Part shown: in pieces, positions 1 to 64,000 of the stretch
Numbering within the stretch: position 1 is the first letter of the stretch
Layout of the letters: each line of letters opens with the position of its first letter
Source of the DNA: Paenibacillus herberti
GTDB lineage: Bacteria > Bacillota > Bacilli > Paenibacillales > Paenibacillaceae
Assembly: GCF_002233675.1 (NCBI RefSeq)
Contig: NZ_NMUQ01000002.1
Coordinates: 367,852-431,851 of the forward strand
Reading direction: 5' to 3'
Length of the DNA stretch: 64,000 bases
The notes under the pieces: model-generated
Databases searched by the model: none
The model's input: only the letters and a program-made list of their open reading frames with translations
Told to the model about the DNA's origin: nothing
Position numbers and translations under genes: made by a program

Positions 1-93
1 GGACAGCTTCTCCATGTTTTTGCTGGAAGCAACTTGGTTCAGACCCATGTTGCGGTTCGTGTTGATAGCGGAAATATTGTGGTTGATAATCAT
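1..93 (-). CDS. hag: Flagellin, second tandem copy (N-terminus only)
   Basis: This is the first 31 codons of a flagellin gene whose remainder lies outside the window. The encoded N-terminus (MIINHNISAINTNRN...) is identical to that of the complete flagellin at 280-1047, so this is a tandem paralog reading in the same direction and lying downstream of it. Flagellin is exported through the flagellar type III apparatus and polymerises into the filament; the conserved N-terminal coiled-coil segment is what is visible. It has its own SigD-type promoter (186-212) and the same leader as the upstream copy. Whether it is a full-length or truncated paralog cannot be told from here. Confidence 0.93.
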   Translation of the reverse strand, partial: MIINHNISAINTNRNMGLNQVASSKNMEKLS

Positions 94-126
94 GATTTGT
101 TTCCTCCCTGAAATTAAGTAATGGTC

Positions 127-140
127 CCACTTCCTTGTGG
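127..140 (-). promoter_or_regulatory. CsrA-type hairpin in leader of second flagellin
   Basis: On the minus strand the leader contains CCAC-AAGGAA-GTGG, a 4-bp stem presenting GGA in the loop. It fits the CsrA recognition core ACANGGANGT exactly. The Shine-Dalgarno (complement of cctcc at about 103-107) is itself GGA-containing and could be the second CsrA site, as in the B. subtilis hag leader. CsrA is encoded immediately upstream of the flagellin pair. Binding is inferred, not shown. Confidence 0.72.
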
Positions 141-185
141 TAAACCAGCTATCAGGTCGGCCGCCCTTTAGCTGATCTAGTTTAT

Positions 186-212
186 ATATCGGATTTTTTC
201 AATTGTTTTTTA
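186..212 (-). promoter_or_regulatory. SigD-type promoter of second flagellin copy
   Basis: Minus strand: TAAA (209-212), then 16 nt, then CCGATAT (186-192). This matches the flagellar sigma factor consensus TAAA-N15-GCCGATAT except for the first base of the -10 octamer. It lies between the terminator of the first flagellin gene (229-259) and the second gene, so the downstream paralog has its own promoter. Confidence 0.82.
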
Positions 213-222
213 TAGCCCTAAT

Positions 223-259
223 AAAAAAAGAGAACCCGGTATTAAATACCCGGTTCTCT
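223..259 (-). terminator. Terminator of first flagellin gene
   Basis: A perfect 13-bp inverted repeat (229-241 with 247-259) with a 5-nt loop is followed on the minus strand by a run of seven T (223-229). It sits 20 bp after the flagellin stop codon. Confidence 0.9.
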
Positions 260-279
260 GGAAATAAAGAAGGATTCTA

Positions 280-1047
280 TTAACGGAGCAGCGACAGAAC
301 GCCTTGCGGCGCCGAGTTGGCTTGCGCCAGCATCGACTGAGATGCTTGCAGCAGGATGTTGTTCTTCGTGAGAGCAACCATCTCTTTCGCCATATCGGTA
401 TCACGAATGCGGGATTCCGAAGCTGTCAGGTTCTCTGTCGTTGTTCCCAAGTTGTTGGAGGTGTACTCCAGACGGTTTTGAATAGCACCCAGCTTGCCGC
501 GCTCTGTTGCTACAGAAGTAATAGCCTTGTTGATTGCAGCCAGATCGCTTCCGGAGCTAACAGTACCGAAATCAGTCGTAGCAATTGCGCCGATTACGAT
601 AGATGTTCCTTTATCATCAGTTGTAATCGTCGCTCCAGCGGTAATGGTAATACCGTTGAATGTTGTTTTCTCCGTGATGTCTTTAATTTGGGAACCGAGT
701 GCGTTCAGCTCTTGGTCGATGTTGTCCTTGTCAGCGGTTTGGTACGTGCCGTTGGTTTTTTGAACATTAAGCTCTTTCATGCGAGTCAGCATGGCGGAAA
801 CTTCGTTCAGTGCACCCTCAGCCGTTTGCACGAAGGAAATACCGTCTTGTGTATTGCGCTGAGCTTGCTCAAGGCCACGAATCTGGCCACGCATGTTCTC
901 GGAGATGGACAGGCCAGCAGCGTCGTCAGCAGCGCGGTTGATACGCAGACCGGAAGACAGCTTCTCCATGTTTTTGCTGGAAGCAACTTGGTTCAGACCC
1001 ATGTTGCGGTTCGTGTTGATAGCGGAAATATTGTGGTTGATAATCAT
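280..1047 (-). CDS. hag: Flagellin
   Basis: Filament subunit of 255 residues, the short flagellin form that has the conserved N- and C-terminal coiled-coil domains and little variable D2/D3 insert. The N-terminus carries the usual INTNRN...SSGLRINRAADDAAGL pattern (about residues 10-48). The C-terminus ends in the typical NILLQASQSMLAQAN...VLSLLR segment required for export and polymerisation. An AGGGAGGAAAT ribosome binding site lies about 9 nt before ATG at 1047. The gene follows csrA directly, its SigD-type promoter overlaps the csrA stop codon, and a strong terminator follows. A second copy begins downstream. Confidence 0.97.
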   Translation of the reverse strand: MIINHNISAINTNRNMGLNQVASSKNMEKLSSGLRINRAADDAAGLSISENMRGQIRGLEQAQRNTQDGISFVQTAEGALNEVSAMLTRMKELNVQKTNGTYQTADKDNIDQELNALGSQIKDITEKTTFNGITITAGATITTDDKGTSIVIGAIATTDFGTVSSGSDLAAINKAITSVATERGKLGAIQNRLEYTSNNLGTTTENLTASESRIRDTDMAKEMVALTKNNILLQASQSMLAQANSAPQGVLSLLR

Positions 1048-1080
1048 GATAAATTTCCTCCCTGAAATTAAGTAATGGTC

Positions 1081-1094
1081 CCACTTCCTTGTGG
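1081..1094 (-). promoter_or_regulatory. CsrA-type hairpin in flagellin leader
   Basis: Minus strand CCAC-AAGGAA-GTGG: GGA in a 6-nt loop on a 4-bp stem, embedded in ACAAGGAAGT, which fits the CsrA core ACANGGANGT. An outer GGT/ACC pairing may extend the stem. The Shine-Dalgarno (complement of 1057-1061) is a second GGA. Two sites bridging the leader and ribosome binding site is the arrangement by which CsrA represses hag translation in B. subtilis. Confidence 0.75.
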
Positions 1095-1139
1095 TAAACC
1101 AGCTATCAGGTCGGCCGCCCTTTAGCTGATCTAGCTTAT

Positions 1140-1167
1140 ATATCGGGAGGATGACGACTATTGTTTA
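1140..1167 (-). promoter_or_regulatory. SigD-type promoter of flagellin, overlapping csrA stop
   Basis: Minus strand: TAAA (1164-1167), 17 nt, then CCGATAT (1140-1146). The three bases 1165-1167 are also the TAA stop codon of csrA, so the -35 element is built into the end of the upstream gene. The transcript would start about 90 nt before the flagellin ATG and contain the CsrA hairpin. Confidence 0.8.
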
Positions 1168-1410
1168 TAGTGATTTCGGTAAATGCAAGGATTGTAATTG
1201 GTGCTTCAAGTCCTCTAGAGATACGGTTTGCTGAACAGAATCACGATTGATGTCCGCAACTTCCTGGAACAGCTCCTTGCGCAGAATGGTAATTTCCTTA
1301 GGCGCAGAGATGCCGATTTTAATGCCGTCAGGGCCGATCTCCAGTACAGTAAGCTCAATATCCGGTCCAATCAGTATGGACTCTCCCTTGCGGCGTCCGA
1401 GAACTAACAT
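1165..1410 (-). CDS. csrA: CsrA carbon storage / translational regulator
   Basis: An 81-residue RNA-binding protein with the intact family core: MLVLGRRKGESILIG at the N-terminus, then IEL-V-EI-DGIKIGI-AP and an R-ELF-EV-DIN-like segment, ending in the extended helix typical of Gram-positive CsrA. It forms a dimer that binds GGA motifs and blocks translation of flagellin in B. subtilis. ATG at 1410 shares one base with the fliW TGA (TGATG), so the two are translationally coupled; TAAGGAGGAAG is the ribosome binding site. FliW binds and inhibits CsrA, and flagellin titrates FliW. All three partners are contiguous here. Confidence 0.97.
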   Translation of the reverse strand: MLVLGRRKGESILIGPDIELTVLEIGPDGIKIGISAPKEITILRKELFQEVADINRDSVQQTVSLEDLKHQLQSLHLPKSL

Positions 1411-1859
1411 CAGACTTCCTCCTTATCAGTGGCTTGAGAAGGCCGTAGTAGAGCATGGCGAGTCGTGTAGCTTGTTCCTTCCAAAATAGCTTGGCAAGCG
1501 GCACCGCTGTTTGTATTGCAAATAACTGGCGCCACGAGGTTAAGCGTCGCATCGGCAAGAGATTCGTTAATGCTGACGATGTTCAGTACTCGCACCTCTT
1601 CGACAGACTTCAGCCCGAGCTCCCGTTCAGCCTGTTCTGGCAGCTTGAATTCATAGTCCGGATAAAAAGCAAAAGGATCAGCTACGACAAACGCCAGATT
1701 CCCCTCCTCCAACGATTGCAAATGGAAAAGCGGGCTGTCTTCTACCGCTATAAGCGTATAACGCGTGTACTGTGTGAAGCCGGGGATTCCTGCTGGAAAA
1801 GTATAGATTTCCTTATCCCGGCTATCCAAAGGTCCGAACCGAGTTGTTTCGATAATCAT
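1410..1859 (-). CDS. fliW: FliW flagellar assembly factor
   Basis: A 149-residue protein beginning MIIETTRFGPLDS, the conserved FliW start, with the family segment FPAGIPGF at about residues 22-29. FliW binds flagellin and allosterically antagonises CsrA, coupling flagellin secretion to its translation. An open frame extends 15 codons further upstream, but ATG at 1859 has a GGAG about 10 nt before it and gives the normal family N-terminus. It is one-base overlapped with csrA. The upstream 291-bp gap holds a terminator and three direct repeats, so fliW-csrA may be transcribed separately from the flgM-yviE operon. Confidence 0.94.
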   Translation of the reverse strand: MIIETTRFGPLDSRDKEIYTFPAGIPGFTQYTRYTLIAVEDSPLFHLQSLEEGNLAFVVADPFAFYPDYEFKLPEQAERELGLKSVEEVRVLNIVSINESLADATLNLVAPVICNTNSGAACQAILEGTSYTTRHALLRPSQATDKEEV

Positions 1860-1899
1860 GAATTTCACACTCCAAAAGTAGAAAGTATAGGATTTCCTA

Positions 1900-1948
1900 G
1901 ACAAGAGATTGGATAAGAGATTAGGAATTATTTCGACAAGAGATTAGG
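1900..1948. repeat. Three 13-mer direct repeats upstream of fliW
   Basis: GACAAGAGATTGG (1900-1912), ATAAGAGATTAGG (1913-1925) and GACAAGAGATTAGG (1935-1948) are near-identical copies in the fliW promoter region, with a degenerate fourth (GACAATAG) nearby. The first two are directly adjacent. They could be repeated operator half-sites or slippage products; no factor is identified. Confidence 0.6.
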
Positions 1949-1967
1949 CAATAGTATCGACAATAGA

Positions 1968-2012
1968 AAAATAAAGAGCCACAAAATCGTTATCCCGATT
2001 TTATCGCTCTTT
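1968..2012 (-). terminator. Terminator after yviE
   Basis: Two stacked 7-bp stems (AAAGAGC 1973-1979 with 2006-2012; AAAATCG 1983-1989 with 1996-2002) are separated by a small symmetric internal loop. On the minus strand the hairpin is followed by TTTATTTTTC. It lies about 140 bp after the yviE stop and would separate the flgM-yviE operon from fliW-csrA. Confidence 0.7.
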
Positions 2013-2150
2013 ATAGAAAATTGGCAAACAAATGAAATGGTTATTCCCTATCCCCTAGCGAAGACCCGCGGACAGAAAGCAGTAGAATCAGCAAAGAAAA
2101 ATCCACTGCTACTGCTAGGTCCAATCGCTCGTATGTGGCAAGGCTATTTA

Positions 2151-2723
2151 TCAAGCCTGAAGCTCTACGAGCGGAGGAGGGGTAACGATCACTTTAGGGT
2201 ACTGAGCCACGGTAAACTTAACCGATGCAGGTGAGTAGTCCACCTCTGGACGGCGAGTCTGTACCTGGATGTCCACGTCGCCTGGAGTGACATTTATCTC
2301 CGGGCGCTGAACATTGACATTAATCCGGGTGTTGAAAATGGACGCTGGTCCATACAACTGCCTGGGAGCACGTTCACGGAACGCCTCTCCTACGGCAACA
2401 TCCGGGATCGGATTCTCCTTGTTTTTGAGATCCGAAATCTCCCGCCATTTCTGGATGGTGCGAATGACATGCTGCTGGACAACGCTGCGCGAGTCCGAAT
2501 AAATGCGCTGGATGAACGCCTCCGGCTTGCCGCCGTTGATAGCGTTCCAAGTAGCTGACTGGTCAATAAGCAGCTCCGGCCGGCGGGACTGAATGTCCAC
2601 CACCGGCCGTGAGGTACGTATGCTGACTTCCGCACGGGGCTGGCGGATATCAACCTTCGCCTTCTCCGACTGGATATCAAGGCGAATTGGAAGCTGCTGG
2701 ATCTGAAGCTGCGGCAGCCTCAT
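2151..2723 (-). CDS. yviE: YviE-like DUF6470 family protein
   Basis: A 190-residue soluble protein recognised by its place between flgL and fliW and by its repetitive beta-rich pattern. Short segments such as VDIRQPRAEVSI, VDIQSRRPELLI, INVNVQRPEINV and VDIQVQTRRPEVDY recur, with Arg-Pro at the turns. Central residues (about 75-125) are helical and polar. B. subtilis yviE occupies the same position in its flagellar operon; its function is not established. The start overlaps the end of flgL (TAGGATG), so the two are translationally coupled. No signal peptide or membrane segment is seen. Confidence 0.85.
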   Translation of the reverse strand: MRLPQLQIQQLPIRLDIQSEKAKVDIRQPRAEVSIRTSRPVVDIQSRRPELLIDQSATWNAINGGKPEAFIQRIYSDSRSVVQQHVIRTIQKWREISDLKNKENPIPDVAVGEAFRERAPRQLYGPASIFNTRINVNVQRPEINVTPGDVDIQVQTRRPEVDYSPASVKFTVAQYPKVIVTPPPLVELQA

Positions 2724-2724
2724 C

Positions 2725-3642
2725 CTAGTTCAGGAAGCTGACCAGCGAAGGCATAATAATTTTTGCCCCGACCGAAAGCGAAGCCTGGTATACGTTCTGG
2801 CTGACAGTGGAATCCAGGAACAACTTCTCCACGTCTGCGTCCTCGGTCTTGGATTGAAGAGATGTTAAGCTGACATTCAAATCCTTGAGACGGTTGTCCA
2901 TCAGCTCGGCGCGATTCGTCCGTGCGCCATTCTCAGCGCGGGCTGAGACGATTTTGTTCATACGGCTTTTGATATTGTCCAGCTCAGCGCCAACAGCGGA
3001 GTAATTCGTGGTGGAGAGCGCTGTATTAAGGCGATCAAAGATCGAGAAAACATTATCTGTCGCTCCGGCTGCGTCCGCAGCACCGAACACACTTTCTGCC
3101 TGCAGGTTCACATTAAGCGTGATCGACTCGCTGATCGCGTAAGTCACAGCAGCGCCATCAGCTGTTACAGCCTTGGCGTCAAAACCTGCTGCATTCGTGT
3201 CATAAGGCTTCTGATCGAAGCGCTGACCCGCAAATACGTACTTGCCATTAAAGCTGCTGTTGGCAATATCAAGCATCTGGTTTTTGAGCTCGGCAATCTC
3301 CTTGTTAATCGCATCCAAAGAGTTCGTCGTGTTCGTACCTGTGGAACCTTGCGTCGTCAGCTCAGTCAACCGTTGCATGACGGCTGTAGCCTGGTTGAGC
3401 TGGGAATCATTGAAATCAAGCCAGGACTGTGCTGAAGCTACATTATCCTGATACTGCGTATTAGACGACAAGTCGGAGCGATAACGGAGCCCGTAAGTGA
3501 TGCCAACAGGGTCATCCGACGCCTTGTTGATTTTGCGGCCGGTCGAGATCTGATCCTGCTGTGTTGCCATACGATTCAGGTTCGTGTTGAGGTTGCTCAT
3601 CAGTTGGGCATGCATCATGCCCTGGGTTACGCGAAGCGCCAT
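2725..3642 (-). CDS. flgL: Flagellar hook-filament junction protein FlgL
   Basis: A 305-residue flagellin-like protein. The N-terminus (MALRVTQGMM...) carries ISTGRKINKASDDPVGI at about residues 32-48, the FlgL/flagellin motif. The C-terminus is a helix resembling that of flagellin. FlgL forms the second junction ring (HAP3) between hook and filament. Ribosome binding site AAGGAGATGAACTAG precedes ATG. It lies 19 bp after flgK and overlaps yviE, within the SigD-driven operon. Confidence 0.95.
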   Translation of the reverse strand: MALRVTQGMMHAQLMSNLNTNLNRMATQQDQISTGRKINKASDDPVGITYGLRYRSDLSSNTQYQDNVASAQSWLDFNDSQLNQATAVMQRLTELTTQGSTGTNTTNSLDAINKEIAELKNQMLDIANSSFNGKYVFAGQRFDQKPYDTNAAGFDAKAVTADGAAVTYAISESITLNVNLQAESVFGAADAAGATDNVFSIFDRLNTALSTTNYSAVGAELDNIKSRMNKIVSARAENGARTNRAELMDNRLKDLNVSLTSLQSKTEDADVEKLFLDSTVSQNVYQASLSVGAKIIMPSLVSFLN

Positions 3643-3661
3643 CTAGTTCATCTCCTTACGA

Positions 3662-5203
3662 TCACCGGCCAACCTGGCCGGTGCCGTTGATCAGCTTCTC
3701 AAGCAACTCATCCATCGCCGTCATGAAACGAGCTGCTGCGTTGTAGGCGTTCTGGAACTTGACCATATCAGACATTTCTTCATCCGTGGACACACCACTA
3801 ACCGACTGGCGGCTGCTGCTAGCCTGCTCTACCATCGCAGTAGAGTTGGAAAATTGGCGCTTGGCCTCCTGGGATTGAACGCCGACTTGACCAACAATGG
3901 AGTTGTAATAACTGCCGATTGTTGCTGTGGATACGGTACCGCCGGTGCCGGTCAGATCCATCGTGAATTTCTGGTCCTTGGCTTCTCCCAACAGCAGAGC
4001 CAACGAATTGTTGCCCTTGATGACGGTGCTGACTCCGGCAGCATCTGTCGATGTGCGCATGGAGCTGGCGATTTTGTTGGAATCGGCATTGATCGCCGAG
4101 TTCAGACGGATACTGCCAGCTGTAATGCCCGTTGCGCCTCCTGCGGGATCAAAAGTGAAAAAGTCCAATCCAGCCGTTGCCGGATTCTCCAGCGTGTAGC
4201 CGAGCTTGTGCAAGCCGTTAATGCCCTTGACGGTCATGATCGTGTCATCGGCAAGCGGCACAGTCGTCCCTGGAAGTACGGAGCCCTTCGGTACCGTAAC
4301 CTGGAATTCACCATTCGCCATCGTGTTGGCAAGCTGATCCAGTTGGGTCCGCATACCGCGAACATTCATGTCCCTGGCGCGGAAGGTGCCGTAAATCTCG
4401 CCACCGTTCAAGTCTCCACCCAGATATGCAGCCTCCAGTGCTGCACCAGTCAACTGCTGTGCCGTGACGCCGTCGACCAAATTGGCACCGCCCATGTTGA
4501 TGACGTAGCCGTCTGCGGTTTCGGTTACCGTGACATTAACAAGCTTGGACAGCTCGTCAGTCAGCAGGTCACGCTTGTCGCGAAGATCGTTGGCATTGTC
4601 GCCAAGCCCCTCCATGCGCTTGATCTGTCCATTCAGATCCCCAATGGAACTGAGAATCGAGGTCGCCTGGGTCGCCTTGGTATCGGCGCTTCCGGTAAGA
4701 TCCGCATCCAGATCCGTCAATTGGCGACTGAGCTGATTGAATGAATCTGTCAGCGCAATCGCATTTTGCTTAACAATCTGGCGATTCGTGATATTCTCTG
4801 GGTCCTTGCTGAGATCGGACCAGGAAGACCAGAAACTCTCCATTAAGGTGCGGATGCCGTTGTCGGAAGGCTCGTTGATGACCTTCTCCAGCTTGTCCAG
4901 CGTCTCGGCTTGAATCTGCCAGCTACCTTCGTACTTGCTCTCGCTGCGATACTGGTCGTCCAGGAAAGCCGTGCGGATACGGTTAATTGTAGATGCCTCA
5001 ACGCCGGAACCGAGTTGACCTGCTGCTGCGGACTTGTTGAAGCCGTACGGCTCCATCGGCGTAGCTGCGCTCATATTGACGCGTTGGCGAGTATAACCTG
5101 GCGTATTGGCATTTGAAATATTGTGGCCTACCGTGTTCAATGCTGTCTGCTGGGTGAACAGACTCCGCTTGGCGGTCTCGATACCATGAAACGTGGATGC
5201 CAT
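3662..5203 (-). CDS. flgK: Flagellar hook-associated protein FlgK
   Basis: A 513-residue HAP1 protein. The N-terminus carries the rod/hook family signature NTVGHNISNANTPGYTRQ at about residues 23-40. The C-terminus has the matching SGVSTDEEMSDMVKFQNAYNAAARFMTAMDELL motif region. FlgK forms the first junction ring on the hook, with FlgN as its cytoplasmic chaperone, which is encoded just upstream. A GAGGAGG ribosome binding site precedes ATG. Length is in the usual range for Gram-positive FlgK. Confidence 0.96.
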   Translation of the reverse strand: MASTFHGIETAKRSLFTQQTALNTVGHNISNANTPGYTRQRVNMSAATPMEPYGFNKSAAAGQLGSGVEASTINRIRTAFLDDQYRSESKYEGSWQIQAETLDKLEKVINEPSDNGIRTLMESFWSSWSDLSKDPENITNRQIVKQNAIALTDSFNQLSRQLTDLDADLTGSADTKATQATSILSSIGDLNGQIKRMEGLGDNANDLRDKRDLLTDELSKLVNVTVTETADGYVINMGGANLVDGVTAQQLTGAALEAAYLGGDLNGGEIYGTFRARDMNVRGMRTQLDQLANTMANGEFQVTVPKGSVLPGTTVPLADDTIMTVKGINGLHKLGYTLENPATAGLDFFTFDPAGGATGITAGSIRLNSAINADSNKIASSMRTSTDAAGVSTVIKGNNSLALLLGEAKDQKFTMDLTGTGGTVSTATIGSYYNSIVGQVGVQSQEAKRQFSNSTAMVEQASSSRQSVSGVSTDEEMSDMVKFQNAYNAAARFMTAMDELLEKLINGTGQVGR

Positions 5204-5218
5204 GAGGGCGATCCTCCT

Positions 5219-5716
5219 CTAGCCTTTTCTATCAAACATACCCGCCTTCGAGTACCCTGCCGGGTTTATCTGCGGGTGAATATAAGTGTAATCGTCATAA
5301 GGAGCATCAGACGTTAGTTCAAGCGAAAAATCAATAAACTCCAGCGACTGCTTCGTCAGCGCAAGGTTGTGCTCGTTGCGTGAGCGCACATCCTCCAGCA
5401 GCTGTGAGAGCTCCTCTTGCAACTCTGTAAGACGCTGCTTCTGCTCCGGCTGGTTCACGGTCCGAATCAGGTCAGAGAGCTTGCCGCTGCGAAGGCGCAG
5501 CTGGAGCCGGGAGAAATGAATATTGACCAGCGTCTGCCGACGGATCTCAAGCTCCTCGATCCGCTTGGCAAGCTTGCGTTCTTTCATCAGGAGGGCGCTG
5601 AGCGCATCAACATCCCCCTTCACCAGCGTAGGTGTCTTATCAGTTGCAAGCTCCAACAGCTCTCGGTACAAACCGCTCTGCTGATCAAGCGTATCAATCA
5701 GATCTTGTATGGTCAT
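5219..5716 (-). CDS. flgN: FlgN/YvyG flagellar chaperone
   Basis: A 165-residue, mostly helical, charged protein matching the FlgN family in size, composition and position between flgM and flgK. Long amphipathic coiled-coil stretches (for example LMKERKLAKRIEELEIRRQTL, about residues 43-63) are visible. FlgN chaperones the junction proteins FlgK and FlgL before export. The stop codon is 15 bp before the flgK start. Assignment rests mainly on synteny with B. subtilis yvyG, as FlgN proteins are weakly conserved. Confidence 0.85.
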   Translation of the reverse strand: MTIQDLIDTLDQQSGLYRELLELATDKTPTLVKGDVDALSALLMKERKLAKRIEELEIRRQTLVNIHFSRLQLRLRSGKLSDLIRTVNQPEQKQRLTELQEELSQLLEDVRSRNEHNLALTKQSLEFIDFSLELTSDAPYDDYTYIHPQINPAGYSKAGMFDRKG

Positions 5717-5763
5717 TCATCCCATCCGTTCCTGGGTATTCGCTTAAATCGAGCTAAATAGCT

Positions 5764-6033
5764 TTACTTCAAAAAGTCCCAAAGCTTATCCGCAATCTTC
5801 TCTGCATCAACACGATAAGTACCGGATGCTACTTCATTCTTCAGCTCTTGGATGCGCTGCTTGCGCTCAGCGCTTTCAGGCTGACGACTTGCTAACATGG
5901 CTTGGGCCTCCTCGGAGATCTGCACCTGGTCGGTTTTGCGGGTGCGTGCGTTCTCCGTAACCCGTGCTTCGCCTTGCTTCTGATACGTATGGACAGGTTG
6001 GATCCTGCCGGTTTCGATAATTTTCAAGTCCAT
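5764..6033 (-). CDS. flgM: Anti-sigma factor FlgM
   Basis: An 89-residue protein with the FlgM C-terminal anti-SigD region: DQVQISEEAQAML, then a helix containing RIQELKNEVASGTYRVDAEKIADKL. FlgM holds SigD inactive until the hook-basal body is complete and FlgM activity is relieved. It is the first gene of the operon and is preceded by an excellent SigD promoter at 6083-6110, giving the usual autoregulatory loop. Its GAGG ribosome binding site is close to the ATG (about 3 nt), which may limit its translation. Confidence 0.93.
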   Translation of the reverse strand: MDLKIIETGRIQPVHTYQKQGEARVTENARTRKTDQVQISEEAQAMLASRQPESAERKQRIQELKNEVASGTYRVDAEKIADKLWDFLK

Positions 6034-6082
6034 TCACCTCAATTAGGTTCTGCATTGCTGCAGCCGATTTACTATATCCTTA

Positions 6083-6110
6083 TTATCGGCCCTTCAGAAA
6101 CCTTTGTTTA
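6083..6110 (-). promoter_or_regulatory. SigD promoter of the flgM operon
   Basis: Minus strand: TAAA (6107-6110), 16 nt, then GCCGATAA (6083-6090). This is seven of eight matches to the SigD -10 octamer with a perfect -35. It lies 50-77 bp upstream of flgM and would drive flgM-flgN-flgK-flgL-yviE. Confidence 0.87.
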
Positions 6111-6174
6111 TAGAACAGTTGGACTATTTGTCAAGTCCTATATTTATCGATTAAACAAGAAAGTTATCACCGAC

Positions 6175-6573
6175 TCAAGTCTTATCTTTAATACGATAAG
6201 CCCTTTGGACGGAGTTCAAACGCTCTGTTTCGGCCTCAGAGTCCTTCATTCGTTGCACATCGCCGCGCAAACGCTGTCGACAAGATTCGCACATATGGTC
6301 CTCGCGGATCAGTATCCCGCATCCTTCACAAGGATAGCTGAGATTAGGAGCATCCATCAAGGAAATTCGGCCTTCTTTAATGAATTTGGTGATCTGGCGA
6401 ATGCCTACACTCGTTTGCTCGGACAGCTCATGGATGGCAGCGCCACGGTTTTTGCGAAGATACGTGCAGCAAGCCTCGTATTCCTGATCGATTTCACGGA
6501 TGCAGTGAGGACAAACCTCACGGAAATTTTTGGCGAATAGCCGGCCACAACGTGGACAATTATCGAGATTCAT
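6175..6573 (-). CDS. yvyF: YvyF flagellar operon zinc-ribbon protein
   Basis: A 132-residue protein with two pairs of cysteine knuckles: N-terminal CPRC...CPHC (about residues 6-32) and C-terminal CEGCG...CESC (about 87-104). Between them lies a winged-helix-like segment (VGIRQITKFIKEGRI). This is the TIGR03826/YvyF family, always near flgM in bacilli; its role is uncertain but DNA binding is plausible. A TTG frame start exists six codons upstream, but ATG at 6573 has AAGGGGG about 8 nt before it and is preferred. About 140 bp separate it from flgM, which has its own SigD promoter. Confidence 0.9.
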   Translation of the reverse strand: MNLDNCPRCGRLFAKNFREVCPHCIREIDQEYEACCTYLRKNRGAAIHELSEQTSVGIRQITKFIKEGRISLMDAPNLSYPCEGCGILIREDHMCESCRQRLRGDVQRMKDSEAETERLNSVQRAYRIKDKT

Positions 6574-6712
6574 GGGACAAGCCCCCTTCAAGTTACCTTA
6601 TACCCTCTTGTTATATATCGGTTGGCTCGTTAAGGATTTGGAGATGAGGGCATAGCTAATATTCTTCCATTAGTGGAAATAGCTTAGGTGTTCAAATGAA
6701 AAAGGGCGGCGA

Positions 6713-7660
6713 TCAAGCGCGCGCCCAGGTTAACCCGTAAATATCGATCGGTACAGGAGCCGCCATTTGCAGCGCAAAAGCACAGCTGTCCAAGGTGCCT
6801 CCTGTTGTGTAGATATCATCCACTAAAAGCAGTCGCAGTGACCGCCGTTGCACCGGAGATCGCCTAGCAATAATAGATAGAATCTCCGGTGTCTCTGGGG
6901 CAGATGTAAATAGGCCAATGGCAGTCTCTAGCCTTTCCTTACGCGTTTTCGCGCTCATCTTTCCTCTTTCTTCCTGGCGGGTCAGCAAAGGCCTGGCGGG
7001 AAGTCCGATTCGTACCGCAAGTGAAGCGGCTAAACGCTCCGCCTGGTTGAAACCACGTTCCAACAGACGCTGTTCACTGACCGGGACGGACGTAATGAGG
7101 TCAAAGGCGGGAGCGGCATTTTTTTTAATAGAGAACAGACCATCGCCAATAAGCAGCTCTTCGGAAAGTTTCGCATAGGCAGGTTGAAGCATAGCGGCAA
7201 GCCAAGGAAGCAGCCTTTCCTCTCCCCGGTATTTGTATCGGGCGAGCAACTGCCGCATCTCCAGCGTATATTGCACGGCGCTGCGACTGCGTACAAAACT
7301 GGAACCGCTTCTGCGGCAACAGTCCCCACAGTAATTTGGACGACCACACACATGGCACTGGATTCGACGAATCCAAGGGATGGAATCGGAGCAGCGGGAA
7401 CAGACCCCTTTGCCCCAGGCGGTAGGAAGTCCACTCGGGCCAGTTGCAGGCTGGTGCGGCCGTAAATAAAAGCTTTTCGAGCACAAAACGCATTCGACTC
7501 GCTCAGGGGAGAGCAGCTCCATCATTTTTCCATACCAGCGAAGTGGAACGAGTGGTCGCTCAGCGGGATAGAGACGCTGCAATTCGGGCCGAGACTCGGC
7601 CAAAGGACCTGTCATGGGATAGTTGGATGCCGAATGGTCAGGTTTTGGAGGAAATGACAT
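6713..7660 (-). CDS. comFC: ComFC/GntX-like phosphoribosyltransferase-fold competence protein
   Basis: A 315-residue protein. An N-terminal zinc finger carries C-x2-C, C-x2-C, C-x2-C and C-x2-CC knuckles (about residues 57-115). A C-terminal phosphoribosyltransferase fold contains the PRPP-loop motif LLLVDDIYTTGGT (about 277-289) and the family motif RGFNQAERLA. ComFC works with ComFA in DNA uptake during transformation. About 45 N-terminal residues precede the first recognisable family segment. AAGGAG stands 9 nt before ATG. It follows comFA by 53 bp. The comFB gene of B. subtilis is absent between them. Confidence 0.92.
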   Translation of the reverse strand: MSFPPKPDHSASNYPMTGPLAESRPELQRLYPAERPLVPLRWYGKMMELLSPERVECVLCSKSFYLRPHQPATGPSGLPTAWGKGVCSRCSDSIPWIRRIQCHVCGRPNYCGDCCRRSGSSFVRSRSAVQYTLEMRQLLARYKYRGEERLLPWLAAMLQPAYAKLSEELLIGDGLFSIKKNAAPAFDLITSVPVSEQRLLERGFNQAERLAASLAVRIGLPARPLLTRQEERGKMSAKTRKERLETAIGLFTSAPETPEILSIIARRSPVQRRSLRLLLVDDIYTTGGTLDSCAFALQMAAPVPIDIYGLTWARA

Positions 7661-7713
7661 GCATCAGCTCTCCTTAGGATCAAATATGTGGCAAGCTTTT
7701 ATCCGATGGGAGC

Positions 7714-9945
7714 CTAGGAATTCAGATACCCTCCTTGCCTGGCCGCTCGGTTCATTAGTTTGATTTGGCGAATGGCTCTCTTCTGTGATGCGCTTCTCTC
7801 CGCGGCGGCAAACCACACTCGTCCATGCGGATCCTCGACAGAGCGGCCGGCGCGCCCAGCCGACTGTACCAGGGAAGCCTCATTAAATACGCCTGAGTTG
7901 GCATCCAAAATGAACACATCGCTGCGTGGTATGGTTACTCCCCGTTCCAGAATCGTCGTAGTCACAAGTACGCGCAGCGTACGGTCGCGGAATTGCTGAA
8001 CTTTTTCACCTCGGGCCGGGTCTTGCGAATGTGTGCCCTCGATCTCGATTGGATCAGGGAAATTCTTACGGAGCAACATCACCATTGAATGCACATCTCG
8101 AATCGCCGGTATAAAAACGAACACCTGCGCTCCACGCTCCAGAGATTGCCGCATGGCCTGCAAAAGTTTGCGGGGCAGTCTCCCGATGGCTAGGATCCGG
8201 GATACGGTTGGAACGCTCAGCATGCGCGGAACTGGAAGCGGCTGTCTATGGTAACGTACCGGTACTTTGGCATGCGGTAAAAAACCGGTGCGCGCCAACC
8301 TTTGGAGTTGGACGGATGGTGTTGCCGTGAGTAGAAGAACTTTGGCATCAGGCCGGCAGCTTCTGGCCGCCGCAGTATGAAGCAACTCATTATTGGCAAA
8401 AGGAAAGGCATCCAGCTCGTCCAGAATAATGAGATTAAACGCCTCACGGAATCTCATTAGCTGATGTGTCGTGGCTAGAAAGAGACTGCCACTCTCCCAT
8501 CTCTGCGGACTTCCTCCGTATAAAGTGACGATCGGAATATTGGGGAAAGCCCGGCGCAACCGGGGCTCAAGCTCTAGCACTACATCCTTGCGCGGAGTGG
8601 CCAGCAATGCCTTTCCACCACGGAGCAACACGGACTCGAGCAACGGGAACACCATTTCTGTTTTGCCTGCGCCTGTTACCGCCCAGAGCAGGAAAGCTGG
8701 GCGGGGGGATGGCTGTATAACCGAACGTGTGTGAGACTCAGCTGCAGCATGCAGTCCAGGGAGCTTGGGGATGCATGATAGCAAGGCCCGCAGCCGGGCT
8801 CGGGCGGTAACGCCTAGGGACGAGGCGAAACGGCCTGGCGGGGAGGCTGAGTTCACGGGCGGCGCAGCTTGATGACATGAAAGCCCCGACGAACGGTTCG
8901 TGAGTATATGTGAACCGACCATAGAGGAGGGAGCTGAATTCACAGGCGGAGCAGCATGGAGTGAGCTGGCTGGCTGCTCTAGGAATGCAAGCGCCGCGGT
9001 GGTAGCGGCGGCTTGGGCTGGACTTAGTCCCCAGCGGCGAAGTCTGTCCGCCGCCGGGGGCAGAACTTGTGGCGGGGCCAGCGAAGCGCCCTGCCAGCTC
9101 TGGGCCGGCATGCCGAACACAAGCAGCCCGCATTCGCGGCTGCGCCCCATGGTCAGGCATGCCTGGCAGCAGGCGCAGCTGCTGCTTCCGCACGTGGCGC
9201 AAGCCGTGCGCAGCAACTGCGCCTCTCCGCTGCCGCAGCGCTGGCAGCGGAGAGCGGCGAAGCCGCCCTTCCGCCGGCGCGCTCGCCCGGCGGCCACGGC
9301 GCTGCCGAGGCGCAGCCGGCCAAGCAGCGCAGCCAGCTGCAGCGCGGCGTCGCAGCGGCCCACGGCCGCTCCGGCGGCGCCGAGCAGGGCTTGCGCCTCG
9401 CTGCGCAGCAAGGCGCGGCCCTGCAGCGAGGCGGCGGCGAAGCACGCCTCGCGGGCCAGTGCTGCGGCCGGCGGCAGAGCCGCGGCCGCAAAGCGGCTCC
9501 CGTGACGGGGCATTGCCTCCGTCACGATCAGCCCCCCGGACGGGCCGGCATGGCCGTCCGGGGACAGCGCTGTGCGCGCCAGGCGCCGCAGCGCCTCAGC
9601 CGCCTGCGGACGGCTGAGGGCTGCGCCTGCTGGCGCAGCAGCCTTTTGGGCGCTCACACGCGCCCTATACCATGGCCTCGCTCCGATCTTCGCAGCGGCA
9701 ACCCCGGCTTGAGCGTAATTCCAGCTCAACATTGCAGCATAAGCCTTTCCTAGTGGAAGCAGTGTTTCACATATAAGCATCGAATCGGCGGCACCATCGG
9801 CCCTCTGCCCCGCTTCGTGTCCAGCCTCCTCTGCCCATCCTGCGTCAAGCCGCCACAAGCAATCGATCTCCGGAGCAATGCTAACGCCTGCTTTCCAACC
9901 AGTGTCCGATTGCAAATATACATATAACGTTACCCTCAAGCTCAT
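7714..9945 (-). CDS. comFA: ComFA DNA-uptake helicase-like ATPase, long form
   Basis: Superfamily 2 ATPase of competence. A four-cysteine zinc finger (CQRCG...CATCG...CACCQAC) lies at about residues 234-266. The helicase core follows: Walker A VTGAGKTEM (about 424-432), Walker B IILDELDAFPF, motif III LLLTATPS, and motif VI SAGRAGRS. ComFA helps move single-stranded DNA across the membrane. At 743 residues it is much longer than the roughly 460-residue B. subtilis protein; the extra length is an Ala/Arg-rich, very GC-rich N-terminal region (9000-9700) and a poorly ordered linker. The ATG is only 1-2 nt from GGAGG, so TTG two codons later (9939) may be the true start. Confidence 0.93.
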   Translation of the reverse strand: MSLRVTLYVYLQSDTGWKAGVSIAPEIDCLWRLDAGWAEEAGHEAGQRADGAADSMLICETLLPLGKAYAAMLSWNYAQAGVAAAKIGARPWYRARVSAQKAAAPAGAALSRPQAAEALRRLARTALSPDGHAGPSGGLIVTEAMPRHGSRFAAAALPPAAALAREACFAAASLQGRALLRSEAQALLGAAGAAVGRCDAALQLAALLGRLRLGSAVAAGRARRRKGGFAALRCQRCGSGEAQLLRTACATCGSSSCACCQACLTMGRSRECGLLVFGMPAQSWQGASLAPPQVLPPAADRLRRWGLSPAQAAATTAALAFLEQPASSLHAAPPVNSAPSSMVGSHILTNRSSGLSCHQAAPPVNSASPPGRFASSLGVTARARLRALLSCIPKLPGLHAAAESHTRSVIQPSPRPAFLLWAVTGAGKTEMVFPLLESVLLRGGKALLATPRKDVVLELEPRLRRAFPNIPIVTLYGGSPQRWESGSLFLATTHQLMRFREAFNLIILDELDAFPFANNELLHTAAARSCRPDAKVLLLTATPSVQLQRLARTGFLPHAKVPVRYHRQPLPVPRMLSVPTVSRILAIGRLPRKLLQAMRQSLERGAQVFVFIPAIRDVHSMVMLLRKNFPDPIEIEGTHSQDPARGEKVQQFRDRTLRVLVTTTILERGVTIPRSDVFILDANSGVFNEASLVQSAGRAGRSVEDPHGRVWFAAAERSASQKRAIRQIKLMNRAARQGGYLNS

Positions 9946-10345
9946 CCCTCCTTACCGCAGCACTTCTCTTGCCCTCCATTGATACCGACAAACAAAAAAA
10001 GCACACCCTCAGACGGTTTCCCGCCGAGGGTGTGCTTCACCCGCGCCTTATTTGGCTTGATTATACATTGAGATGCTGAAAATCTGCAAGAGGCAGAACA
10101 GGAGAAAAAGTTACTCTAGACGAGATCAATCACTCTGGACAAGCCGTACGGCCTTATGCAATGGAATAGCAAGAAGAGCGCCTAATACTCGAACGGAGTC
10201 CTTTATAATAGGAGCAGCATCGTAGGCGAATCTCCATTCCCCCTTTTCGGGGGGAAAAGAATGAGGGAAATTAATTCCCGCACTAGTCACCTCTTAACCG
10301 CAAGAACGACATCGCAAGTAGTAGAGCTATACAGGTATTAACGTA
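9946..10345. other. Intergenic, comFA upstream region
   Basis: No gene is supported in these 400 bases. They hold a strong terminator (9991-10037), a C/G hairpin (CCCCCTTTTCGGGGG, about 10242-10256) and a short palindrome GGGAA-ATTAA-TTCCC at about 10265-10279. No ComK box or confident promoter was recognised, although comFA must be transcribed from the part nearest 9946-9990 or by readthrough. Confidence 0.6.
9991..10037 (-). terminator. Terminator before comFA
   Basis: A 12-bp perfect stem (9999-10010 with 10026-10037) and 15-nt loop are followed on the minus strand by a run of T (9994-10000). It would stop transcripts from the hypothetical gene at 10346-11161 and insulate comFA, which begins 45 bp further on. 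Confidence 0.85.
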
Positions 10346-11161
10346 TCAACGCCCGTAGCCCTTATCATCCTGAGTAGCTCGGAAAGGAAGTTTGCTCAAA
10401 TCCTCTATATTTTTCAAATCAATCATAACTGGCTGATCACTCTCGCTGATTATTCCGTAGAAACGAAGGGACCAAAGGATCTTTTCCTTACCTTCCGAAG
10501 AGAGGGATCTCAGAGGAGTACCACCATGACTGGTAAAAACCTTACTTCCATCTGTTGCTCCATGGCCTGCTCCATGGCCTTGAGTATTTTCAAAGCCACC
10601 AGGGTCAGCTTCCCCCTCACCCCGGGGTTGTAGTGTAGCCTCCAGCGACTCACCGCCCTCGCTACCGCTTTCTATTAACTCCCGCTGACTATCGTCCAGC
10701 TTCGTTGCGGACAGCCCCGTTGCCGATATTGCAGGCTCTCTGCCATCAAAATCATGCAGAGACTCCCGCTCAAATGAACCTTCCGCTGGTACCGACTCCA
10801 GCTTCCCTTCCGCCGAATCTGACGCAAGCTTCCCTTCCGCTGTACTAACCGTTTCCTGCGGCGAGCGGAGCTCCGACGGTTCCCTGACCCATGAAACTCC
10901 GTTGCCGCAGTACCGGGCAATCAATACCGTATCATCCTTGGAGCCTTGATCCCATATCGTAATTCTCATCGACGTGCCCGAGCGTCGTGAATGCGCCTGC
11001 AACGAGCGGATGCAATGCTCCAACTGCGATTCGTCATCCTGGGTCATGAGAATATAATGGCTTTCTGCCTGAGCTTTGCGAGCTGCTGAACGCTTGGCTA
11101 GATGAACCACTACCGCTGCCGTTCCGTAACAGGCAATGACGCTGATCAAAATTTCATACAT
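10346..11161 (-). CDS. Hypothetical protein with N-terminal membrane segment and glycosyltransferase-like stretch
   Basis: A 271-residue protein of unknown function with a clear AGGAGG ribosome binding site 7 nt before ATG. Residues 1-20 form one hydrophobic segment. Residues 36-95 (YILMTQDDESQLEHCIRSL...ITIWDQGSKDDTVLIARYC) resemble the nucleotide-binding start of a family 2 glycosyltransferase, where a D-x-S-x-D-x-T motif is usual; the rest of such a domain is missing. Residues about 105-235 are charged, low-complexity and repetitive (AEGKLASDS / AEGKLESVP / AEGSFERES). No B. subtilis counterpart sits between degU and comFA. A degenerate glycosyltransferase remnant is possible but unproven. 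Confidence 0.7.
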   Translation of the reverse strand: MYEILISVIACYGTAAVVVHLAKRSAARKAQAESHYILMTQDDESQLEHCIRSLQAHSRRSGTSMRITIWDQGSKDDTVLIARYCGNGVSWVREPSELRSPQETVSTAEGKLASDSAEGKLESVPAEGSFERESLHDFDGREPAISATGLSATKLDDSQRELIESGSEGGESLEATLQPRGEGEADPGGFENTQGHGAGHGATDGSKVFTSHGGTPLRSLSSEGKEKILWSLRFYGIISESDQPVMIDLKNIEDLSKLPFRATQDDKGYGR

Positions 11162-11423
11162 CCTGCATCCTCCTCTGCCGCAGAAAGACAGTCTTGGCCT
11201 TCCGCTCTTTCAAGAAGCAGCTTTTTGAACCTATACAAGCGTCGACTTTCTCACAAGCATCTAAGCAGCTATCCACTCCTGGCCGAAACAACAGATTCTC
11301 GGCTCCCTTGTTGAGATACAGTACCATATGCTTGCGGCGGTCTGGGCGTTACGATAGGCAGGACATAGGGCTACCCCGGTAGCAGTCGGCCAATTGGCCA
11401 CGAATCCAACGAATCCATGGCTG

Positions 11424-11456
11424 CAAAAAAAAGCCCTCAGCAAAGGCTGGGGCTTG
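11424..11456 (-). terminator. Terminator hairpin downstream of degU (distal)
   Basis: AAGCCCTCAGC / GCTGGGGCTT stem with an AAAG loop, one bulge/mismatch, and a minus-strand T run from 11424-11432. It lies about 190 bp past the degU stop. Confidence 0.75.
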
Positions 11457-11594
11457 TCTTATGTAGATTCAATTTTAGGGTTCTCATTCCCGTAGTTCCA
11501 TCGCATATTGCTCGCTCAAGGTCCCTACGCTTCATTCATTTTCTAGCTCATTTAATTTAGTTCATCTTATATAAATGATTAATTTTCGCTTTCA

Positions 11595-11622
11595 AAAAAC
11601 CGCACGCCTTAAAGGCCTGTGC
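11595..11622 (-). terminator. Terminator hairpin downstream of degU (proximal)
   Basis: Imperfect stem GCAC-AG-GCC / GGC-GTGC on the minus strand, followed by GGTTTTTTG. It starts 22 bp after the degU stop codon. Confidence 0.6.
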
Positions 11623-11643
11623 AGCATCCCGCTGCTAGGCTCG

Positions 11644-12372
11644 CTAGAGCGTGACCCATCCATATTTGATGGAGTTGATAACAGCTTGCGTCCGATCATC
11701 AACTTCCATTTTCTGAAGGATACTGGAAACATGGTTTTTAACCGTCTTTTCACTAATGAAAAGAAACTCCCCGATCATCTTGTTGCTCTTGCCTTCGGCC
11801 ATCAAGCGAAGCACCTCGGCCTCGCGACGAGTAAGCGGATTGTTCTCTCCGGCCACGAACTTCACGCCGGTCTCACGGCCGGCGGCCGCGCCGGATCCTG
11901 CGCCCATCTCATCCAGGTACGTCATGCGGCGGAGCTGGTTGATCAGCTTGCCGGTAACCTTGGGGTGAATGTAGGCATATCCTTGCACAACGGAACGAAT
12001 CGCATTGATGAGCGACTCCGCCTCCATATCCTTGAGCAAATATCCGGTCGCTCCCTTGCGAAGCGTCTCGAATACATAACTTTCGTCATCATGCAGGGAT
12101 AAGATAATGACTTTGATGTGCGGGAATAAATCGCGTAAACGCTCGGTTGCCACGACCCCGTTCTCAATCGGCATATTGATGTCCATAAGGACGACTTCAG
12201 GCTGATGCTGATTGCAGAACTCCAGAACCTGAATTCCGTCGCTGCATTCCCCGATCACTTCCAGATCTTCTTCCATGTTGAGAATCCGTTTAAGGCCTTC
12301 CCGGAAAAGCTGGTGATCGTCGGCAATCAGCAGTTTTATCTTGCGCTTGCCTCCTGCTGCCTTCAGGTCCAT
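11644..12372 (-). CDS. degU: Response regulator DegU
   Basis: A 242-residue NarL/FixJ-family regulator. The receiver domain (about residues 12-130) has the acidic pair DD (18-19), phosphoacceptor Asp in VVLMDINMP (about 63) and the conserved Lys in LLKDME. The C-terminal LuxR-type helix-turn-helix contains [23 protein letters not shown] and [17 protein letters not shown]. DegU controls exoenzymes, motility and competence. A longer, Gly/Ala-rich linker than in B. subtilis joins the domains. Its start is 8 bp after degS, the usual two-component operon. Confidence 0.96.
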
Positions 12373-12380
12373 AAGCTATG

Positions 12381-13547
12381 TTACTCCTTTCGATGATCCA
12401 CGCCTGTCGGAATATGGATCGTAATCTTGGTGCCTTGTCCATTGGCGGATTCCAGCTCAAACCTTCCCTCCAGCAGCTCGACCCTCTCGTTCATTCCCAT
12501 CAGGCCAAAATGCGAGTTGATTTGAGCTCTTGCTTGAATAAGCTCGGCATCAAAACCGATTCCGTTATCCTGCACGACAATCTTCGCCATCTGCGACTGA
12601 TAGGTCAGCTCTAGTGATACAAAGCTGGCGCTCGCATGCTTCAAAGCGTTGGTGAAGGCTTCCTGAACCATTCGGTAAATGCCGGCCTCCATAGCGGAAG
12701 GAAGACGGATCTCACGTCCAATCGTTTCGAACACCGTATGAATTCGTGTTTTTTCCTCAAAATCCTGCACGTACTTACGCAAAGTGGGAACAAGTCCTAA
12801 ATCATCTAACGCCATCGGTCGCAAATTGAATATAATCTTGCGAATTTCCTCCAGTCCGGACCGAACCTGCGCCTTTAAGTCTATTAATTCGTGCTGGACC
12901 ATCTGGAATTCCTGCTTTACCAGCATTCTTTCTGCAATTTCCGTCCTAAGAACTAGATTGGCAAGCGATTGCGCAGGGCCATCGTGAATTTCCCTGGCGA
13001 TGCGCTTGCGCTCCTCTTCCTGGGCCAAAATAATCTTTAGTCCTATTAGCTGGCGGTTTTTGGCCGATTCCAAAATCCGAGTCACCTGAGTCAGATCCCC
13101 TGCCAGGTACTCTAATACAACGTTGATCTGAGAATGAATCGTCTCCGCCCTTTCGACCGAGCTCTCGACATTTTTGACCCGTTTCTGCAGATCGTCGCGA
13201 CGAGCTCTGAGATAAGTTTCCTTTTCCCGGTAAACCATAAGGTCGAGCTGCAGATGGGTCGCTTTCTCGTAGGCGTTCTTGATATCTTCTTCTTTATAAC
13301 GTACGAAATCCCGGCTTACCTCGGTAAGACGGATGCGCGCAAGACGGTACTCCATCTCCAGCTTGTCCACTTTGTCGATCGTTTGGACCGTATCCTGGAG
13401 CACTTGATTAAGCTCTTGCTCGAGCGTCAACATCTCCTTGCGGGCTGACTCGCAAATTTCATAGATTTGATATTTGCTTTCTTCCATGACCTCGATCGCG
13501 TTTTTAATGACCCGGTCTATATCCACAATTCGGTTATCCACATTCAT
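12381..13547 (-). CDS. degS: Sensor histidine kinase DegS
   Basis: A 388-residue soluble kinase. A long coiled-coil sensor region (about residues 20-165) precedes the HisKA_3 dimerisation domain with the phosphoacceptor motif REIHDGPAQSLANL. The HATPase domain follows, with VVQDNGIGFD and GLMGMNERVELLEG. It lacks membrane segments, as DegS does, and phosphorylates DegU. An open frame runs 14 codons upstream to a GTG, but ATG at 13547 gives the normal family N-terminus (MNVDNRIVDIDRVI) and has AAAGG about 9 nt before it. Confidence 0.95.
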   Translation of the reverse strand: MNVDNRIVDIDRVIKNAIEVMEESKYQIYEICESARKEMLTLEQELNQVLQDTVQTIDKVDKLEMEYRLARIRLTEVSRDFVRYKEEDIKNAYEKATHLQLDLMVYREKETYLRARRDDLQKRVKNVESSVERAETIHSQINVVLEYLAGDLTQVTRILESAKNRQLIGLKIILAQEEERKRIAREIHDGPAQSLANLVLRTEIAERMLVKQEFQMVQHELIDLKAQVRSGLEEIRKIIFNLRPMALDDLGLVPTLRKYVQDFEEKTRIHTVFETIGREIRLPSAMEAGIYRMVQEAFTNALKHASASFVSLELTYQSQMAKIVVQDNGIGFDAELIQARAQINSHFGLMGMNERVELLEGRFELESANGQGTKITIHIPTGVDHRKE

Positions 13548-13590
13548 CACAGCTGCCTTTCCATAGCTGGATAATCCCGTTTGACCCACG

Positions 13591-13626
13591 AAAACGGCTC
13601 TACCTTCCCCAACGGGTGGCAGAGCC
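13591..13626 (-). terminator. Hairpin after the glycosidase-family gene
   Basis: GGCTCTGCCACC / GGTAGAGCC-type stem (13595-13603 with 13618-13626), with only a short TTTT after it on the minus strand. It lies between the gene ending at 13681 and degS. A weak terminator is the likeliest reading. Confidence 0.5.
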
Positions 13627-13680
13627 TCGCGTCAACAGGTCATCTATAATCATACCATAGCTGCCTGAAGAGAAATTATA

Positions 13681-16458
13681 TCATTCGACGGTAATCCTTT
13701 TAGTCATTTTATCCCATTTTACGGATAGGCCCATTTGCTCAGATACGAGTCGGATAGGGACTAAAGTCCTTCCTCCGCGCTCAATCGGAGCTGCTGGAGC
13801 AGCGATGCGCTGACCATTTGATACAAGCTCTTTACTGCCGATGACAAGCTCTAACAGCTTGCCGCCACGCAGCACGGAGACGCGCTTGCTTGCGGCCTCA
13901 TAGTTAACCGAGCTGCCAAGCGAGCTGGCGACGAAACGGAGAGGGAGATACGTTACACCGTCCTTGATGTAAGGAGCGGAATCAAGAGACGTCGTTTTGC
14001 CATCCACCATGGCCGTTTTGCTGCCAGCTTTCATTTCGATTTTAACCTTAACTGGAACAGGGATGGATGACGGAGCTTCCGCTTGGATATTGTCAAAAGC
14101 AATGCTGCCCGCCGCGGTGCGCTCATCCGCGCCATCCTTGAGGCTCGCAATGTATAGGCGCGTCAGCTTGACCGGATACTTAATGGCTTTGCCGGATTCC
14201 GCCAGCGGCACCTTGAACGTTCTCCAGCCGGTCCAGTCCACTGCTTTGGACAGCGTGAGCAAATGTTTGGTTCCCGCTGCGTCGGTCAGCTCTGCGCGTG
14301 CCCAGTTCAGACTGGCGTCGCCCAGCACGTCTACACTGATCGAGGTCGGTTCCCCGTCGATAGCAAGACCGCTTCCCTGCAGCACCGCATAGGCAGCGCG
14401 AGTATCCGTTGTGCCCGCCGTAAAGTCATAATTCAGGCGGAGTGCATTGGTGCCGTTCGTGGCATCAAGGCCGCTTGCAAGCTCCGTGCTGCCGGTGACA
14501 CCCGTCGTTGAAGCAAAGGCAAACGTCGGCGACAGGCTGTCGAAGTCAGCCAGCCCCTTGCTGCCGCTGCTCTTGGCCAGCGTTAGCAGCGCCGAGAAAC
14601 CGTCATAACGCGCGATGGCATATCCGATTTCCGCGCCGTCTACGACGGATTGAACGGTCAGTTTGTCTCCACTGCGAGCAGCGGTCAGCCCTTGGAATTC
14701 CCATTTCACCGAATCGGATGGAAGCGTATAAGTGCCTCCGTCCTTCAGCTTCACCGTCACCGGTACTGAAATTTGCGCGCCAACCTCTAAAGCAGCCTGC
14801 GAAGTGCCGATGCTCATCGACTGGATTGCCTCCGCGCCAACGACCGAAACCGCCAGCTTATCCGATGCGGCTCCCGACTTGACGGTGATAGAGCCCGTGC
14901 CCGGCTTGGAGGCCGTGAATGTGTTGCCGCCCCAGTTACCGCCGATTCCTGCTGAACTCCAGCTCGCACCAAGACCAGCCGGATCGAGTGGGTTGTAGTA
15001 TTGATCGTAAGCCTTAAGCTCATAGGAAGCCGATTGGCCGAGGAAAAGCACCCCAGGACCGCTTGCTTTGATGCCCTTGATCGAGCCTTGCGGCGCGGTG
15101 GTGAAAATGCCTAGCCCGTTGGAAACCTGGCGCATCGTACTGCCATACTCCGTCGGATGGGACAACTGCAGGCCGAATTCGCCAAGTGGACGATTAACCA
15201 TCGTTGTTGATCCGCCACCGTCCAAATTGACGGCTTTGGCAGCGCCAAGCTCAACGAGCACGGATTGCAGCTCCGCCAAGGTCAGTCCCGTACTGGTGCC
15301 GTTGTCCTCCGCTGTCACCAAATACACCGTACCGCCATCCCTGGAATAACCAGCCGCTGTCCGTGAACGTGGTGAGGTGCCGCTAACCGAAGACACGCTG
15401 CGTGAAAATGTAGCTGCTTGACCGTTCTCGACGAGAATCGTATGGCCGCCGACCATTGTTTCAAAACTGGCCGGATCGACGTTTTGCTGAGTTGTCAGCG
15501 ATTTCAGCGAGTAGTTTGCATTGGCCTGCTGGCCAACCTGCAAATTATCACGAACGAACTGCGCCGCTTTGCCATGGGCGCGCAAAATATAACCGTCCGC
15601 TGGCGGGGTCACCGTCAGAGCGGTACCTTCCGAAATCTGCTGAACAACGCCTCCCTGCACCAGAACCTCGGTCGGCGTAGCATAACTCGCTCCAGCCGGG
15701 CGGCTCGGATCCATCCATGCACTCGTATAGATATACATAGCATCGGCGTGAGAAAACCCTTTGGAAGGATACTCCGTCGTGTAAGAGGACTGATTCATTC
15801 CTGCCAGCGGAAAAGTATTCCCGCTACCTGACGCCACGCTGCCCTCAAAGCTGTACCGATCAATGATGGCTTTACGGTCCTTGGTGACACCGAACATGTA
15901 CATGCCGGTCAACTGCATTGGACTCGTTAGCAGCATGCCCCCGTTGATTTGCGCTCCCATTGGAGCCCCATCCGAGGAAGCTGTTTGAAAATAATCCGCG
16001 TTGATACCAGCAACGGCACCAGAGTTTTTGGTCATATTCAAAACGCTGCCGCGGTCCGTGACAACGCCTTCCTTGTTATTAATCGCATTCAGCTTCACAT
16101 ATGGATTGGATAAATCAATTTTGATGACATGAACATTGGACTGGACGGCTGCGCCGCTGCGGGTGCCCTTCCAGATATAGTCGATCCGCTGTACGCCGGC
16201 AGTAATCATCTCCTCATTCGTAGCGGTCAAGCCCGATGTTGCTGCGCTTGCCATGCGTACGGGAGACAAAATGCTCGCCACTCCGGGAAGCTGAGGAGCA
16301 AGGGCGGCCAATGGCTGAATGATCAGAGCTGCTCCTAGCGCGCTAACGAGTACTCGGCGAGTGAGGAAGCTTCGGGCTCCTGCTGCCCCTGCGACTCGTT
16401 TGGATGCGCTAGCCTTTTCGGCTGCGCGGCTAGGATTGATACGGCTTGCTTTATTCAT
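13681..16458 (-). CDS. Secreted phosphodiester glycosidase (NAGPA) family protein with copper-amine-oxidase-like domain
   Basis: A 925-residue exported protein with a long basic N-terminus and hydrophobic segment (about residues 33-58). The phosphodiester glycosidase/NAGPA fold (about 85-450) shows GINADYF, GYSRDGGTVYLVT and the family motif AVNLDGGGSTTMV (about 412-424). Ig-like and jelly-roll-like regions follow. The C-terminus has a Paenibacillus-type copper amine oxidase-like repeat pair (PYIKDGVTYLPLRFVASSLG and RGGRTLVPIRLVSEQMG), usually a wall- or surface-associated module. Members act on phosphodiester-linked sugars; the substrate here is unknown. AGGAGAG stands 11 nt before ATG. Confidence 0.87.
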   Translation of the reverse strand: MNKASRINPSRAAEKASASKRVAGAAGARSFLTRRVLVSALGAALIIQPLAALAPQLPGVASILSPVRMASAATSGLTATNEEMITAGVQRIDYIWKGTRSGAAVQSNVHVIKIDLSNPYVKLNAINNKEGVVTDRGSVLNMTKNSGAVAGINADYFQTASSDGAPMGAQINGGMLLTSPMQLTGMYMFGVTKDRKAIIDRYSFEGSVASGSGNTFPLAGMNQSSYTTEYPSKGFSHADAMYIYTSAWMDPSRPAGASYATPTEVLVQGGVVQQISEGTALTVTPPADGYILRAHGKAAQFVRDNLQVGQQANANYSLKSLTTQQNVDPASFETMVGGHTILVENGQAATFSRSVSSVSGTSPRSRTAAGYSRDGGTVYLVTAEDNGTSTGLTLAELQSVLVELGAAKAVNLDGGGSTTMVNRPLGEFGLQLSHPTEYGSTMRQVSNGLGIFTTAPQGSIKGIKASGPGVLFLGQSASYELKAYDQYYNPLDPAGLGASWSSAGIGGNWGGNTFTASKPGTGSITVKSGAASDKLAVSVVGAEAIQSMSIGTSQAALEVGAQISVPVTVKLKDGGTYTLPSDSVKWEFQGLTAARSGDKLTVQSVVDGAEIGYAIARYDGFSALLTLAKSSGSKGLADFDSLSPTFAFASTTGVTGSTELASGLDATNGTNALRLNYDFTAGTTDTRAAYAVLQGSGLAIDGEPTSISVDVLGDASLNWARAELTDAAGTKHLLTLSKAVDWTGWRTFKVPLAESGKAIKYPVKLTRLYIASLKDGADERTAAGSIAFDNIQAEAPSSIPVPVKVKIEMKAGSKTAMVDGKTTSLDSAPYIKDGVTYLPLRFVASSLGSSVNYEAASKRVSVLRGGKLLELVIGSKELVSNGQRIAAPAAPIERGGRTLVPIRLVSEQMGLSVKWDKMTKRITVE

Positions 16459-16710
16459 AATATGTACAACTCTCCTGTCTATTTGCCTTCATTCAGTAGT
16501 CTCTGACTCTAGTTAAGCAAGAGAGTCGGACTCTATCACATAAATGAATAGACTTCCAGAAAGCAGGAAAGTTACGTCTGATAGAATAGTCCGTTCACTT
16601 ATTCGACATTGAACGACTTTTTCTATTAAAAAAATAAGGATAGATTGGCGCGCTACTCTCCTATTAAGAGACGCTTCTCTATTCAAAATCAGATCGGTCT
16701 GTCACAGCAT
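16459..16710. other. Intergenic upstream of the glycosidase-family gene
   Basis: About 250 bases without a supported gene. A 13-bp palindrome AGAGTC-G-GACTCT at 16522-16534 and nearby copies of GACTC/GAGTC (16493-16512) lie 64-76 bp upstream of the start codon, where an operator could be. No convincing promoter consensus was found. Confidence 0.45.
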
Positions 16711-16743
16711 AAAAAAACGTCGGCCTACGAGCAGGCCGACGTT
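16711..16743 (-). terminator. Terminator of the 1451-residue SLH protein gene
   Basis: Perfect 11-bp stem (16716-16726 with 16733-16743) with a 6-nt loop, followed on the minus strand by seven T (16711-16717). It is 9 bp after the stop codon. Confidence 0.92.
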
Positions 16744-16751
16744 TCAAAGAG

Positions 16752-19700
16752 TTACATATCAATCATATTCAAATATAGTAACATCCGCTTGACCATAATG
16801 ACCGCTTCAGCGCGGGTCGCGTTGCTCGCCGGTCCGAATGCATCTGCTTTCTGGCCATTCAATACGCCGATAAAGACAGCTTTGGCCGCATACGTTTTGG
16901 CCCAATTGCCGATCTTGCCGCGATCCTTGAACTTCGTCAAGTAGTTCTGTTCCTGCTGTTGCAATACAACGGCTGATCCGGCTGTCTCCACAGCGCGGAC
17001 GATCATGGCCGCCATTTCCTGGCGGGATACCGGAGCATGCGGCCGGAACTGGCCGCCATTGCCCTGCACAATGCCCGCTGCGGAGGCCGCTCCTATATAG
17101 GCTGCCGCTGTTCCAAGTCCTGCTGTATCGCGATAGGACGAGGCTCCTGCCGTATTGCCTTTCAGCCCAAGGCCGCGTGAGATGATTTCCGCGAACTCGG
17201 CCCTCGTAATCGTCTTCTTCGGCTCAAAAAGCGAGCTGCTACGAGGCCGAGCGATCCCCTTCGCGGTCAGCGTGTTGATATCGTTTTTGGCCCAGTGCCC
17301 ATTAACGTCGCTCAATACGGAGCTACCCCTTACTACAGCGAACACACCGCCATCGCGATGCTTAAGCGTAATTTTAGAGCCGCTGCCGGAGCTTTCAATC
17401 TTCGTCGGCGTGTAGCTGATTCCGTTCGTCTCCGAATCGAGGAATACCCCTGACGCAGCTGCTGCAGGAACTGGAGCCGCGGACTGAATCGTAGTCGTCA
17501 AATAGCGTTTCAAGCCCGTGAAGGCCGTTTTGGACGTGCTGCTGCCGCTGATCAGCGATAGATCCACACTGATCGGACCGGACAGCAGACTGGCATTGCT
17601 GCGGCTCATCGCGAACTGCAAGGAACCCGCTAGGGAGCTTGCAGTCGTGTCGATAGAGAGCAGCAGATAACCCGTAGTGCCTCCAGCGTTTAACAACGAA
17701 GCCGTTTTATCAAAATCAATCGCCTGCAGCGGAAGTTCCACAGCTACATTATCAAATTGCAGTTCGAACGACGCGTTGCTGGCGCTGCCGAGAGCCTGCT
17801 GCAATGGAACAAGCGGAATTGCCACAATACCGGCCTTATTCGTGTCCGGCACCTTGAAGCTCACCTTGGACATCCCGGCACCGCGTGCCGCCTGGTAGGC
17901 TGCTGCCAGCTTTTCATTCAGCACCGTATAACGAATCGCGACGCGCCCTGCCAGCGAAACGTCTTGGCTTGTGCTTACATCATACTCCGTCAGCTTACCA
18001 GCACCAGCGGTAGTGCCGCTTCCTCCGATATTGCCTACCCCTGGGACAGACGTCCCGTTAGAGATAACAACGGCGGACAGTGCGGCTGCTGCATCGCCTC
18101 CGGCCAAGCGCAGCGGATTATAACTCGGAGGGCTATAGGTCAGAGTGACGGACTGCCCTACGCCGACGGCCGTGCTGAGCTGTAAGGTAACGCTTGTCCC
18201 CGACACACTTACACCGCTGACTGGAATCAGCACTCCACTGGCTCGAACGGAGAACTGGCCGGGTGTAGGAACAGCGGAAGGATCGAGCGGCATGCTGTAT
18301 AGAAGCGTCATGACGGACCCGTTCACGCTGCCGGAAATGAAAACAGGTAACGTGCCGGTCACACTCGACTCCATGCCGCTGAACGCGTCTGCCGCATTGC
18401 CAGCAAGATCCGCGAGCGGCGGTACTCCCTTGGCATAGCTAACCTTGACGGTGCTTCCAGTAGTCATAGAGCCGGACAGGCTCAGAACAAGCTTGCTGCC
18501 TTCAACAGCCACGCTGCTGATGCCGAGGGAGTTGTTGCCGCTCAATACCGAAAACTGACTGCGCAGTGGCAGCAATTTGGCGTTGAGCCCCTCATTGTAA
18601 TTGAGTGTTACCTTACTGCCGCTGGCGGTTATGTTGTTAAGCACAGGCTTGGATGTGTCCAGCAAATTCTGAATATAAGCATTGCTGAACGCCGCAAGCG
18701 GATTACCCGAACGATCGATGACCGGATTCGTCCCTGGCGTGTAGTTGACATAAGCTCCGCCTTCACCGCCAGCCGGATAGCTCAGCTTAAGCATCAACGT
18801 GCTTCCGTTAACAGATGGCTCTGACAGCGAAATCTGGCTTCCGTTCACATAGAGGGCGAACTGTGTTGCCCATTCCGCCTTCGGTGCGTCCAACTGCTCA
18901 CTGAACTGAAGCCGCAGTTGGCTGCCAGACAGAGTACCGCCGGTCAGCTTTGGCTGAGCCGCTTCAGCGTCGTAAACGGCCTGACGGCCGGAGAAGCCGG
19001 CTGCGCGGGCCCCGCCAAGACCACGAATGGCACGCGGGCTGTCGACATCAGCTGGAACCGTATAGGCGACGGTCACCTTTTGCCCATTAAGAATACCACT
19101 GCGCAGATTCAGCGTCGCTGTATTGCCAGACACCGTCACATGACTGATCTCTCTGGCCGCCGAAGCTTCATTCACCATGACATAAAAACTCGCCGGAAAC
19201 GGAACACCAGCCGGATCAAGTTCATTATCATAGGTCAACAACAGCTTCGTCGAGCTGATCATCGCTACCTTATCTAGTACGGGTGCGGCAGTGCTGCTAC
19301 GCAGCGTAGTGAACTTCCACTCGTATTCATTGAGAATGCCTCCGAAGCCGTTACCGGCCGCATCACGGATGCTGTTCACGCCAATCTCCATATATAAGGA
19401 AGTATTTCCAGGGAGCGGACTTTCAGGCTTGATGACGACGGTATTGGGTTGATCAGCCGGTACATGAGCCTTCACGGCGTAGGTATCGGAAGCCCCGCTT
19501 TTATGCAAAATAATCCGGTATGACTCGGCCAGTTTTACTGGCTCCGTGAATACCGCTTGAAAGGAGGTCAGCGTCGAAGCCGAACTGCTGCCTGTCGCCG
19601 GACTTAGCGTCACAATCGAAGGCGGCGTTGTATCACGGGTCGCCGTAAAACTCCAGACCGAGCTGCCCGACATGCCGGCAAAGCGTGAACCTGCTGCATC

Positions 19701-21107
19701 AAGTATCGCTTGGGATCCGATCTCGACATAATAACTTGAGCCTTCCCCGAAGGCCAGGCGGGTGTCTACCGTAAGTACATTGCCTCCGAAGCCGAATATT
19801 TGATCCGACGTAATCGGAATTGATGCCGCTATCCCTTGATCCGACGAGCTGCGGATGACGATGCTGCCTGTACCTGGGAAGACCGCCCGGTCAAAGGTTA
19901 GGCTGAGCTTGGCATCCGACGTCCCGATGGTGCCGCCATTGGCAGGCCAGAGTCCTGTTGTCGCTGGACCACGGTTATCGCTGACCGCCTGCGTCGTAAA
20001 GGCCCACGCGGATGCATCGCTGATACCGGCGAACAGAAGATCGCCGCTGCGGAATGAGCCTGCATCCCCAAGCACATAATAAGAGGTGCTGCCGCTCAGT
20101 GTCTCATGTGGCAGGCTAACCTTGTTGCCATTGTAGCCTAGTTCATTGGCGTCCCAACGCTTAACCGTGCTGTTGTCGGCCACTTTTTTGAGATAAAGAT
20201 ACTTAGGAGCTGTCGAAGTACTGCCCGAGGTTACAGCCTTGTCAAAGGTCATCTCAAACGACGCGTTCACATTGACTCCCTGCGAGCCGTTAGACGGTGT
20301 TAGCGCCGTGAGTCCGACCGGAGAAGCCCCTGTCTGAAAGCTCCAGCTGAGCTCAGCCGTGCGATTGCCCGATGCGTCCTGCAGCAAACCAGCAGTCCCG
20401 GTCACCCGATAGGATTGTCCAGGTAACAGACCATTTGGCGGCATAATCGTAATGGCCTGGCGACCGCCCCCGGTCACTTGCTGAGAGGTAATGCTGATGG
20501 GAACACTGTCTCCGCTGGATTGATTCGTCAGCTGCAGCGAACCGGAGGCTGGATATACCGGCTCATTGAATGAGATACGCAAGGAAGAGAATACCGATAC
20601 TTCTCCGCCTTGTGGACTGTACTCCGTCGGATGAGGAGCAGAGGTATCCGGATCAGCTGCAGTAAAGCTCCATTCTGCGGCACTGGAGATACCAGCAAAA
20701 GAGCCGCTGCCCGAGGCACTGGAGAAGCTACCGGCTTCCATTAGGACATAATAGGATTGTCCAGATTCAAAGGAACGATCTGGAACAATCGTAACGAGAG
20801 CCGGATTGGACGGATCAATTTGAATCCTGCTGTCCTTCGCTACGGTGTAGCGGGCCCATTCCGTGTTATCGGACACCTTACGGATGGATACAGCGGCGGT
20901 ACCGCCGCCTTTAACGACTGGCTCATCAAACGTAAGCGTTAGACGGGCATTCGCAGGGGCTGCCTCGGCATTGTCAGCCGGATATTTGCCGGCTATAACC
21001 GGTCCGCCTTGGGCGGCATTAACTTTGCCTTCGGAAAAACCTGCGGCTGGAAGAACCGCCTGGATAAGGACAAAAAACACCAAAAGGAATTTGAACCAAA
21101 ACCGCAT
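16752..21107 (-). CDS. Large surface protein: Ig-like repeats with C-terminal SLH domains
   Basis: A 1451-residue exported protein with a signal peptide (about residues 1-31). At least five Big_5-type Ig repeats are recognisable by recurring LTLTFDEPV, LRISFNEPV, FEMTFDKAV, LSLTFDRAV and FQAVFTEPV strands. Four SwmB-like repeats follow (LLLTYDNELDPAG, LRLQFSEQLDAP, VTLNYNEGLNAK, MTLLYSMPLDPS). The C-terminal about 190 residues hold three SLH domains with TRAEFAEII, SRQEMAAMI and TRAEAVIMV motifs. SLH domains bind pyruvylated wall polymer made through CsaB (36535-37872). Ligand or enzymatic role is unknown. GGGGAG precedes ATG at 11 nt. Confidence 0.88.
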   Translation of the reverse strand: MRFWFKFLLVFFVLIQAVLPAAGFSEGKVNAAQGGPVIAGKYPADNAEAAPANARLTLTFDEPVVKGGGTAAVSIRKVSDNTEWARYTVAKDSRIQIDPSNPALVTIVPDRSFESGQSYYVLMEAGSFSSASGSGSFAGISSAAEWSFTAADPDTSAPHPTEYSPQGGEVSVFSSLRISFNEPVYPASGSLQLTNQSSGDSVPISITSQQVTGGGRQAITIMPPNGLLPGQSYRVTGTAGLLQDASGNRTAELSWSFQTGASPVGLTALTPSNGSQGVNVNASFEMTFDKAVTSGSTSTAPKYLYLKKVADNSTVKRWDANELGYNGNKVSLPHETLSGSTSYYVLGDAGSFRSGDLLFAGISDASAWAFTTQAVSDNRGPATTGLWPANGGTIGTSDAKLSLTFDRAVFPGTGSIVIRSSSDQGIAASIPITSDQIFGFGGNVLTVDTRLAFGEGSSYYVEIGSQAILDAAGSRFAGMSGSSVWSFTATRDTTPPSIVTLSPATGSSSASTLTSFQAVFTEPVKLAESYRIILHKSGASDTYAVKAHVPADQPNTVVIKPESPLPGNTSLYMEIGVNSIRDAAGNGFGGILNEYEWKFTTLRSSTAAPVLDKVAMISSTKLLLTYDNELDPAGVPFPASFYVMVNEASAAREISHVTVSGNTATLNLRSGILNGQKVTVAYTVPADVDSPRAIRGLGGARAAGFSGRQAVYDAEAAQPKLTGGTLSGSQLRLQFSEQLDAPKAEWATQFALYVNGSQISLSEPSVNGSTLMLKLSYPAGGEGGAYVNYTPGTNPVIDRSGNPLAAFSNAYIQNLLDTSKPVLNNITASGSKVTLNYNEGLNAKLLPLRSQFSVLSGNNSLGISSVAVEGSKLVLSLSGSMTTGSTVKVSYAKGVPPLADLAGNAADAFSGMESSVTGTLPVFISGSVNGSVMTLLYSMPLDPSAVPTPGQFSVRASGVLIPVSGVSVSGTSVTLQLSTAVGVGQSVTLTYSPPSYNPLRLAGGDAAAALSAVVISNGTSVPGVGNIGGSGTTAGAGKLTEYDVSTSQDVSLAGRVAIRYTVLNEKLAAAYQAARGAGMSKVSFKVPDTNKAGIVAIPLVPLQQALGSASNASFELQFDNVAVELPLQAIDFDKTASLLNAGGTTGYLLLSIDTTASSLAGSLQFAMSRSNASLLSGPISVDLSLISGSSTSKTAFTGLKRYLTTTIQSAAPVPAAAASGVFLDSETNGISYTPTKIESSGSGSKITLKHRDGGVFAVVRGSSVLSDVNGHWAKNDINTLTAKGIARPRSSSLFEPKKTITRAEFAEIISRGLGLKGNTAGASSYRDTAGLGTAAAYIGAASAAGIVQGNGGQFRPHAPVSRQEMAAMIVRAVETAGSAVVLQQQEQNYLTKFKDRGKIGNWAKTYAAKAVFIGVLNGQKADAFGPASNATRAEAVIMVKRMLLYLNMIDM

Positions 21108-21237
21108 TGCTCATTTCACTCCCCGAGTTGAACATTCGTAGTTACTTTGTCGGTTTTTGGTCAGGGAATGTTTAGGAGAAATGGATAAAGCGATACTTGC
21201 TTCTTGTTAATTCGCTGAGAGTATGGCGCCCCAAAGC

Positions 21238-21275
21238 AAAAAAAGCCTCTGACTCAAATGGAGTCAGAGGCTTTT
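21238..21275 (-). terminator. Terminator of metK
   Basis: Perfect 15-bp stem (21241-21255 with 21261-21275), 5-nt loop, and T-rich minus-strand tail from the A run at 21238-21244. It begins 10 bp after the metK stop. Confidence 0.93.
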
Positions 21276-21285
21276 GCGGAATGAA

Positions 21286-22488
21286 TTAAACGAGTGCTTC
21301 TTGTTTCAACAGGGAAGCCTTGTCCACGCGCTCCCAAGGCAAATCGATGTCTGTACGGCCGAAGTGGCCATAAGCAGCGGTTTGTCCATAAATCGGGCGA
21401 CGCAAGTCCAGCATCTTAATAATGCCAGCCGGACGCAGGTCGAAGTTGGCATGGATAAGCTCAACGAGCTTCTCTTCCTCCACTTTACCTGTTCCATAGG
21501 TATCAACGCTGATGGAAACTGGGTTAGCAACACCGATGGCATAGGCAAGTTGAATCTCACATTTGTCAGCCAGGCCTGCAGCAACGATGTTCTTGGCTAC
21601 GTAGCGTGCTGCGTAAGCCGCAGAACGGTCAACCTTCGTTGGATCCTTGCCGGAGAAAGCGCCGCCACCATGGCGAGCGTAACCGCCGTAGGTGTCAACG
21701 ATGATTTTGCGGCCAGTTAGGCCAGCATCGCCTTGAGGTCCACCGATAACGAAGCGGCCCGTTGGATTGATGAAGTATTTAGTGTCGGAATCCAACCATT
21801 CAGCTGGAACAACCGGTGCAATAACATGCTCGCGAATATCCCTCTGGATCTGCTCCAGCGTTGCGCGCTCGTCATGCTGTGTCGAAACGACAATTGCATC
21901 AACACGTACTGGTTTGCCGTCAAGGTACTCAATAGTAACTTGAGTTTTGCCGTCCGGACGCAGGTAGTCGAGCGTACCGTCCTTGCGAACTTGAGCCAAG
22001 CGGCGAGCAATGCGATGAGACAGTGCGATTGGCAAAGGCATAAGCTCTGGCGTTTCGTTTGTCGCGAAACCGAACATCAAACCTTGGTCGCCTGCACCGA
22101 TGTCTTCATTCTCTTGTTGCACGTCCTTGCCTTCACGAGTCTCGATCGCAGCGTTGACGCCTTGAGCGATGTCCGCAGACTGCTCGTTAAGCGAAGTCAA
22201 CACGGCGCAAGTAGTGGAATCGAAGCCGTATTTGGCACGGGTATATCCAATTTCCTTGATGGTGCGGCGAGCAATAGCCGAAATATCGACATAATCAGCG
22301 CTGCTGCTAATCTCACCAATAACAAGCACGAGACCAGTAGCTACGGATACTTCACAGGCTACGCGGGCATAGGGATCCACTTCAAGGAAAGCGTCGAGAA
22401 CTGCGTCAGAAATCTGGTCGCATATTTTATCGGGATGGCCTTCCGTTACGGATTCCGAAGTAAACAGGTGTCTTCCTTTAAGGGACAA
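21286..22488 (-). CDS. metK: S-adenosylmethionine synthase
   Basis: A 400-residue enzyme making S-adenosylmethionine from methionine and ATP. Family motifs are intact: [20 protein letters not shown] (about residues 9-28), the [12 protein letters not shown] signature (about 122-133) and [16 protein letters not shown] (about 262-277). Length is normal. The start is TTG at 22488, nine nt after AGGAGG; no in-frame ATG fits better. It is monocistronic between two terminators. The promoter (22596-22624) is only about 100 nt from the start, leaving no room for the S-box (SAM-I) riboswitch that precedes B. subtilis metK. Confidence 0.97.
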
Positions 22489-22497
22489 GCTGATCGA

Positions 22498-22591
22498 CCT
22501 CCTAGAACCATGGAATGAGAAAAGGATGATGTCTTAACAAAAAATCAACCTTTTCCCATTGGAAAAGGTCGGGTAGACAACTCTTCTAGGA
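22498..22591 (-). promoter_or_regulatory. metK 5' leader with hairpin and anti-Shine-Dalgarno complement
   Basis: The short leader has a 9-bp hairpin (22548-22556 with 22561-22569, loop CATT) followed on the minus strand by a T run (22538-22543), resembling an intrinsic terminator placed before the gene. Separately, the 5' end TCCTAGAA (22584-22591) is the exact complement of TTCTAGGA (22500-22507), which contains part of the AGGAGG ribosome binding site. CGACCT (22566-22571) is complementary to AGGTCG (22495-22500). These pairings overlap one another and the hairpin, so alternative folds are possible. No S-box consensus is present. Confidence 0.5.
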
Positions 22592-22595
22592 CACT

Positions 22596-22624
22596 ATAAT
22601 AGCGGAACTGTCGCATAGTGTCAA
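22596..22624 (-). promoter_or_regulatory. SigA promoter of metK
   Basis: Minus strand TTGACA (22619-22624), 17-nt spacer, TATTAT (22596-22601). The -35 is perfect and the -10 has five of six consensus bases. It lies about 110 bp before the TTG start. Confidence 0.85.
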
Positions 22625-22697
22625 TGGATAGGGGTCCTTGGCACTTCTTGGCTAATGTGCCTTTGGACGTTTTTGCGCCAATCAAGCTAACTGGTCT

Positions 22698-22745
22698 TAA
22701 ACATCAGATGAGTGATGCTTTATCCGCTGTCTCAGCGGGTTAAAG
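22698..22745 (-). terminator. Hairpins after SASP gene
   Basis: On the minus strand CCGCTGA-GA-CAGCGG (about 22722-22737) is followed by GCATCAC-TCAT-CTGATG (about 22704-22721). Together they form two adjacent stem-loops just after the SASP stop. There is no long T run, so termination is likely but not certain. Confidence 0.45.
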
Positions 22746-22748
22746 CCC

Positions 22749-23021
22749 TTAGAGCCCCAGCATGGACTGCTCGGCCTTGGCTATGAGACGCTTCGTGATC
22801 TCCCCGCCGACCGATCCAGCTTGACGAGTAGCCAGCGAGGACCAGTGAATGCTTCCGTATCCAGAAGTAGGAGCTTGGGATCCTAGATCTCCAGCAAATT
22901 CTGTATCGAATTCACTTGACGTTGACGCGGAACACAGACCTAGTTCTGTAGCAACTTCGTATTTCATCTGATTGAGCATTTCTTTACAAGCGGGAACGAC
23001 AATACGTTTGGACTTAGCCAT
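22749..23021 (-). CDS. Alpha/beta-type small acid-soluble spore protein
   Basis: A 90-residue SASP that coats and protects DNA in the forespore. It starts MAKSKRIVVP and contains the GPR protease cleavage region (FDTEFAGDLG, about residues 38-47) and the C-terminal DNA-binding segment GSVGGEITKRLIAKAEQSM. GPR sites are usually TEFASE-like, so AGD is a variant. ATG at 23021 has GGAGG 9 nt before it; the open frame running further upstream overlaps the next gene and is not supported. Expression should be SigG-dependent, but no such promoter was assigned with confidence. Confidence 0.92.
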   Translation of the reverse strand: MAKSKRIVVPACKEMLNQMKYEVATELGLCSASTSSEFDTEFAGDLGSQAPTSGYGSIHWSSLATRQAGSVGGEITKRLIAKAEQSMLGL

Positions 23022-23124
23022 GGAAGAGCACCTCCGGATATGATTAGTAAGGATGTGCTTATAGAATGCCGCTCCTCCCTGACCGTTAAGCGCATAACAT
23101 ATTGTCACTATGGGAAAATTATAA

Positions 23125-23733
23125 CTACTTCGATTTCTCGATCGTTTTAATTTCGTATTCACCGCGCACCATGACCGTGAGGCCGCTCTTCATACCCTCT
23201 GCCGAACCAACGCCACGCCCGCCACGCGGGAACAGAATGAGATGGTTCTGAGGCACGCTGGAGCCGGATTTGATATCCACACCGGCCGTCACATCCGCGA
23301 TTCCGTTGCTGTCCGGACTGTAAGCGACCGCTTTGCCTCCGCGCACGACAACCTCGGCTCCATCCGCTGCGATAAGCGTTTTGCCGATTGGCACATTAAT
23401 TACTTTGATGCCGCTGTCAGCGGGTTCCGGGCTGTCTCCAGGGCTTGGTGCTGTCGACGGAGCTGTTGAAGGCTTAGGAGTTGCCGTGGCTGCTGGAGTA
23501 CTTCCCGTGCCGCCTCCACCGTTTTTAAGCTCGGCAATCTTTTGATCTACATAACTTTTGGTTACGACAGGATCATCCACCGTACCGGGGACGCTGGACG
23601 GGGCATTCGTCGCCTCAGCAGCTGAGGCTTGGCCTCCTAGGCTGTTTGCAATAGTATCCCATTGCGTGCCCGTCCAAACTCCTGTCGCCAGTACCAAAGC
23701 TCCTACTGACCATTTCCAATGACGTTTTTTCAT
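23125..23733 (-). CDS. Secreted hypothetical protein
   Basis: A 202-residue protein not recognised as a named family. It has a basic start and hydrophobic segment (about residues 4-22) that could be a signal peptide or anchor. A short helix follows (VTKSYVDQKIAELKNG, about 57-72), then a Pro/Thr/Ser/Ala-rich linker (about 73-105) and a compact C-terminal domain (about 107-200) rich in Gly and Val (GKTLIAADGAEVVVRGGKA, LILFPRGGRGV). This layout of anchor, linker and extracytoplasmic beta domain suggests envelope location. It lies 103 bp upstream of the SASP gene; no functional link is evident. Confidence 0.75.
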   Translation of the reverse strand: MKKRHWKWSVGALVLATGVWTGTQWDTIANSLGGQASAAEATNAPSSVPGTVDDPVVTKSYVDQKIAELKNGGGGTGSTPAATATPKPSTAPSTAPSPGDSPEPADSGIKVINVPIGKTLIAADGAEVVVRGGKAVAYSPDSNGIADVTAGVDIKSGSSVPQNHLILFPRGGRGVGSAEGMKSGLTVMVRGEYEIKTIEKSK

Positions 23734-23829
23734 AGAATCTCCTTTCAGGAATAACTTAAAGAGGTTAATCTATCACTCTACTATAGTAAAAAATGGTTGT
23801 CTATTTTACGTCATCAATTGAAATTCTGT

Positions 23830-23876
23830 TGGAATGCTAGAAGCCGTACGGTTACCGTACGGCTTCTAGCATTCCA
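23830..23876. repeat. 47-bp perfect palindrome between two genes
   Basis: Two 23-nt arms (23830-23852 and 23854-23876) are exact reverse complements around a single T. It starts 12 bp beyond the stop of the 854-residue gene and 97 bp upstream of the start of the 202-residue gene. As RNA it would make a very stable hairpin; the following minus-strand bases (CAGAATTTCAATTG) are not a good T tract. It may be the terminator of the upstream gene. Confidence 0.9.
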
Positions 23877-23887
23877 TAAAGGTCCTA

Positions 23888-26452
23888 TTAATTGTTAATC
23901 AGAAACCAGTTCATTTCTTTGGATGCGATCAGAATGGAAGAGTTCTGGAATACATCATAAACGTTAAGTTTGAACTTGCCATTCGTTCTTGTCTTTGACT
24001 GAATTTCTGGATCATTATACAGCATTTTCAACGGAATACTATCTCCTACTTTTAACACCTCATCCTGCGATCCTTGAACCGCCGATGCAATGTCGAAAGT
24101 TTTGGAGTAGGTAAGTTGATTTGTATCTTGATTTACAAATTCAATTTTAATCTTATGCGTGCCTGCAATCGCTTCGTATTGCTCATCACGCTTCAGACTG
24201 TACTCCGTCTCCAGCTTCAGTCCGGAAGCGGCATACATGTCCTTAACATCAAAGAACGCGCTCGTTTTGGTTAGTGAGAGCATGAACCCGCCAACCTTCA
24301 ACTCTTTAAGCTCTTGCGAGGTTTTCTCGCTCGTTGATGCACCCAGCGCATAGGCAGCCGGTTTCGCAAGCACGGCTGGACTGCCTGTATTTCCGCCAGG
24401 TACAGTGCCTCCTTCTCCGTTGCCCTCTTCTTTCCCGCCATTACCAGGATTAGCAGGAGGAGTTGCTGGAGAACCGCCAATAGCTTGACCGATAACTAGC
24501 TTGAAGTCGGTGGAATCAAACGCTCGAGGAAGCTGAGCCCAAGCTGAGGTCAGAGCTTTACCGCCAGAGCTAATCCGATCCTTAAGCTCTGCGAATTGAA
24601 CAGGAACAACGAGTCCATTCTTATCAATCAGGTAGCCACCTAACTGAGCCAGCACGGCTGCTCTTGCTTCCTTGTTGATCCCTTCAAATTCCGCATAGAA
24701 AGTTTGCGTACCAACACCTTGGTAAACGGCATTCCGATTCATCTTCATCGTTGCCTTCTGGCCAACACCAGAAATTTCGTATTCTGCAGCGTTTCCGATA
24801 GTCGGGATTTCTGAAAGCTGCTGCCCTGTAAATTGATAGAGAGTTTTGCCTGGCTTATCCGCAGCTGGCTCCGTGGCAACAAAAGCAATCTGAGAGATGG
24901 AAGTGCTATAAGGAATTTCTGCAGCAACTACGGCTTCGTAGGTCGCTCCTGGAGCAAGCGTAATCATCTTATCCAATCCGATGGCTTTTTGCTCCACGCC
25001 AACCTTAACGCCATTCACCATAAAGTAACCGCCCAGAGCAGGAACCTGCTTTGTTACGCCACTCGTATTTGTAATGCTCAAACTTGCGACAAGCGTATCC
25101 TGATTGACGCCTGGCATTCTAGTTACACCTTTTAACTGAATGCTGTAATCCTGGTAAGAGAAAGCTGAGCCAAGTCCGCCTTCGAGAGAAGCGGTCTGGA
25201 TAGCATAAGATGCAATAACATAAGATTTTTCTTTTTCTGTTGCCTGAGATTTTACGACAAGTTGAGCTCCGCTCACATTGGCATCTCCGGGTATGTTTCC
25301 AGTCAGGTTTAGAGTTTTCGCTATACCGGGAAGCAGAGAGGCATTTTCCTCTTTGGTATAGGTCAGGCTATAACTCTTACCCGCTGCTGTCACAAGGAAG
25401 AAATCAAAGCCAGCTGCAGCTGCAGCAGATCCATTATTAGTTAAGGAGAAGTCGATCGCGATAGACTGTCCATCTGAACCTTGATTCAGAAAAGCTTGTC
25501 CTGCTTTAGTCGTAATCGGCTGTCCATCCATATAGATTGTTTTTGGTTGCCCAGCCGAAGAAGGCGGCTGGATCTTCAGCGTCGGTAGTTTGAAAACGCC
25601 CGCCGGGAGTTTCACTTTGCTTGCCTCGTCATTCAGTGAGGCAACAAGCGATAACGGCTTGCCAGTAATAACAGCCGGGATGGTAGAGCGAAGTGTAATA
25701 ATTTTGCGTTCGCGCGGTTGAATAGTCGCACCTTCCAAACCGGGAACAGACACATTGTAGACGGAGAGACCATCCGTTTGGATATTAAAACTCATTTTGG
25801 AAAGGTCTATTACCTGTTGGCCCACATTCTCTAAAAGGTAATTAATCGTTACATATCCATTGTCCTTATCTTTCGATATGTAAGCTTGCTTGACGGCCCC
25901 TTTCAGCTTTCCGCTGCCAAAGAGCATGACTCCTGGTTGGAATGCAGCAACAGAAACGCTTCCTTTGGATGGATAAGAAATAGTTCCAAGACGCTTTTCA
26001 TAGCTTGCCGAGGAAAAGTCCCATTTGATGACGTCAAAAGATAGATCTGTCAGTCCAGTAGCGGAATCTACAACAGAATAATAAGTTATGTACTGACTTG
26101 TATTAGCCGGTACAGACGTTTTTTCTTTGTCACCCTCAATAACTGTTGCTTTGAAGGTTTTGCCTGACTTTGACTTAACTCGAATCCAGTAGTCCATCAG
26201 ATCCATGGATTTGGAGCTATTATTGGTGATCATAACCGTGTAAGCAAGTACTTTGCCTTTGTCCTGCATAAGGAAACTCGCGTTCCGAATACTCAAACTA
26301 CCACCACCAGGCAGTGCCACCGCTTGCCCAGACAATGTGCTCGACTTCGCTGCGGACACTTGATCAGCGGGTAAACCAGCAAAACCTCCACCAAGCAGCA
26401 AGCCTGCTGCTGTAATTGTTGCTATGCCTGTCTTCAACCAGTTCTGTCTCAC
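23888..26452 (-). CDS. Large secreted protein of unknown function
   Basis: An 854-residue exported protein with a signal peptide ending near QVSAAKS (about residue 35). The rest is predicted beta-rich and repetitive: segments such as LAYTVMITNNSSKSMDL, VTINYLLENVGQQVIDL, IAIDFSLTNNGSAAAAA and LVASLSITNTSGVTKQV recur, each looking like an Ig-like strand pair at about 110-150 residue spacing. A Gly/Glu/Pro-rich linker lies at about 660-690. No catalytic motif or SLH domain was found. GTG start at 26452 follows AGGAGG by about 7 nt. Position beside the S-layer gene suggests an envelope role, by inference only. Confidence 0.8.
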   Translation of the reverse strand: MRQNWLKTGIATITAAGLLLGGGFAGLPADQVSAAKSSTLSGQAVALPGGGSLSIRNASFLMQDKGKVLAYTVMITNNSSKSMDLMDYWIRVKSKSGKTFKATVIEGDKEKTSVPANTSQYITYYSVVDSATGLTDLSFDVIKWDFSSASYEKRLGTISYPSKGSVSVAAFQPGVMLFGSGKLKGAVKQAYISKDKDNGYVTINYLLENVGQQVIDLSKMSFNIQTDGLSVYNVSVPGLEGATIQPRERKIITLRSTIPAVITGKPLSLVASLNDEASKVKLPAGVFKLPTLKIQPPSSAGQPKTIYMDGQPITTKAGQAFLNQGSDGQSIAIDFSLTNNGSAAAAAGFDFFLVTAAGKSYSLTYTKEENASLLPGIAKTLNLTGNIPGDANVSGAQLVVKSQATEKEKSYVIASYAIQTASLEGGLGSAFSYQDYSIQLKGVTRMPGVNQDTLVASLSITNTSGVTKQVPALGGYFMVNGVKVGVEQKAIGLDKMITLAPGATYEAVVAAEIPYSTSISQIAFVATEPAADKPGKTLYQFTGQQLSEIPTIGNAAEYEISGVGQKATMKMNRNAVYQGVGTQTFYAEFEGINKEARAAVLAQLGGYLIDKNGLVVPVQFAELKDRISSGGKALTSAWAQLPRAFDSTDFKLVIGQAIGGSPATPPANPGNGGKEEGNGEGGTVPGGNTGSPAVLAKPAAYALGASTSEKTSQELKELKVGGFMLSLTKTSAFFDVKDMYAASGLKLETEYSLKRDEQYEAIAGTHKIKIEFVNQDTNQLTYSKTFDIASAVQGSQDEVLKVGDSIPLKMLYNDPEIQSKTRTNGKFKLNVYDVFQNSSILIASKEMNWFLINN

Positions 26453-26565
26453 TCACATACCTCCTGTTTCCATATACATCTTAGACGCGAACTGAAGGTC
26501 GTTTGTTTCTCTCATACACCAATATATTCTACTTTTTATTATAAGTTTTGTTTCAAAGGACATAG

Positions 26566-26601
26566 AAAAAGAGCAAGCAGGATCCCCTGCTTGCTCTTTT
26601 T
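26566..26601. terminator. Bidirectional terminator of S-layer gene
   Basis: Perfect 16-bp inverted repeat (26566-26581 with 26586-26601) with a 4-nt loop and A/T ends, located 16 bp after the S-layer gene stop. It can act on both strands. Confidence 0.95.
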
Positions 26602-26616
26602 TATTCGTGAAACGGA

Positions 26617-29370
26617 TTAGCCGATTTCTACCGTAATCGTACCGGATACATTGTTGCTCGATACGAAAGTGATAACAGCCGTTCCTTTTTTACCTGCAAC
26701 TGGTGCCAGTACGCCATCTTGGTTTACTGTTACAACAGTTGGTGCGGAGGAGTAGAAGTAACCACCCTCGCTAGAAATAACTACACCATATTGATCTTTA
26801 ACTGTAGGAACGATCGTGTTACCTTTGCGTTCCAGTTCAACCGATTTGGATACAGGAGCATCCTCGGAAACAGTTACTTCTTGCGTAGCAACTGCTGCGT
26901 TACCAACATAAGCCGTTACCGTAGATTTACCATTTTTGAGGCCAGTCAACTTATCGTTAGCTTCTACTTTCAGAACCGTAGGATCGGTGCTTGTTACATT
27001 TGATGGAGTTTTATTTTCCAGAGCAACTGTAACACCAGAAGAAGTTTTACCAGTCAGTTCCACCGACTTGGAGTAAACACCTGCAGTTTTAGCAGCATAT
27101 GCCGTTGAGATGTTATTGATCGTGAAGGATTTTACATCCGCGGAATCAACAACGTCAACAGAGAAGGTGTAAACTTCAGCGCTACCAGACTTAATCGTTA
27201 CAGTAGCAGAACCGGATTTGCCGTTAGCGGCTTTCAAAGCTCCAGTTGCTGTGTTGTAAGTCAGAAGATCTGCTTCGCTTTGGTTGGAGAGCTCAACCGT
27301 GTAAGTTGCGCTTGCAGCCGTAGCGGTTTTCGTGCGACCGTAGCTATCAACGAGGACAATGTTGTCGCCGCCCAAAGTTACCGAAGCATTATCTTCCAAA
27401 GTAGTAACAACGTCTTTAATTCCGTTAACACCTACGATTGTAGCTGCCTTTTGAATGGTTACGTTTTGCGTGGAAGGAGCGGAAGTGCTCGTTTTGCCAC
27501 GTGCTACGATGTAAGAGAAGCCTTCTTGCGTGAACTTCAGAACCAGCTCGCCCTTAGCGTTAACTTTAGGGTAGCCATCAGCCAGGTAGTTAGCAGAGAA
27601 GTCCAGTTGGCTCAGATCAAGAGCTGTACCTTTGATTTCGCCGCCGAACGTATCCGTAGCTACAAACGGGAATACTACTTCTTCGCCTGCTACTACAATA
27701 GAGCTAGCGGAGCCGAGTTGGAAGTCTTTCACTACAGCGGAACCAGCAACGTTAATGATGATGGTTTTGGAGATTCCAGCACTTGGGTTGCTGATCGTCA
27801 GCGTCGTGGATCCAGCAGCTTTAGCTGTGAATTTCAGAACGCCTTTGCTGTCAACTGTGATTTTCTCAACAACACGGTTGTCGCTGTTGTAGAAGAACAG
27901 ACCATCTTTGTCTTTGTAGTTGACGTATACGTTGGAAGCAACTCCTGCTTTGAAGTCGATGTCGCCAGCCGTCAGGTTAATCGTTTGGCCGTTAGCATCC
28001 TTCAGTGTAAGCGGAAGAATCAGTCCAGTTTCACCAGCGGAGATACGAGCTTTACCAGCCAGCGGTTGAACATCGCCAAGCTCCAGAACTGTAGCCGTGG
28101 ATCCTGTTACAACAGTCAGCGTTTTGGAAATACTCAGACCGGAAGCTGGTGCAACAGCCGTTACAGCGATTTTATCACCAGCGTTTGCGCCAGCAGCTTT
28201 CAGGCTTACTTTACCACCGGAAACCGTAACCGATTTAGTTGGTTGAGTGCTGTTGAAAGCTTGGATATAAGTGCTGTTCGTAGTCGTTACATCTTCACCG
28301 AATTGGTTCAAGACTTTAACGCCAAGGTCAACATTGTCAGCCAGTTGAATAGCTGGGGACGTGATGTCGATTTTAGCAGCTACGCTTGCAGCAACTTTAA
28401 GGGAGAACGGAGTGTCCGTACCTTTAACAGCCAGCGTGTAGTCGCCTACAGGCAGGTAAACTGCGGACAGAGCAACGGATTTGTTGTCGTCAGCGAATTT
28501 AGCTGTTACAGGGAAAGTGGACAGGTTGGATTTCAGCGTGAAGCCGCCATCCATGTATGTTTTTTCAGTAGCTGTCAGAGCGCGGTTAAATTTAACCGTG
28601 ATCACTTTGCCGCCGGATTGTGCAGCTTCAACAGCTTTAACCGTTTGAAGCGTTACTTTAACTTCGTAGGATTTACCTTGGTAGGAAACAGTAACCGTAG
28701 TTTCTTTACCGGCTTCCAGAGGAGTCGTCAGAGCTTGCTTCACGACTTGGTTGTCGGAGAAAGTAACTTCGATGTTGCTAGCGTCGACAGCAACAGCGGA
28801 TTTAACGGATACAGCTGCATCGGACAGGCCGTAAGCAGCTTCTACTACTTGACCGCGGGTAGCAGCCACTTTGTAGGAAGCAGCTTGGTCGATCAGACCA
28901 GCTTCGATAGCTGCTGCTACGTAGCCTTTAGCCCATGCGCTTACAGCGCCGGAAACAGCTGCATCAGCTTTAGGTTGCAGGCCTGCTGCGATAACGAGAG
29001 TTTTCGCAACTTGCTCAACCGTCAGGGATTGGGAAGGACCGAACAGGTTGTTGCCAAGGCCGTTCAGGTAGCCAGCTTTTGTGCCAGCGCCGATGAAGCT
29101 TTTAGCCCAATGTTTAGCCGCTACGTCTTTGTAGTTAGCTGCTGCTGCGTCAGGCGTAAGGCCGTTCAGCAGAACCAGTACTTTAGAGAACTCAGCGCGC
29201 GTGATGTTTTTAGTAAGACCTGCAGTGCCGTCCGGGTAACCCGTCAGAACACCTGCTTGTTTCAGAGCGTCGAATTTCTGTTGTGTTGTCAGTTCAGCCG
29301 CGAATGCGGAGCTAGCGAATACGGAAGTTACGAGTGCGCCTGTAACAACCAGGGATATACTTTTTTTCAT
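26617..29370 (-). CDS. S-layer protein with N-terminal SLH domains
   Basis: A 917-residue exported protein and the likely main S-layer subunit. The signal peptide is MKKSISLVVTGALVTSV...AFA (about 1-25). Three SLH domains follow (about 26-180: ITRAEFSKVLVLLNG, LTVEQVAKTLVIAAG, ATRGQVVEAAYGLSD). The remainder is a series of Ig/Big-like domains, with no cysteine noticed. Strongly biased, uniform codon use suggests very high expression. ATG at 29370 lies after GGAGGAG; a 71-codon upstream frame extension has no signal peptide and is rejected. A 16-bp-stem terminator follows and a long leader precedes it. Anchoring would use CsaB-modified polymer. Confidence 0.92.
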   Translation of the reverse strand: MKKSISLVVTGALVTSVFASSAFAAELTTQQKFDALKQAGVLTGYPDGTAGLTKNITRAEFSKVLVLLNGLTPDAAAANYKDVAAKHWAKSFIGAGTKAGYLNGLGNNLFGPSQSLTVEQVAKTLVIAAGLQPKADAAVSGAVSAWAKGYVAAAIEAGLIDQAASYKVAATRGQVVEAAYGLSDAAVSVKSAVAVDASNIEVTFSDNQVVKQALTTPLEAGKETTVTVSYQGKSYEVKVTLQTVKAVEAAQSGGKVITVKFNRALTATEKTYMDGGFTLKSNLSTFPVTAKFADDNKSVALSAVYLPVGDYTLAVKGTDTPFSLKVAASVAAKIDITSPAIQLADNVDLGVKVLNQFGEDVTTTNSTYIQAFNSTQPTKSVTVSGGKVSLKAAGANAGDKIAVTAVAPASGLSISKTLTVVTGSTATVLELGDVQPLAGKARISAGETGLILPLTLKDANGQTINLTAGDIDFKAGVASNVYVNYKDKDGLFFYNSDNRVVEKITVDSKGVLKFTAKAAGSTTLTISNPSAGISKTIIINVAGSAVVKDFQLGSASSIVVAGEEVVFPFVATDTFGGEIKGTALDLSQLDFSANYLADGYPKVNAKGELVLKFTQEGFSYIVARGKTSTSAPSTQNVTIQKAATIVGVNGIKDVVTTLEDNASVTLGGDNIVLVDSYGRTKTATAASATYTVELSNQSEADLLTYNTATGALKAANGKSGSATVTIKSGSAEVYTFSVDVVDSADVKSFTINNISTAYAAKTAGVYSKSVELTGKTSSGVTVALENKTPSNVTSTDPTVLKVEANDKLTGLKNGKSTVTAYVGNAAVATQEVTVSEDAPVSKSVELERKGNTIVPTVKDQYGVVISSEGGYFYSSAPTVVTVNQDGVLAPVAGKKGTAVITFVSSNNVSGTITVEIG

Positions 29371-29931
29371 AACCTTTTTGTCTCCTCCTCTAACTTGCTT
29401 AAATATATGAGAGTGTTCGGTGAAACTATGAGTGCTCTTTGTACTCATCTGTTGTGTCACCCCCTTCCCAGAGTGTGGGAGCAGTATAATATAGAAAGAT
29501 GTCTGCTTCATGCTGATAGACACGTGTAAAAACATGCCGCAGAAACTTGTAAAATCAAGTAGAAAAAAATGGAAACCTGTCAAACCACTAAACCATTATA
29601 CAATGGCCTAATAGAGGCAGTAAAGAGAAAGATGAGAATATGTTCCATTTCCATTAGAGAAATCGGAACAAGGGGGTTTAGCGTCTCCAGTCAATCGGTG
29701 AGCACTGCTTTTTCCCGTTCCTGTGTGACTCCAGTTATTTAAACGCAGGGGAATCGGAAAAGTTGCGAAACACTGAAAAAAAATTCTGTTTTTCTTTCAT
29801 GATGTTTTTCTATGTATGTCCTATACCCACTCATAGTCCTAGTATAACTTGGATAACCGGACTTCGTCGACTCGAAACTTTTTCCAAATCCCGCTTTTTG
29901 TCGAAACGAAATTTTCGCCTTAATTTAATAG
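29371..29931. other. Long leader and promoter region of S-layer gene
   Basis: About 560 bases without a supported gene. On the minus strand TATACT (complement of 29841-29846) is a possible -10 with a poor -35. If it is used, the leader is about 460 nt. Within the leader, CCGATT occurs three times (minus strand, around 29751-29756, 29693-29698 and 29651-29656), and ACTGGAG occurs twice (around 29730 and 29686). Long, stable leaders are typical of S-layer mRNAs; no known riboswitch was recognised. Confidence 0.5.
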
Positions 29932-29966
29932 AAGAGTCTGCCGAGGAGACCTCTTTGCAGACTCTT
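29932..29966 (-). terminator. Terminator of the 1362-residue SLH gene
   Basis: Perfect 10-bp stem AAGAGTCTGC / GCAGACTCTT (29932-29941 with 29957-29966) with an inner GAGG/CCTC pairing. The T tract on the minus strand is weak (TTCTATTAAATT). Confidence 0.7.
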
Positions 29967-29989
29967 TCTACTATTATAATAGTAATCGT

Positions 29990-32900
29990 TTAGTTGATTT
30001 TCGGCAGACGTTTAAGTCCAACGAGTACTTTCCCGAGAATAATGCCGGAGTCCGAGCGAAGCAGATTGGCTCTAGGCTCGAACACAAAACCATTCTTTGG
30101 GTTCTGGCTGTCTACAGGGGAACCTTGAATATAACCCTTTTGATAAATGGCGAGCACCGACGCACGAGCGTAGTAATCGATCTGACTATAGTCCTTGAAG
30201 GCTTTCTGCAGCGCCTTCTCAATTTTGGCCGGGTCAGTCTCCAACTTGAGCTTAAGCGCACGTGCCAAGATGACTGCGGCGTCCTCGCGAGTGAGGTTGC
30301 TTGTCGGCTCGAAGGTCTTAGGAGCCTTGCCGCGGATATAACCTTCATTGAAGGCTGATTCAATATAACGATAATCCCATAGGGCTGTACTCTCGACGCC
30401 AACATCGTTGAACAGACGCTTGGACGGGTCTGAGTTGTAGTTAAGCGGTACGGCCAATGCCTTGACCATCATTGTGGCGAATTCACCACGCGAAGTAAAC
30501 AGGTTGGCTCCGAACTCATCGATTCCAGCTGCGTTCATGAAGCCCTTGGCATACATCGCTTCCAGATAGTTGCGCGCATAAGGATGCGAAGTGATGTCCA
30601 GGTAGGAATACTTCAGTTGCCCAACCACATAGTAACCGAACTCCGAGAACGGTACGGTAACTGTATTTTTCTTGGTGTCCACAGTGCCACCGATATTCAC
30701 CCATTCCGGCTTTTTCGGATCAAAGCGGAACACCGAAATGAACGTACCGTTCGCATCCACAATGTTTGGATCATAGGACAGGGTCAGCTTGCCCTCTTTG
30801 GATGCCATCAGCTCCCGATTGACTGGACGATCCACATAGGATGGCAAATCAGCTGTTGGATACTGATACGGATCAATACCGTATTTGAGTGGGTCATTCA
30901 CACTTTCTGTCTGAGGATTATCAGCCATACCTGCATCAATCCAGAACACTTTGCCAGCCTTGTTGAAATTGGTTGAGAATGTGCTTTCAAACATGTTGCC
31001 GAGGCTGTCCAAAATCAGATCGAAGTTCGCCGGTGGTACCTCGAATTCATGGCGATCAACGACACCATCCGTCGGGTTGGCGATGCCGAATAACAGACGA
31101 TGACCGGTAAACACCTGATTTTTCAGCTTTTCTGGTGTGTTGTAGTCGCGTCGAATCAACGTTGTCGACTTAGGGAACGTCAACTGTAGCTGACCCTCAA
31201 ACAGCTTGTGAGAGCTCTTCATCTCTTCCATGTAACCCGCTCCCGGAATGTTAGTCGGGGCATAGGTAACCGAAATCGTATCGGTGATAGAGTCGTTCTC
31301 ATTGGCAATGATGAACTTCAGCTTGTTTTCACCGGCTTTCAAGCCGCTGATAACAACGCGGTAAGCGGTCGTATAGTCGATGGTGCCGTCATTGTCCGCA
31401 TCATAGGCGATTTTCTCGCCGTTCAGCTTGTTGACTGTAACCGTTTTGGCGCTTGGAGCGTCGATGACGATTTCCACAAAGTTCTGGTTCACGATGCGCT
31501 TGCTGTTCAAAGGACGAAGAATTTTGTATGGAAGAGCCGTAGGATCGACTTCTAGACGGTAGCTGGCACGCGCGCCGGCTTCGCCATTATTGTAGACGTA
31601 GAAATTAAATACGCTGGATGTGCCGTCTTTACTCAAGTATTGATTCGTCAGTACCCAAGAGAAGGTCTGGGTTTTGACATCATAGGTTACGGTTAACTTC
31701 GGTACCCGCTCGCCTTGTTTAGCGATGGGATCGATGGTGATCCCAGAATTCAGCACTCCGATCGATTGCTGCTCCTTCGGCAGGCCGCTGTCGATAACCC
31801 GCAATTCCTTGCTCAAGTTCCAGATAATCGGCTTAGACAGATTGCTGCCTTCGATTTTGAGGATGAAATCATTTTTAGTAATCGTGCTTCCTGTTGCGTT
31901 AAGCGTAGTATTCGCTTCAGAGAGGCTTGTTCCAAGGTCAATGAAGTCAAAGGTACCATGAAGGTTCATGTAAGGCTCTTTGGTCGTGAATACGCTCCCT
32001 TGTTTAGGGAAGTTCGGGTCGTTGCTGAGCGGAGCCGGCAAGTCGCTTGTATACGGATAAATGCTGTCTGCGGCAACCGGAATGACAGGCAGATTGACCT
32101 GGTTCAGGAAAATCGTGATGGAATTCTCGTAGTTGTTTTTGCTGCCTTTGTAAACGAATTTCAAATTGAAGGCGCCTGCCGATTCCATGATGGCTTTGGC
32201 TGCGGCAATACCAGCATCAGTTGCGACGAAAGAATTTACAGCTCCACCTTTAGTAGGATTGGGATCAGCTTTGATACCGATCGGCGTGTTATTGATATAG
32301 AAAAACATCGTTTGCGGCTTGCCGGTATCGTGAGTATACCGAATATCGGACAGATCGTTCAAATTGGTCAGCGTAGCTGCAAAATTTTTGAGCGTATCGG
32401 AAATGATGGTATCCAGCTTGCCGGGCTTTGTAGAATCGTAATCAATTTTCAACGTATCATAGATGCTGTCATACTTCAGGAACGGCCCGAACAGCATATT
32501 GAACGTAACCGATCCCTTCTGGCTACCATAATTGAACGTTACTGTTTGTGTACCTTCATACGGAAGCTTATTGAAAACAAGCACCTTACGCACAAGCGTT
32601 TTGTTGACACCGTTCACCGTACGTGTCACCGTAGTGGTGCTCACTGTTGAAGCGGGCTGATTCGTAGCCGTGTAGGTTGTCTTGTTGCCATTGATGTCCT
32701 GGATATTGTCAACCGTCAACTCCGGCGCTGTATCGGTAGTGTTGCCGACCAGCACCTCGACTGCGAGCGGAGTGTCATAAATATTGACTCCAGCCAGGGG
32801 TTTGCTAGCAATATTCAGGTCACTGGTACCTTTGTAGCCTGGAATATAATTGATCTCGCTAATAAATGGCGCTGTAGAGTTGCGCAACGTAAACTTGAGG

Positions 32901-34078
32901 TTGTACACACCTTGAGACTCGTTGTCGACCGTATTCGGCGCTTCCAGTGTCATAAAGTAGTCTTTGTCGTAGCTGTAGCCGCCGGTCTTGATCTTATCAA
33001 GCTTGATATCCACTTTGTAGATGTAAAACGGATCTTCGGGATTATAAGCGCTGCCGGTTACCGTCGGAATCGCATCGAATGGAGCCGCAGCCACGCCATC
33101 AAGCTTAGGCGTAATTGCAATCGGCTGAGATGGATTCGGGTTGGGCACCGTCGCCCCGTTTACAACCTTTTTGTTGTTTGGAACAATAACCGTACCCGTA
33201 ACGCTCAGATCGGATGGAGTACCCGCTTTGGAAGTCGAGAAATTCGGCGAGTATTCCAGAGCGGCACTGCTCGTAATAGCGCTGCCTGTCAATTCGTTGA
33301 TGTTGAGATCATAAAACGTGACCTCTCCATTGTAGAAAGCAACCTCTCGGGTCGTTTCGATTGTCTGATTGTTGTTAGTCACTTTAATGGTAACAAGGTT
33401 TTTACCCTTTTTTACCGTCAACGGCGAGAGAGTGAACTCGTAGTTGTTCGTCGCAGACACGTTGTAGCTGCGGCTCGAGCCGTTTACTTCGATCGATACC
33501 TTTTCCGCATTCGGCGCGTTACCGGTAATGGCGATATCGGCAGAAGTTCTGCCGCGTGATGCGCCGGATGATACAACCGTTGTAGCGTTCTCTTTCATCG
33601 GGAAGGTGCTGCCATCGAGGCGAGCGGCCAAGTTATAAAAGACAGGACCGTCATGGTACATAATATAAATAGAGGTGGAAACCTCTGCACCGCCTTGCAG
33701 CCCTTTAAACGTAATGCGGTTCAAACCGGAATAGAGCTGAATGTTGTTTGCATTCAGGTTGAAGCCAGTCAAGAAGACGCCGCCTTTGACATCCTCGGTT
33801 TTGGAACCGATCTGATCGTCTTCCGGCTCGTCAGATTTGTTGTTGTTCACAATCTGCAAAACGCTGTAAGTGATGCTGGAAGGATCGATGTTGCTCACGG
33901 AACCTTCAATGTTGACACGCCCGCTTGTTGTCGTACGCGGCTGCTGGGAGCTGCTGGTCTCCTTCGGGAACGTAAAATAACCTGTTGCTGCGGCATCGGC
34001 CGTCTGAGCCGGGAACACCGGCAACAGCTGGGCCACAAGGGCCAGCATCAGGAACATGGCGCTGAGTCGTTTGAACAC
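29990..34078 (-). CDS. Large SLH-domain surface protein
   Basis: A 1362-residue exported protein. The signal peptide is MFKRLSAMFLMLALVAQLLPVF...ADA (about 1-30). A long beta-rich stalk of non-identical Ig-like modules follows. C-terminal SLH domains occupy about 1170-1350 (LFTSRGEFATMMVKAL, NLTREDAAVILARAL, NLLRSDSGIILGKVL, each preceded by a Tyr/Ala-rich helix). In contrast to the probable S-layer subunit, the SLH domains are C-terminal. GTG start at 34078 follows GGAGGAGG by about 6 nt. Its partner is presumably the pyruvylated wall polymer; the stalk's function is not recognised. Confidence 0.88.
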   Translation of the reverse strand: MFKRLSAMFLMLALVAQLLPVFPAQTADAAATGYFTFPKETSSSQQPRTTTSGRVNIEGSVSNIDPSSITYSVLQIVNNNKSDEPEDDQIGSKTEDVKGGVFLTGFNLNANNIQLYSGLNRITFKGLQGGAEVSTSIYIMYHDGPVFYNLAARLDGSTFPMKENATTVVSSGASRGRTSADIAITGNAPNAEKVSIEVNGSSRSYNVSATNNYEFTLSPLTVKKGKNLVTIKVTNNNQTIETTREVAFYNGEVTFYDLNINELTGSAITSSAALEYSPNFSTSKAGTPSDLSVTGTVIVPNNKKVVNGATVPNPNPSQPIAITPKLDGVAAAPFDAIPTVTGSAYNPEDPFYIYKVDIKLDKIKTGGYSYDKDYFMTLEAPNTVDNESQGVYNLKFTLRNSTAPFISEINYIPGYKGTSDLNIASKPLAGVNIYDTPLAVEVLVGNTTDTAPELTVDNIQDINGNKTTYTATNQPASTVSTTTVTRTVNGVNKTLVRKVLVFNKLPYEGTQTVTFNYGSQKGSVTFNMLFGPFLKYDSIYDTLKIDYDSTKPGKLDTIISDTLKNFAATLTNLNDLSDIRYTHDTGKPQTMFFYINNTPIGIKADPNPTKGGAVNSFVATDAGIAAAKAIMESAGAFNLKFVYKGSKNNYENSITIFLNQVNLPVIPVAADSIYPYTSDLPAPLSNDPNFPKQGSVFTTKEPYMNLHGTFDFIDLGTSLSEANTTLNATGSTITKNDFILKIEGSNLSKPIIWNLSKELRVIDSGLPKEQQSIGVLNSGITIDPIAKQGERVPKLTVTYDVKTQTFSWVLTNQYLSKDGTSSVFNFYVYNNGEAGARASYRLEVDPTALPYKILRPLNSKRIVNQNFVEIVIDAPSAKTVTVNKLNGEKIAYDADNDGTIDYTTAYRVVISGLKAGENKLKFIIANENDSITDTISVTYAPTNIPGAGYMEEMKSSHKLFEGQLQLTFPKSTTLIRRDYNTPEKLKNQVFTGHRLLFGIANPTDGVVDRHEFEVPPANFDLILDSLGNMFESTFSTNFNKAGKVFWIDAGMADNPQTESVNDPLKYGIDPYQYPTADLPSYVDRPVNRELMASKEGKLTLSYDPNIVDANGTFISVFRFDPKKPEWVNIGGTVDTKKNTVTVPFSEFGYYVVGQLKYSYLDITSHPYARNYLEAMYAKGFMNAAGIDEFGANLFTSRGEFATMMVKALAVPLNYNSDPSKRLFNDVGVESTALWDYRYIESAFNEGYIRGKAPKTFEPTSNLTREDAAVILARALKLKLETDPAKIEKALQKAFKDYSQIDYYARASVLAIYQKGYIQGSPVDSQNPKNGFVFEPRANLLRSDSGIILGKVLVGLKRLPKIN

Positions 34079-34258
34079 GGTAAGCCTCCTCCATACTCTT
34101 TCAGTGGTATTTGTGTAGGATATTTATCGGAATGTGGCTGGAAAATTGTTAGGAGTTCGCCGGATTTACGATAACTTCTAGATAAGATGAAGATAACGAG
34201 CAAGATGTTTTCCACGTTCATTGGTGATGCTCATGTGTGATAGGAATTGTATTTTTTT

Positions 34259-34304
34259 CAAAAAAAATAAGCCTGTCCCTTTCGCGAGAAAGGACAGGCT
34301 TGTT
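34259..34304 (-). terminator. Terminator of tagO-like gene
   Basis: Long stem AAGCCTGTC-C-CTTTC / GAAAG-GACAGGCTT (about 34269-34304) with a GCGA loop and one bulged base. It is followed by a minus-strand T run (34259-34267) and lies about 20 bp after the stop codon. Confidence 0.9.
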
Positions 34305-34322
34305 TACTTTGATGGAATTGAA

Positions 34323-35456
34323 TTATTTGCCGCGCTGTTCCTCTGGCTTAAGCCGCATGCGCGACAGCAAGCTGAGCAACGGACGTTTGGATTTGTCTAC
34401 GATGCCGATCAACTCGGCGCCAATCTGCATGAAGAACACCATGAGACTGATAACGACGAACGTCACCCAGTTGGCCGCTTGAGACTGTACAAAGACGGAC
34501 TGTACAATCGCAGCCAAACCGAAGAATGCAGCTACTCCGTAGATGATCAGCACTGTTTTGCGATGGCTGAAGCCAAGCTCGCGCAGACAGTGATGAAGAT
34601 GGCCCTTATCTGGGGCAAAAATCGGCCGTTTGTTGACCCAACGACGGATGATGGCGAAGAATGTATCCGCGATCGGCACGCCGATAATGAGCAGCGGAGT
34701 AATTAGGGAGACGACCGTAACCTGCTTGAAGCCGATCATCGACAGCGTCGCCAGCATGAAGCCGAGGAACAGCGAGCCGGAGTCTCCCATGAAAATTTTG
34801 GCCGGATGGAAGTTGAATGTCAAGAACCCGAGAATGCCACCTAGCAGCAAGCAGCTCATCAGAATGATCGGCTCAAATCCGAGGAAGAAAGCCATGATCA
34901 AGATTGTTGTAATCGCAATGCCCGACACACCAGCTGCAAGTCCATCCAAACCGTCGATGAGGTTGATGGCATTAGTCACGCCGACGATCCAGAAAATCGT
35001 CAGCGGAATGCTGATCCAGCCTGAAATTTCCTGCATGCTTTGTCCGAACGGAATGTTCAGCAGGTCGATCTTCACATCAAAGCCGAATACGACAACACAC
35101 GCCGCGATAAGCTGGAACAACAGCTTCACCTTGGCCGACAGCTCAAAGCGGTCATCCAGGGCGCCGGTAAGCACGATGATCGTTCCGCCGGCCAGCATAG
35201 CGCGAATCAGGTTGCGGTCATAGGCGCTGAGCAGACCGTCCGGTATGAAAGGCAAGATCAGAAAAAATGATCCGATAAAAGCCAAGTAAATGGCCAGACC
35301 GCCCAGACGCGGCATGATGCGGGTATGCACTTTGCGGGCATTCGGCTTATCCATGGCGCCGACCTTGATGGCAAAGCGCTTGACGAGCGGCGTCAGCACC
35401 AATGCCAAGACAAGTGCAACGACAAAGCCTATGATATAGGTAAATGTGGCATTCAC
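34323..35456 (-). CDS. tagO: Undecaprenyl-phosphate sugar-1-phosphate transferase, TagO/WecA type
   Basis: A 377-residue polytopic membrane enzyme (about 11 hydrophobic segments) that transfers an N-acetylhexosamine 1-phosphate, usually GlcNAc-1-P, to undecaprenyl phosphate as the first step of wall polymer synthesis. Motifs: KPNARKVHTRIMPRLGG (about 37-53), LDDRFELSAK (about 100-109), NAINLIDGLDGLAAG (about 162-176), FMGDSGSLFLGF and the HLHH motif in DKGHLHHCLRELG. GTG start with AGGGAG upstream. It lies directly downstream of the tagA-like and csaB genes and may supply the carrier-linked precursor for the polymer that CsaB modifies. Confidence 0.94.
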   Translation of the reverse strand: MNATFTYIIGFVVALVLALVLTPLVKRFAIKVGAMDKPNARKVHTRIMPRLGGLAIYLAFIGSFFLILPFIPDGLLSAYDRNLIRAMLAGGTIIVLTGALDDRFELSAKVKLLFQLIAACVVVFGFDVKIDLLNIPFGQSMQEISGWISIPLTIFWIVGVTNAINLIDGLDGLAAGVSGIAITTILIMAFFLGFEPIILMSCLLLGGILGFLTFNFHPAKIFMGDSGSLFLGFMLATLSMIGFKQVTVVSLITPLLIIGVPIADTFFAIIRRWVNKRPIFAPDKGHLHHCLRELGFSHRKTVLIIYGVAAFFGLAAIVQSVFVQSQAANWVTFVVISLMVFFMQIGAELIGIVDKSKRPLLSLLSRMRLKPEEQRGK

Positions 35457-35557
35457 TGGTATTCAACTCCCTTTTGTTCAACGGAATGAATTATAACTCG
35501 TACGAAAAAGAAACACCAACCCCAATTTTCGGTCATTTCACAGCAAATACCGCTGAA

Positions 35558-36523
35558 TTAACGAGGTTCGTAGGGTTTTGTGACCTTTTCCTTGTCCCGA
35601 ATCACTTTTAAAGCGAATTGCGGCAGTACGAGCATTCTCCGGAACCGGGAGGGCTGCTGAAGCAGCCGATAAAACCATTCCAGCCGGAGCTTCTGCATGA
35701 AAATGGGCGCTCTTTTGAGCCTTCCGGCGATGATGTCGAAGCTGCCTCCTACTCCCATGATCAGCGGCACTCCAAGCTCTTGCTTGTAGCGCGTGATCCA
35801 AGGCTCCTGCGTTGTTGCCGAACGGGCGACGAACAGCATATGCGGACGAGCCGCGCGAATGCGGGCGATGACTTCTGGGTCTTCTTTTTCCCCAAAAAAG
35901 CCGTGATGTGTTCCTGCGATGCGAGTTCCGGGATATTGAGCCTGCAGCTTAGCTGCCGCCTCATCGATAACCTCTTGCGACGTTCCCAGCAAGTAAGCCG
36001 ACCAGCCTCTCTCCTCGCCTTCGAGGAAAAGACGATGCAGCAAGTCAAAGCCAGGTACGCGTTCCTTGACCGGATAACCAATATGGCCAGCTGCCCAGAC
36101 AACGCCAGCACCATCCGGCACGACCAGATCGGCTTCGCGGAGCATACGATGGAAACCGGCATCCTCCAGCCCCATCATGACCATAATCGGATTGGCGGTA
36201 ATAATTTGGGATGGGCGCTTCGCTTCAATTACATTCGTTAGATATTCCATCGTTTCGTCCATGCTCATGCGTGAGAAAGGGACGCCATAAATGGAAACCT
36301 TGGGAACGTTGCGACCTTCCAACCATTCAGTCGCGGTTGTAGCCTCTTCCATCGCATCGGCTAAAGCGATTGCTTCGGGCGCTGCTTCAAAAGTTGTTTC
36401 GGCGTCCCAGTTTAGTTCAGGATCCGAAACCGCTAAGGCAGTGTCCGTTGATGCGGCTGATTTTTCATGTATGCTGCCCGCCTCAGATTTGGACGGGCCC
36501 TTGGAGTCATTATAAGTCGACAT
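35558..36523 (-). CDS. tagA: WecG/TagA/CpsF family glycosyltransferase
   Basis: A 321-residue enzyme that would add the second sugar (ManNAc in B. subtilis TagA) to lipid-linked GlcNAc. The family core spans about residues 75-285: SQIITANPIMVMMG, READLVVPDGAGVVWA, KERVPGFDL, AYLLGTSQEV and GVGGSFDIIAG. About 75 residues of low-complexity, acidic sequence precede it. The usually conserved FVxLGxPKQExWI stretch reads FVARSATTQEPWI, a marked departure. ATG at 36523 is 12 nt past the csaB stop with GAGGG 8 nt before it; a GTG five codons upstream overlaps csaB and is less likely. Confidence 0.9.
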   Translation of the reverse strand: MSTYNDSKGPSKSEAGSIHEKSAASTDTALAVSDPELNWDAETTFEAAPEAIALADAMEEATTATEWLEGRNVPKVSIYGVPFSRMSMDETMEYLTNVIEAKRPSQIITANPIMVMMGLEDAGFHRMLREADLVVPDGAGVVWAAGHIGYPVKERVPGFDLLHRLFLEGEERGWSAYLLGTSQEVIDEAAAKLQAQYPGTRIAGTHHGFFGEKEDPEVIARIRAARPHMLFVARSATTQEPWITRYKQELGVPLIMGVGGSFDIIAGRLKRAPIFMQKLRLEWFYRLLQQPSRFRRMLVLPQFALKVIRDKEKVTKPYEPR

Positions 36524-36534
36524 GGGTCGAACCC

Positions 36535-37872
36535 TCACCTCTTCGCTCTTTGACGCAGATGCTGAATGATATGTTGCGCAGGCTCACGAGCTTCGCTCTG
36601 CAGCCGGTCGATCAACGTTGCTTTGGATGCGCGCCAGGTTTCGGCGCCGCTCAGTAGCCGCTCTGCGGCGTCGGCAAAGGCCGAGACGTCCATAGCCTCG
36701 GTCGTCGCCACAGGGGCTTCCTGCAGCCGGGCGAGGAACTGATCGATCTTGGGATCGTAACTGATCCCAAGCATCGGTACCCGCTGCCCAGCGGCGTATA
36801 TGAGCGCGTGTAGGCGCATGCCCACAAGCAGATCACAGCGGCTGACCTCCAGGAGCATTGCCTGGGGATCGTCGCCTGGGGCGGCGAGCTCGGCGCTGCT
36901 GCCGGCGCCTAGCTTCCCGAGCCGTTCCATCACTTCGCGGGATGCTTCTGCATCCCCGGGTGTATGGAACGGCAGGAAGCGCAGGCGCACGGGCCGTCGC
37001 CGCGCGAGCTCCGCCAGCGCCTCGGCGGCGCGGGCCAGGTCGGCCCCATCCTTGCGCCATCGGCGCAAGGAGACGCCGACCACCGGCGCCTCGCCGCCGG
37101 CGGCTGCGGCGGAGCCGCCTCCGGCAGCGCTAGGCGCCGCTGCCGCATCGCCTGCCGTTGCCCCGTGCATAGCCGGGGGCAACGGCAGGCCCATGACCGG
37201 ATCGGGCACAACGCCGATCCGATCAAGCGGCACGCCCATCCGCCCGAGAAGCGCGGCGGATTCGGCGTCCCGCACCGACACGTATGCGCTTCGCGTCATA
37301 ACGTGTCGGATCAAACCATCCATGCGCCGGTTAAGCACCGGACCGACGCCTTGCGCATAAATGAACGTCGGCTTACCCAGCAGCTGCGCCAGCTTGAGGA
37401 CGCCGGCATAATAGGGAATCGTTTTGCCGCCGGTTACGTCCTGCAGCAGACTGCCGCCGCCGCTGATGAGGCCGTCACTGCTTGCGATTGCGCGCAGCAG
37501 CCCCATCGGCTGCATGCGGCCTGCCGCTTTGACGCCATACATGGACTCCGTCCAGGCCGGATCGCCAGACAGCACGACCGGCTCAATCTTAACGCCTTGA
37601 GCACGGCCCTCTTCTTCCAGCGCAAGCAGGATCGACTTAAGCACCGCCTCATCGCCGCTGTTGTGGAAGCCATAATAACCGGAGATGACGATGCGGAAGC
37701 TTCGGCTCGATTCGGTTCCAGCATCTCTTCCCACTCTCACCGGCGAATCAGCTCCCTCTTCACTTCCACGGCTACCCTGCGCATGCCCTGTTGGCTCAGC
37801 GCTCGCTCCGCCAGCTGCCCCGATCCCTTCCATACCGCTGTCCAGCTCATTCTGCCTACTCTTGTCAGCCAT
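36535..37872 (-). CDS. csaB: CsaB polysaccharide pyruvyltransferase
   Basis: A 445-residue enzyme that ketal-pyruvylates the secondary wall polymer, creating the ligand for SLH domains. The pyruvyltransferase fold begins at about residue 59 (FRIVISGYYGFHNSGDEAVL) and includes GLISGGGSLLQD, FIYAQGVGP, VVGVSLRRW, GMRLHALIYAA and LGISYDPKIDQFL. Residues 1-55 are a variable, Gly/Glu-rich extension. An Ala/Gly low-complexity insert (about 238-262, GC-rich DNA near 37090-37160) separates the two halves. ATG overlaps the end of the DUF5693 gene by 8 nt, so the pair is coupled. Three SLH proteins in this window would depend on it. Confidence 0.95.
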   Translation of the reverse strand: MADKSRQNELDSGMEGIGAAGGASAEPTGHAQGSRGSEEGADSPVRVGRDAGTESSRSFRIVISGYYGFHNSGDEAVLKSILLALEEEGRAQGVKIEPVVLSGDPAWTESMYGVKAAGRMQPMGLLRAIASSDGLISGGGSLLQDVTGGKTIPYYAGVLKLAQLLGKPTFIYAQGVGPVLNRRMDGLIRHVMTRSAYVSVRDAESAALLGRMGVPLDRIGVVPDPVMGLPLPPAMHGATAGDAAAAPSAAGGGSAAAAGGEAPVVGVSLRRWRKDGADLARAAEALAELARRRPVRLRFLPFHTPGDAEASREVMERLGKLGAGSSAELAAPGDDPQAMLLEVSRCDLLVGMRLHALIYAAGQRVPMLGISYDPKIDQFLARLQEAPVATTEAMDVSAFADAAERLLSGAETWRASKATLIDRLQSEAREPAQHIIQHLRQRAKR

Positions 37873-40036
37873 GGACAGCCGCCTTTCCTTTTTTGCAAAA
37901 CTTCCGGAACAGCGCTTCGCCGATCTGCCAGATTGCGATCAAAGCCAGCCCGATAATGGTGCCCAGGCCAAGGCCGAGCAGCACGCGGATCAGGGACACC
38001 AGCATCGGAGTATGGATATGGGTAAATGTACCCACGATCGACAGCTGCCCCATCGCTCCTATAACAAGCAATACCCACGCAGCGCGGTATCGAAGCGCAA
38101 GGAACAATCCTAGTAGCATAAGCGGATGTGCAAGCAAAAATTCCTTGGTTCGCGGTCGAACGCCGAAGGTGGATTCCAATATGTTACGGAACACCAGTTC
38201 AAACGCCGGGGCTGTGCCGCTATTGCCAGTACGCGACAAGTAGTACAGACCGACTACGCCGATGACACCAGCCGCCGCTACCCACAAAATTGTGATTTGC
38301 AATCCCAGTACCCGTCTCAGGCTTGTCCACACCGAACCGCCAGTAAACAGGAACAGATAGATTGCAGTCAGTCCCATCGGAGCAAGCGCCAACAGGTTCA
38401 CTCCGCGGAACTGCTGCAACACAAGGCTGTACGTTATGCTGTTCAGCAATCCGATGACGATTGGTACGGCAAGCAGCGAGATCAGCGTTGCAAATGCGAA
38501 CATCACCAGTGCCATTGATAAACGACGGCCGGCCGACAAGCCATGGAAAATCCAACGGCTGCCTGGCTGTCCAAGACCTCCGAGCATCCCGCTCCAAGGT
38601 GATACCTGGAAGGTTGCATCTGCGCCCTGAGCGATGAGAGTGCCGTTGCGGCTCCATTCACCGCCTACTGATCGGCGAGGACCGTCAGTATGGGCATAAA
38701 TCCGGTTGATGGCCCAAATCATCGCCAGCGTTGGAGCTGAGATGGAGGCGCCGAGTGCAAGCGCCTGCTCCATAAGCGAGCTATTCAGCACGTACAGGCC
38801 AGCACTGCCGACCAAGCCGAGCAAGAATACCGGAATCGTAAGGACGCCGAAAAATGCACCAATCATAAGTGCAATCAAGCCCACCGCTCCGACCGCGGCA
38901 ACAGCTTTCAGGGCTTTATGCCATCCCGGCTGCGTCCGCTCAAAAGCTTCCGCCTTGCCGTTCGGGAAGCCAGCGCGATCCAGCTTCTCCACCGCTCCGT
39001 CCGTGCCCGCGAGGGAGGTATACAAATTGTCCAGCGGATTCGTAATCATGCCCTTATCCAGATTCGCGGATGGACCCGCATTCAGATAAAACATGCGAAT
39101 GTTGCGGTCCTTCGCCGCCAGCAGGAAGCGGTCCGAGATGACATCAGGCTTCAGCGCAGCGGCATCCTTATCCGACAAGGAATAAAGCCGCGCTACATTA
39201 TAATGTGTTTTAAAGGCAAGCGTATTCAGACCTAGCTGAGGCTTTTTCAAATTTTCAATGGAAGCTAGGCCGATACCGTACTTATTCAGCAGCTCCGCAA
39301 AGCCATCCAAGCTGCGAAGATTCGCCTGCTCGTTGAACCCTTTTACCGCCTCGCCATCAAACAGAATACGTGTGACACCGAGCTCCTTAAACCAAGCGAG
39401 CATCGTATCCGTCTCCTGCTGGTCATATGCAATACGATCAGACAACCGCGGCACCAGTTGGAAACCAGCTTGGTTAAGCTGCTCCAGCGCCATTGGGTCA
39501 GGGTTCATTGTTTTCAATACCGCATCCGGCAAAGGTGTCTCAATGATCAAGCCCTGCTTTCCCTTAAGCGTCCAGGCGCGTACCGGAATTCCCGCATCGT
39601 TCTCGAAGCGTTCACGGATGATTGGCTCATATACTTGCTTCTCCCGAGTTCCCTCAAACAGCACATAGGTGTAGTTTTGGTCCGCCGGAACCGGCATACC
39701 CTGCAAGAGTGCTGCCTCGGCCTCGTCGTAAAGGCTCAGACGGCCTGCTGTCTCCAGCTCGTCCAGGCGGCTTTCAAACACAGACATCGCACCAATACCC
39801 GCAGCTTTCATTTTCTCCAGCTCGGCTCGGATGAACTCGGCAGGCTTCGCCTGATAGGAAGCGACTAGCACAAGATCGGAATAATCGAATACAAACTCCA
39901 CCTGCTTGGAGGTTTTCTCCATTTGCCATCGGTTCGCCGCGATCGGGATCGATGCGATGACGCCGACTAACACGAGAGCCCATAACAATCTGCGGGCCAC
40001 CCGGTTCCATTGCTGCCATTTCAACACTTTATTCAC
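37865..40036 (-). CDS. DUF5693 multi-spanning membrane protein, CsaA-like
   Basis: A 723-residue protein. One N-terminal membrane anchor (about residues 15-32) is followed by an extracytoplasmic domain of about 340 residues (FDYSDLVLVASYQAKPAEFIRAELEKMKAAG, LFDGEAVKGF). Many hydrophobic segments then run from about 375 to the end. The family is usually found directly upstream of csaB, as here. By analogy with the csaA-csaB pair of Bacillus anthracis it may help export or assemble the pyruvylated polymer, but this is inference. GTG start with AAGGGAG just upstream; its 3' end overlaps csaB by 8 nt. Confidence 0.85.
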   Translation of the reverse strand: MNKVLKWQQWNRVARRLLWALVLVGVIASIPIAANRWQMEKTSKQVEFVFDYSDLVLVASYQAKPAEFIRAELEKMKAAGIGAMSVFESRLDELETAGRLSLYDEAEAALLQGMPVPADQNYTYVLFEGTREKQVYEPIIRERFENDAGIPVRAWTLKGKQGLIIETPLPDAVLKTMNPDPMALEQLNQAGFQLVPRLSDRIAYDQQETDTMLAWFKELGVTRILFDGEAVKGFNEQANLRSLDGFAELLNKYGIGLASIENLKKPQLGLNTLAFKTHYNVARLYSLSDKDAAALKPDVISDRFLLAAKDRNIRMFYLNAGPSANLDKGMITNPLDNLYTSLAGTDGAVEKLDRAGFPNGKAEAFERTQPGWHKALKAVAAVGAVGLIALMIGAFFGVLTIPVFLLGLVGSAGLYVLNSSLMEQALALGASISAPTLAMIWAINRIYAHTDGPRRSVGGEWSRNGTLIAQGADATFQVSPWSGMLGGLGQPGSRWIFHGLSAGRRLSMALVMFAFATLISLLAVPIVIGLLNSITYSLVLQQFRGVNLLALAPMGLTAIYLFLFTGGSVWTSLRRVLGLQITILWVAAAGVIGVVGLYYLSRTGNSGTAPAFELVFRNILESTFGVRPRTKEFLLAHPLMLLGLFLALRYRAAWVLLVIGAMGQLSIVGTFTHIHTPMLVSLIRVLLGLGLGTIIGLALIAIWQIGEALFRKFCKKGKAAVHG

Positions 40037-40067
40037 TCGCTCCCTTAACTGCTCGTACTAATGCCGC

Positions 40068-40100
40068 ACAGGGCGGGGCACCCTCGCGCTCCCGCCCTGC
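40068..40100 (-). terminator. Hairpin after phosphoglucomutase gene
   Basis: GCAGGGCGGG / CCCGCCCTG(T)-type stem, about 9 bp and GC-rich, 50-80 bp after the stop codon. It lacks a T tract on the minus strand, so its role as terminator is uncertain. Confidence 0.45.
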
Positions 40101-40150
40101 AACTGTTACTTATATCGGATAATCGAGATAATTCCTTGAAGTGTGTGAGG

Positions 40151-41860
40151 TTAGGCCAAGCTGTCAACACGCTGCATAACGGATGAGCGCAACGACTCTA
40201 ATGCAGCTTCTGCCTTATCCTGCGAATCACTGCGTACCGCGAAGTACACCTTGATTTTCGGCTCTGTACCAGATGGACGAAGCGTGAACCAAGAGCCATC
40301 CTCCAGCAAATATTTGAGTACGTTCTCCTTCGGAAGCCCGTCCAGGCCAAGACTGTAATCCAGCACTTCCGCCACTTTCACGCCAGCTGCCTCTTGTGGA
40401 GGAGTCGACCGGAAGTTGTCCATGATCGCACCGATCTTCTGCACGCCATCCAGTCCTTTGAGTGTACGGGATTCCAGTCCTTCCAGATAAGCGCCGTACT
40501 GTGCATACAGCTCAAGAAGCACATCATACAGCGTTTTGCCCTGGTGTTTGTAGAAAGCGGCGGCTTCTGCGATGAGCATCGCGGCCACGACCGCGTCCTT
40601 ATCCCGGGCGTATGTACCGGTCAGGTAACCATAGCTTTCCTCATAACCAAAAAGGAATGTATGTGATCCGGATTTCTCAAACTCGGTCATTTTCTCACCG
40701 ATGTATTTGAAGCCTGTCAGCGTGTCGATAACTTCCGCTCCGTGCGCCTTTGCGATGTCCGCGCCCATCTCGCTTGTCACAATCGTTTTGATAACAACGC
40801 CATTGGCCGGAAGCTGACCACGCTCCTTGAGCTGACTCAATACGTAGTTCACCATGATTGCGCCGGATTGGTTGCCGCTAAGCACGACATACTCGCCCTT
40901 GTTGTTCTTGACTACTGCACCCATGCGATCCGCGTCGGGGTCCGTACCGATAATCAGATCGGCGCCTTGCTCCTGTGCCTGGCGAATCGCCAGCGTGAAT
41001 GCTTCGCGCTCTTCTGGATTCGGGCTTTTGACGGTGCTGAAGTAGCCATCCGGCTGCTCTTGCTCCGCCACAACAGATACATTGGAGATGCCAATTTCCT
41101 TCAATACATCGCGTACGGGATGATTGCCAGTGCCGTGCAGCGGTGTGAAAATAACGTTGAGATCTGCGCCTGCGCCCTGCTTCAGCAGATCACTATTGAG
41201 GCTTTGGGCTGCGACCGTCTCGACAAACTCGCGATCTTCCTTGTCGCCAAGCCAGACTAACAGACCTTGCGCTTCGGCATCCTCGCGGCTAATCCGCTTG
41301 ATCTCGCTGAAGCTAGCAACCTTCTGAATGGCCGCAATCGCTTGCTCCGCCTCATGAGGCACAAGCTGGCAACCCTCTGGTCCGTAAGCTTTATAACCGT
41401 TATATTCCGGTGGATTATGGCTTGCCGTGATGACAACGCCACCGCTTGCTCCAAGTTCGCGAACCGCAAAGCTGAGCTGCGGCGTTGGGCGAAGCGATGG
41501 GAATAGATACGTTTTGATGCCGTTACCGGCCAGAACAAGCGCCGCCTCCAGCGTGAACTCAGGAGAGTTGTTGCGGGAGTCATGGGCAATGACGACGGAT
41601 GGCTTATCGTTTTGAGCTAAAAGCCAATTTCCCAGCCCTTGCGTCGCTTTACCGACGGTGTAGGCATTGAGACGGTTCGTACCGGCGCCCATGACGCCGC
41701 GCAGGCCACCTGTACCGAACTCCAAATCGCGATAAAAACGATCGGTAATTTCTTTTTCATCGCCGGCAATGCTGCGTAGTTCAGCTTTAGTCGCCTCGTC
41801 GATTAGCGGATCATTCAACCAAGCTTGGTAGCGTTCAGACGCGATTTCGGTTACGGACAT
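40151..41860 (-). CDS. pgcA: Phospho-sugar mutase (phosphoglucomutase)
   Basis: A 569-residue alpha-D-phosphohexomutase interconverting glucose 1- and 6-phosphate. It has the catalytic serine loop TASHNPPEYNGYK (about 144-156), the metal-binding loop GTDPDADRMG (about 303-312), the sugar-binding GYEESYG (about 400-406) and the phosphate-binding RPSGTEPKIKVY near the C-terminus. The N-terminal FGTGGLRGVMGAGTNRLN is typical of the PgcA subgroup. It supplies glucose 1-phosphate for UDP-glucose and glycopolymer synthesis. It stands alone between the csaB cluster and fabZ with GGGAGAG upstream of ATG. Confidence 0.95.
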   Translation of the reverse strand: MSVTEIASERYQAWLNDPLIDEATKAELRSIAGDEKEITDRFYRDLEFGTGGLRGVMGAGTNRLNAYTVGKATQGLGNWLLAQNDKPSVVIAHDSRNNSPEFTLEAALVLAGNGIKTYLFPSLRPTPQLSFAVRELGASGGVVITASHNPPEYNGYKAYGPEGCQLVPHEAEQAIAAIQKVASFSEIKRISREDAEAQGLLVWLGDKEDREFVETVAAQSLNSDLLKQGAGADLNVIFTPLHGTGNHPVRDVLKEIGISNVSVVAEQEQPDGYFSTVKSPNPEEREAFTLAIRQAQEQGADLIIGTDPDADRMGAVVKNNKGEYVVLSGNQSGAIMVNYVLSQLKERGQLPANGVVIKTIVTSEMGADIAKAHGAEVIDTLTGFKYIGEKMTEFEKSGSHTFLFGYEESYGYLTGTYARDKDAVVAAMLIAEAAAFYKHQGKTLYDVLLELYAQYGAYLEGLESRTLKGLDGVQKIGAIMDNFRSTPPQEAAGVKVAEVLDYSLGLDGLPKENVLKYLLEDGSWFTLRPSGTEPKIKVYFAVRSDSQDKAEAALESLRSSVMQRVDSLA

Positions 41861-41948
41861 CAGTCGATCTCTCCCTTGTCTCTTTATAACGTCCGCAGGT
41901 AATCTTTTCCCGCTAAGACGAGTTGGCTTTCCAGATGGTTTTAATGGT

Positions 41949-42377
41949 TTATTTTGCGTCTGTAAGAGCGAACATGATGACGCCTTCGGCTACAACTTTG
42001 CCGTCCACGCTGGCCGTGGCCTTACCCTTGCCGATGATGCCTTTAAGGCGGATAATTTCTACCTCGAGCCGCAGCGTATCGCCCGGAACAACTTGTCCCC
42101 GGAAACGGAATTCATCGATACCGGCAAGCATGCCGATTTTGCCACGATTTGCATCCAATTTGAGGATTGCCACCGCGCCAACTTGAGCCAGCGCCTCGGT
42201 GATCAACACACCCGGCATGACCGGGAAGCCAGGGAAATGTCCGGCGAAGAAGGGCTCGTTCATCGATACATTTTTGATACCGACGGCACGTACGCCCTCC
42301 TCTACCTCAAGAATTCGGTCTACCAGCAGAAAGGGCTGGCGATGTGGGATAACTTCCATGATTTCATTAATATTCAT
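41949..42377 (-). CDS. fabZ: 3-hydroxyacyl-ACP dehydratase FabZ
   Basis: A 142-residue hot-dog fold enzyme dehydrating 3-hydroxyacyl-ACP in fatty acid elongation. It has [12 protein letters not shown] (about 11-22), the catalytic His in [17 protein letters not shown] (about 44-60) and the catalytic Glu in TEALAQ (about 61-66). The open frame extends 49 codons upstream without family similarity; ATG at 42377 gives the normal [13 protein letters not shown] start with GGAGGAG upstream. In B. subtilis fabZ (ywpB) follows flhP; here a plus-strand gene and a terminator separate it from epuA/flhP, so it needs its own promoter. Confidence 0.96.
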
Positions 42378-42863
42378 CAATTTAATACTCCTCCCAGAGG
42401 GAAAATGAACTTCTTCTGATGAACCCGGCACTCCATCCGCATGGAAAGCGGCTGCCTGGGTTACACTATGGCTGTCCCCCGCGAGCCTGCAGGTCGCGAG
42501 GGTTGAGATAAGGGGCAGACTCATGCGGACCGAAGATCCGCGGGGCCTGTCCCTTTTGTCGTTGCGGCCTAGCCGCCTAAGCGGATGATAAGCAGCAATT
42601 GCGGCCCTCCAGGTATCGCTCTATTTTCACAGCTGGGCGACCCAATCAACAATGCCTGCAAGCCTGTTTTCCCTGCCGCAAGGCCTATGTATACCTCCGT
42701 TATTATACCTCCCGATAGGCAAAAAAAAAACCGCCACACTTCCTATTTTCCAAGCTTTCCCTACAATTTTCGCATCGAGATGCCGTTAATGACTATATTC
42801 CGACCAGGTAATGGCCTAATCTAACCAATTTTCGCCATCCTGGCACCTACCCTATCTCGATGA
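42378..42863. other. Intergenic between divergent fabZ and the Big2 gene
   Basis: About 490 bases with no supported gene, holding promoters for two divergent genes. The minus-strand side (42415-42560) is rich in potential stems: GCGGA-TCTTCGG-TCCGC (about 42526-42542), and an outer AAGGGGCAG / CTGTCCCTT pairing (about 42516-42554) with T after it on the plus strand. No known riboswitch motif or FapR operator was recognised. Confidence 0.5.
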
Positions 42864-42879
42864 AAAAGGAGTGTCTCTG

Positions 42880-45048
42880 TTGTCCCAACGCGTTACACCG
42901 CGCAGCCGCACATTGCTGTCACTGCTGCTGTCGGCCGTGCTGGCCCTATCTCTGCTGGTTCCTGCGGCGCATGCTGAAGATGTCGTTTCCTCTGTCACGC
43001 TCGATTCCGGCTCCAGCCTGTCCCTCGCTTATGGGGATGACCCTCATTCCCTCGTGTTGTGGGCCTCATATTCCGGTTCTTCTGCCAAAAAAGACGTCAC
43101 TACGCTTGCTACTTGGACAACAACTCTCTCCTCTGTGCTCAAGGTAACCAATGGTGTGCTGACGCCGGTTGCTGCAGGTAAAGCGACAATTACCGGCAAA
43201 TACAATGGTTATTCCGCAAGCGTCGTGGTCACGGTCACTTACCCGTACAGCAAGCTGCAGCTTCAGAACGCCACCGGCGAAATCGTGCCATCTACGCTGA
43301 AAGCAGCGGTCGGCGATGAACTGAACTTTACCGCTCATGGCTTCAAGGAAACTCAGTCGACCGATCTTACGGACGTGGCGGACTGGACGAGCTCCGACGC
43401 TTCCGTCGCCAAGGTGACAGACGGTAAGATCGAAATTATTGCCGCAGGTAAAACGACGATCAAAGCCGCCTACCGCGGCGTATCGGTCACTACAGTCTTA
43501 ACTGCAGAATCACCTTACAAATCACTTACTCTCTCGGAAACCACCCTGGTCCAACTCGAAACCGGTGGGGCAACAACCAGCCTCAGCGTAACCGCTGAGC
43601 CGATCAATGGCGGAACGCCGATCGATGTCACCGACAAAGTCGAATGGAGCAGCTCATCTGCAACAATCGTCAAAGCCGATAAAAAAGGCGTGATCACACC
43701 TGTTGGCCCAGGCATGGCGACGATTACCGCTTCGCTGTACGGAGTCACTAGCTCCGTCAAGGTAGTCGTCCGCCAACCCTACGAGGTGCTGAAGCTTACT
43801 CCGTCGGCCGAGCTGCATCTACTGCTGTCCAACACGCCTGTGCAGCTCGGCGCCTCGATTCCGAGCGCTTCCGGCAGCTCTCAGGATGTAACCTCCCAAG
43901 CTACATGGACGACCTCAGAAATATACGTAGCTACAGCTGACGGCGGTCTTGTTACGCCGAAGGCGCCAGGAACTTCTACGATTAAGGCCGAGTACAAGGG
44001 CGTTAGCCGTTCGCTCAATGTAACCGTGTATCCAACGGCCGTGAGCATCAAGGCCGAAGAAGAAAAACTGACCGCCATCCTCGATGAGACGAAGTCGCTG
44101 CCAGTCGTGACCGCTGTTGGGCTCGACGAAGCGGAATTCAACGTAACCAAGCTCGTGGACTGGAGCTCCAGCAGCTCGGATGTGCTTGAGATTAAAGACG
44201 GCAAATGGATCGCCAAAAAAGCCGGCAGCACCGTGCTGAAGGCTTCCTTAAACAATTTGTCCGTAGAGATTCCTTTTGAAGTAAATGCCAAACCACTTGC
44301 ACTGCTGTCCGACAAAAAGAGCGTCTCGCTCATTATTGGTAAGGAAACAGCATTACCGACTCTGACCGTAACTTACACAAACGGAGTCGAAGAGGATGTC
44401 ACCACCAAGGCGGAATGGAAAGCGGCGGGTACCAATTTGCTCGTGCTCGATACGACAATGCGCGGACTAGCCCCATCCAAGACAACTCTTACCGCAACCT
44501 TCCTTGGCAAAACCATTACCATCCCGGTAACGATTGAAGAGGAAATCATCAAGCTGACGGTTGATTCAGCTTCCCTGACGCTGAACCCAACCCGCAGCAA
44601 GTCAGTTAAAGTAACCGGCACGTACAAAAGCGGCACCGCCGTCACACTCACCACTCGCATGGAGTGGAGCGTAGACAATGAGGACATTGCCAGCGTGCGC
44701 AGCGGCTCGATCAAGGCGCTGAAGCTGGGTACCGCTAAAATTACCGGAACTTACCAAGGTAAATCCGTTACCGTCTCTCTCGCCGTGAAGCCAAAGCTGA
44801 AAAGCCTCGTGCTGTCGGAAAGAAGCTTGAAGCTCGCACCTGGAGCCGAAGCTCAGCTGAAGTTGAAAGCTTATTACGACAACGGAACTTTCGTCGAGGT
44901 GACTGTTACTTCCGTCTGGTCATCCAGCCGTGAAGGCGTAGCCTCTGTCACGCAATCAGGCACCGTAACCGCAACAGCCAAAGGTACCGCCACGATTAAG
45001 GCCGTATTCGAAGGCAAATCGGTTACCGCACGTGTAACCGTGAAGTAA
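42880..45048 (+). CDS. Secreted Big2 (bacterial Ig-like) repeat protein
   Basis: A 722-residue exported protein and the only convincing plus-strand gene in the window. The signal peptide is rich in Leu/Ala and ends near AAHAED (about residue 32). The rest is about eight Big2-type repeats of roughly 80-85 residues, recognisable by recurring W-S/T-S-S, GxIxxxxxGxATIxAxYxG and SVxVxVxxP patterns (GKATITGKYNGYSASV, GKTTIKAAYRGVSVTT, GTSTIKAEYKGVSRSL, GTATIKAVFEGKSVTA). No SLH, sortase or membrane anchor is seen. TTG at 42880 is 8 nt after AAAGGAG; a GTG three codons earlier abuts that site and is less likely. Confidence 0.87.
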   Translation: MSQRVTPRSRTLLSLLLSAVLALSLLVPAAHAEDVVSSVTLDSGSSLSLAYGDDPHSLVLWASYSGSSAKKDVTTLATWTTTLSSVLKVTNGVLTPVAAGKATITGKYNGYSASVVVTVTYPYSKLQLQNATGEIVPSTLKAAVGDELNFTAHGFKETQSTDLTDVADWTSSDASVAKVTDGKIEIIAAGKTTIKAAYRGVSVTTVLTAESPYKSLTLSETTLVQLETGGATTSLSVTAEPINGGTPIDVTDKVEWSSSSATIVKADKKGVITPVGPGMATITASLYGVTSSVKVVVRQPYEVLKLTPSAELHLLLSNTPVQLGASIPSASGSSQDVTSQATWTTSEIYVATADGGLVTPKAPGTSTIKAEYKGVSRSLNVTVYPTAVSIKAEEEKLTAILDETKSLPVVTAVGLDEAEFNVTKLVDWSSSSSDVLEIKDGKWIAKKAGSTVLKASLNNLSVEIPFEVNAKPLALLSDKKSVSLIIGKETALPTLTVTYTNGVEEDVTTKAEWKAAGTNLLVLDTTMRGLAPSKTTLTATFLGKTITIPVTIEEEIIKLTVDSASLTLNPTRSKSVKVTGTYKSGTAVTLTTRMEWSVDNEDIASVRSGSIKALKLGTAKITGTYQGKSVTVSLAVKPKLKSLVLSERSLKLAPGAEAQLKLKAYYDNGTFVEVTVTSVWSSSREGVASVTQSGTVTATAKGTATIKAVFEGKSVTARVTVK

Positions 45049-45443
45049 ACTGTTAGACAGCTGCGACAAACGATAAGCGACTCGTGATAGAGCTGAAAGG
45101 CTCCTTCACGGATCGGCAGGCGAGCGCTGGTAGAAAAGCGATCCGCTTGCCCTATCTCTCCAGGGGCCGTCCCTAAGTCATCACACGATGCCTTAGGGAC
45201 GGCCCCTTTAATTGTTTAACGGAGGCCGATAATTCCTGCCCGTTTAGATTGATGACGCTGAATCATTTTTCGAATCTGAGGCGCTCTTAACTAATACATG
45301 GTCGAGCTTTGACGCAGCGGGCACTTTTTCACTCACTAAGCAAAACGGGAGGAAGCTGAGCTTGGCTCAGTTTCCTCCCATTTTGCTAATCCAGCTTAAT
45401 CAGGGGTATTGGGCCCCTCATTTTTTGAACATCATTGCACAAC
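45049..45443. other. Intergenic between convergent genes
   Basis: About 400 bases with no supported gene. They hold the plus-strand terminator at 45162-45210 and a second long inverted repeat at about 45347-45382 (GGGAGGAAGCTGAGC-TTG-GCTCAGTTTCCTCCC with one G-T pair). The latter could stop transcription from either side. Confidence 0.7.
45162..45210 (+). terminator. Terminator of the Big2 gene
   Basis: A perfect 16-bp stem (AGGGGCCGTCCCTAAG with CTTAGGGACGGCCCCT), 14-nt loop, followed by TTAATTGTTT on the plus strand. It lies about 115 bp after the stop codon. Confidence 0.88.
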
Positions 45444-45474
45444 AAAAAAACCGGCTCCGCGAAGGAACCGGCTT
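45444..45474 (-). terminator. Terminator of the mbl-flhO-flhP-epuA side
   Basis: Minus strand AGCCGGTTCC-TTCGC-GGAGCCGGTT, a 10-bp stem with two G-U pairs, followed by TTTTTTTG. It starts 3 bp after the epuA stop codon. Confidence 0.9.
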
Positions 45475-45476
45475 CT

Positions 45477-45794
45477 CTAGGAATCCGAGAATACAAGATC
45501 AAAAACATGCTTGTAGGTGGCGACATCGAAAGCTTTCGACATCGTCCCGTCTCCCAGCACCACAAATCCGAGATAAAGACCTCCCATTAGCGCACCTACG
45601 AACATCGCAAGTACGATTAGCTTGCGGGCGAACCACCAAGCGGTAAAGCGGCTGGTCTTCTTCGATCTAATGCCAGAAGCGGACTTCCGGGCCTTGCCCG
45701 TGGAGGCTTGCTTGCCTGAGGCCGTGCTTTCTTCGCTGCCTTGGGGGCTTGACGCTCCACTATTTGAAAATTGTGTATTATTAGTCATCTTCAT
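45477..45794 (-). CDS. EpuA-like small membrane protein (PF11772 family)
   Basis: A 105-residue protein often annotated as 'DNA-directed RNA polymerase subunit beta', in the EpuA family. It has a polar, basic N-terminal half (about 1-50, Ser/Lys-rich), one membrane segment (KLIVLAMFVGALMGGLYLGFVV, about residues 56-77) and a short outside tail (KAFDVATYKHVFDLVF). Position after flhP matches other bacilli. Three in-frame ATGs lie together (45797, 45794, 45788) after GGAGTAAGG; 45794 has the best spacing (8 nt from GGAG), but the choice is uncertain. Its role is unknown. Confidence 0.82.
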   Translation of the reverse strand: MKMTNNTQFSNSGASSPQGSEESTASGKQASTGKARKSASGIRSKKTSRFTAWWFARKLIVLAMFVGALMGGLYLGFVVLGDGTMSKAFDVATYKHVFDLVFSDS

Positions 45795-45907
45795 CATCCT
45801 TACTCCGCATGGGCATGAGTGTTTCGGCCCGTTCAACAGCCGTCACTACCCAGGTCTATGACAGCGCGGCTGAGTCCAACCGTCCGTCATACTGCAGGAA
45901 GGAAGAA

Positions 45908-46759
45908 TCAGGCGCGCATATTGTTGGCCAAGCCGGCCATATTATCCGCCGAAGACAATGCCCTTGCGCTCAGCTGATATGCCCGCTGAACACTAAGAAG
46001 CTCGGTCATTTCCTCGACTAGATCTACATTAGATTGCTCAATATAACCTTGTCGAACGGCAACTCCGCTCTCCACGCCGGCCACAACCGGAGCCAGAATA
46101 TCAGCAGCATCAACATCAGCAGGTACCGCAAACAGATTATCCGCCACCGCAACTAGTGCATCTGGACGGGTAGGCTGAACCAAAGTCAGCGTTCCGAGCT
46201 GCGTCCGGGTACCATCAGCCCGAATCCCTTCGATAACACCTTCGTTACTGATCTGCAGGGACACGCCCTGCGGGACGACAATCGATCCCTCGCGTAAAAC
46301 GACGCCATTCGGGGTTTGCACCGGCACCTGGCCCAGGACTGGATACCCAGTGTCTGTCGCCAGTATCGTATCACCCTGGCCGTTTACCGTCAACTGAAAT
46401 GCCCCGCTGCGAGTATAGCCGCGTCCCCCGTTACCGTCTGAATCAACGACAAAAAGTGCGTTGCCATCCAGCGCCAGATCGGTAGAGGTTCCTGTTTGCT
46501 TCAAGGAGCCTTGTGTCATATCTGGACCTTGCTGGATAAAGCGAGTACCCCAGCCCTGATTATAGCCAAGCGGGCTGACGCGGCCATCCTTGCGGAACGG
46601 CTCCGGCTGCTGCTTCGCATTGGTAAGCAAATCCTGGAAAGTTGCCTCTTTGCGCTTGTAACCCGCCGTGTTCACATTAGCCATATTTTCCGCCAACAGA
46701 TCAAGACGTTGCTGTAGGGCATTCATCGACACTGTTGCATTGATAATGGAATTATTCAC
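45908..46759 (-). CDS. flhP: Flagellar hook-basal body rod-type protein FlhP
   Basis: A 283-residue FlgG/FlgF-type protein: an N-terminal rod motif (LDLLAENMANVNTAGYKRKE, about 18-37), a central flagellar hook/FlgE-D1-like region (GNALFVVDS, YTRSGAFQL) and the C-terminal motif QGYIEQSNVDLVEEMTELLSVQRAYQLSARAL. It is a distal rod or hook-basal body component. It follows flhO by 14 bp, as in B. subtilis, where the pair lies beside mbl. It is a paralog of flhO. Confidence 0.94.
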   Translation of the reverse strand: MNNSIINATVSMNALQQRLDLLAENMANVNTAGYKRKEATFQDLLTNAKQQPEPFRKDGRVSPLGYNQGWGTRFIQQGPDMTQGSLKQTGTSTDLALDGNALFVVDSDGNGGRGYTRSGAFQLTVNGQGDTILATDTGYPVLGQVPVQTPNGVVLREGSIVVPQGVSLQISNEGVIEGIRADGTRTQLGTLTLVQPTRPDALVAVADNLFAVPADVDAADILAPVVAGVESGVAVRQGYIEQSNVDLVEEMTELLSVQRAYQLSARALSSADNMAGLANNMRA

Positions 46760-46773
46760 CGATTACCCTCCTT

Positions 46774-47634
46774 TTACACTCGTCCGATCTCGTTGGCAGC
46801 TTTCTCAAGACTCTTATCATAGAATTGAATTACCTTTTGGTTGGCCTCATAAGCACGCATTGCACCCATGATGTTCAGCATCGTCTGCGATGGATCTACG
46901 TTGGAGCGTTCCGTATAACCTTGACGCACCTCAACACCTTCTCCAGGCGCAACTGCAGCTGTGCCGCCTTCGCCGTTCAGCCTGAACTTGCCGTCTCCTT
47001 CACGGACGAGGTCATTGACCCGATCGATCCGGGTAATCAGCAGCGATTGACCGGTGTCACCGCCGGCTGCATCCAGGAAACGATAATTCCCGTCCAGCTT
47101 CAGCGATTCCAAGCTCGTCCCACGCGGGAATACGATCGGCTGGTTGTTGGCTCCGAGCACCGGTGAACCGCTCGACGTTACAAGTGCGCCGTCATCCGTA
47201 AGGCTGAACTCGCCGCCACGCGTGTAACGAACTTCGCCATCCTCGTTCAAAACGGTGAAGTAGGCTTGTGGACGATAGGTTACCGTGCCGTCTTCAGCTA
47301 CCGATTTGCCGGAGGCGTCAAAAACGACGCCTGGTACAGGAATCTCCGACACAAGTGCGAAGTCCGAAGGGCTGTCTGTCTTGTTCAAGTCGCCCTGAAT
47401 TTGAAGGGCGATGCTCTCCTCGGCCAGCACGCCCGTGCTGATCCGTCCGATCTGCTTAACAGGCAGATCGTTCTTGCCGCTTAGGGACAAGAGCATCTCC
47501 GGGAAGGAGCGGTTCAGTGCGTTGGTGGCCTTGTAGCCGGCCGTGTTCAGGTTTGCGATATTGGTCGTTGCGGTATCATGGACGCGCTGCTGGGCGATCA
47601 TGCCTGCCGCCGCCGTATACATTCCTCTGAGCAT
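46774..47634 (-). CDS. flhO: Flagellar hook-basal body rod-type protein FlhO
   Basis: A 286-residue FlgG-type protein: N-terminal MLRGMYTAAAGMIAQQ and ANLNTAGYKATNAL (about 29-42), central YFTVLNEDGEVRYTRGGEFSLTDDG, and C-terminal RQGYTERSNVDPSQTMLNIMGAMRAYEANQKVIQFYDKSL. It is a rod/hook component. The open frame extends 39 codons upstream through the mbl terminator region, but ATG at 47634 has AAGGAGG 6 nt before it and gives the canonical start. Operon with flhP; a terminator hairpin separates it from mbl. Confidence 0.94.
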   Translation of the reverse strand: MLRGMYTAAAGMIAQQRVHDTATTNIANLNTAGYKATNALNRSFPEMLLSLSGKNDLPVKQIGRISTGVLAEESIALQIQGDLNKTDSPSDFALVSEIPVPGVVFDASGKSVAEDGTVTYRPQAYFTVLNEDGEVRYTRGGEFSLTDDGALVTSSGSPVLGANNQPIVFPRGTSLESLKLDGNYRFLDAAGGDTGQSLLITRIDRVNDLVREGDGKFRLNGEGGTAAVAPGEGVEVRQGYTERSNVDPSQTMLNIMGAMRAYEANQKVIQFYDKSLEKAANEIGRV

Positions 47635-47749
47635 CGGAATCCTCCTTGCAATTGTCTGGAATGTATATCGGCATTCCGGCAGCCATCCTGAATAGGACTC
47701 GCAACCATCTGTTCGTGCAAGCCATATTATTATGTAGGATGAAATCAGC

Positions 47750-47775
47750 AAAAAGCCGCTGCTTCAAGCAGCGGC
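47750..47775 (-). terminator. Terminator of mbl
   Basis: Perfect 10-bp stem (47755-47764 with 47766-47775), effective loop TTGAA, followed by TTTTT on the minus strand. It is 29 bp after the mbl stop. Confidence 0.88.
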
Positions 47776-47803
47776 CAAGCGGGAGTCCCGGACTAGGGAT
47801 GGG

Positions 47804-48808
47804 TTAAAACCGGGGTTTTCTACGGGATATGCGATCCAGATGATCTAGCATGAAGCCAGTACCTTTAACGACGCAGTGCATCGGGTCCTCGGCGACCAAC
47901 ACTGGAACCTTGAGCTCGTTAGCAAGTAGCAGATCGAGCCCCTCCAGCAACGCGCCTCCACCTGTCAAAATAACACCGCGATCAATAATGTCCGCCGACA
48001 GCTCGGGCGGAGTCTGCTCCAGCACGAACTTGGCAGCTGTCACAATGGCCGCCACCGAATCGGATAAAGCCTCGCGTACTTCATCCGAGTGGATATTGAG
48101 CGTGCGTGGTAATCCACTTACCATATCGCGGCCCCGAATATCGATAGAATTATTACGGGCTCCGGAATATACCGAGCCGATCCGGATCTTGATCTCCTCG
48201 CTTGTCCGCTCTCCGATCAGGAGCTTGTACTTAGCCTTGATATAACGTGCGATATCGGAATCGAAAGTATCGCCAGCCACCTTAATGGAGGAGGAGGTAA
48301 CGATATCGCCCATCGACAGCACGGCGACATCCGTCGTGCCGCCGCCGATGTCTACGACCATATTGCCGCTTGGCTGATAAATATCCATACCGGCCCCGAT
48401 GGCCGCCGCCTTAGGTTCTTCTTCCATATAAACCTCGCGAGCGCCGCAACGCTCGGCAGCCTGGCGGATCGCCTTCTGCTCCACAGAGGTGATATTAGTC
48501 GGCGCACAGATAAGAATACGCGGGCGGCTGTACCAGCTCCGCCCGCCGATGCGGTCGATGAATGCCTTAAGCATCATTTCGGTGATTTCAAAATCAGCGA
48601 TAACTCCGTCACGCAGCGGACGGATGGCCACGATATTGCCCGGCGTCCGTCCGACCATACGGTAGGCCTCTTCGCCGACCGCCAGCACCCGGCGGGTGTC
48701 GGTTTCCACGGCGACAACGGAGGGCTCATCAAGCACAACGCCCTTCCCTTTTACATGAATGGACACATTGGCAGTACCCAAATCAATCCCGATATCCTTG
48801 CTTAGCAT
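47804..48808 (-). CDS. mbl: MreB-family rod-shape protein Mbl
   Basis: A 334-residue bacterial actin. It has the phosphate-1 loop IGIDLGTANVSI (about 6-17), phosphate-2 motif VVDIGGGTTDVAV (about 150-162) and adenosine motif GVILTGGGALLEG (about 282-294). These filaments guide lateral wall synthesis. Position downstream of spoIIID and upstream of flhO identifies the Mbl paralog rather than MreB or MreBH. Confidence 0.95.
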   Translation of the reverse strand: MLSKDIGIDLGTANVSIHVKGKGVVLDEPSVVAVETDTRRVLAVGEEAYRMVGRTPGNIVAIRPLRDGVIADFEITEMMLKAFIDRIGGRSWYSRPRILICAPTNITSVEQKAIRQAAERCGAREVYMEEEPKAAAIGAGMDIYQPSGNMVVDIGGGTTDVAVLSMGDIVTSSSIKVAGDTFDSDIARYIKAKYKLLIGERTSEEIKIRIGSVYSGARNNSIDIRGRDMVSGLPRTLNIHSDEVREALSDSVAAIVTAAKFVLEQTPPELSADIIDRGVILTGGGALLEGLDLLLANELKVPVLVAEDPMHCVVKGTGFMLDHLDRISRRKPRF

Positions 48809-48900
48809 AACGTCCGAGGTCCCCTAACGAATAGTGTAGATGTTCATTACCAAATTATTCGCTGAAAACCTCATTTTTCCTCTGATTTTGTAGAAAAATT

Positions 48901-49194
48901 TTAGCGCTTCCCAGCTGCCCCAGCTGCCAAAACCTCGCGACGCTTGGTACTTTTCTTATATTTGATCTTGGTGGCTTCTCCCCCCCTCAGATGGCGGATG
49001 GACTTATGGTACTCCAGAATATGTTTGACCTGGTCCGCCAGATCCGGATTAATCTCCGGCAGCCGCTCGGTTAAATCCTTGTGCACCGTACTCTTGGATA
49101 CCCCGAACTCTTTGGCGATTGTACGCACCGTATGCTTGGTCTCAACGATGCACCGGCCAATCTTAATGGTCCGCTCTTTGATGTAATCGTGCAC
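48901..49194 (-). CDS. spoIIID: Sporulation transcription factor SpoIIID
   Basis: A 97-residue mother-cell regulator beginning MHDYIKERTIKIG with the helix-turn-helix TVRTIAKEFGVSKSTVHKDL (about residues 23-42) and a basic C-terminus that also contacts DNA. It tunes the SigE regulon and sigK activation during sporulation. The start is GTG at 49194, with AAGGAGG about 7 nt upstream, reproducing the family N-terminus exactly. The C-terminal tail (KKSTKRREVLAAGAAGKR) is slightly longer than in B. subtilis. Confidence 0.96.
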   Translation of the reverse strand: MHDYIKERTIKIGRCIVETKHTVRTIAKEFGVSKSTVHKDLTERLPEINPDLADQVKHILEYHKSIRHLRGGEATKIKYKKSTKRREVLAAGAAGKR

Positions 49195-49367
49195 GTTCCC
49201 GCCTCCTTGACTCGTTGTAAGTTTGGTACATTATATGAGGGGGTATTGGAGATATTCTTTATGGCCAAGTCCTAAGACCGATTTCTGTCCAAATTGCCTG
49301 AAAATAGGACCCTAGATGCTTCTAAATGGGTCTGTCCGCACTCTCAGCGTCATTTATTCCAACTTTG

Positions 49368-49424
49368 AAAAAAAGAAAAAAGCCGCCCGGCGTCCTCCGT
49401 TTCGGAAGGCTCCAATGGCGGCTT
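49368..49424 (-). terminator. Terminator of spoIIQ
   Basis: 8-bp stem AAGCCGCC / GGCGGCTT (49380-49387 with 49417-49424) with an inner TCCG-TTT-CGGA hairpin, followed by a long T-rich minus-strand tract (49368-49381). It is about 28 bp after the spoIIQ stop. Confidence 0.85.
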
Positions 49425-49452
49425 GCTAATTCAATGCTACAATCGTTCCGGA

Positions 49453-50397
49453 TTACTCGGCGTCATCCTGAGCGCTGTCCGCAGAGTCCGCGGCGCCTGC
49501 ATCCGGTGTTTTGGACGAGTCAGCAGGGTTTGCAGCATCAGCATCAGGAGCAGCTTCTTTAGTACTTGCCGCATCTGCCCCAGATACATCAGTTACAGGT
49601 GCTTCGGATGTAGCAGCATCCGGTGCAGCTTGTTCAGTTGTTCCGCCGACTTCGGCTTGGCTGGCTACAGCTTGAAGCTTAGGCGCAATAGCCGGAAGCA
49701 GCGAAGACGGGTTTACATGCTCGTTATTTTGCAGAAGCGCGAAGTGCAGATGTACTCCAAGATCTTTCTGCATGTCGTTGCGGCCTGCCTTGCCGATGAC
49801 GGTCGACTGCTTAACTTCATCGCCCGCCTTCACGTTGACACCGCTTAGGCTTTGGTAGACGGAGACGAGTCCATTGCCGTGGGCGATCTCTACGACCGTG
49901 CCGTTGGTTGGCTGATCTTGTACTAGGGTTACTTTGCCACTCAGCACGGCCATTACGTCGAAAGGTTGATCGTCAGCGCGTGCCAGATCGATGCCGGTGT
50001 TACCTTTGAATGTGTTGTTCTGCTCCACCATCGCAGCTGCCTGCTCGGCCTCGTTCGCAGCTGTATCAAAATAGCCGCGCTTCACAACTACATCCGCCAC
50101 GCTGACCACTGGCCATGCAGCTTTTTCACCCGGTACCGGCTTGACTGTTTCCTCTACTGGCTTCTCGCCGCCCTGCCCCGTCTGAGCGTTCTCTGTTTTT
50201 GGAGTCTCGGTTGTTGTAGTCTTCTGGTCATCCCCTTGATAGAGCCACATGACGGTTACGATAATTGCTGCCGCAGCGACAAACATGGCCGGAGAGATCC
50301 ACTTGCGCGACAGGGTCTTCTTGTAGGTTGAAGCGGGCTTTCTTCCTCCCAATTGATTTTTAGGAGGTTCTTGCTTGTTTTTTTGTTCTTCATTCAT
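49453..50397 (-). CDS. spoIIQ: SpoIIQ-like M23 (LytM-fold) sporulation protein
   Basis: A 314-residue forespore membrane protein. One membrane segment (about residues 36-53) is followed by an M23/LytM domain (about 110-225: VEIAHGNGLVSVYQSLSGVNVKAGDEVKQ, GVHLHFALLQNN). The first zinc motif H-x3-D reads NTGID, so one ligand is Asn; the HLHF motif is intact. B. subtilis SpoIIQ is also degenerate at the first motif and acts as a channel partner of SpoIIIAH rather than a hydrolase. A 90-residue Ala/Asp/Ser-rich acidic tail is an addition. Position between spoIIID and spoIID fits the conserved order. Confidence 0.9.
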   Translation of the reverse strand: MNEEQKNKQEPPKNQLGGRKPASTYKKTLSRKWISPAMFVAAAAIIVTVMWLYQGDDQKTTTTETPKTENAQTGQGGEKPVEETVKPVPGEKAAWPVVSVADVVVKRGYFDTAANEAEQAAAMVEQNNTFKGNTGIDLARADDQPFDVMAVLSGKVTLVQDQPTNGTVVEIAHGNGLVSVYQSLSGVNVKAGDEVKQSTVIGKAGRNDMQKDLGVHLHFALLQNNEHVNPSSLLPAIAPKLQAVASQAEVGGTTEQAAPDAATSEAPVTDVSGADAASTKEAAPDADAANPADSSKTPDAGAADSADSAQDDAE

Positions 50398-50516
50398 TTT
50401 CTATCACCTCACTAGCCATTGTTACCGGATTGATTGGCTTTATACGTGAGGAGATAGAGAAATTACAAGAGAAGATTAGGATGACTATAAAAGGCTCTAA
50501 CCGCGCCCCCAGCGGA

Positions 50517-52610
50517 TTAGGAGAGTTCTTTGGGCAGCGACGCGGTGCGGATCACCTCTGTACCGGTGTAATAATGAGAGAGTATCTGGTAGGCGGTGCT
50601 GCCGCTTTGGGCCATTCCATCTGCTCCCCATTGGCTCATACCGACGCCATGGCCGTAGCCATAGGTCGTTATCTCAATCTCTTTTCCTGCTATTTTCCAA
50701 GTGAACTGAGTGGACGCCAGCCCCAGCTTCTCTCGCATCTGCCGCCCGGTGAACACCTTGCTTCCAGCGGTCATCTCGCGGATACGTCTACCGTCAGTCG
50801 TGTCTAGTACCCTTAAACTTCTAGGTGCGGTTTTACCACTAATGCCCAGCTTCTTATAGAAGGCTGCGAGACTCATCGTTGTCGTTTCTTTGAATTCAGG
50901 GCTAATCTTCTTGTCCCAGGGGCTGGCTACGCTGCGCAGATAGGGAAGGTTGGCGCCCCAGTAATCCTCGGAATTTTCTGTATACCCATTGCTGGTGCTG
51001 AAAAATAGAGCTTCGATCGGCTTGCCCTCATACGTGATAATCTGCCCCCTAGTCTCCTGTACCGCCGCGTTTAACTTGGCCAGGTTAGCTTCTCGGTCCT
51101 TGCCGCTCCAGCGGTCCAGTAGCTTGTCCAGTGGCACATACACCTGATGTGCCGTCGTATCCGTCACATCGGCGTTTTTAACTGGCATCCCGGAGCGGTC
51201 CCCCGAGGCTAGCCGCTTGACCAAATAGGTTCGCGCCGCGATCGCTTGCGCCTTCAGCGCCTCCGGCTCGAAGCTCACCGGCATCTCGCCGGCGATAACG
51301 CCGCGCACATACAGCTCCATGGGCACCTTTTCCACCCGCTTCTCGGCGGTCAAGTAGACACGAACGGTCATGCGGTCCAACGCTCCCGGCAGCGGGAGAG
51401 CAGTCTGTTTCTTGACGGTACGGCTTGAGGCGCCGCCTCCTGCGGGAGCTTTGGGGGAGCCGTCCGGCGGGATGTTGCCTCCTGCGGGAGCGGTGGGGGA
51501 GCCGTCCGGCAGGACGTTGCCTCCTGCGGGAGCGCTGGGGGAGGCGTCAGGCGGGACGTTGCCTCCTGCGGGAGCGGTAGGGGAGACGTCCGGCAGGAAG
51601 TTGCCGCCTGTAGGAGCGTAAGCGCCGCTTCCGGCGGGGGCTTTGGAGAAGCCTCCGACTCCGGTTTGGCCGCCTGTGGGCGGAGTTGAGCCAGTGGTGG
51701 CTCCACCGAAAGTGTCGCTCACATTTGCGTCTTTTGACGATGCTGTCCCCTTGTCGTTCGATCCCCCGCCGCCTGAGGGATTAATCCCATTCGCCCCGCC
51801 CGGATAGGCGGTCTCACTTCCCGGCGCTCCTCCCGCTGCGCCAAGCAGCGGCACCAGCGTTCCGCTAGAAGCTGCAAACATCGGCTGACGCTCCGCCCCC
51901 GGCGCCGAAGAGGCGCCGTATCCCGTCTGCTCGGTACTATATTGCTGCGCTTGCTCTTGCCGCTGCACGATTAAACCGGGGATAAGAATCGCCGCCGCCG
52001 TGAGAATACTGACCGCGGCCAGCGGCCATGGCTTAACTGGTAATGGCGGATTTTTTTGTCCGGCAGGTTTGTCCTGAGAAGCAATCCTTTTTTCCGAAAG
52101 ATGAGAATCTAATCTTCCCTCAGTAGCTACTGAGATTCGGCGTGGTTCTCTATTGTTGTTATCTCGCTGGCCCGTTTCCATCCGGTTTGACTCTTTACTA
52201 TTAATATCTTTTTGGCTCGACTCAATCCGTCCTAACTCTCTACTGTCAGAACCTCTCTGGCTCAATTCCATGCACCTTGACCCTTTACTATCAGCATCTC
52301 TCTGGCTCAATTCCATGCACCTTGACCCTTTACTATCAGCATCTCTCTGACTCAATTCCATGCACCTTGACCCTTTACTATCAGCATCTCTCTGGCTCAA
52401 TTCTACCGGACTCAGCTCTCTTCGCTCAACGCCTCTCTGACTTGATTGCACTCGCCTTGCCTCAATCCAGCCTGATCCCACCCGGTTCGCTTTGCTCGTG
52501 AGTGTGTCTCGCTTGCTGAGTTCGATATTTCCTGGTTTAAAAGAACTCCGTTCCACCCGTCTCCTCTTTGTTCCGCGGCTTACATTCCAATTCTCCAGTT
52601 TGTTTGCCAT
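50517..52610 (-). CDS. spoIID: Stage II sporulation protein D with long repetitive N-terminal extension
   Basis: A 697-residue protein whose C-terminal about 290 residues are the SpoIID/LytB lytic transglycosylase domain (VIAGEMPVSFEPEALKAQAIAARTYLV, FFSTSNGYTENSEDYWGANLPYLRSV, GYGHGVGMSQWGADGMAQSG, ILSHYYTGTEV). It degrades septal peptidoglycan for engulfment. B. subtilis SpoIID is about 340 residues. The extra part comprises a charged cytoplasmic region (about 1-200) with three 15-residue repeats, one membrane segment (about 204-224), and an extracytoplasmic Gly/Pro-rich linker with four 14-residue repeats. ATG at 52610 follows AAAGGGG; the frame open further upstream lacks a good site. Confidence 0.9.
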   Translation of the reverse strand: MANKLENWNVSRGTKRRRVERSSFKPGNIELSKRDTLTSKANRVGSGWIEARRVQSSQRGVERRELSPVELSQRDADSKGSRCMELSQRDADSKGSRCMELSQRDADSKGSRCMELSQRGSDSRELGRIESSQKDINSKESNRMETGQRDNNNREPRRISVATEGRLDSHLSEKRIASQDKPAGQKNPPLPVKPWPLAAVSILTAAAILIPGLIVQRQEQAQQYSTEQTGYGASSAPGAERQPMFAASSGTLVPLLGAAGGAPGSETAYPGGANGINPSGGGGSNDKGTASSKDANVSDTFGGATTGSTPPTGGQTGVGGFSKAPAGSGAYAPTGGNFLPDVSPTAPAGGNVPPDASPSAPAGGNVLPDGSPTAPAGGNIPPDGSPKAPAGGGASSRTVKKQTALPLPGALDRMTVRVYLTAEKRVEKVPMELYVRGVIAGEMPVSFEPEALKAQAIAARTYLVKRLASGDRSGMPVKNADVTDTTAHQVYVPLDKLLDRWSGKDREANLAKLNAAVQETRGQIITYEGKPIEALFFSTSNGYTENSEDYWGANLPYLRSVASPWDKKISPEFKETTTMSLAAFYKKLGISGKTAPRSLRVLDTTDGRRIREMTAGSKVFTGRQMREKLGLASTQFTWKIAGKEIEITTYGYGHGVGMSQWGADGMAQSGSTAYQILSHYYTGTEVIRTASLPKELS
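51436..51620. repeat. 42-bp tandem repeat in spoIID linker
   Basis: Four 42-bp units (51436-51477, 51478-51519, 51520-51561, 51562-51603) plus a partial fifth encode a 14-residue motif of the form N-x-x-P-D-x-S-P-x-A-P-A-G-G. They make a flexible Pro/Gly linker between the membrane segment and the catalytic domain. Confidence 0.92.
52253..52412. repeat. 45-bp tandem repeat in spoIID cytoplasmic extension
   Basis: Three almost identical 45-bp units (52253-52297, 52298-52342, 52343-52387) and a partial fourth encode ELSQRDADSKGSRCM. More diverged relatives flank them (SQRGSDSRELGRIES, SQKDINSKESNRMET), so the array is older and longer than the identical core. Confidence 0.93.
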
Positions 52611-52995
52611 CACTTGATCTTCCCCTTTCGCTCCGCCAACTGATAGGGCCGTAACTCTTTCGACCAGCCGCCCTAGCAGAGAGCTCATCTTCCATCTCGT
52701 CTTTATAGACTATGAGATTGGAAATATAGAATAGAACCCCGGATCAGCACAGGAAGAAGTAGATAGGATGAACAAAATCCCTTTTTGGAACATGACTTGC
52801 ACTAAGAGAATGAGGTTGTTTGCCTATTTTATAGCCTTATCACATCTAGCTTTTTCATCCACATTCCCTCTCAAACTGATTGCCCAACACGGCTAAAAAA
52901 AAGAATGCCCCTCATCATGTGAATGATGTCGTAGGCATTCCTAATTTTTAAGACTACTTGATGAAAAGGTGGATTCCCTCGCGGTTGCGCTTATT
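52611..52995. other. spoIID promoter region and terminator
   Basis: No gene is supported. The minus strand has a weak SigE-like candidate (-10 CATAGTCT near 52712) but no strong match. The hairpin at 52896-52950 is the main feature. ACTACTTG at 52954-52961 is a lone half of the stem found in the adjacent 51-bp array. Confidence 0.45.
52896..52950. terminator. Terminator bounding the hairpin array
   Basis: GAATGCC (52907-52913) pairs with GGCATTC (52934-52940), with inner CATCAT/ATGATG pairing. A run of eight A lies on the left and TTTTT on the right, so it can act on either strand. For minus-strand transcripts coming from the kinase gene through the array it would be the first clear stop. 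Confidence 0.75.
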
Positions 52996-54138
52996 CAAGT
53001 AGTCCAAACTACTTGCGCTTCACTTTTCCTCACGGTTACGCTCGTTCAAGTAGCAAAAGCTACTTGAGCATCTCTTTTCCTCGCGGTTATGCTCGTTCAA
53101 GTAGCAAAAGCTACTTGAGCATCTCTTTTTCTCGCGGTTACGCTCGTTCAAGTAGCAAAAGCTACTTGAGCATCTCTTTTCCTCGCGGTTACGCTCGTTC
53201 AAGTAGTCCAAACTACTTGCGCTTCACTTTTTCTCGCGGTTACGCTCGTTCAAGTAGCAAAAGCTACTTGAGCATCTCTTTTCCTCGCGGTTACGCTCGT
53301 TCAAGTAGTCCAAACTACTTGCGCTTCACTTTTTCTCGCGGTTACGCTCATGCAAGTAGTCCAAACTACTTGCGCGCCCCTTTTCCTCGCGGTTACGCTC
53401 GTTCAAGTAGCAAAAGCTACTTGAACATCTCTTTTCCTCGCGGTTACGCTCGTTCAAGTAGCAAAAGCTACTTGAACATCTCTTTTCCTCGCGGTTACGC
53501 TCGTTCAAGTAGCAAAAGCTACTTGAACATCTCTTTTCCTCGCGGTTACGCTCGTTCAAGTAGCAAAAGCTACTTGAGCATCTCTTTTCCTTGCGGTTAC
53601 GCTCGTTCAAGTAGTCCAAACTACTTGCGCGTCTCTTTTTCACGCGATTACGCTCGTTCAAGTAGTCCAAACTACTTGCGCGTCTCTTTTTCACGCGATT
53701 ACGCTCGTTCAAGTAGCAAAAGCTACTTGAGCATCTCTTTTCCTCGCGGTTACGCTCATGCAAGTAGCAAAAGCTACTTGAGCATCTCTTTTTCACGCGA
53801 TTACGCTCGTTCAAGTAGTCCAAACTACTTGCGCGTCTCTTTTCCTCGCGGTTACGCTCGTTCAAGTAGTCCAAACTACTTGCGCGTCTCTTTTTCACGC
53901 GATTACGCTCGTTCAAGTAGTCCAAACTACTTGAGCGCCCCTTTTTCACGCGGTTACGCTCGTTCAAGTAGTCCAAACTACTTGAGCGGCCCTTTTTCAC
54001 GCGGTTACGCCCATTCAAGTAGTCCAAACTACTTGAGCGCCACTTTTTCACGCGGTTACGCTTGTTCAAGTAGCAAAAGCTACTTGAGCACTCCGTTCCA
54101 CTCGCGCTTGCCCCGCTTCAAGTAGCAAAGACTACTTG
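52996..54138. repeat. 51-bp tandem array of 23 stem-loops
   Basis: Twenty-two hairpins start at exact 51-bp steps from 52996 to 54067, with no indel. A diverged 23rd starts at 54119. Each 20-nt hairpin has a 7-bp constant stem CAAGTAG/CTACTTG and one of two centres: CAAAAG (units 2-4, 6, 9-12, 15, 16, 22) or TCCAAA (units 1, 5, 7, 8, 13, 14, 17-21), eleven of each. The closing pair changes from C-G to T-A with both sides altered. The 31-nt spacers (core CGCGGTTACGCTCGTT) also vary in step with the hairpin type; units 9-11 are identical. Because 51 is divisible by 3 and lacks stops, long frames are open on both strands, but none has a ribosome binding site. Confidence 0.95.
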
Positions 54139-54197
54139 AGCGCTCCTTCCACGCGCGGTTCGAGCCACTTCCGCTGTACCCAGCGAGTAGAACCCAC

Positions 54198-55706
54198 TCA
54201 GCTCTCCGTTGCCGCATCCGCATTCGCCCCAGGCCGAGCCTGCTGAAGGCAAAAACGGAACGAGCTACCCCGTCCGGGGTCGCTCTTCACTTCAATGCGC
54301 GAGCCATGAGCGTCAAGAATATGCTTGACGATTGATAGGCCAATTCCGGTACCGCCGTGGCCGCCTCGGGATTCGTCGCTTTTATAGAAACGCTCCCAGA
54401 TCCGCCGCGTTTGCTCTTCTGACATACCGATTCCCTCGTCCCGCACGGTGACACAGGCCGCATCAGTACGGCGCTCCAGTGTGACGTAGATGGTGGAGCC
54501 ATTCGGCGAGAAAGCCATCGCGTTTTGCAGCAAATTGATCATAACCTGCTCCAAACGATGAGGATCACCAACAACAAGAATCTTCACTTCAGCGGAAGGT
54601 AGCAGAACTCCGTCCGGTTCATGCTGCTTTTCGACGGGTAAGCCGATGATTTCATAACGGACAGCATGATGCTCAAAGGTAGACTCCATACGCGACAGCA
54701 GCATACGAATCATTTCGGCCAAATCGAACTCCGACGGATGCACGTCGAATTGGCCAGCCTCGATTTTGGACATGTCCAGCAGATCATCCACGAGCTTCAT
54801 CAGCCGCATCGTCTGATCCTGCGTGATACGCAGGTATCGTTCCGCTTTCTCGCGCGGCACGGTGCCGTCGAGAATTGCCTCTATATACCCGTGGATAGAA
54901 GTCAGCGGAGAGCGCAAATCATGCGATACATTAGCCAAAAAGTCCCGCCGCATCTGCTCCAGCGCTCCAAGATCGGCTGCCATCCGATTCAGCGATCGGG
55001 CCAGCTGGCCGAGCTCGTCAGGAGAACGGTCGATAATTTGACTGTCGAACTGGCCTTTAGCAAAATTATCTGCTCCCTTGCTCATACGCCGGATACGAGC
55101 CGTCATATACCGTGAGAACATCCAGGAAAAAACGACGGATACGGCGAGAGCGCTCGCTATCGCAAGCCAGCTCAGATTTTGCCAACGGCGGAAATCACGC
55201 TGCACACCGGTGGACAGCGAGACGACGTATCGGTCAATGGATGGAGCGTACTGGGAGCTGACAATCCATTTGCCCGAAGCATTTTCGATCAGATCCGAGC
55301 TCGGCTCCACACTTATACTTAAATTAGCTGAGCTAATAAGCTCACGAATTTCCTGCTCCGGCAGCGGCACTTGCCCGACTTGCATATATCGACCGCGACG
55401 GTCAATGATCAGGAAAGTTTTCATCTGCGGTGGCACGAGAAGCTGCAGGGCCGTTCGAATCGAGGCATCGCTCCATCCGTCCTGCGCAGCCGTTTCCAGC
55501 AATGTGATCGTCCGCCGCAATTCAGCGCCTTCCATACCTTGCCGACGCTCAAGCATGTCGCGACCCACGAGCTGGGAGGAAATTAGATTGTAGACAAGGA
55601 AGGTTACAACCAAAATCGATAGAGAAATGAGCAACAGCTTGGCAAAAATGCTATTCAGCCCCAGCCGGACCAGCAATCGACTTGTAGCTACTATGGCTTT
55701 TTTCAC
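54198..55706 (-). CDS. Two-component sensor histidine kinase
   Basis: A 502-residue membrane kinase. Two membrane segments (about 16-42 and 181-201) bracket an extracytoplasmic sensor domain of about 140 residues. HAMP, HisKA with SHDLRSPLTSIHGYIEAIL (His about 268) and HATPase follow, with NLLQNAMAFSP, VRDEGIGMSEEQ and GTGIGLSIVKHILDAHG. The frame extends 16 codons upstream into the regulator gene, but GTG at 55706 lies 8 nt after GAGGAG and is preferred. It is the last gene of the adaptor-ATPase-permease-regulator-kinase operon and probably senses what the transporter handles. The 51-bp hairpin array begins 60 bp after its stop. Confidence 0.92.
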   Translation of the reverse strand: MKKAIVATSRLLVRLGLNSIFAKLLLISLSILVVTFLVYNLISSQLVGRDMLERRQGMEGAELRRTITLLETAAQDGWSDASIRTALQLLVPPQMKTFLIIDRRGRYMQVGQVPLPEQEIRELISSANLSISVEPSSDLIENASGKWIVSSQYAPSIDRYVVSLSTGVQRDFRRWQNLSWLAIASALAVSVVFSWMFSRYMTARIRRMSKGADNFAKGQFDSQIIDRSPDELGQLARSLNRMAADLGALEQMRRDFLANVSHDLRSPLTSIHGYIEAILDGTVPREKAERYLRITQDQTMRLMKLVDDLLDMSKIEAGQFDVHPSEFDLAEMIRMLLSRMESTFEHHAVRYEIIGLPVEKQHEPDGVLLPSAEVKILVVGDPHRLEQVMINLLQNAMAFSPNGSTIYVTLERRTDAACVTVRDEGIGMSEEQTRRIWERFYKSDESRGGHGGTGIGLSIVKHILDAHGSRIEVKSDPGRGSSFRFCLQQARPGANADAATES

Positions 55707-55734
55707 TCTTATGGCTCCTCTGGTTGCCTTCGGC

Positions 55735-56418
55735 TCATAAATCCACAACCTCAAACCGATAACCTACGCCGCGCACCGTCCCGATACGCCAGGCCGGATG
55801 CTCGCCAAGTCGGTCCCGAATCCGCTTAATATGGACATCCACCGTGTTGGAGTCTCCAAAATAGTCCATCCCCCAGATTCCCTGCAACAGCTCCTCACGG
55901 GTAAACACTTTACCAGGCCGGGAGGCGAGCCGATAAAGCAGCTCGACCTCCTTCGGGGCGCAGCCGACATTCTGACCGCGCACACTCACTCGATATTCCG
56001 TCACATCCACGATCAAGTCCGGGAATACCGCGTTTTCCTTATAAAGCGTCGGATGCGTCCGTTTCAGCACCGCCCGAATGCGGGCGATCAACTCCTTAGG
56101 ATCAAAGGGTTTGATCATATAATCATCCGCGCCTATCGAGAAACCTTTTAACCTATCGTAACCTTCCCCTTTGCCCGTAAGAAAGATGATCGGCACCGCA
56201 CTGGTCCGCCTAATCTCCTCACACACGCTCCATCCATCACGCTCCGGCATCATCACATCCAGCACGACTAGGTCGGGAATCTGCTCATAGAAGCAGCGCA
56301 GCCCGGAGGCTCCGTCATGAGCAATTGCATACTGGAAACCGTAGCGCTCCAAATACAGCTCCAGCAGATCGGTGATGAGCGGATCGTCTTCGATAAGGAG
56401 AATCATAGGTTTTTTCAT
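55735..56418 (-). CDS. OmpR-family response regulator
   Basis: A 227-residue regulator: receiver domain with acidic pair EDD (about 10-12), phosphoacceptor in LVVLDVMMPERDG (Asp about 54) and Lys in YMIKPFDPKEL (about 103). The C-terminal winged helix has CAPKEVELLYRLASRPGKVFTREELL and NTVDVHIKRIRDRLG...GTVRGVGYRFE. It starts 26 bp after the permease gene and is followed 28 bp later by its kinase. Likely target: the upstream export operon itself. Confidence 0.94.
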   Translation of the reverse strand: MKKPMILLIEDDPLITDLLELYLERYGFQYAIAHDGASGLRCFYEQIPDLVVLDVMMPERDGWSVCEEIRRTSAVPIIFLTGKGEGYDRLKGFSIGADDYMIKPFDPKELIARIRAVLKRTHPTLYKENAVFPDLIVDVTEYRVSVRGQNVGCAPKEVELLYRLASRPGKVFTREELLQGIWGMDYFGDSNTVDVHIKRIRDRLGEHPAWRIGTVRGVGYRFEVVDL

Positions 56419-56444
56419 AAAAGGATACCTCCAAAGATACGGCT

Positions 56445-57629
56445 TCAGTCGTGGCGAAGCGCGTCGACCGGCTTCAGCGAAGCTGCTTTATTGGCTGGGA
56501 AGATGCCGAATAGAACCCCGACCAAAGCTGAAAAAGCAAATGAATAAAGGACAACCTCCGTTTCAATCCCAGTGGCCGTGCCCCCGTACTCCGTCATGAC
56601 GAAACATGCACCGTAGGCGGCTGCAATGCCGAGCAGACCTCCTAGGCTGCTGATGGAAACAGCCTCCACCAGAAACTGGAACAATACATCTTTTTTCCGG
56701 GCTCCCAGTGCTTTTCGGACGCCGATTTCTCGCGTGCGCTCGGTGACAGACACGAGCATGATGTTCATTATGCCGATACCCCCGACGAGCAGTGAGATGG
56801 CCGCCACTCCTGCCATCATGGTGGACATCGTTTTCGACACTGATTCCGCCGTTTCCTTCAACTCTTCCGAGTTGGTGATGCGATAGCTGTTCGTATTCCC
56901 CCGGAAAATATCCGACAGCTTCGCCTCAAGCGAAGCCGTCACCGCGTCCATCCGATCCGCGCTGCTTACGTTGACCGATACGGTGCGCACACCTTCCGAC
57001 TGCAGCATCCGCTGCGCCGTCGTGATCGGAATGATAATCTTCTCGTCATTGGAGACGCCAAGCGAGGTTCCCTTAGGCTCTAGCAACCCAACCACCTTAT
57101 ATTTGATCCCGTTCAGCAAAATCATCTCACCAATCGGGCTGACGCCTGCGCCGAAAAGTTCTTCTGACGTAGCTACACCAAGCAGCGCTACTTTGCTGTA
57201 AGCGGCCAGATCAAGGGGGGCGATGAAACGCCCTTCCTGAGGATGGAAATCCTCCACTCCCTCATAATCCGGCGTTACTCCCTCCACCGTCACCGACGAT
57301 TCCGTTTCCACGCTCTCATAACGAACTGACGCACTGCCACTCACCGTAGGTGACAGTCCCTCAATACCGCCGATGTCGTCACCAAGCGTCTCTGCTTGCG
57401 GAAGGGTGAGCGTTGTGCTGCTGCCGCGGCCCGTAACGTTCACCGACAGCTTATTGGTGCCGAGCCCCTGCAATTGGCTGTTCACCTCGTTCGCCGAGCC
57501 TTGGCCCATCGCCATCAGTGAGATGACGGTGGCAACGCCGATCAGAATTCCGAGCATCGAGAGCACCGTGCGGAGCTTGTTAGCGAGTATGCTGCTCCAG
57601 GCCATCCAGATGCCTTGCGAAAGCTTCAC
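56445..57629 (-). CDS. MacB-type ABC transporter permease
   Basis: A 394-residue FtsX/MacB permease. One N-terminal membrane segment (LRTVLSMLGILIGVATVISLMAMGQG, about 19-44) is followed by a large extracytoplasmic MacB core domain (about 50-265). Three C-terminal membrane segments (about 272-385) include the family motif ERTREIGVRKALGARKKDV. Such permeases transmit ATP-driven motion across the membrane rather than forming a classical channel. Its start overlaps the ATPase gene by 50 bp. It acts with the adaptor and ATPase of this operon, probably in export of peptides or antimicrobials. Confidence 0.93.
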   Translation of the reverse strand: MKLSQGIWMAWSSILANKLRTVLSMLGILIGVATVISLMAMGQGSANEVNSQLQGLGTNKLSVNVTGRGSSTTLTLPQAETLGDDIGGIEGLSPTVSGSASVRYESVETESSVTVEGVTPDYEGVEDFHPQEGRFIAPLDLAAYSKVALLGVATSEELFGAGVSPIGEMILLNGIKYKVVGLLEPKGTSLGVSNDEKIIIPITTAQRMLQSEGVRTVSVNVSSADRMDAVTASLEAKLSDIFRGNTNSYRITNSEELKETAESVSKTMSTMMAGVAAISLLVGGIGIMNIMLVSVTERTREIGVRKALGARKKDVLFQFLVEAVSISSLGGLLGIAAAYGACFVMTEYGGTATGIETEVVLYSFAFSALVGVLFGIFPANKAASLKPVDALRHD

Positions 57630-58371
57630 GAGCAGTCCCTCCTTCCTCCGTCAGCAAACCGTCCTTCATATAAACAATACGCCCAGCCCTCGCTGCTACA
57701 TCGGGATCATGAGTGATAAGTACGATTGTATGGCCTTGAGCGTTCAGCTCCTGAATCAGACCGAGCACTTCGGCTCCGGTTCTCGTATCAAGTGCGCCCG
57801 TAGGCTCATCGGCAAGGAGGATAGGCGGGTTTCCCGCCAGCGCTCTGGCAATCGCCACGCGTTGCATCTGGCCGCCAGACAGCTGATTAGGACGATGGTC
57901 CATCCGATCCCCAAGACCGACCTTAACGAGCGCAGCCTCCGCCGCCTCTCGACGTTCTTTGCGAGACAGCCCTCTATAGATGAGCGGAAGCTCCACATTG
58001 TCACGAGCACTCATCCGGGGAAGTAAATGAAAGCTTTGAAAAATAAATCCGATGCCGCGGTTACGGACCTCCGCCAGTCGATTTTCGCTGAGGCCGCCAA
58101 CCTCTTGTCCATCCAACCTATAACTGCCAGAACTCGGCGTGTCCAGACAGCCGATTATATTCATTAGCGTCGACTTACCTGAACCGGAAGGCCCGATAAT
58201 CGCTATAAAATCACCTGGCATCACTTCTAAATTGACACCTTGCAAAATCGGAACCCCTTCTCCAGCCATGCGGTAACTTTTGCGGACATCGCGGATATCG
58301 ATAAGCGCCCCAACGCTCGAATCGGAAAACGCAGCCCGCTCCACCGAGCTTGTCTTACGCAGGCCGGGCAT
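57580..58371 (-). CDS. MacB/LolD-type ABC transporter ATP-binding protein
   Basis: A 263-residue ATPase with Walker [14 protein letters not shown] (about 58-70), signature [15 protein letters not shown] (about 162-176), Walker [13 protein letters not shown] (about 183-194) and H-loop ITHD. The first about 22 residues are outside the usual domain. It overlaps the adaptor stop by one base at the 5' end and the permease by 50 bp at the 3' end, so all three are co-translated. Confidence 0.95.
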
Positions 58372-59777
58372 CAGTTCCGCCCTCCTGCAGCACCGCCGCC
58401 AGTACCTCCTCCAGCACCGCCGCCTGGGAAGCTGCCAGCTGGCATGCCGCCTCCAAAACCGCCCCCGCCAAAGCTGCCTCCAAAGCCACCTTGGATTCTT
58501 TGCATTTGGCCAGACTGCGCTGAGGAACCTCCTACCGTACCTGTCGGCAGAGCGACCAACACGGAAGCACCAGCTTCCAGTCCGGACACAATTTGAGCGA
58601 ATTCCTCGCTCACGAGGCCAACCTCTACCTCTTGCAGCTGGCCTCCCAGCGCCAGACGGTTTGCTCGCGCGTTATCGGCATCCGTACCGTTTACTCCGCT
58701 GCGTTGCGTCCCTGCACTTGCGGCTCCTCCGGCATCCCTGCCGGCTCCACTGCGCTGCCCACCTGTGCCTGCTTCGCCGCCGCCAGCAGCTTGAGGGGCA
58801 TTCCCCGTGGCGACATCTTGTCCGCCTCCTTCGGCGTTGGCGTCAGCCCCGCCGTCACCGATGCCGCTTGTCGGCACTCGCACATAAGACTTGCCGCCTA
58901 GAGTAACGACGGCGTCCACGGGCACCAGCACTGCATTTTCGGCCGAATCCGTTATAATCTCCGCGGAGCCTGACATTCCCACCAACACGCCTTCGAGATC
59001 GCTGAGCGTAACCGAAACGGGATATGTAGCAACTCCATTACTAGACACACCTTCGCGCGCTATTTCCGATATTTTACCCTCAAAGGTTCGTTCTGTCAGA
59101 GCATTCAGGCTGATGATCGCCGGTTGGCCTACCTTCAGCTTTGGCACATCTAGCTCATCCGCATTCATCGTAAAGCTGAGCTTGCTGTAATCGGTAATCG
59201 ACACCGCTTCCGCATTTGCATTGACCTCTTGGCCGGCTGCAACGGATACGGCAGTTACTGTGCCAGCTGTATCGGCAATAAGATCATTTTTTGCGGACTG
59301 CTCCCTTTGAAGATTCGCCCCTTCCTCCTCGAGCTGCTCCATCGTTAACTTGACGCTATCGATCTGCAGCATAATCTCGCTTTGCTTGTCGGCATCGCCT
59401 TCTTGCCAGTATTGTTTCTTCAGTTGCTGCAGTTGAAGCTCCTGCTTATCCTGCTCCAGCTCCTTCTGGCGGATGCTGAAGGATTGATCCGTTTTCTCAA
59501 ACGTCACCAACGTTTGCCCAGCTGCAACTTCATCGCCAGCGCTGACGAGCACCTTTGCCACCGTTCCTTGACGGCCTGCTTTTAACACGCTCTGTTCCAC
59601 AGCGGCTACCGCACCGGTACCGGATACTTTGACTTCAATTTTCCCCTGCGTAACCGTAACCGTCCTAGCTATTGCCGCCGCAGCGATTGGCGCGTCATCC
59701 TGAGAACGGTAAGCATAATAGCCATAACCTCCGACGACCAGGATGAGAATTCCTAGTACCAAGATTCCTTTGCGCAC
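58371..59777 (-). CDS. HlyD/MacA-type adaptor subunit with Gly-rich tail
   Basis: A 468-residue membrane-anchored adaptor: N-terminal membrane segment (about 3-21), barrel-sandwich hybrid half (GTVAKVLVSAGDEVAAGQTLVTFEK), alpha-hairpin coiled coil (about 88-152), then second lipoyl half and beta-barrel (LSFTMNADELDVPKLKVGQPAI). Between barrel and membrane-proximal domain is a Gly/Ala-rich insert (about 310-375), and the last about 40 residues are a Gly-rich tail (GGSFGGGGFGGGMPAGSFPGG). GTG at 59777 is preceded by GGAGGAGG; the 15-codon upstream extension is unlikely. First gene of the operon. Confidence 0.9.
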   Translation of the reverse strand: MRKGILVLGILILVVGGYGYYAYRSQDDAPIAAAAIARTVTVTQGKIEVKVSGTGAVAAVEQSVLKAGRQGTVAKVLVSAGDEVAAGQTLVTFEKTDQSFSIRQKELEQDKQELQLQQLKKQYWQEGDADKQSEIMLQIDSVKLTMEQLEEEGANLQREQSAKNDLIADTAGTVTAVSVAAGQEVNANAEAVSITDYSKLSFTMNADELDVPKLKVGQPAIISLNALTERTFEGKISEIAREGVSSNGVATYPVSVTLSDLEGVLVGMSGSAEIITDSAENAVLVPVDAVVTLGGKSYVRVPTSGIGDGGADANAEGGGQDVATGNAPQAAGGGEAGTGGQRSGAGRDAGGAASAGTQRSGVNGTDADNARANRLALGGQLQEVEVGLVSEEFAQIVSGLEAGASVLVALPTGTVGGSSAQSGQMQRIQGGFGGSFGGGGFGGGMPAGSFPGGGAGGGTGGGAAGGRN

Positions 59778-59847
59778 TCCACCCACTCCTCCTCCGTTCT
59801 TATCCAACGAGAAAGGTAACATGATGAAATGAACAGAAAATGAACAT

Positions 59848-59872
59848 AAAAAAAGAGCCCCGATAACCGGCG
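59848..59872 (-). terminator. Terminator of murA
   Basis: Minus strand GAGCGCCGG-TTAT-CGGGGCTC (8 bp with a mismatch) followed by seven T. It lies about 70 bp after the murA stop and separates murA from the export operon. Confidence 0.75.
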
Positions 59873-59941
59873 CTCCACTCCCTATCTCTATAACGTTCAG
59901 CTGCGACTATCGCAGCTGAATCCTTAACCTGTTTACTTTGC

Positions 59942-61363
59942 TTAGGCCAGTGTCGGCTCCACGTCTTCCACGGCAACTTGCTCCTCGGCCTTGTAGCCTT
60001 CTTCCTCGGAAGCAGCTGCCGCAGCAACATGAACCTCATCGGCTTCGGCCGATTTACGCAGCGAGGAAAGTACGATTGGTTCTACAATCTCCTGCACTTC
60101 AACCTCATCGGCAGTGCGATGAATATCCGCACCAAGCGCAGCGAGCTTGCCAGCGATGTCGACGTAACCACGATCCACATGATGCAGACCGCCAACTTCC
60201 GTTTCGCCATCGGCGACGAGTCCTGCACAGATCAGTGCCGCTCCGGCGCGAAGATCTGTAGCTGTCACTTTGGCGCCGTGCAGGGGAACTCCGCCGGTAA
60301 TAATTGCCGAGCGGCCTTCGACCTTGATGTTGGCGTTCATTTTGCGGAATTCATCCACATGCATGAAACGGTTCTCGAATACCGTCTCCGTGACGACCGA
60401 AGTACCCTCGGACACAAGCAGCAGCGCCATCATCTGAGACTGCATATCCGTAGGGAAGCCTGGATGCGGCAGCGTCTTAACGTCAACACTGCGCAGCGCG
60501 CGATCCGCCTGAACACGAATGCCGGTATCCTCTTCCGTCAGCTTTACACCCATCTCCTGCAGTTTGGAAATGACAGGTCCAAGATGGTCGGCAATTGCCC
60601 CCTCTACAAACACGTCACCGCCGGTAATCGCTGCAGCAATAAGGAAAGTTCCTGCCTCAACACGGTCAGGAATAACGTTATGACGCGCACCGACCAGCTT
60701 GTTGACACCCTCGATGCGGATCAAACCTGTACCTGCGCCGCGAATGCGTGCGCCCATGGCATTGAGATAGTTGGCCAGATCAACGATCTCTGGCTCTTTG
60801 GCAGCATTTTCTAACATCGTCGTGCCATCCGCCAAAGCTGCGGCCATCATAATGTTCTCTGTCGCGCCAACGCTGGCAACATCCAGATAGATCTTAGCGC
60901 CTTTCAGACGCCCTGGAGCTGCAGCTTCTACGAAGCCTTGCCCAGTCGTAATAATGGCTCCCATAGCTTCAAAGCCCTTGAGATGCTGGTCAATTGGACG
61001 TGTTCCAATCGCACAACCGCCAGGCATGGAGATGCGAACTTTGCCCAAACGAGCTAGCAACGGACCCATCACGAGGAAGGATGCACGCATTTTGCTGACC
61101 CATTCATAAGGCGCCTCGCATGATGTCAGCTGCTGGGCCGATATCGTCATGCTATCCTGACCGATTACGGCCTTGGCTCCAAGCGTTTGGAGCACTTGGC
61201 GGATGGTTAGGACATCATCGAGGAGGGGAACGTCGCAAATGACGCTTTCTCCTTCCGTAGCGAGTAGGGAGGCGGCCAGGATGGGCAGAACGGCGTTTTT
61301 AGCTCCGTGAACACGCACCGTTCCTTCCAGCCTGCGACCTCCTCTAACGACAATTTTGCTCAT
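59942..61363 (-). CDS. murA: UDP-N-acetylglucosamine 1-carboxyvinyltransferase MurA
   Basis: A 473-residue enzyme of the first committed step of peptidoglycan synthesis (UDP-GlcNAc plus phosphoenolpyruvate). It has the [15 protein letters not shown] motif (about 20-34) with the catalytic Lys-Asn, and the active-site cysteine in [15 protein letters not shown] (about Cys 117), so it should be fosfomycin-sensitive. The normal fold ends near residue 420; about 45 extra C-terminal residues are acidic and Ala/Glu-rich. In B. subtilis murAA directly precedes spoIID; here seven kb of other DNA intervenes. Confidence 0.96.
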
Positions 61364-61805
61364 AATTCCGTTCCCTCCGGACGCTGCATTTTCTTATGCA
61401 TATTTCATTCTATAATCTTATGAACTTGGACGAGCAATAGTGTGACTAATATTCCGATACAGATATAAATTCCAGTTAAGCTAAAAGACCCGATTCATGA
61501 GTGACAAGTGCTGAACTTCCTAGAACTTCCAGTGGGTTTTGGGCTTAAAATAAAAAGAATAACCCAGAATACCACAGATCATATTAACACTCGTCTACAA
61601 TAATCGACAAGGGTTTATTTTGCATCATATCAATTTAATCCAATTTTCGTGTATAAAAATCGAATTTTGTTGACAAGGTATAGCATTCGCAAATTACATT
61701 CGTTTTTGTACCGTAGGTTAAACTTAGTCTCTGCAAACGCCTCGCCAGTTATTCGGAAGCTGCTGGAAGCGTCTTCTTCAGAAGAATCTTGTTGGGATGT
61801 CTTCT
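61364..61805. other. Intergenic between ywzB and murA
   Basis: No gene is supported in these 442 AT-rich bases. In B. subtilis the ywmB gene lies here; no trace of it was seen. The plausible murA promoter is at 61409-61437. A short palindrome TTCTTC-A-GAAGAA lies at about 61774-61786. Confidence 0.55.
61409..61437 (-). promoter_or_regulatory. Possible SigA promoter of murA
   Basis: Minus strand TTGCTC (61432-61437), 17-nt spacer, TATAGA (61409-61414). Spacing is ideal but only three and four bases match consensus, so this is tentative. It lies 46 bp before the ATG. Confidence 0.4.
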
Positions 61806-62063
61806 TTAAATCAGCTTAAGCACATTCGTCCATGACCAATAATCCAGGATAAAGCGAGCGAAAAGATGCCCCACAATAACCGATAGAACGGCAATCAGAA
61901 CCCGGGCTCTCGGGCTGCGTGGATGCTTGAACCAGTGATCCAGCTTCAATTCCTGCAGCAAGTACCAGGCAAGCAAAATACTCGAAATAGTGATAATGAT
62001 GGAAAATAAACCGGTTACGCCGAGCGATGAGAAAGCTCCATCGAAACCCAGATTGCTGTTCAT
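61806..62063 (-). CDS. ywzB: YwzB-like DUF1146 small membrane protein
   Basis: An 85-residue protein with two hydrophobic helices (GLFSIIITISSILLAWYLLQEL, about 18-39, and VLIAVLSVIVGHLFARFIL, about 55-73) joined by a basic loop (KHPRSPRAR). Size, topology and the place upstream of murA match the DUF1146/YwzB family, whose function is unknown. Confidence 0.88.
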   Translation of the reverse strand: MNSNLGFDGAFSSLGVTGLFSIIITISSILLAWYLLQELKLDHWFKHPRSPRARVLIAVLSVIVGHLFARFILDYWSWTNVLKLI

Positions 62064-62177
62064 TTAATAACCCCGATCCCCTGCCCGTAAACGGCAAACT
62101 ATGCTTTTTAATAATTCTATCGACATCGTAGGACAATCTTCAGCATAAAATCAATAAAACCGGCAGCTTGCCAGTTC

Positions 62178-62222
62178 AGACGGACGGACAGACGGACAGA
62201 CGGACAGTCAGACAGTCAGTCG
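62178..62222. repeat. Short tandem repeat of GACGGACA type
   Basis: About 45 bp made of GACGGACA units degenerating to GACAGTCA, immediately after and overlapping the stop codon region of the protease gene (stop at 62216). Such an 8-bp microsatellite could slip, changing the 3' end of the gene or its spacing. Confidence 0.85.
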
Positions 62223-64000
62223 CCCTTAGCCTCTGGCAGCTTCTCGCGCGTAATTCCCAGTGTGTAAAAACCTGCAGCGTAATTGGCTAGCGGCTCCGAT
62301 GCGTCCCATACACGTATGTAATAAATGCCCGGAGAAACGCGAATCTGTGGCGATGTCTCTGCGGTTCCCTCGCCTTCATAGTCCACGGCAACCTCAGCTC
62401 CGCCGGCTTTGCGATAGGCGAAGGCTGGATCCATGCGCATCGTGCCAGCACCCAGTTGGATACGCAATAAACCTTCAGCCTCAACCTTGATCGAGTACCA
62501 ATCCTTGTCACCCATTTTGTGTAAAGTCCCGCGTACACTTCCAGTGCGGTCAGGGAGCGATACCGCCTCAGTTGCTTTATCATTGGGTTCGCTGGAGTCC
62601 GCTTTCATACGCAAATTGGTGCTCAGCAAGTAGGGCAGCTTCGAGCTGCCAGCTGAGCCTTTAAGCCCCAGGCGAAGACGGTTAACCCCTTTTTTGACGT
62701 TCCATTCAACGTTATGGTTGCTGAACTTGAGTTCTTTTTTTATGTTGCCTCCCGACTGCTCCAGAAGCAGGTCAATCGTCTTTGGAGATTGGCCGGCCGA
62801 AAGGAGCTGTCGCAATTGGAGCGTCACGACTCCATCATAAGGACTGTCGAGCCTGTACCAGTCGCTGTCGGCAGTGCCACTCAGCTCGGCTGATAGCTGC
62901 TTACCGAGCGGCATCGCAGCAGCCTTTGCAGAAGAGCTATTAGGCTCATGCGGATCAGGTTTATATTTCTCCGTTAAGGCTCGCTCCATCCTCAGCAATC
63001 CGTAACCTGTAACCACGTCGAAACCACCAGGCGCGGTGTCCTTGGTCGTTTGACGTAGCAGCGAACGAATCTGGTAAGGTTTAAGGTTCGGGTATTTCGC
63101 CCAAAGCAAAGCTGCAGCGGCAGCCGCTTGAGGAGCCGCCATAGACGTCCCTTCCTCATAGTGGTAACTGCCCCCCATTTCCGTTGTGTACACGCGCCAC
63201 GCGCCAGCCAGATCGATCTCAGAGCCTCGGCTTGAGCGGGGCTCCGGAATACCGTCAGGGCCAATTCCTCCCACTGATAGCACGGTCGGATAGGCCGCCG
63301 GATACTTGATCGTTGTTTTACTACCAAAGCGCTCGGCATCGTTGCCTGTTGCGGCAACTAGCAGCACGCCCTTTTTCTCCGCCAGATCCACGATTTCCCG
63401 CATATAGGGGGAGGAATGGTACAGTCCGACCGACAGAACGACGATGCGCGCACCCTTCTCAATCGCTCGAAGAATCCCCTCTCCCAACTGCTTCTCATCT
63501 CCGTACCCGTCCTTGTCCAGCGCTTTGACCGGTAACAGCCGAGCTTTCCAAAGGACGCCGGTAATGCCGGCTGCATTGTTGCCGCTTGCTGCGATGACTC
63601 CAGCCACACTGGTGCCATGCCCATTATCATCCTGCGCCGGAGAGCCGGGATTCTGCAGATTTACGCCCTGCAAAAGATTCCGTTTCAGATCAGGATGATC
63701 CAGATCGATGCCGGTGTCGACCACCGCGATGGTGACGGAAGACTGCGGCCGGATTTTGGACCAGGCTTCGCGAGCTCCGATCTGTTTCAAATAGGCCTGC
63801 TTGGACAGGCCTGGATCGCTCGGAGCGGCCGAAGATGCAGCCGCTAGCGTCGAGGCAAGCGAAGCAGTGCCGTTAGCGCGGGGGCTCGCGAGAGAAGCAG
63901 AGTCAAGGGCGCGGGAAGCCGCAAGAGAAGCCGCCTGCGGCGGCGAAGCAGAGCCGAGAGCGCGAAGGCTTGCGAGCGACGGTGAAGCTGGGCCGAAGGC
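62216..64000 (-). CDS. Subtilisin-family (S8) serine protease with PPC domains, 5' end missing
   Basis: The frame is open to the window edge (595 codons visible including stop), so the N-terminus and probable signal peptide lie beyond it. The first about 70 visible residues are an Ala/Ser/Leu-rich linker. The catalytic triad is intact: Asp in IAVVDTGIDLDHPD, His in DNGHGTSVAGVIAA, Ser in EEGTSMAAPQAAAAAALL, with the oxyanion Asn in VAATGND. Two pre-peptidase C-terminal-like beta domains follow (about residues 355-465 and 470-585 of the visible part: DSDWYRLDSPYDG, DKDWYSIKVEAEG). It is likely exported and active outside the cell. Confidence 0.92.
   Translation of the reverse strand, partial: AFGPASPSLASLRALGSASPPQAASLAASRALDSASLASPRANGTASLASTLAAASSAAPSDPGLSKQAYLKQIGAREAWSKIRPQSSVTIAVVDTGIDLDHPDLKRNLLQGVNLQNPGSPAQDDNGHGTSVAGVIAASGNNAAGITGVLWKARLLPVKALDKDGYGDEKQLGEGILRAIEKGARIVVLSVGLYHSSPYMREIVDLAEKKGVLLVAATGNDAERFGSKTTIKYPAAYPTVLSVGGIGPDGIPEPRSSRGSEIDLAGAWRVYTTEMGGSYHYEEGTSMAAPQAAAAAALLWAKYPNLKPYQIRSLLRQTTKDTAPGGFDVVTGYGLLRMERALTEKYKPDPHEPNSSSAKAAAMPLGKQLSAELSGTADSDWYRLDSPYDGVVTLQLRQLLSAGQSPKTIDLLLEQSGGNIKKELKFSNHNVEWNVKKGVNRLRLGLKGSAGSSKLPYLLSTNLRMKADSSEPNDKATEAVSLPDRTGSVRGTLHKMGDKDWYSIKVEAEGLLRIQLGAGTMRMDPAFAYRKAGGAEVAVDYEGEGTAETSPQIRVSPGIYYIRVWDASEPLANYAAGFYTLGITREKLPEAKGD

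Follow-up and report, generated by a model that had tools for sequence, protein, structure and literature searches.

Minisatellites of the MIRU-VNTR type form dispersed intergenic tandem arrays with stable loci and variable copy number, and iteron- or centromere-like arrays, such as plasmid partition sites, are helically phased repeated sites that are cooperatively bound. In the excerpts of the published accounts cited here, REPs are described as short extragenic palindromes present in hundreds of copies, clustered, species-specific and reported to bind protein (PMC2817692), REP/BIME elements as showing complementary change and having a cognate transposase (PMC2817692, PMC3733652), and the STAR-like elements of Staphylococcus as CRISPR-looking dispersed direct repeats in Firmicutes (PMC5294841). 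A literature search found no description of the arrays reported below by title or start of abstract among the matches listed.

We analysed a 64,000-nucleotide stretch of Paenibacillus herberti DNA, hereafter the window, in which Tandem Repeats Finder reported a repeat at 52977-54141 with a period of 51 bp and 22.8 copies. The array consists of 23 dyad cores of the form CAAGTAG-N6-CTACTTG (52996-54138), of which the first 22 are spaced by exactly 51 bp and the 23rd, diverged and with a CAAAGA centre (54119-54138), follows at +52 bp. The first 20-bp core (52996-53015) is of the TCCAAA type, and its outer 12 bases, CAAGTA/TACTTG, are the part that is constant genome-wide; the first 31-bp spacer (53016-53046) is array-specific and common to the array of the sister species at the same locus. 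Centres are CAAAAG in 11 units, TCCAAA in 11 and CAAAGA in one, the first bases of the spacer track the centre type of the unit, and units 9-11 (53404, 53455 and 53506) are mutually identical. The array is thus real as the initial annotation had described it, with 22 strictly spaced units and a diverged 23rd, and its account of the two centre types, the spacer starts and the identical units holds.

On the minus strand, the array is placed between the stop codon of a sensor histidine kinase gene (54198-55754, minus strand), whose 3' end is 60 bp off the array, and a terminator-like hairpin, GAATGCC..GGCATTC followed by a T-run (52895-52940, minus strand), which was read from the sequence and not reported by our strict terminator script. 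A response regulator gene (55735-56418, minus strand) lies upstream of the kinase gene, and spoIID (stage II sporulation protein D; 50517-52688, minus strand) has its 5' end 308 bp off the array. A lone half-site CTACTTG (52954-52960) at the spoIID-side edge of the array is probably a decayed unit. The spoIID frame carries 45-bp and 42-bp tandem repeats of its own (window 52241-52403 and 51435-51618), which constitute an expanded N-terminal part of SpoIID.

The initial annotation overlooked that the window array belongs to a set of 25 that we located across the genome, and that the period is kept without the spacer sequence. In the 5.41-Mb genome to which the window belongs (G000), the exact stem pattern CAAGTAG-N6-CTACTTG occurs 211 times and its reversed control never, which rules out chance. 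The shorter pattern CAAGTA-N8-TACTTG has 602 matches in G000 and 419 in the sister species (G004), with a reversed control of 0 in both, and was absent from the other six of the eight genus members searched (reversed control up to 2 there). We located 400 of the 602 G000 cores in 25 arrays of 2-31 cores each. Copy numbers in G000 are inexact because runs of N interrupt arrays: a 1009-base run may split a single array into what are counted here as two of the 25, and seven further arrays contain shorter ones. All 25 located arrays are intergenic according to a simple in-house gene caller, which also called a low-scoring ORF that spans the L060 array and a second ORF within the L062 array. The arrays lie at a median of 115 bp from a gene 3' end and 235 bp from a 5' end. 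One of 24 array-bearing intergenic regions is divergent, compared with 15 of 80 others, a non-significant difference (p 0.11), and the idea that they avoid divergent promoters was dropped. No isolated core occurs among the 400 located, a set built from array matches, so no ordinary operator use is visible. We read the ORFs within 3 kb of the arrays at 11 loci and compared eight of the encoded proteins with Pfam; no gene common to array flanks was seen except PHP (G342 and G356).

Compared with the described systems, these arrays resemble the REP/BIME elements with RAYT of Enterobacteria, Pseudomonas and Stenotrophomonas in being short, extragenic, clustered and species-specific palindromes, and they are 20-40-bp extragenic palindromes in more than 100 copies (602 cores; 25 located arrays, all intergenic). 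They differ in their near-constant 51-52-bp period and lack of complementary changes, as pairing and covariation are not above shuffles. No cognate RAYT/Y1 transposase was found (PF01797 matches: one in G000, none in G004), and no GTAG/CGTC tag stands at the end of the palindrome; GTAG lies inside the left arm, where it is abolished in the 130 of 400 units with A at position 7. Membership in the REP/BIME class with RAYT was rejected on transposase, tag and complementary change. The single Y1 transposase-domain frame of G000 (153 aa) lies at G000:C7:560792-561154; the sister species has no match. Like MIRU-VNTR minisatellites, the arrays are dispersed and intergenic, with stable loci and variable copy number, but their palindromic core is far more conserved than the spacer and their period is kept where the spacer sequence differs. 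Like STAR-like elements, they are CRISPR-looking dispersed direct repeats in Firmicutes; the STAR signature T[G/A/T]TGTTG[G/T]GGCCC[C/A] had no match on either strand of 31 arrays, and STAR-like identity was rejected for all 31. Spacers repeat within arrays and are not unique, which rules out CRISPR, as the initial annotation had stated. Rfam gave no match up to E 1 in 52600-54400 (4227 models). The statement that the array matches no known repeat class holds for REP/BIME, CRISPR, STAR and Rfam. The arrays share with iteron- and centromere-like arrays the helical phasing of repeated sites, and we propose cooperative binding here too; they differ in being chromosomal, with 25 located and no candidate binding protein found. 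A phage origin was rejected, as the two-unit pattern had no match in viral contigs; the three-unit pattern had none in genome_contigs, a collection that may leave out G000 and its near kin.

We observed that the core letters and the spacing are kept while the remainder drifts, as seen in a low core diversity, a tight period and weakly related spacers. In each of the 19 arrays that have four or more 51-bp units, the 12 core bases are less diverse per base than the spacer (mean 0.0045 vs 0.150); units were recognised by their exact core, so core diversity is biased low, and an in-phase check, which counted about 12 in-phase units without the exact core, removes this bias only partly. Among 375 spacings between neighbouring located cores, 350 are 51-52 bp (51 bp, 307; 52 bp, 43; 50 bp, 3; other, 22), and of the 24 arrays that have at least three cores, 21 show a modal period of 51 and three one of 52. 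Spacer likeness between arrays exceeded the 99% shuffle level in 41 of 435 pairs from G000 and G004 (4.4 expected), and the strongest matches were mostly between same-locus pairs. The spacers of different arrays are thus only weakly related; because this weak similarity exists, also across genera, part of the constancy of the period may reflect common descent. B-DNA has 10.2-10.4 bp per turn, and 51-52 bp correspond on that assumption to about five turns. Hence, a dyad site repeats at a whole number of helical turns, as in phased operator- or iteron-like arrays.

Comparison with the sister species revealed that the flanks of five of the six G004 arrays examined match G000 loci, the window locus included (longest match per flank 85.5-94% identical); the sixth (L099) had no match among the G000 loci compared. 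At the window locus, the spacer of the G004 array is the same as in G000. The initial annotation had proposed that unit number be compared between strains, and across these relatives it differs strongly at common loci: 5 units in G004 vs 23 in G000, 12 vs 23, 8 vs 26 and 11 vs 28 at four of them, and 27 vs 12 plus an N run at a fifth. No such array was seen in the kinase-spoIID interval of five congeners (G036, G058, G068, G047 and G023); the stretch of G078 that was examined contained no kinase match. The G058 interval (L104, G058:C3:245000-263000) contains a CRISPR-like stretch and then N. At the site between the PHP and NFACT genes, where G000 has an array, G004 retains a remnant of about 1.3 units, which indicates loss rather than a new insertion in G000. 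The stretch beside this remnant (L316) reads like an alpha/beta hydrolase gene and was unseen in the G000 interval. Furthermore, among 30 PHP loci inspected from 118 genomes searched (G342 and G356 excluded), only that of G000 has an in-phase array. The loci thus tend to be retained, and it is the number of copies that fluctuates.

The initial annotation had held that an absence of homologous arrays from relatives would speak for a passive minisatellite, and had suggested a search of the family. Such arrays do exist in relatives. Relaxed triplets, defined as three consecutive CAAG-N12-CTTG sites with gaps of 30-32 bp, occur in 12 of 394 Paenibacillaceae genomes, from 4 of 19 genera, with a reversed control of 0. 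In an order-wide draw, triplets occurred in 10 of 392 genomes, and all 126 genomes from other families lacked them; two genomes gave one reversed match each. Because such reversed matches occur, G141, G191 and G366, with one or two triplets, are weaker by count alone. The patchy distribution indicates that the family is dispensable. The core differs between lineages. In G000, 444 of 454 relaxed triplets are CAAGTA, and among the matches listed the core is CAAGTA in G000 and G004, CAAGGC with a few deviating units in G068 (four loci) and G058 (three loci), CAAGGGTA in G342, G260 and G356, CAAGTGTA in G133, CAAGGGCA in G141 and at one G366 locus, and CAAGTGCA in G191. At the other G366 locus the cores are mixed and in part asymmetric, and G072 keeps an asymmetric core of the CAAGTAAC..TACCCTTG type at two loci. 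Both half-sites have changed together in most lineages, as a homodimer site or a hairpin would, and the asymmetric G072 core favours separate half-sites. With two G000 arrays, the G342 spacers gave in-register alignments that beat every shuffle, and those of G356, G133 and G366 also gave matches of this sort; G058 and G068 spacers were not above the 99.9% shuffle level. The G342 array lies between PHP and NFACT genes, the same pair that flanks a G000 array, and the G356 array is placed after a PHP gene. These alignments support common descent for part of the family; for the remainder it rests on core and period.

The spacing also occurs without the CAAG core. We sampled tandem arrays in stretches taken at regular steps, with one G004 stretch placed off a known array, from 395 kb of G004, 400 kb of G068, 197 kb of G047, 200 kb of G078 and 95-100 kb of each of four genomes that belong to three other genera; another 17 genomes of the family contributed 340 kb in all. 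A period of 51 or 52 bp was found in 15 of 31 non-coding arrays and in 0 of 27 coding ones (Fisher p 1.1e-5, a value that ignores that eight of the 15 come from one genome); the coding/non-coding split is heuristic, two of 13 arrays inspected overlapping the end of a called gene. These 15 arrays come from G068 (8), G047 (3), G004 (2), G053 (1) and G087 (1), and none was found in the sampled stretches of G078, G222, G184 or the 17 further family genomes. The single 51-bp non-coding arrays of G053 (L257:15519-15951) and G087 (L266:18828-19254), of about eight units each, are from two other genera, and their dyads were not above shuffles. Dyads beat at least 38 of 40 shuffles in seven of the 15 arrays and in six of the 16 other non-coding arrays, so outside the CAAG family dyads do not mark the 51/52-bp class. 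Among the dyads other than CAAG, GAGTTGC..GCAACTC stands out most clearly and is present in three G068 arrays (L202 and L206, with a variant in L201); weaker ones are TGAAGG..CCTTCA (G068: L201 and L214) and TAAGGC..GCCTTA (G047: L237), and the dyad arms vary in some G068 arrays. These G068 and G047 arrays may be sister systems that share the spacing. Outside the CAAG family, the case for dyad-binding arrays is thinner.

The initial annotation had read the cores as stem-loops in which the eighth pair covaries, from C-G to T-A. This change amounts to one difference that separates two homogenised types of unit, and genome-wide we observed no compensatory excess at pair 7/14 or pair 8/13, either among 60 distinct cores or among 400 units. 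The six outer pairs are invariant in this set and therefore uninformative on pairing. All 400 units have a purine at position 7 (G 270, A 130) and all but one have a pyrimidine at position 14 (C 220, T 179, A 1), and Watson-Crick pairs at 7/14 number 186 vs 206.7 expected from independent columns, somewhat below chance. At 8/13 (CG 223, TG 78, CA 55, TC 18, TA 17, GA 7, AG 1, GG 1), Watson-Crick pairs number 240 of 400 vs 233.3 expected from independent columns. In the 60 distinct cores, 94.6% of cells pair vs 95.1% in shuffles, with a covariation score of 0.104 vs 0.117. A purine and a pyrimidine that are fixed without a Watson-Crick excess suggest two separate half-sites rather than a stem.

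These observations bear directly on whether the arrays act as RNA, being transcribed, often in 3' untranslated regions, with stem-loops that would stabilise, process or terminate mRNA. Such a role would agree with the position of the window array between the kinase stop codon and the terminator-like hairpin, with the closeness of arrays to gene 3' ends, with the one-strand arrangement of the G133 array between an NAD_binding_7 gene and a porphobilinogen deaminase gene, and with the four two-unit RNA folds computed on both strands (z -2.1 to -3.5), values that are also expected from an inverted repeat. However, besides the lack of compensatory excess, the sense-strand preference over 16 codirectional arrays, tested on the presumed sense strand, was not significant (G.U exceeded A.C in 10, the reverse held in 5, one tie; p 0.30), full pairing of the asymmetric G072 core is impossible beyond CAAG/CTTG, and the tight 51-52-bp period has no obvious RNA reason. 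Nor is an array always found between a stop codon and a terminator: true in the window, this is no general rule, as the strict script, which missed the window's own terminator and found none at most loci, placed one ahead of the array, as read along the adjacent gene, at four loci (122345, 1128568, 1149854 and 701041) and after it at one (1703142). On the pairing, covariation and strand tests, we rejected an RNA stem-loop with covariation as the main reading, and we consider an RNA element in any form very unlikely. Of the structured RNA or DNA element that the initial annotation had proposed, the RNA half is unsupported and a protein-binding DNA array is the best-supported option. That the repeat encodes protein is extremely unlikely: 51 bp is 17 codons and long frames (370 and 247 aa) run over the window array, both strands being open, but so are both strands of 71% of simulated random 51-bp repeats of the same composition. 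Other arrays have 52-bp periods and indels and the sole Pfam match of the two frames is below cut-off; on these grounds and the simulation, a coding repeat was rejected.

The variability of the arrays could instead mean that they are passive minisatellites, in which a short inverted repeat provokes slippage or unequal exchange, the arrays are homogenised and unbound, and the core is constant as the hairpin that signals instability. The strong copy-number differences at loci common to the two species, the near-complete loss at one G004 locus, the identity of adjacent units and the lack of the arrays in most relatives would all follow. A hairpin alone, however, needs neither 12 identical letters at 25 arrays nor a 51-52-bp period among weakly related spacers, and the pairs adjoining the arms are not kept complementary; we regard passivity as rather unlikely. 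Spread by a transposase or nickase that recognises and amplifies the core, as a non-autonomous element of the REP/BIME type, would account for dispersed, extragenic, lineage-specific palindromes in hundreds of copies, as REPs are in the excerpted description (PMC2817692). This explanation seems distinctly unlikely to us, as the 419 cores of G004 are accompanied by no PF01797 match at E 0.001, the one match in G000 has no located array within 80 kb, and five of six G004 arrays stand at loci common to G000, so that little recent movement is visible. Moreover, the spacer length is near-constant and pairing is not preserved, unlike BIMEs as that excerpt describes them (PMC2817692).

Our best reading, a tentative one that we put a little short of an even chance, is that the cores are double-stranded sites for a dimer, arrayed in phase, with a specificity that shifts from one lineage to another. 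Sites read as double-stranded DNA by a dimer fit the invariant outer letters, the unpaired purine/pyrimidine choice, the lineage-wide cores and the five-turn spacing, and since some relatives keep the spacing with a different site, a DNA-binding system so far unrecognised is a better account than RNA hairpins. The family, the constraint on its core, its period, the lineage-specific cores and the stability of its loci are computational observations, from which we infer the binding protein, its cooperative binding on one face and the consequences. Each array unit would be a double-stranded DNA site whose 20-bp core, in this species CAAGTARY-N4-RYTACTTG for the majority of units, would present two inverted half-sites to a homodimeric sequence-specific DNA-binding protein. 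At 51-52 bp, near five turns of B-DNA, successive dimers would line up along one face of the helix, where cooperative binding could join them into a patch of 2-31 sites, and such patches are dispersed between genes, closer to 3' than to 5' ends. Unequal recombination would shift copy number and homogenise spacers, and selection, or the trans-acting protein itself, would maintain core and spacing; in other lineages, the specificity of the protein and the sites would have shifted together. Candidate roles are chromosome organisation, a local roadblock or the titration of a factor.

Even if the arrays are passive, they are a clear example of a repeat family that keeps its core and not its unit. 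If they are protein-bound, the roughly 600 near-identical phased sites in a single bacterial chromosome would form a multi-site DNA scaffold of unusual density and simplicity, and protein-DNA co-evolution could be tested directly on the changes that have arisen naturally, from species to species, in the letters being recognised. The rule that the spacing stays at 51-52 bp despite differing spacers is a strong and falsifiable prediction. A bolder proposal, speculative and in our judgement unlikely, is that some Paenibacillaceae have an unrecognised chromosome-scaffold system in which five-turn-phased 20-bp dyads are bound by a rapidly evolving dimeric protein and rewritten in concert. If this were true, G068 would possess, in its 52-bp GAGTTGC..GCAACTC arrays, a sister system under the same spacing rule, and shifts in specificity (CAAGTA, CAAGGC, CAAGGGTA, CAAGTGTA and others) would rewrite all the sites of a genome in concert, a process comparable to the turnover of eukaryotic satellites and centromere proteins.
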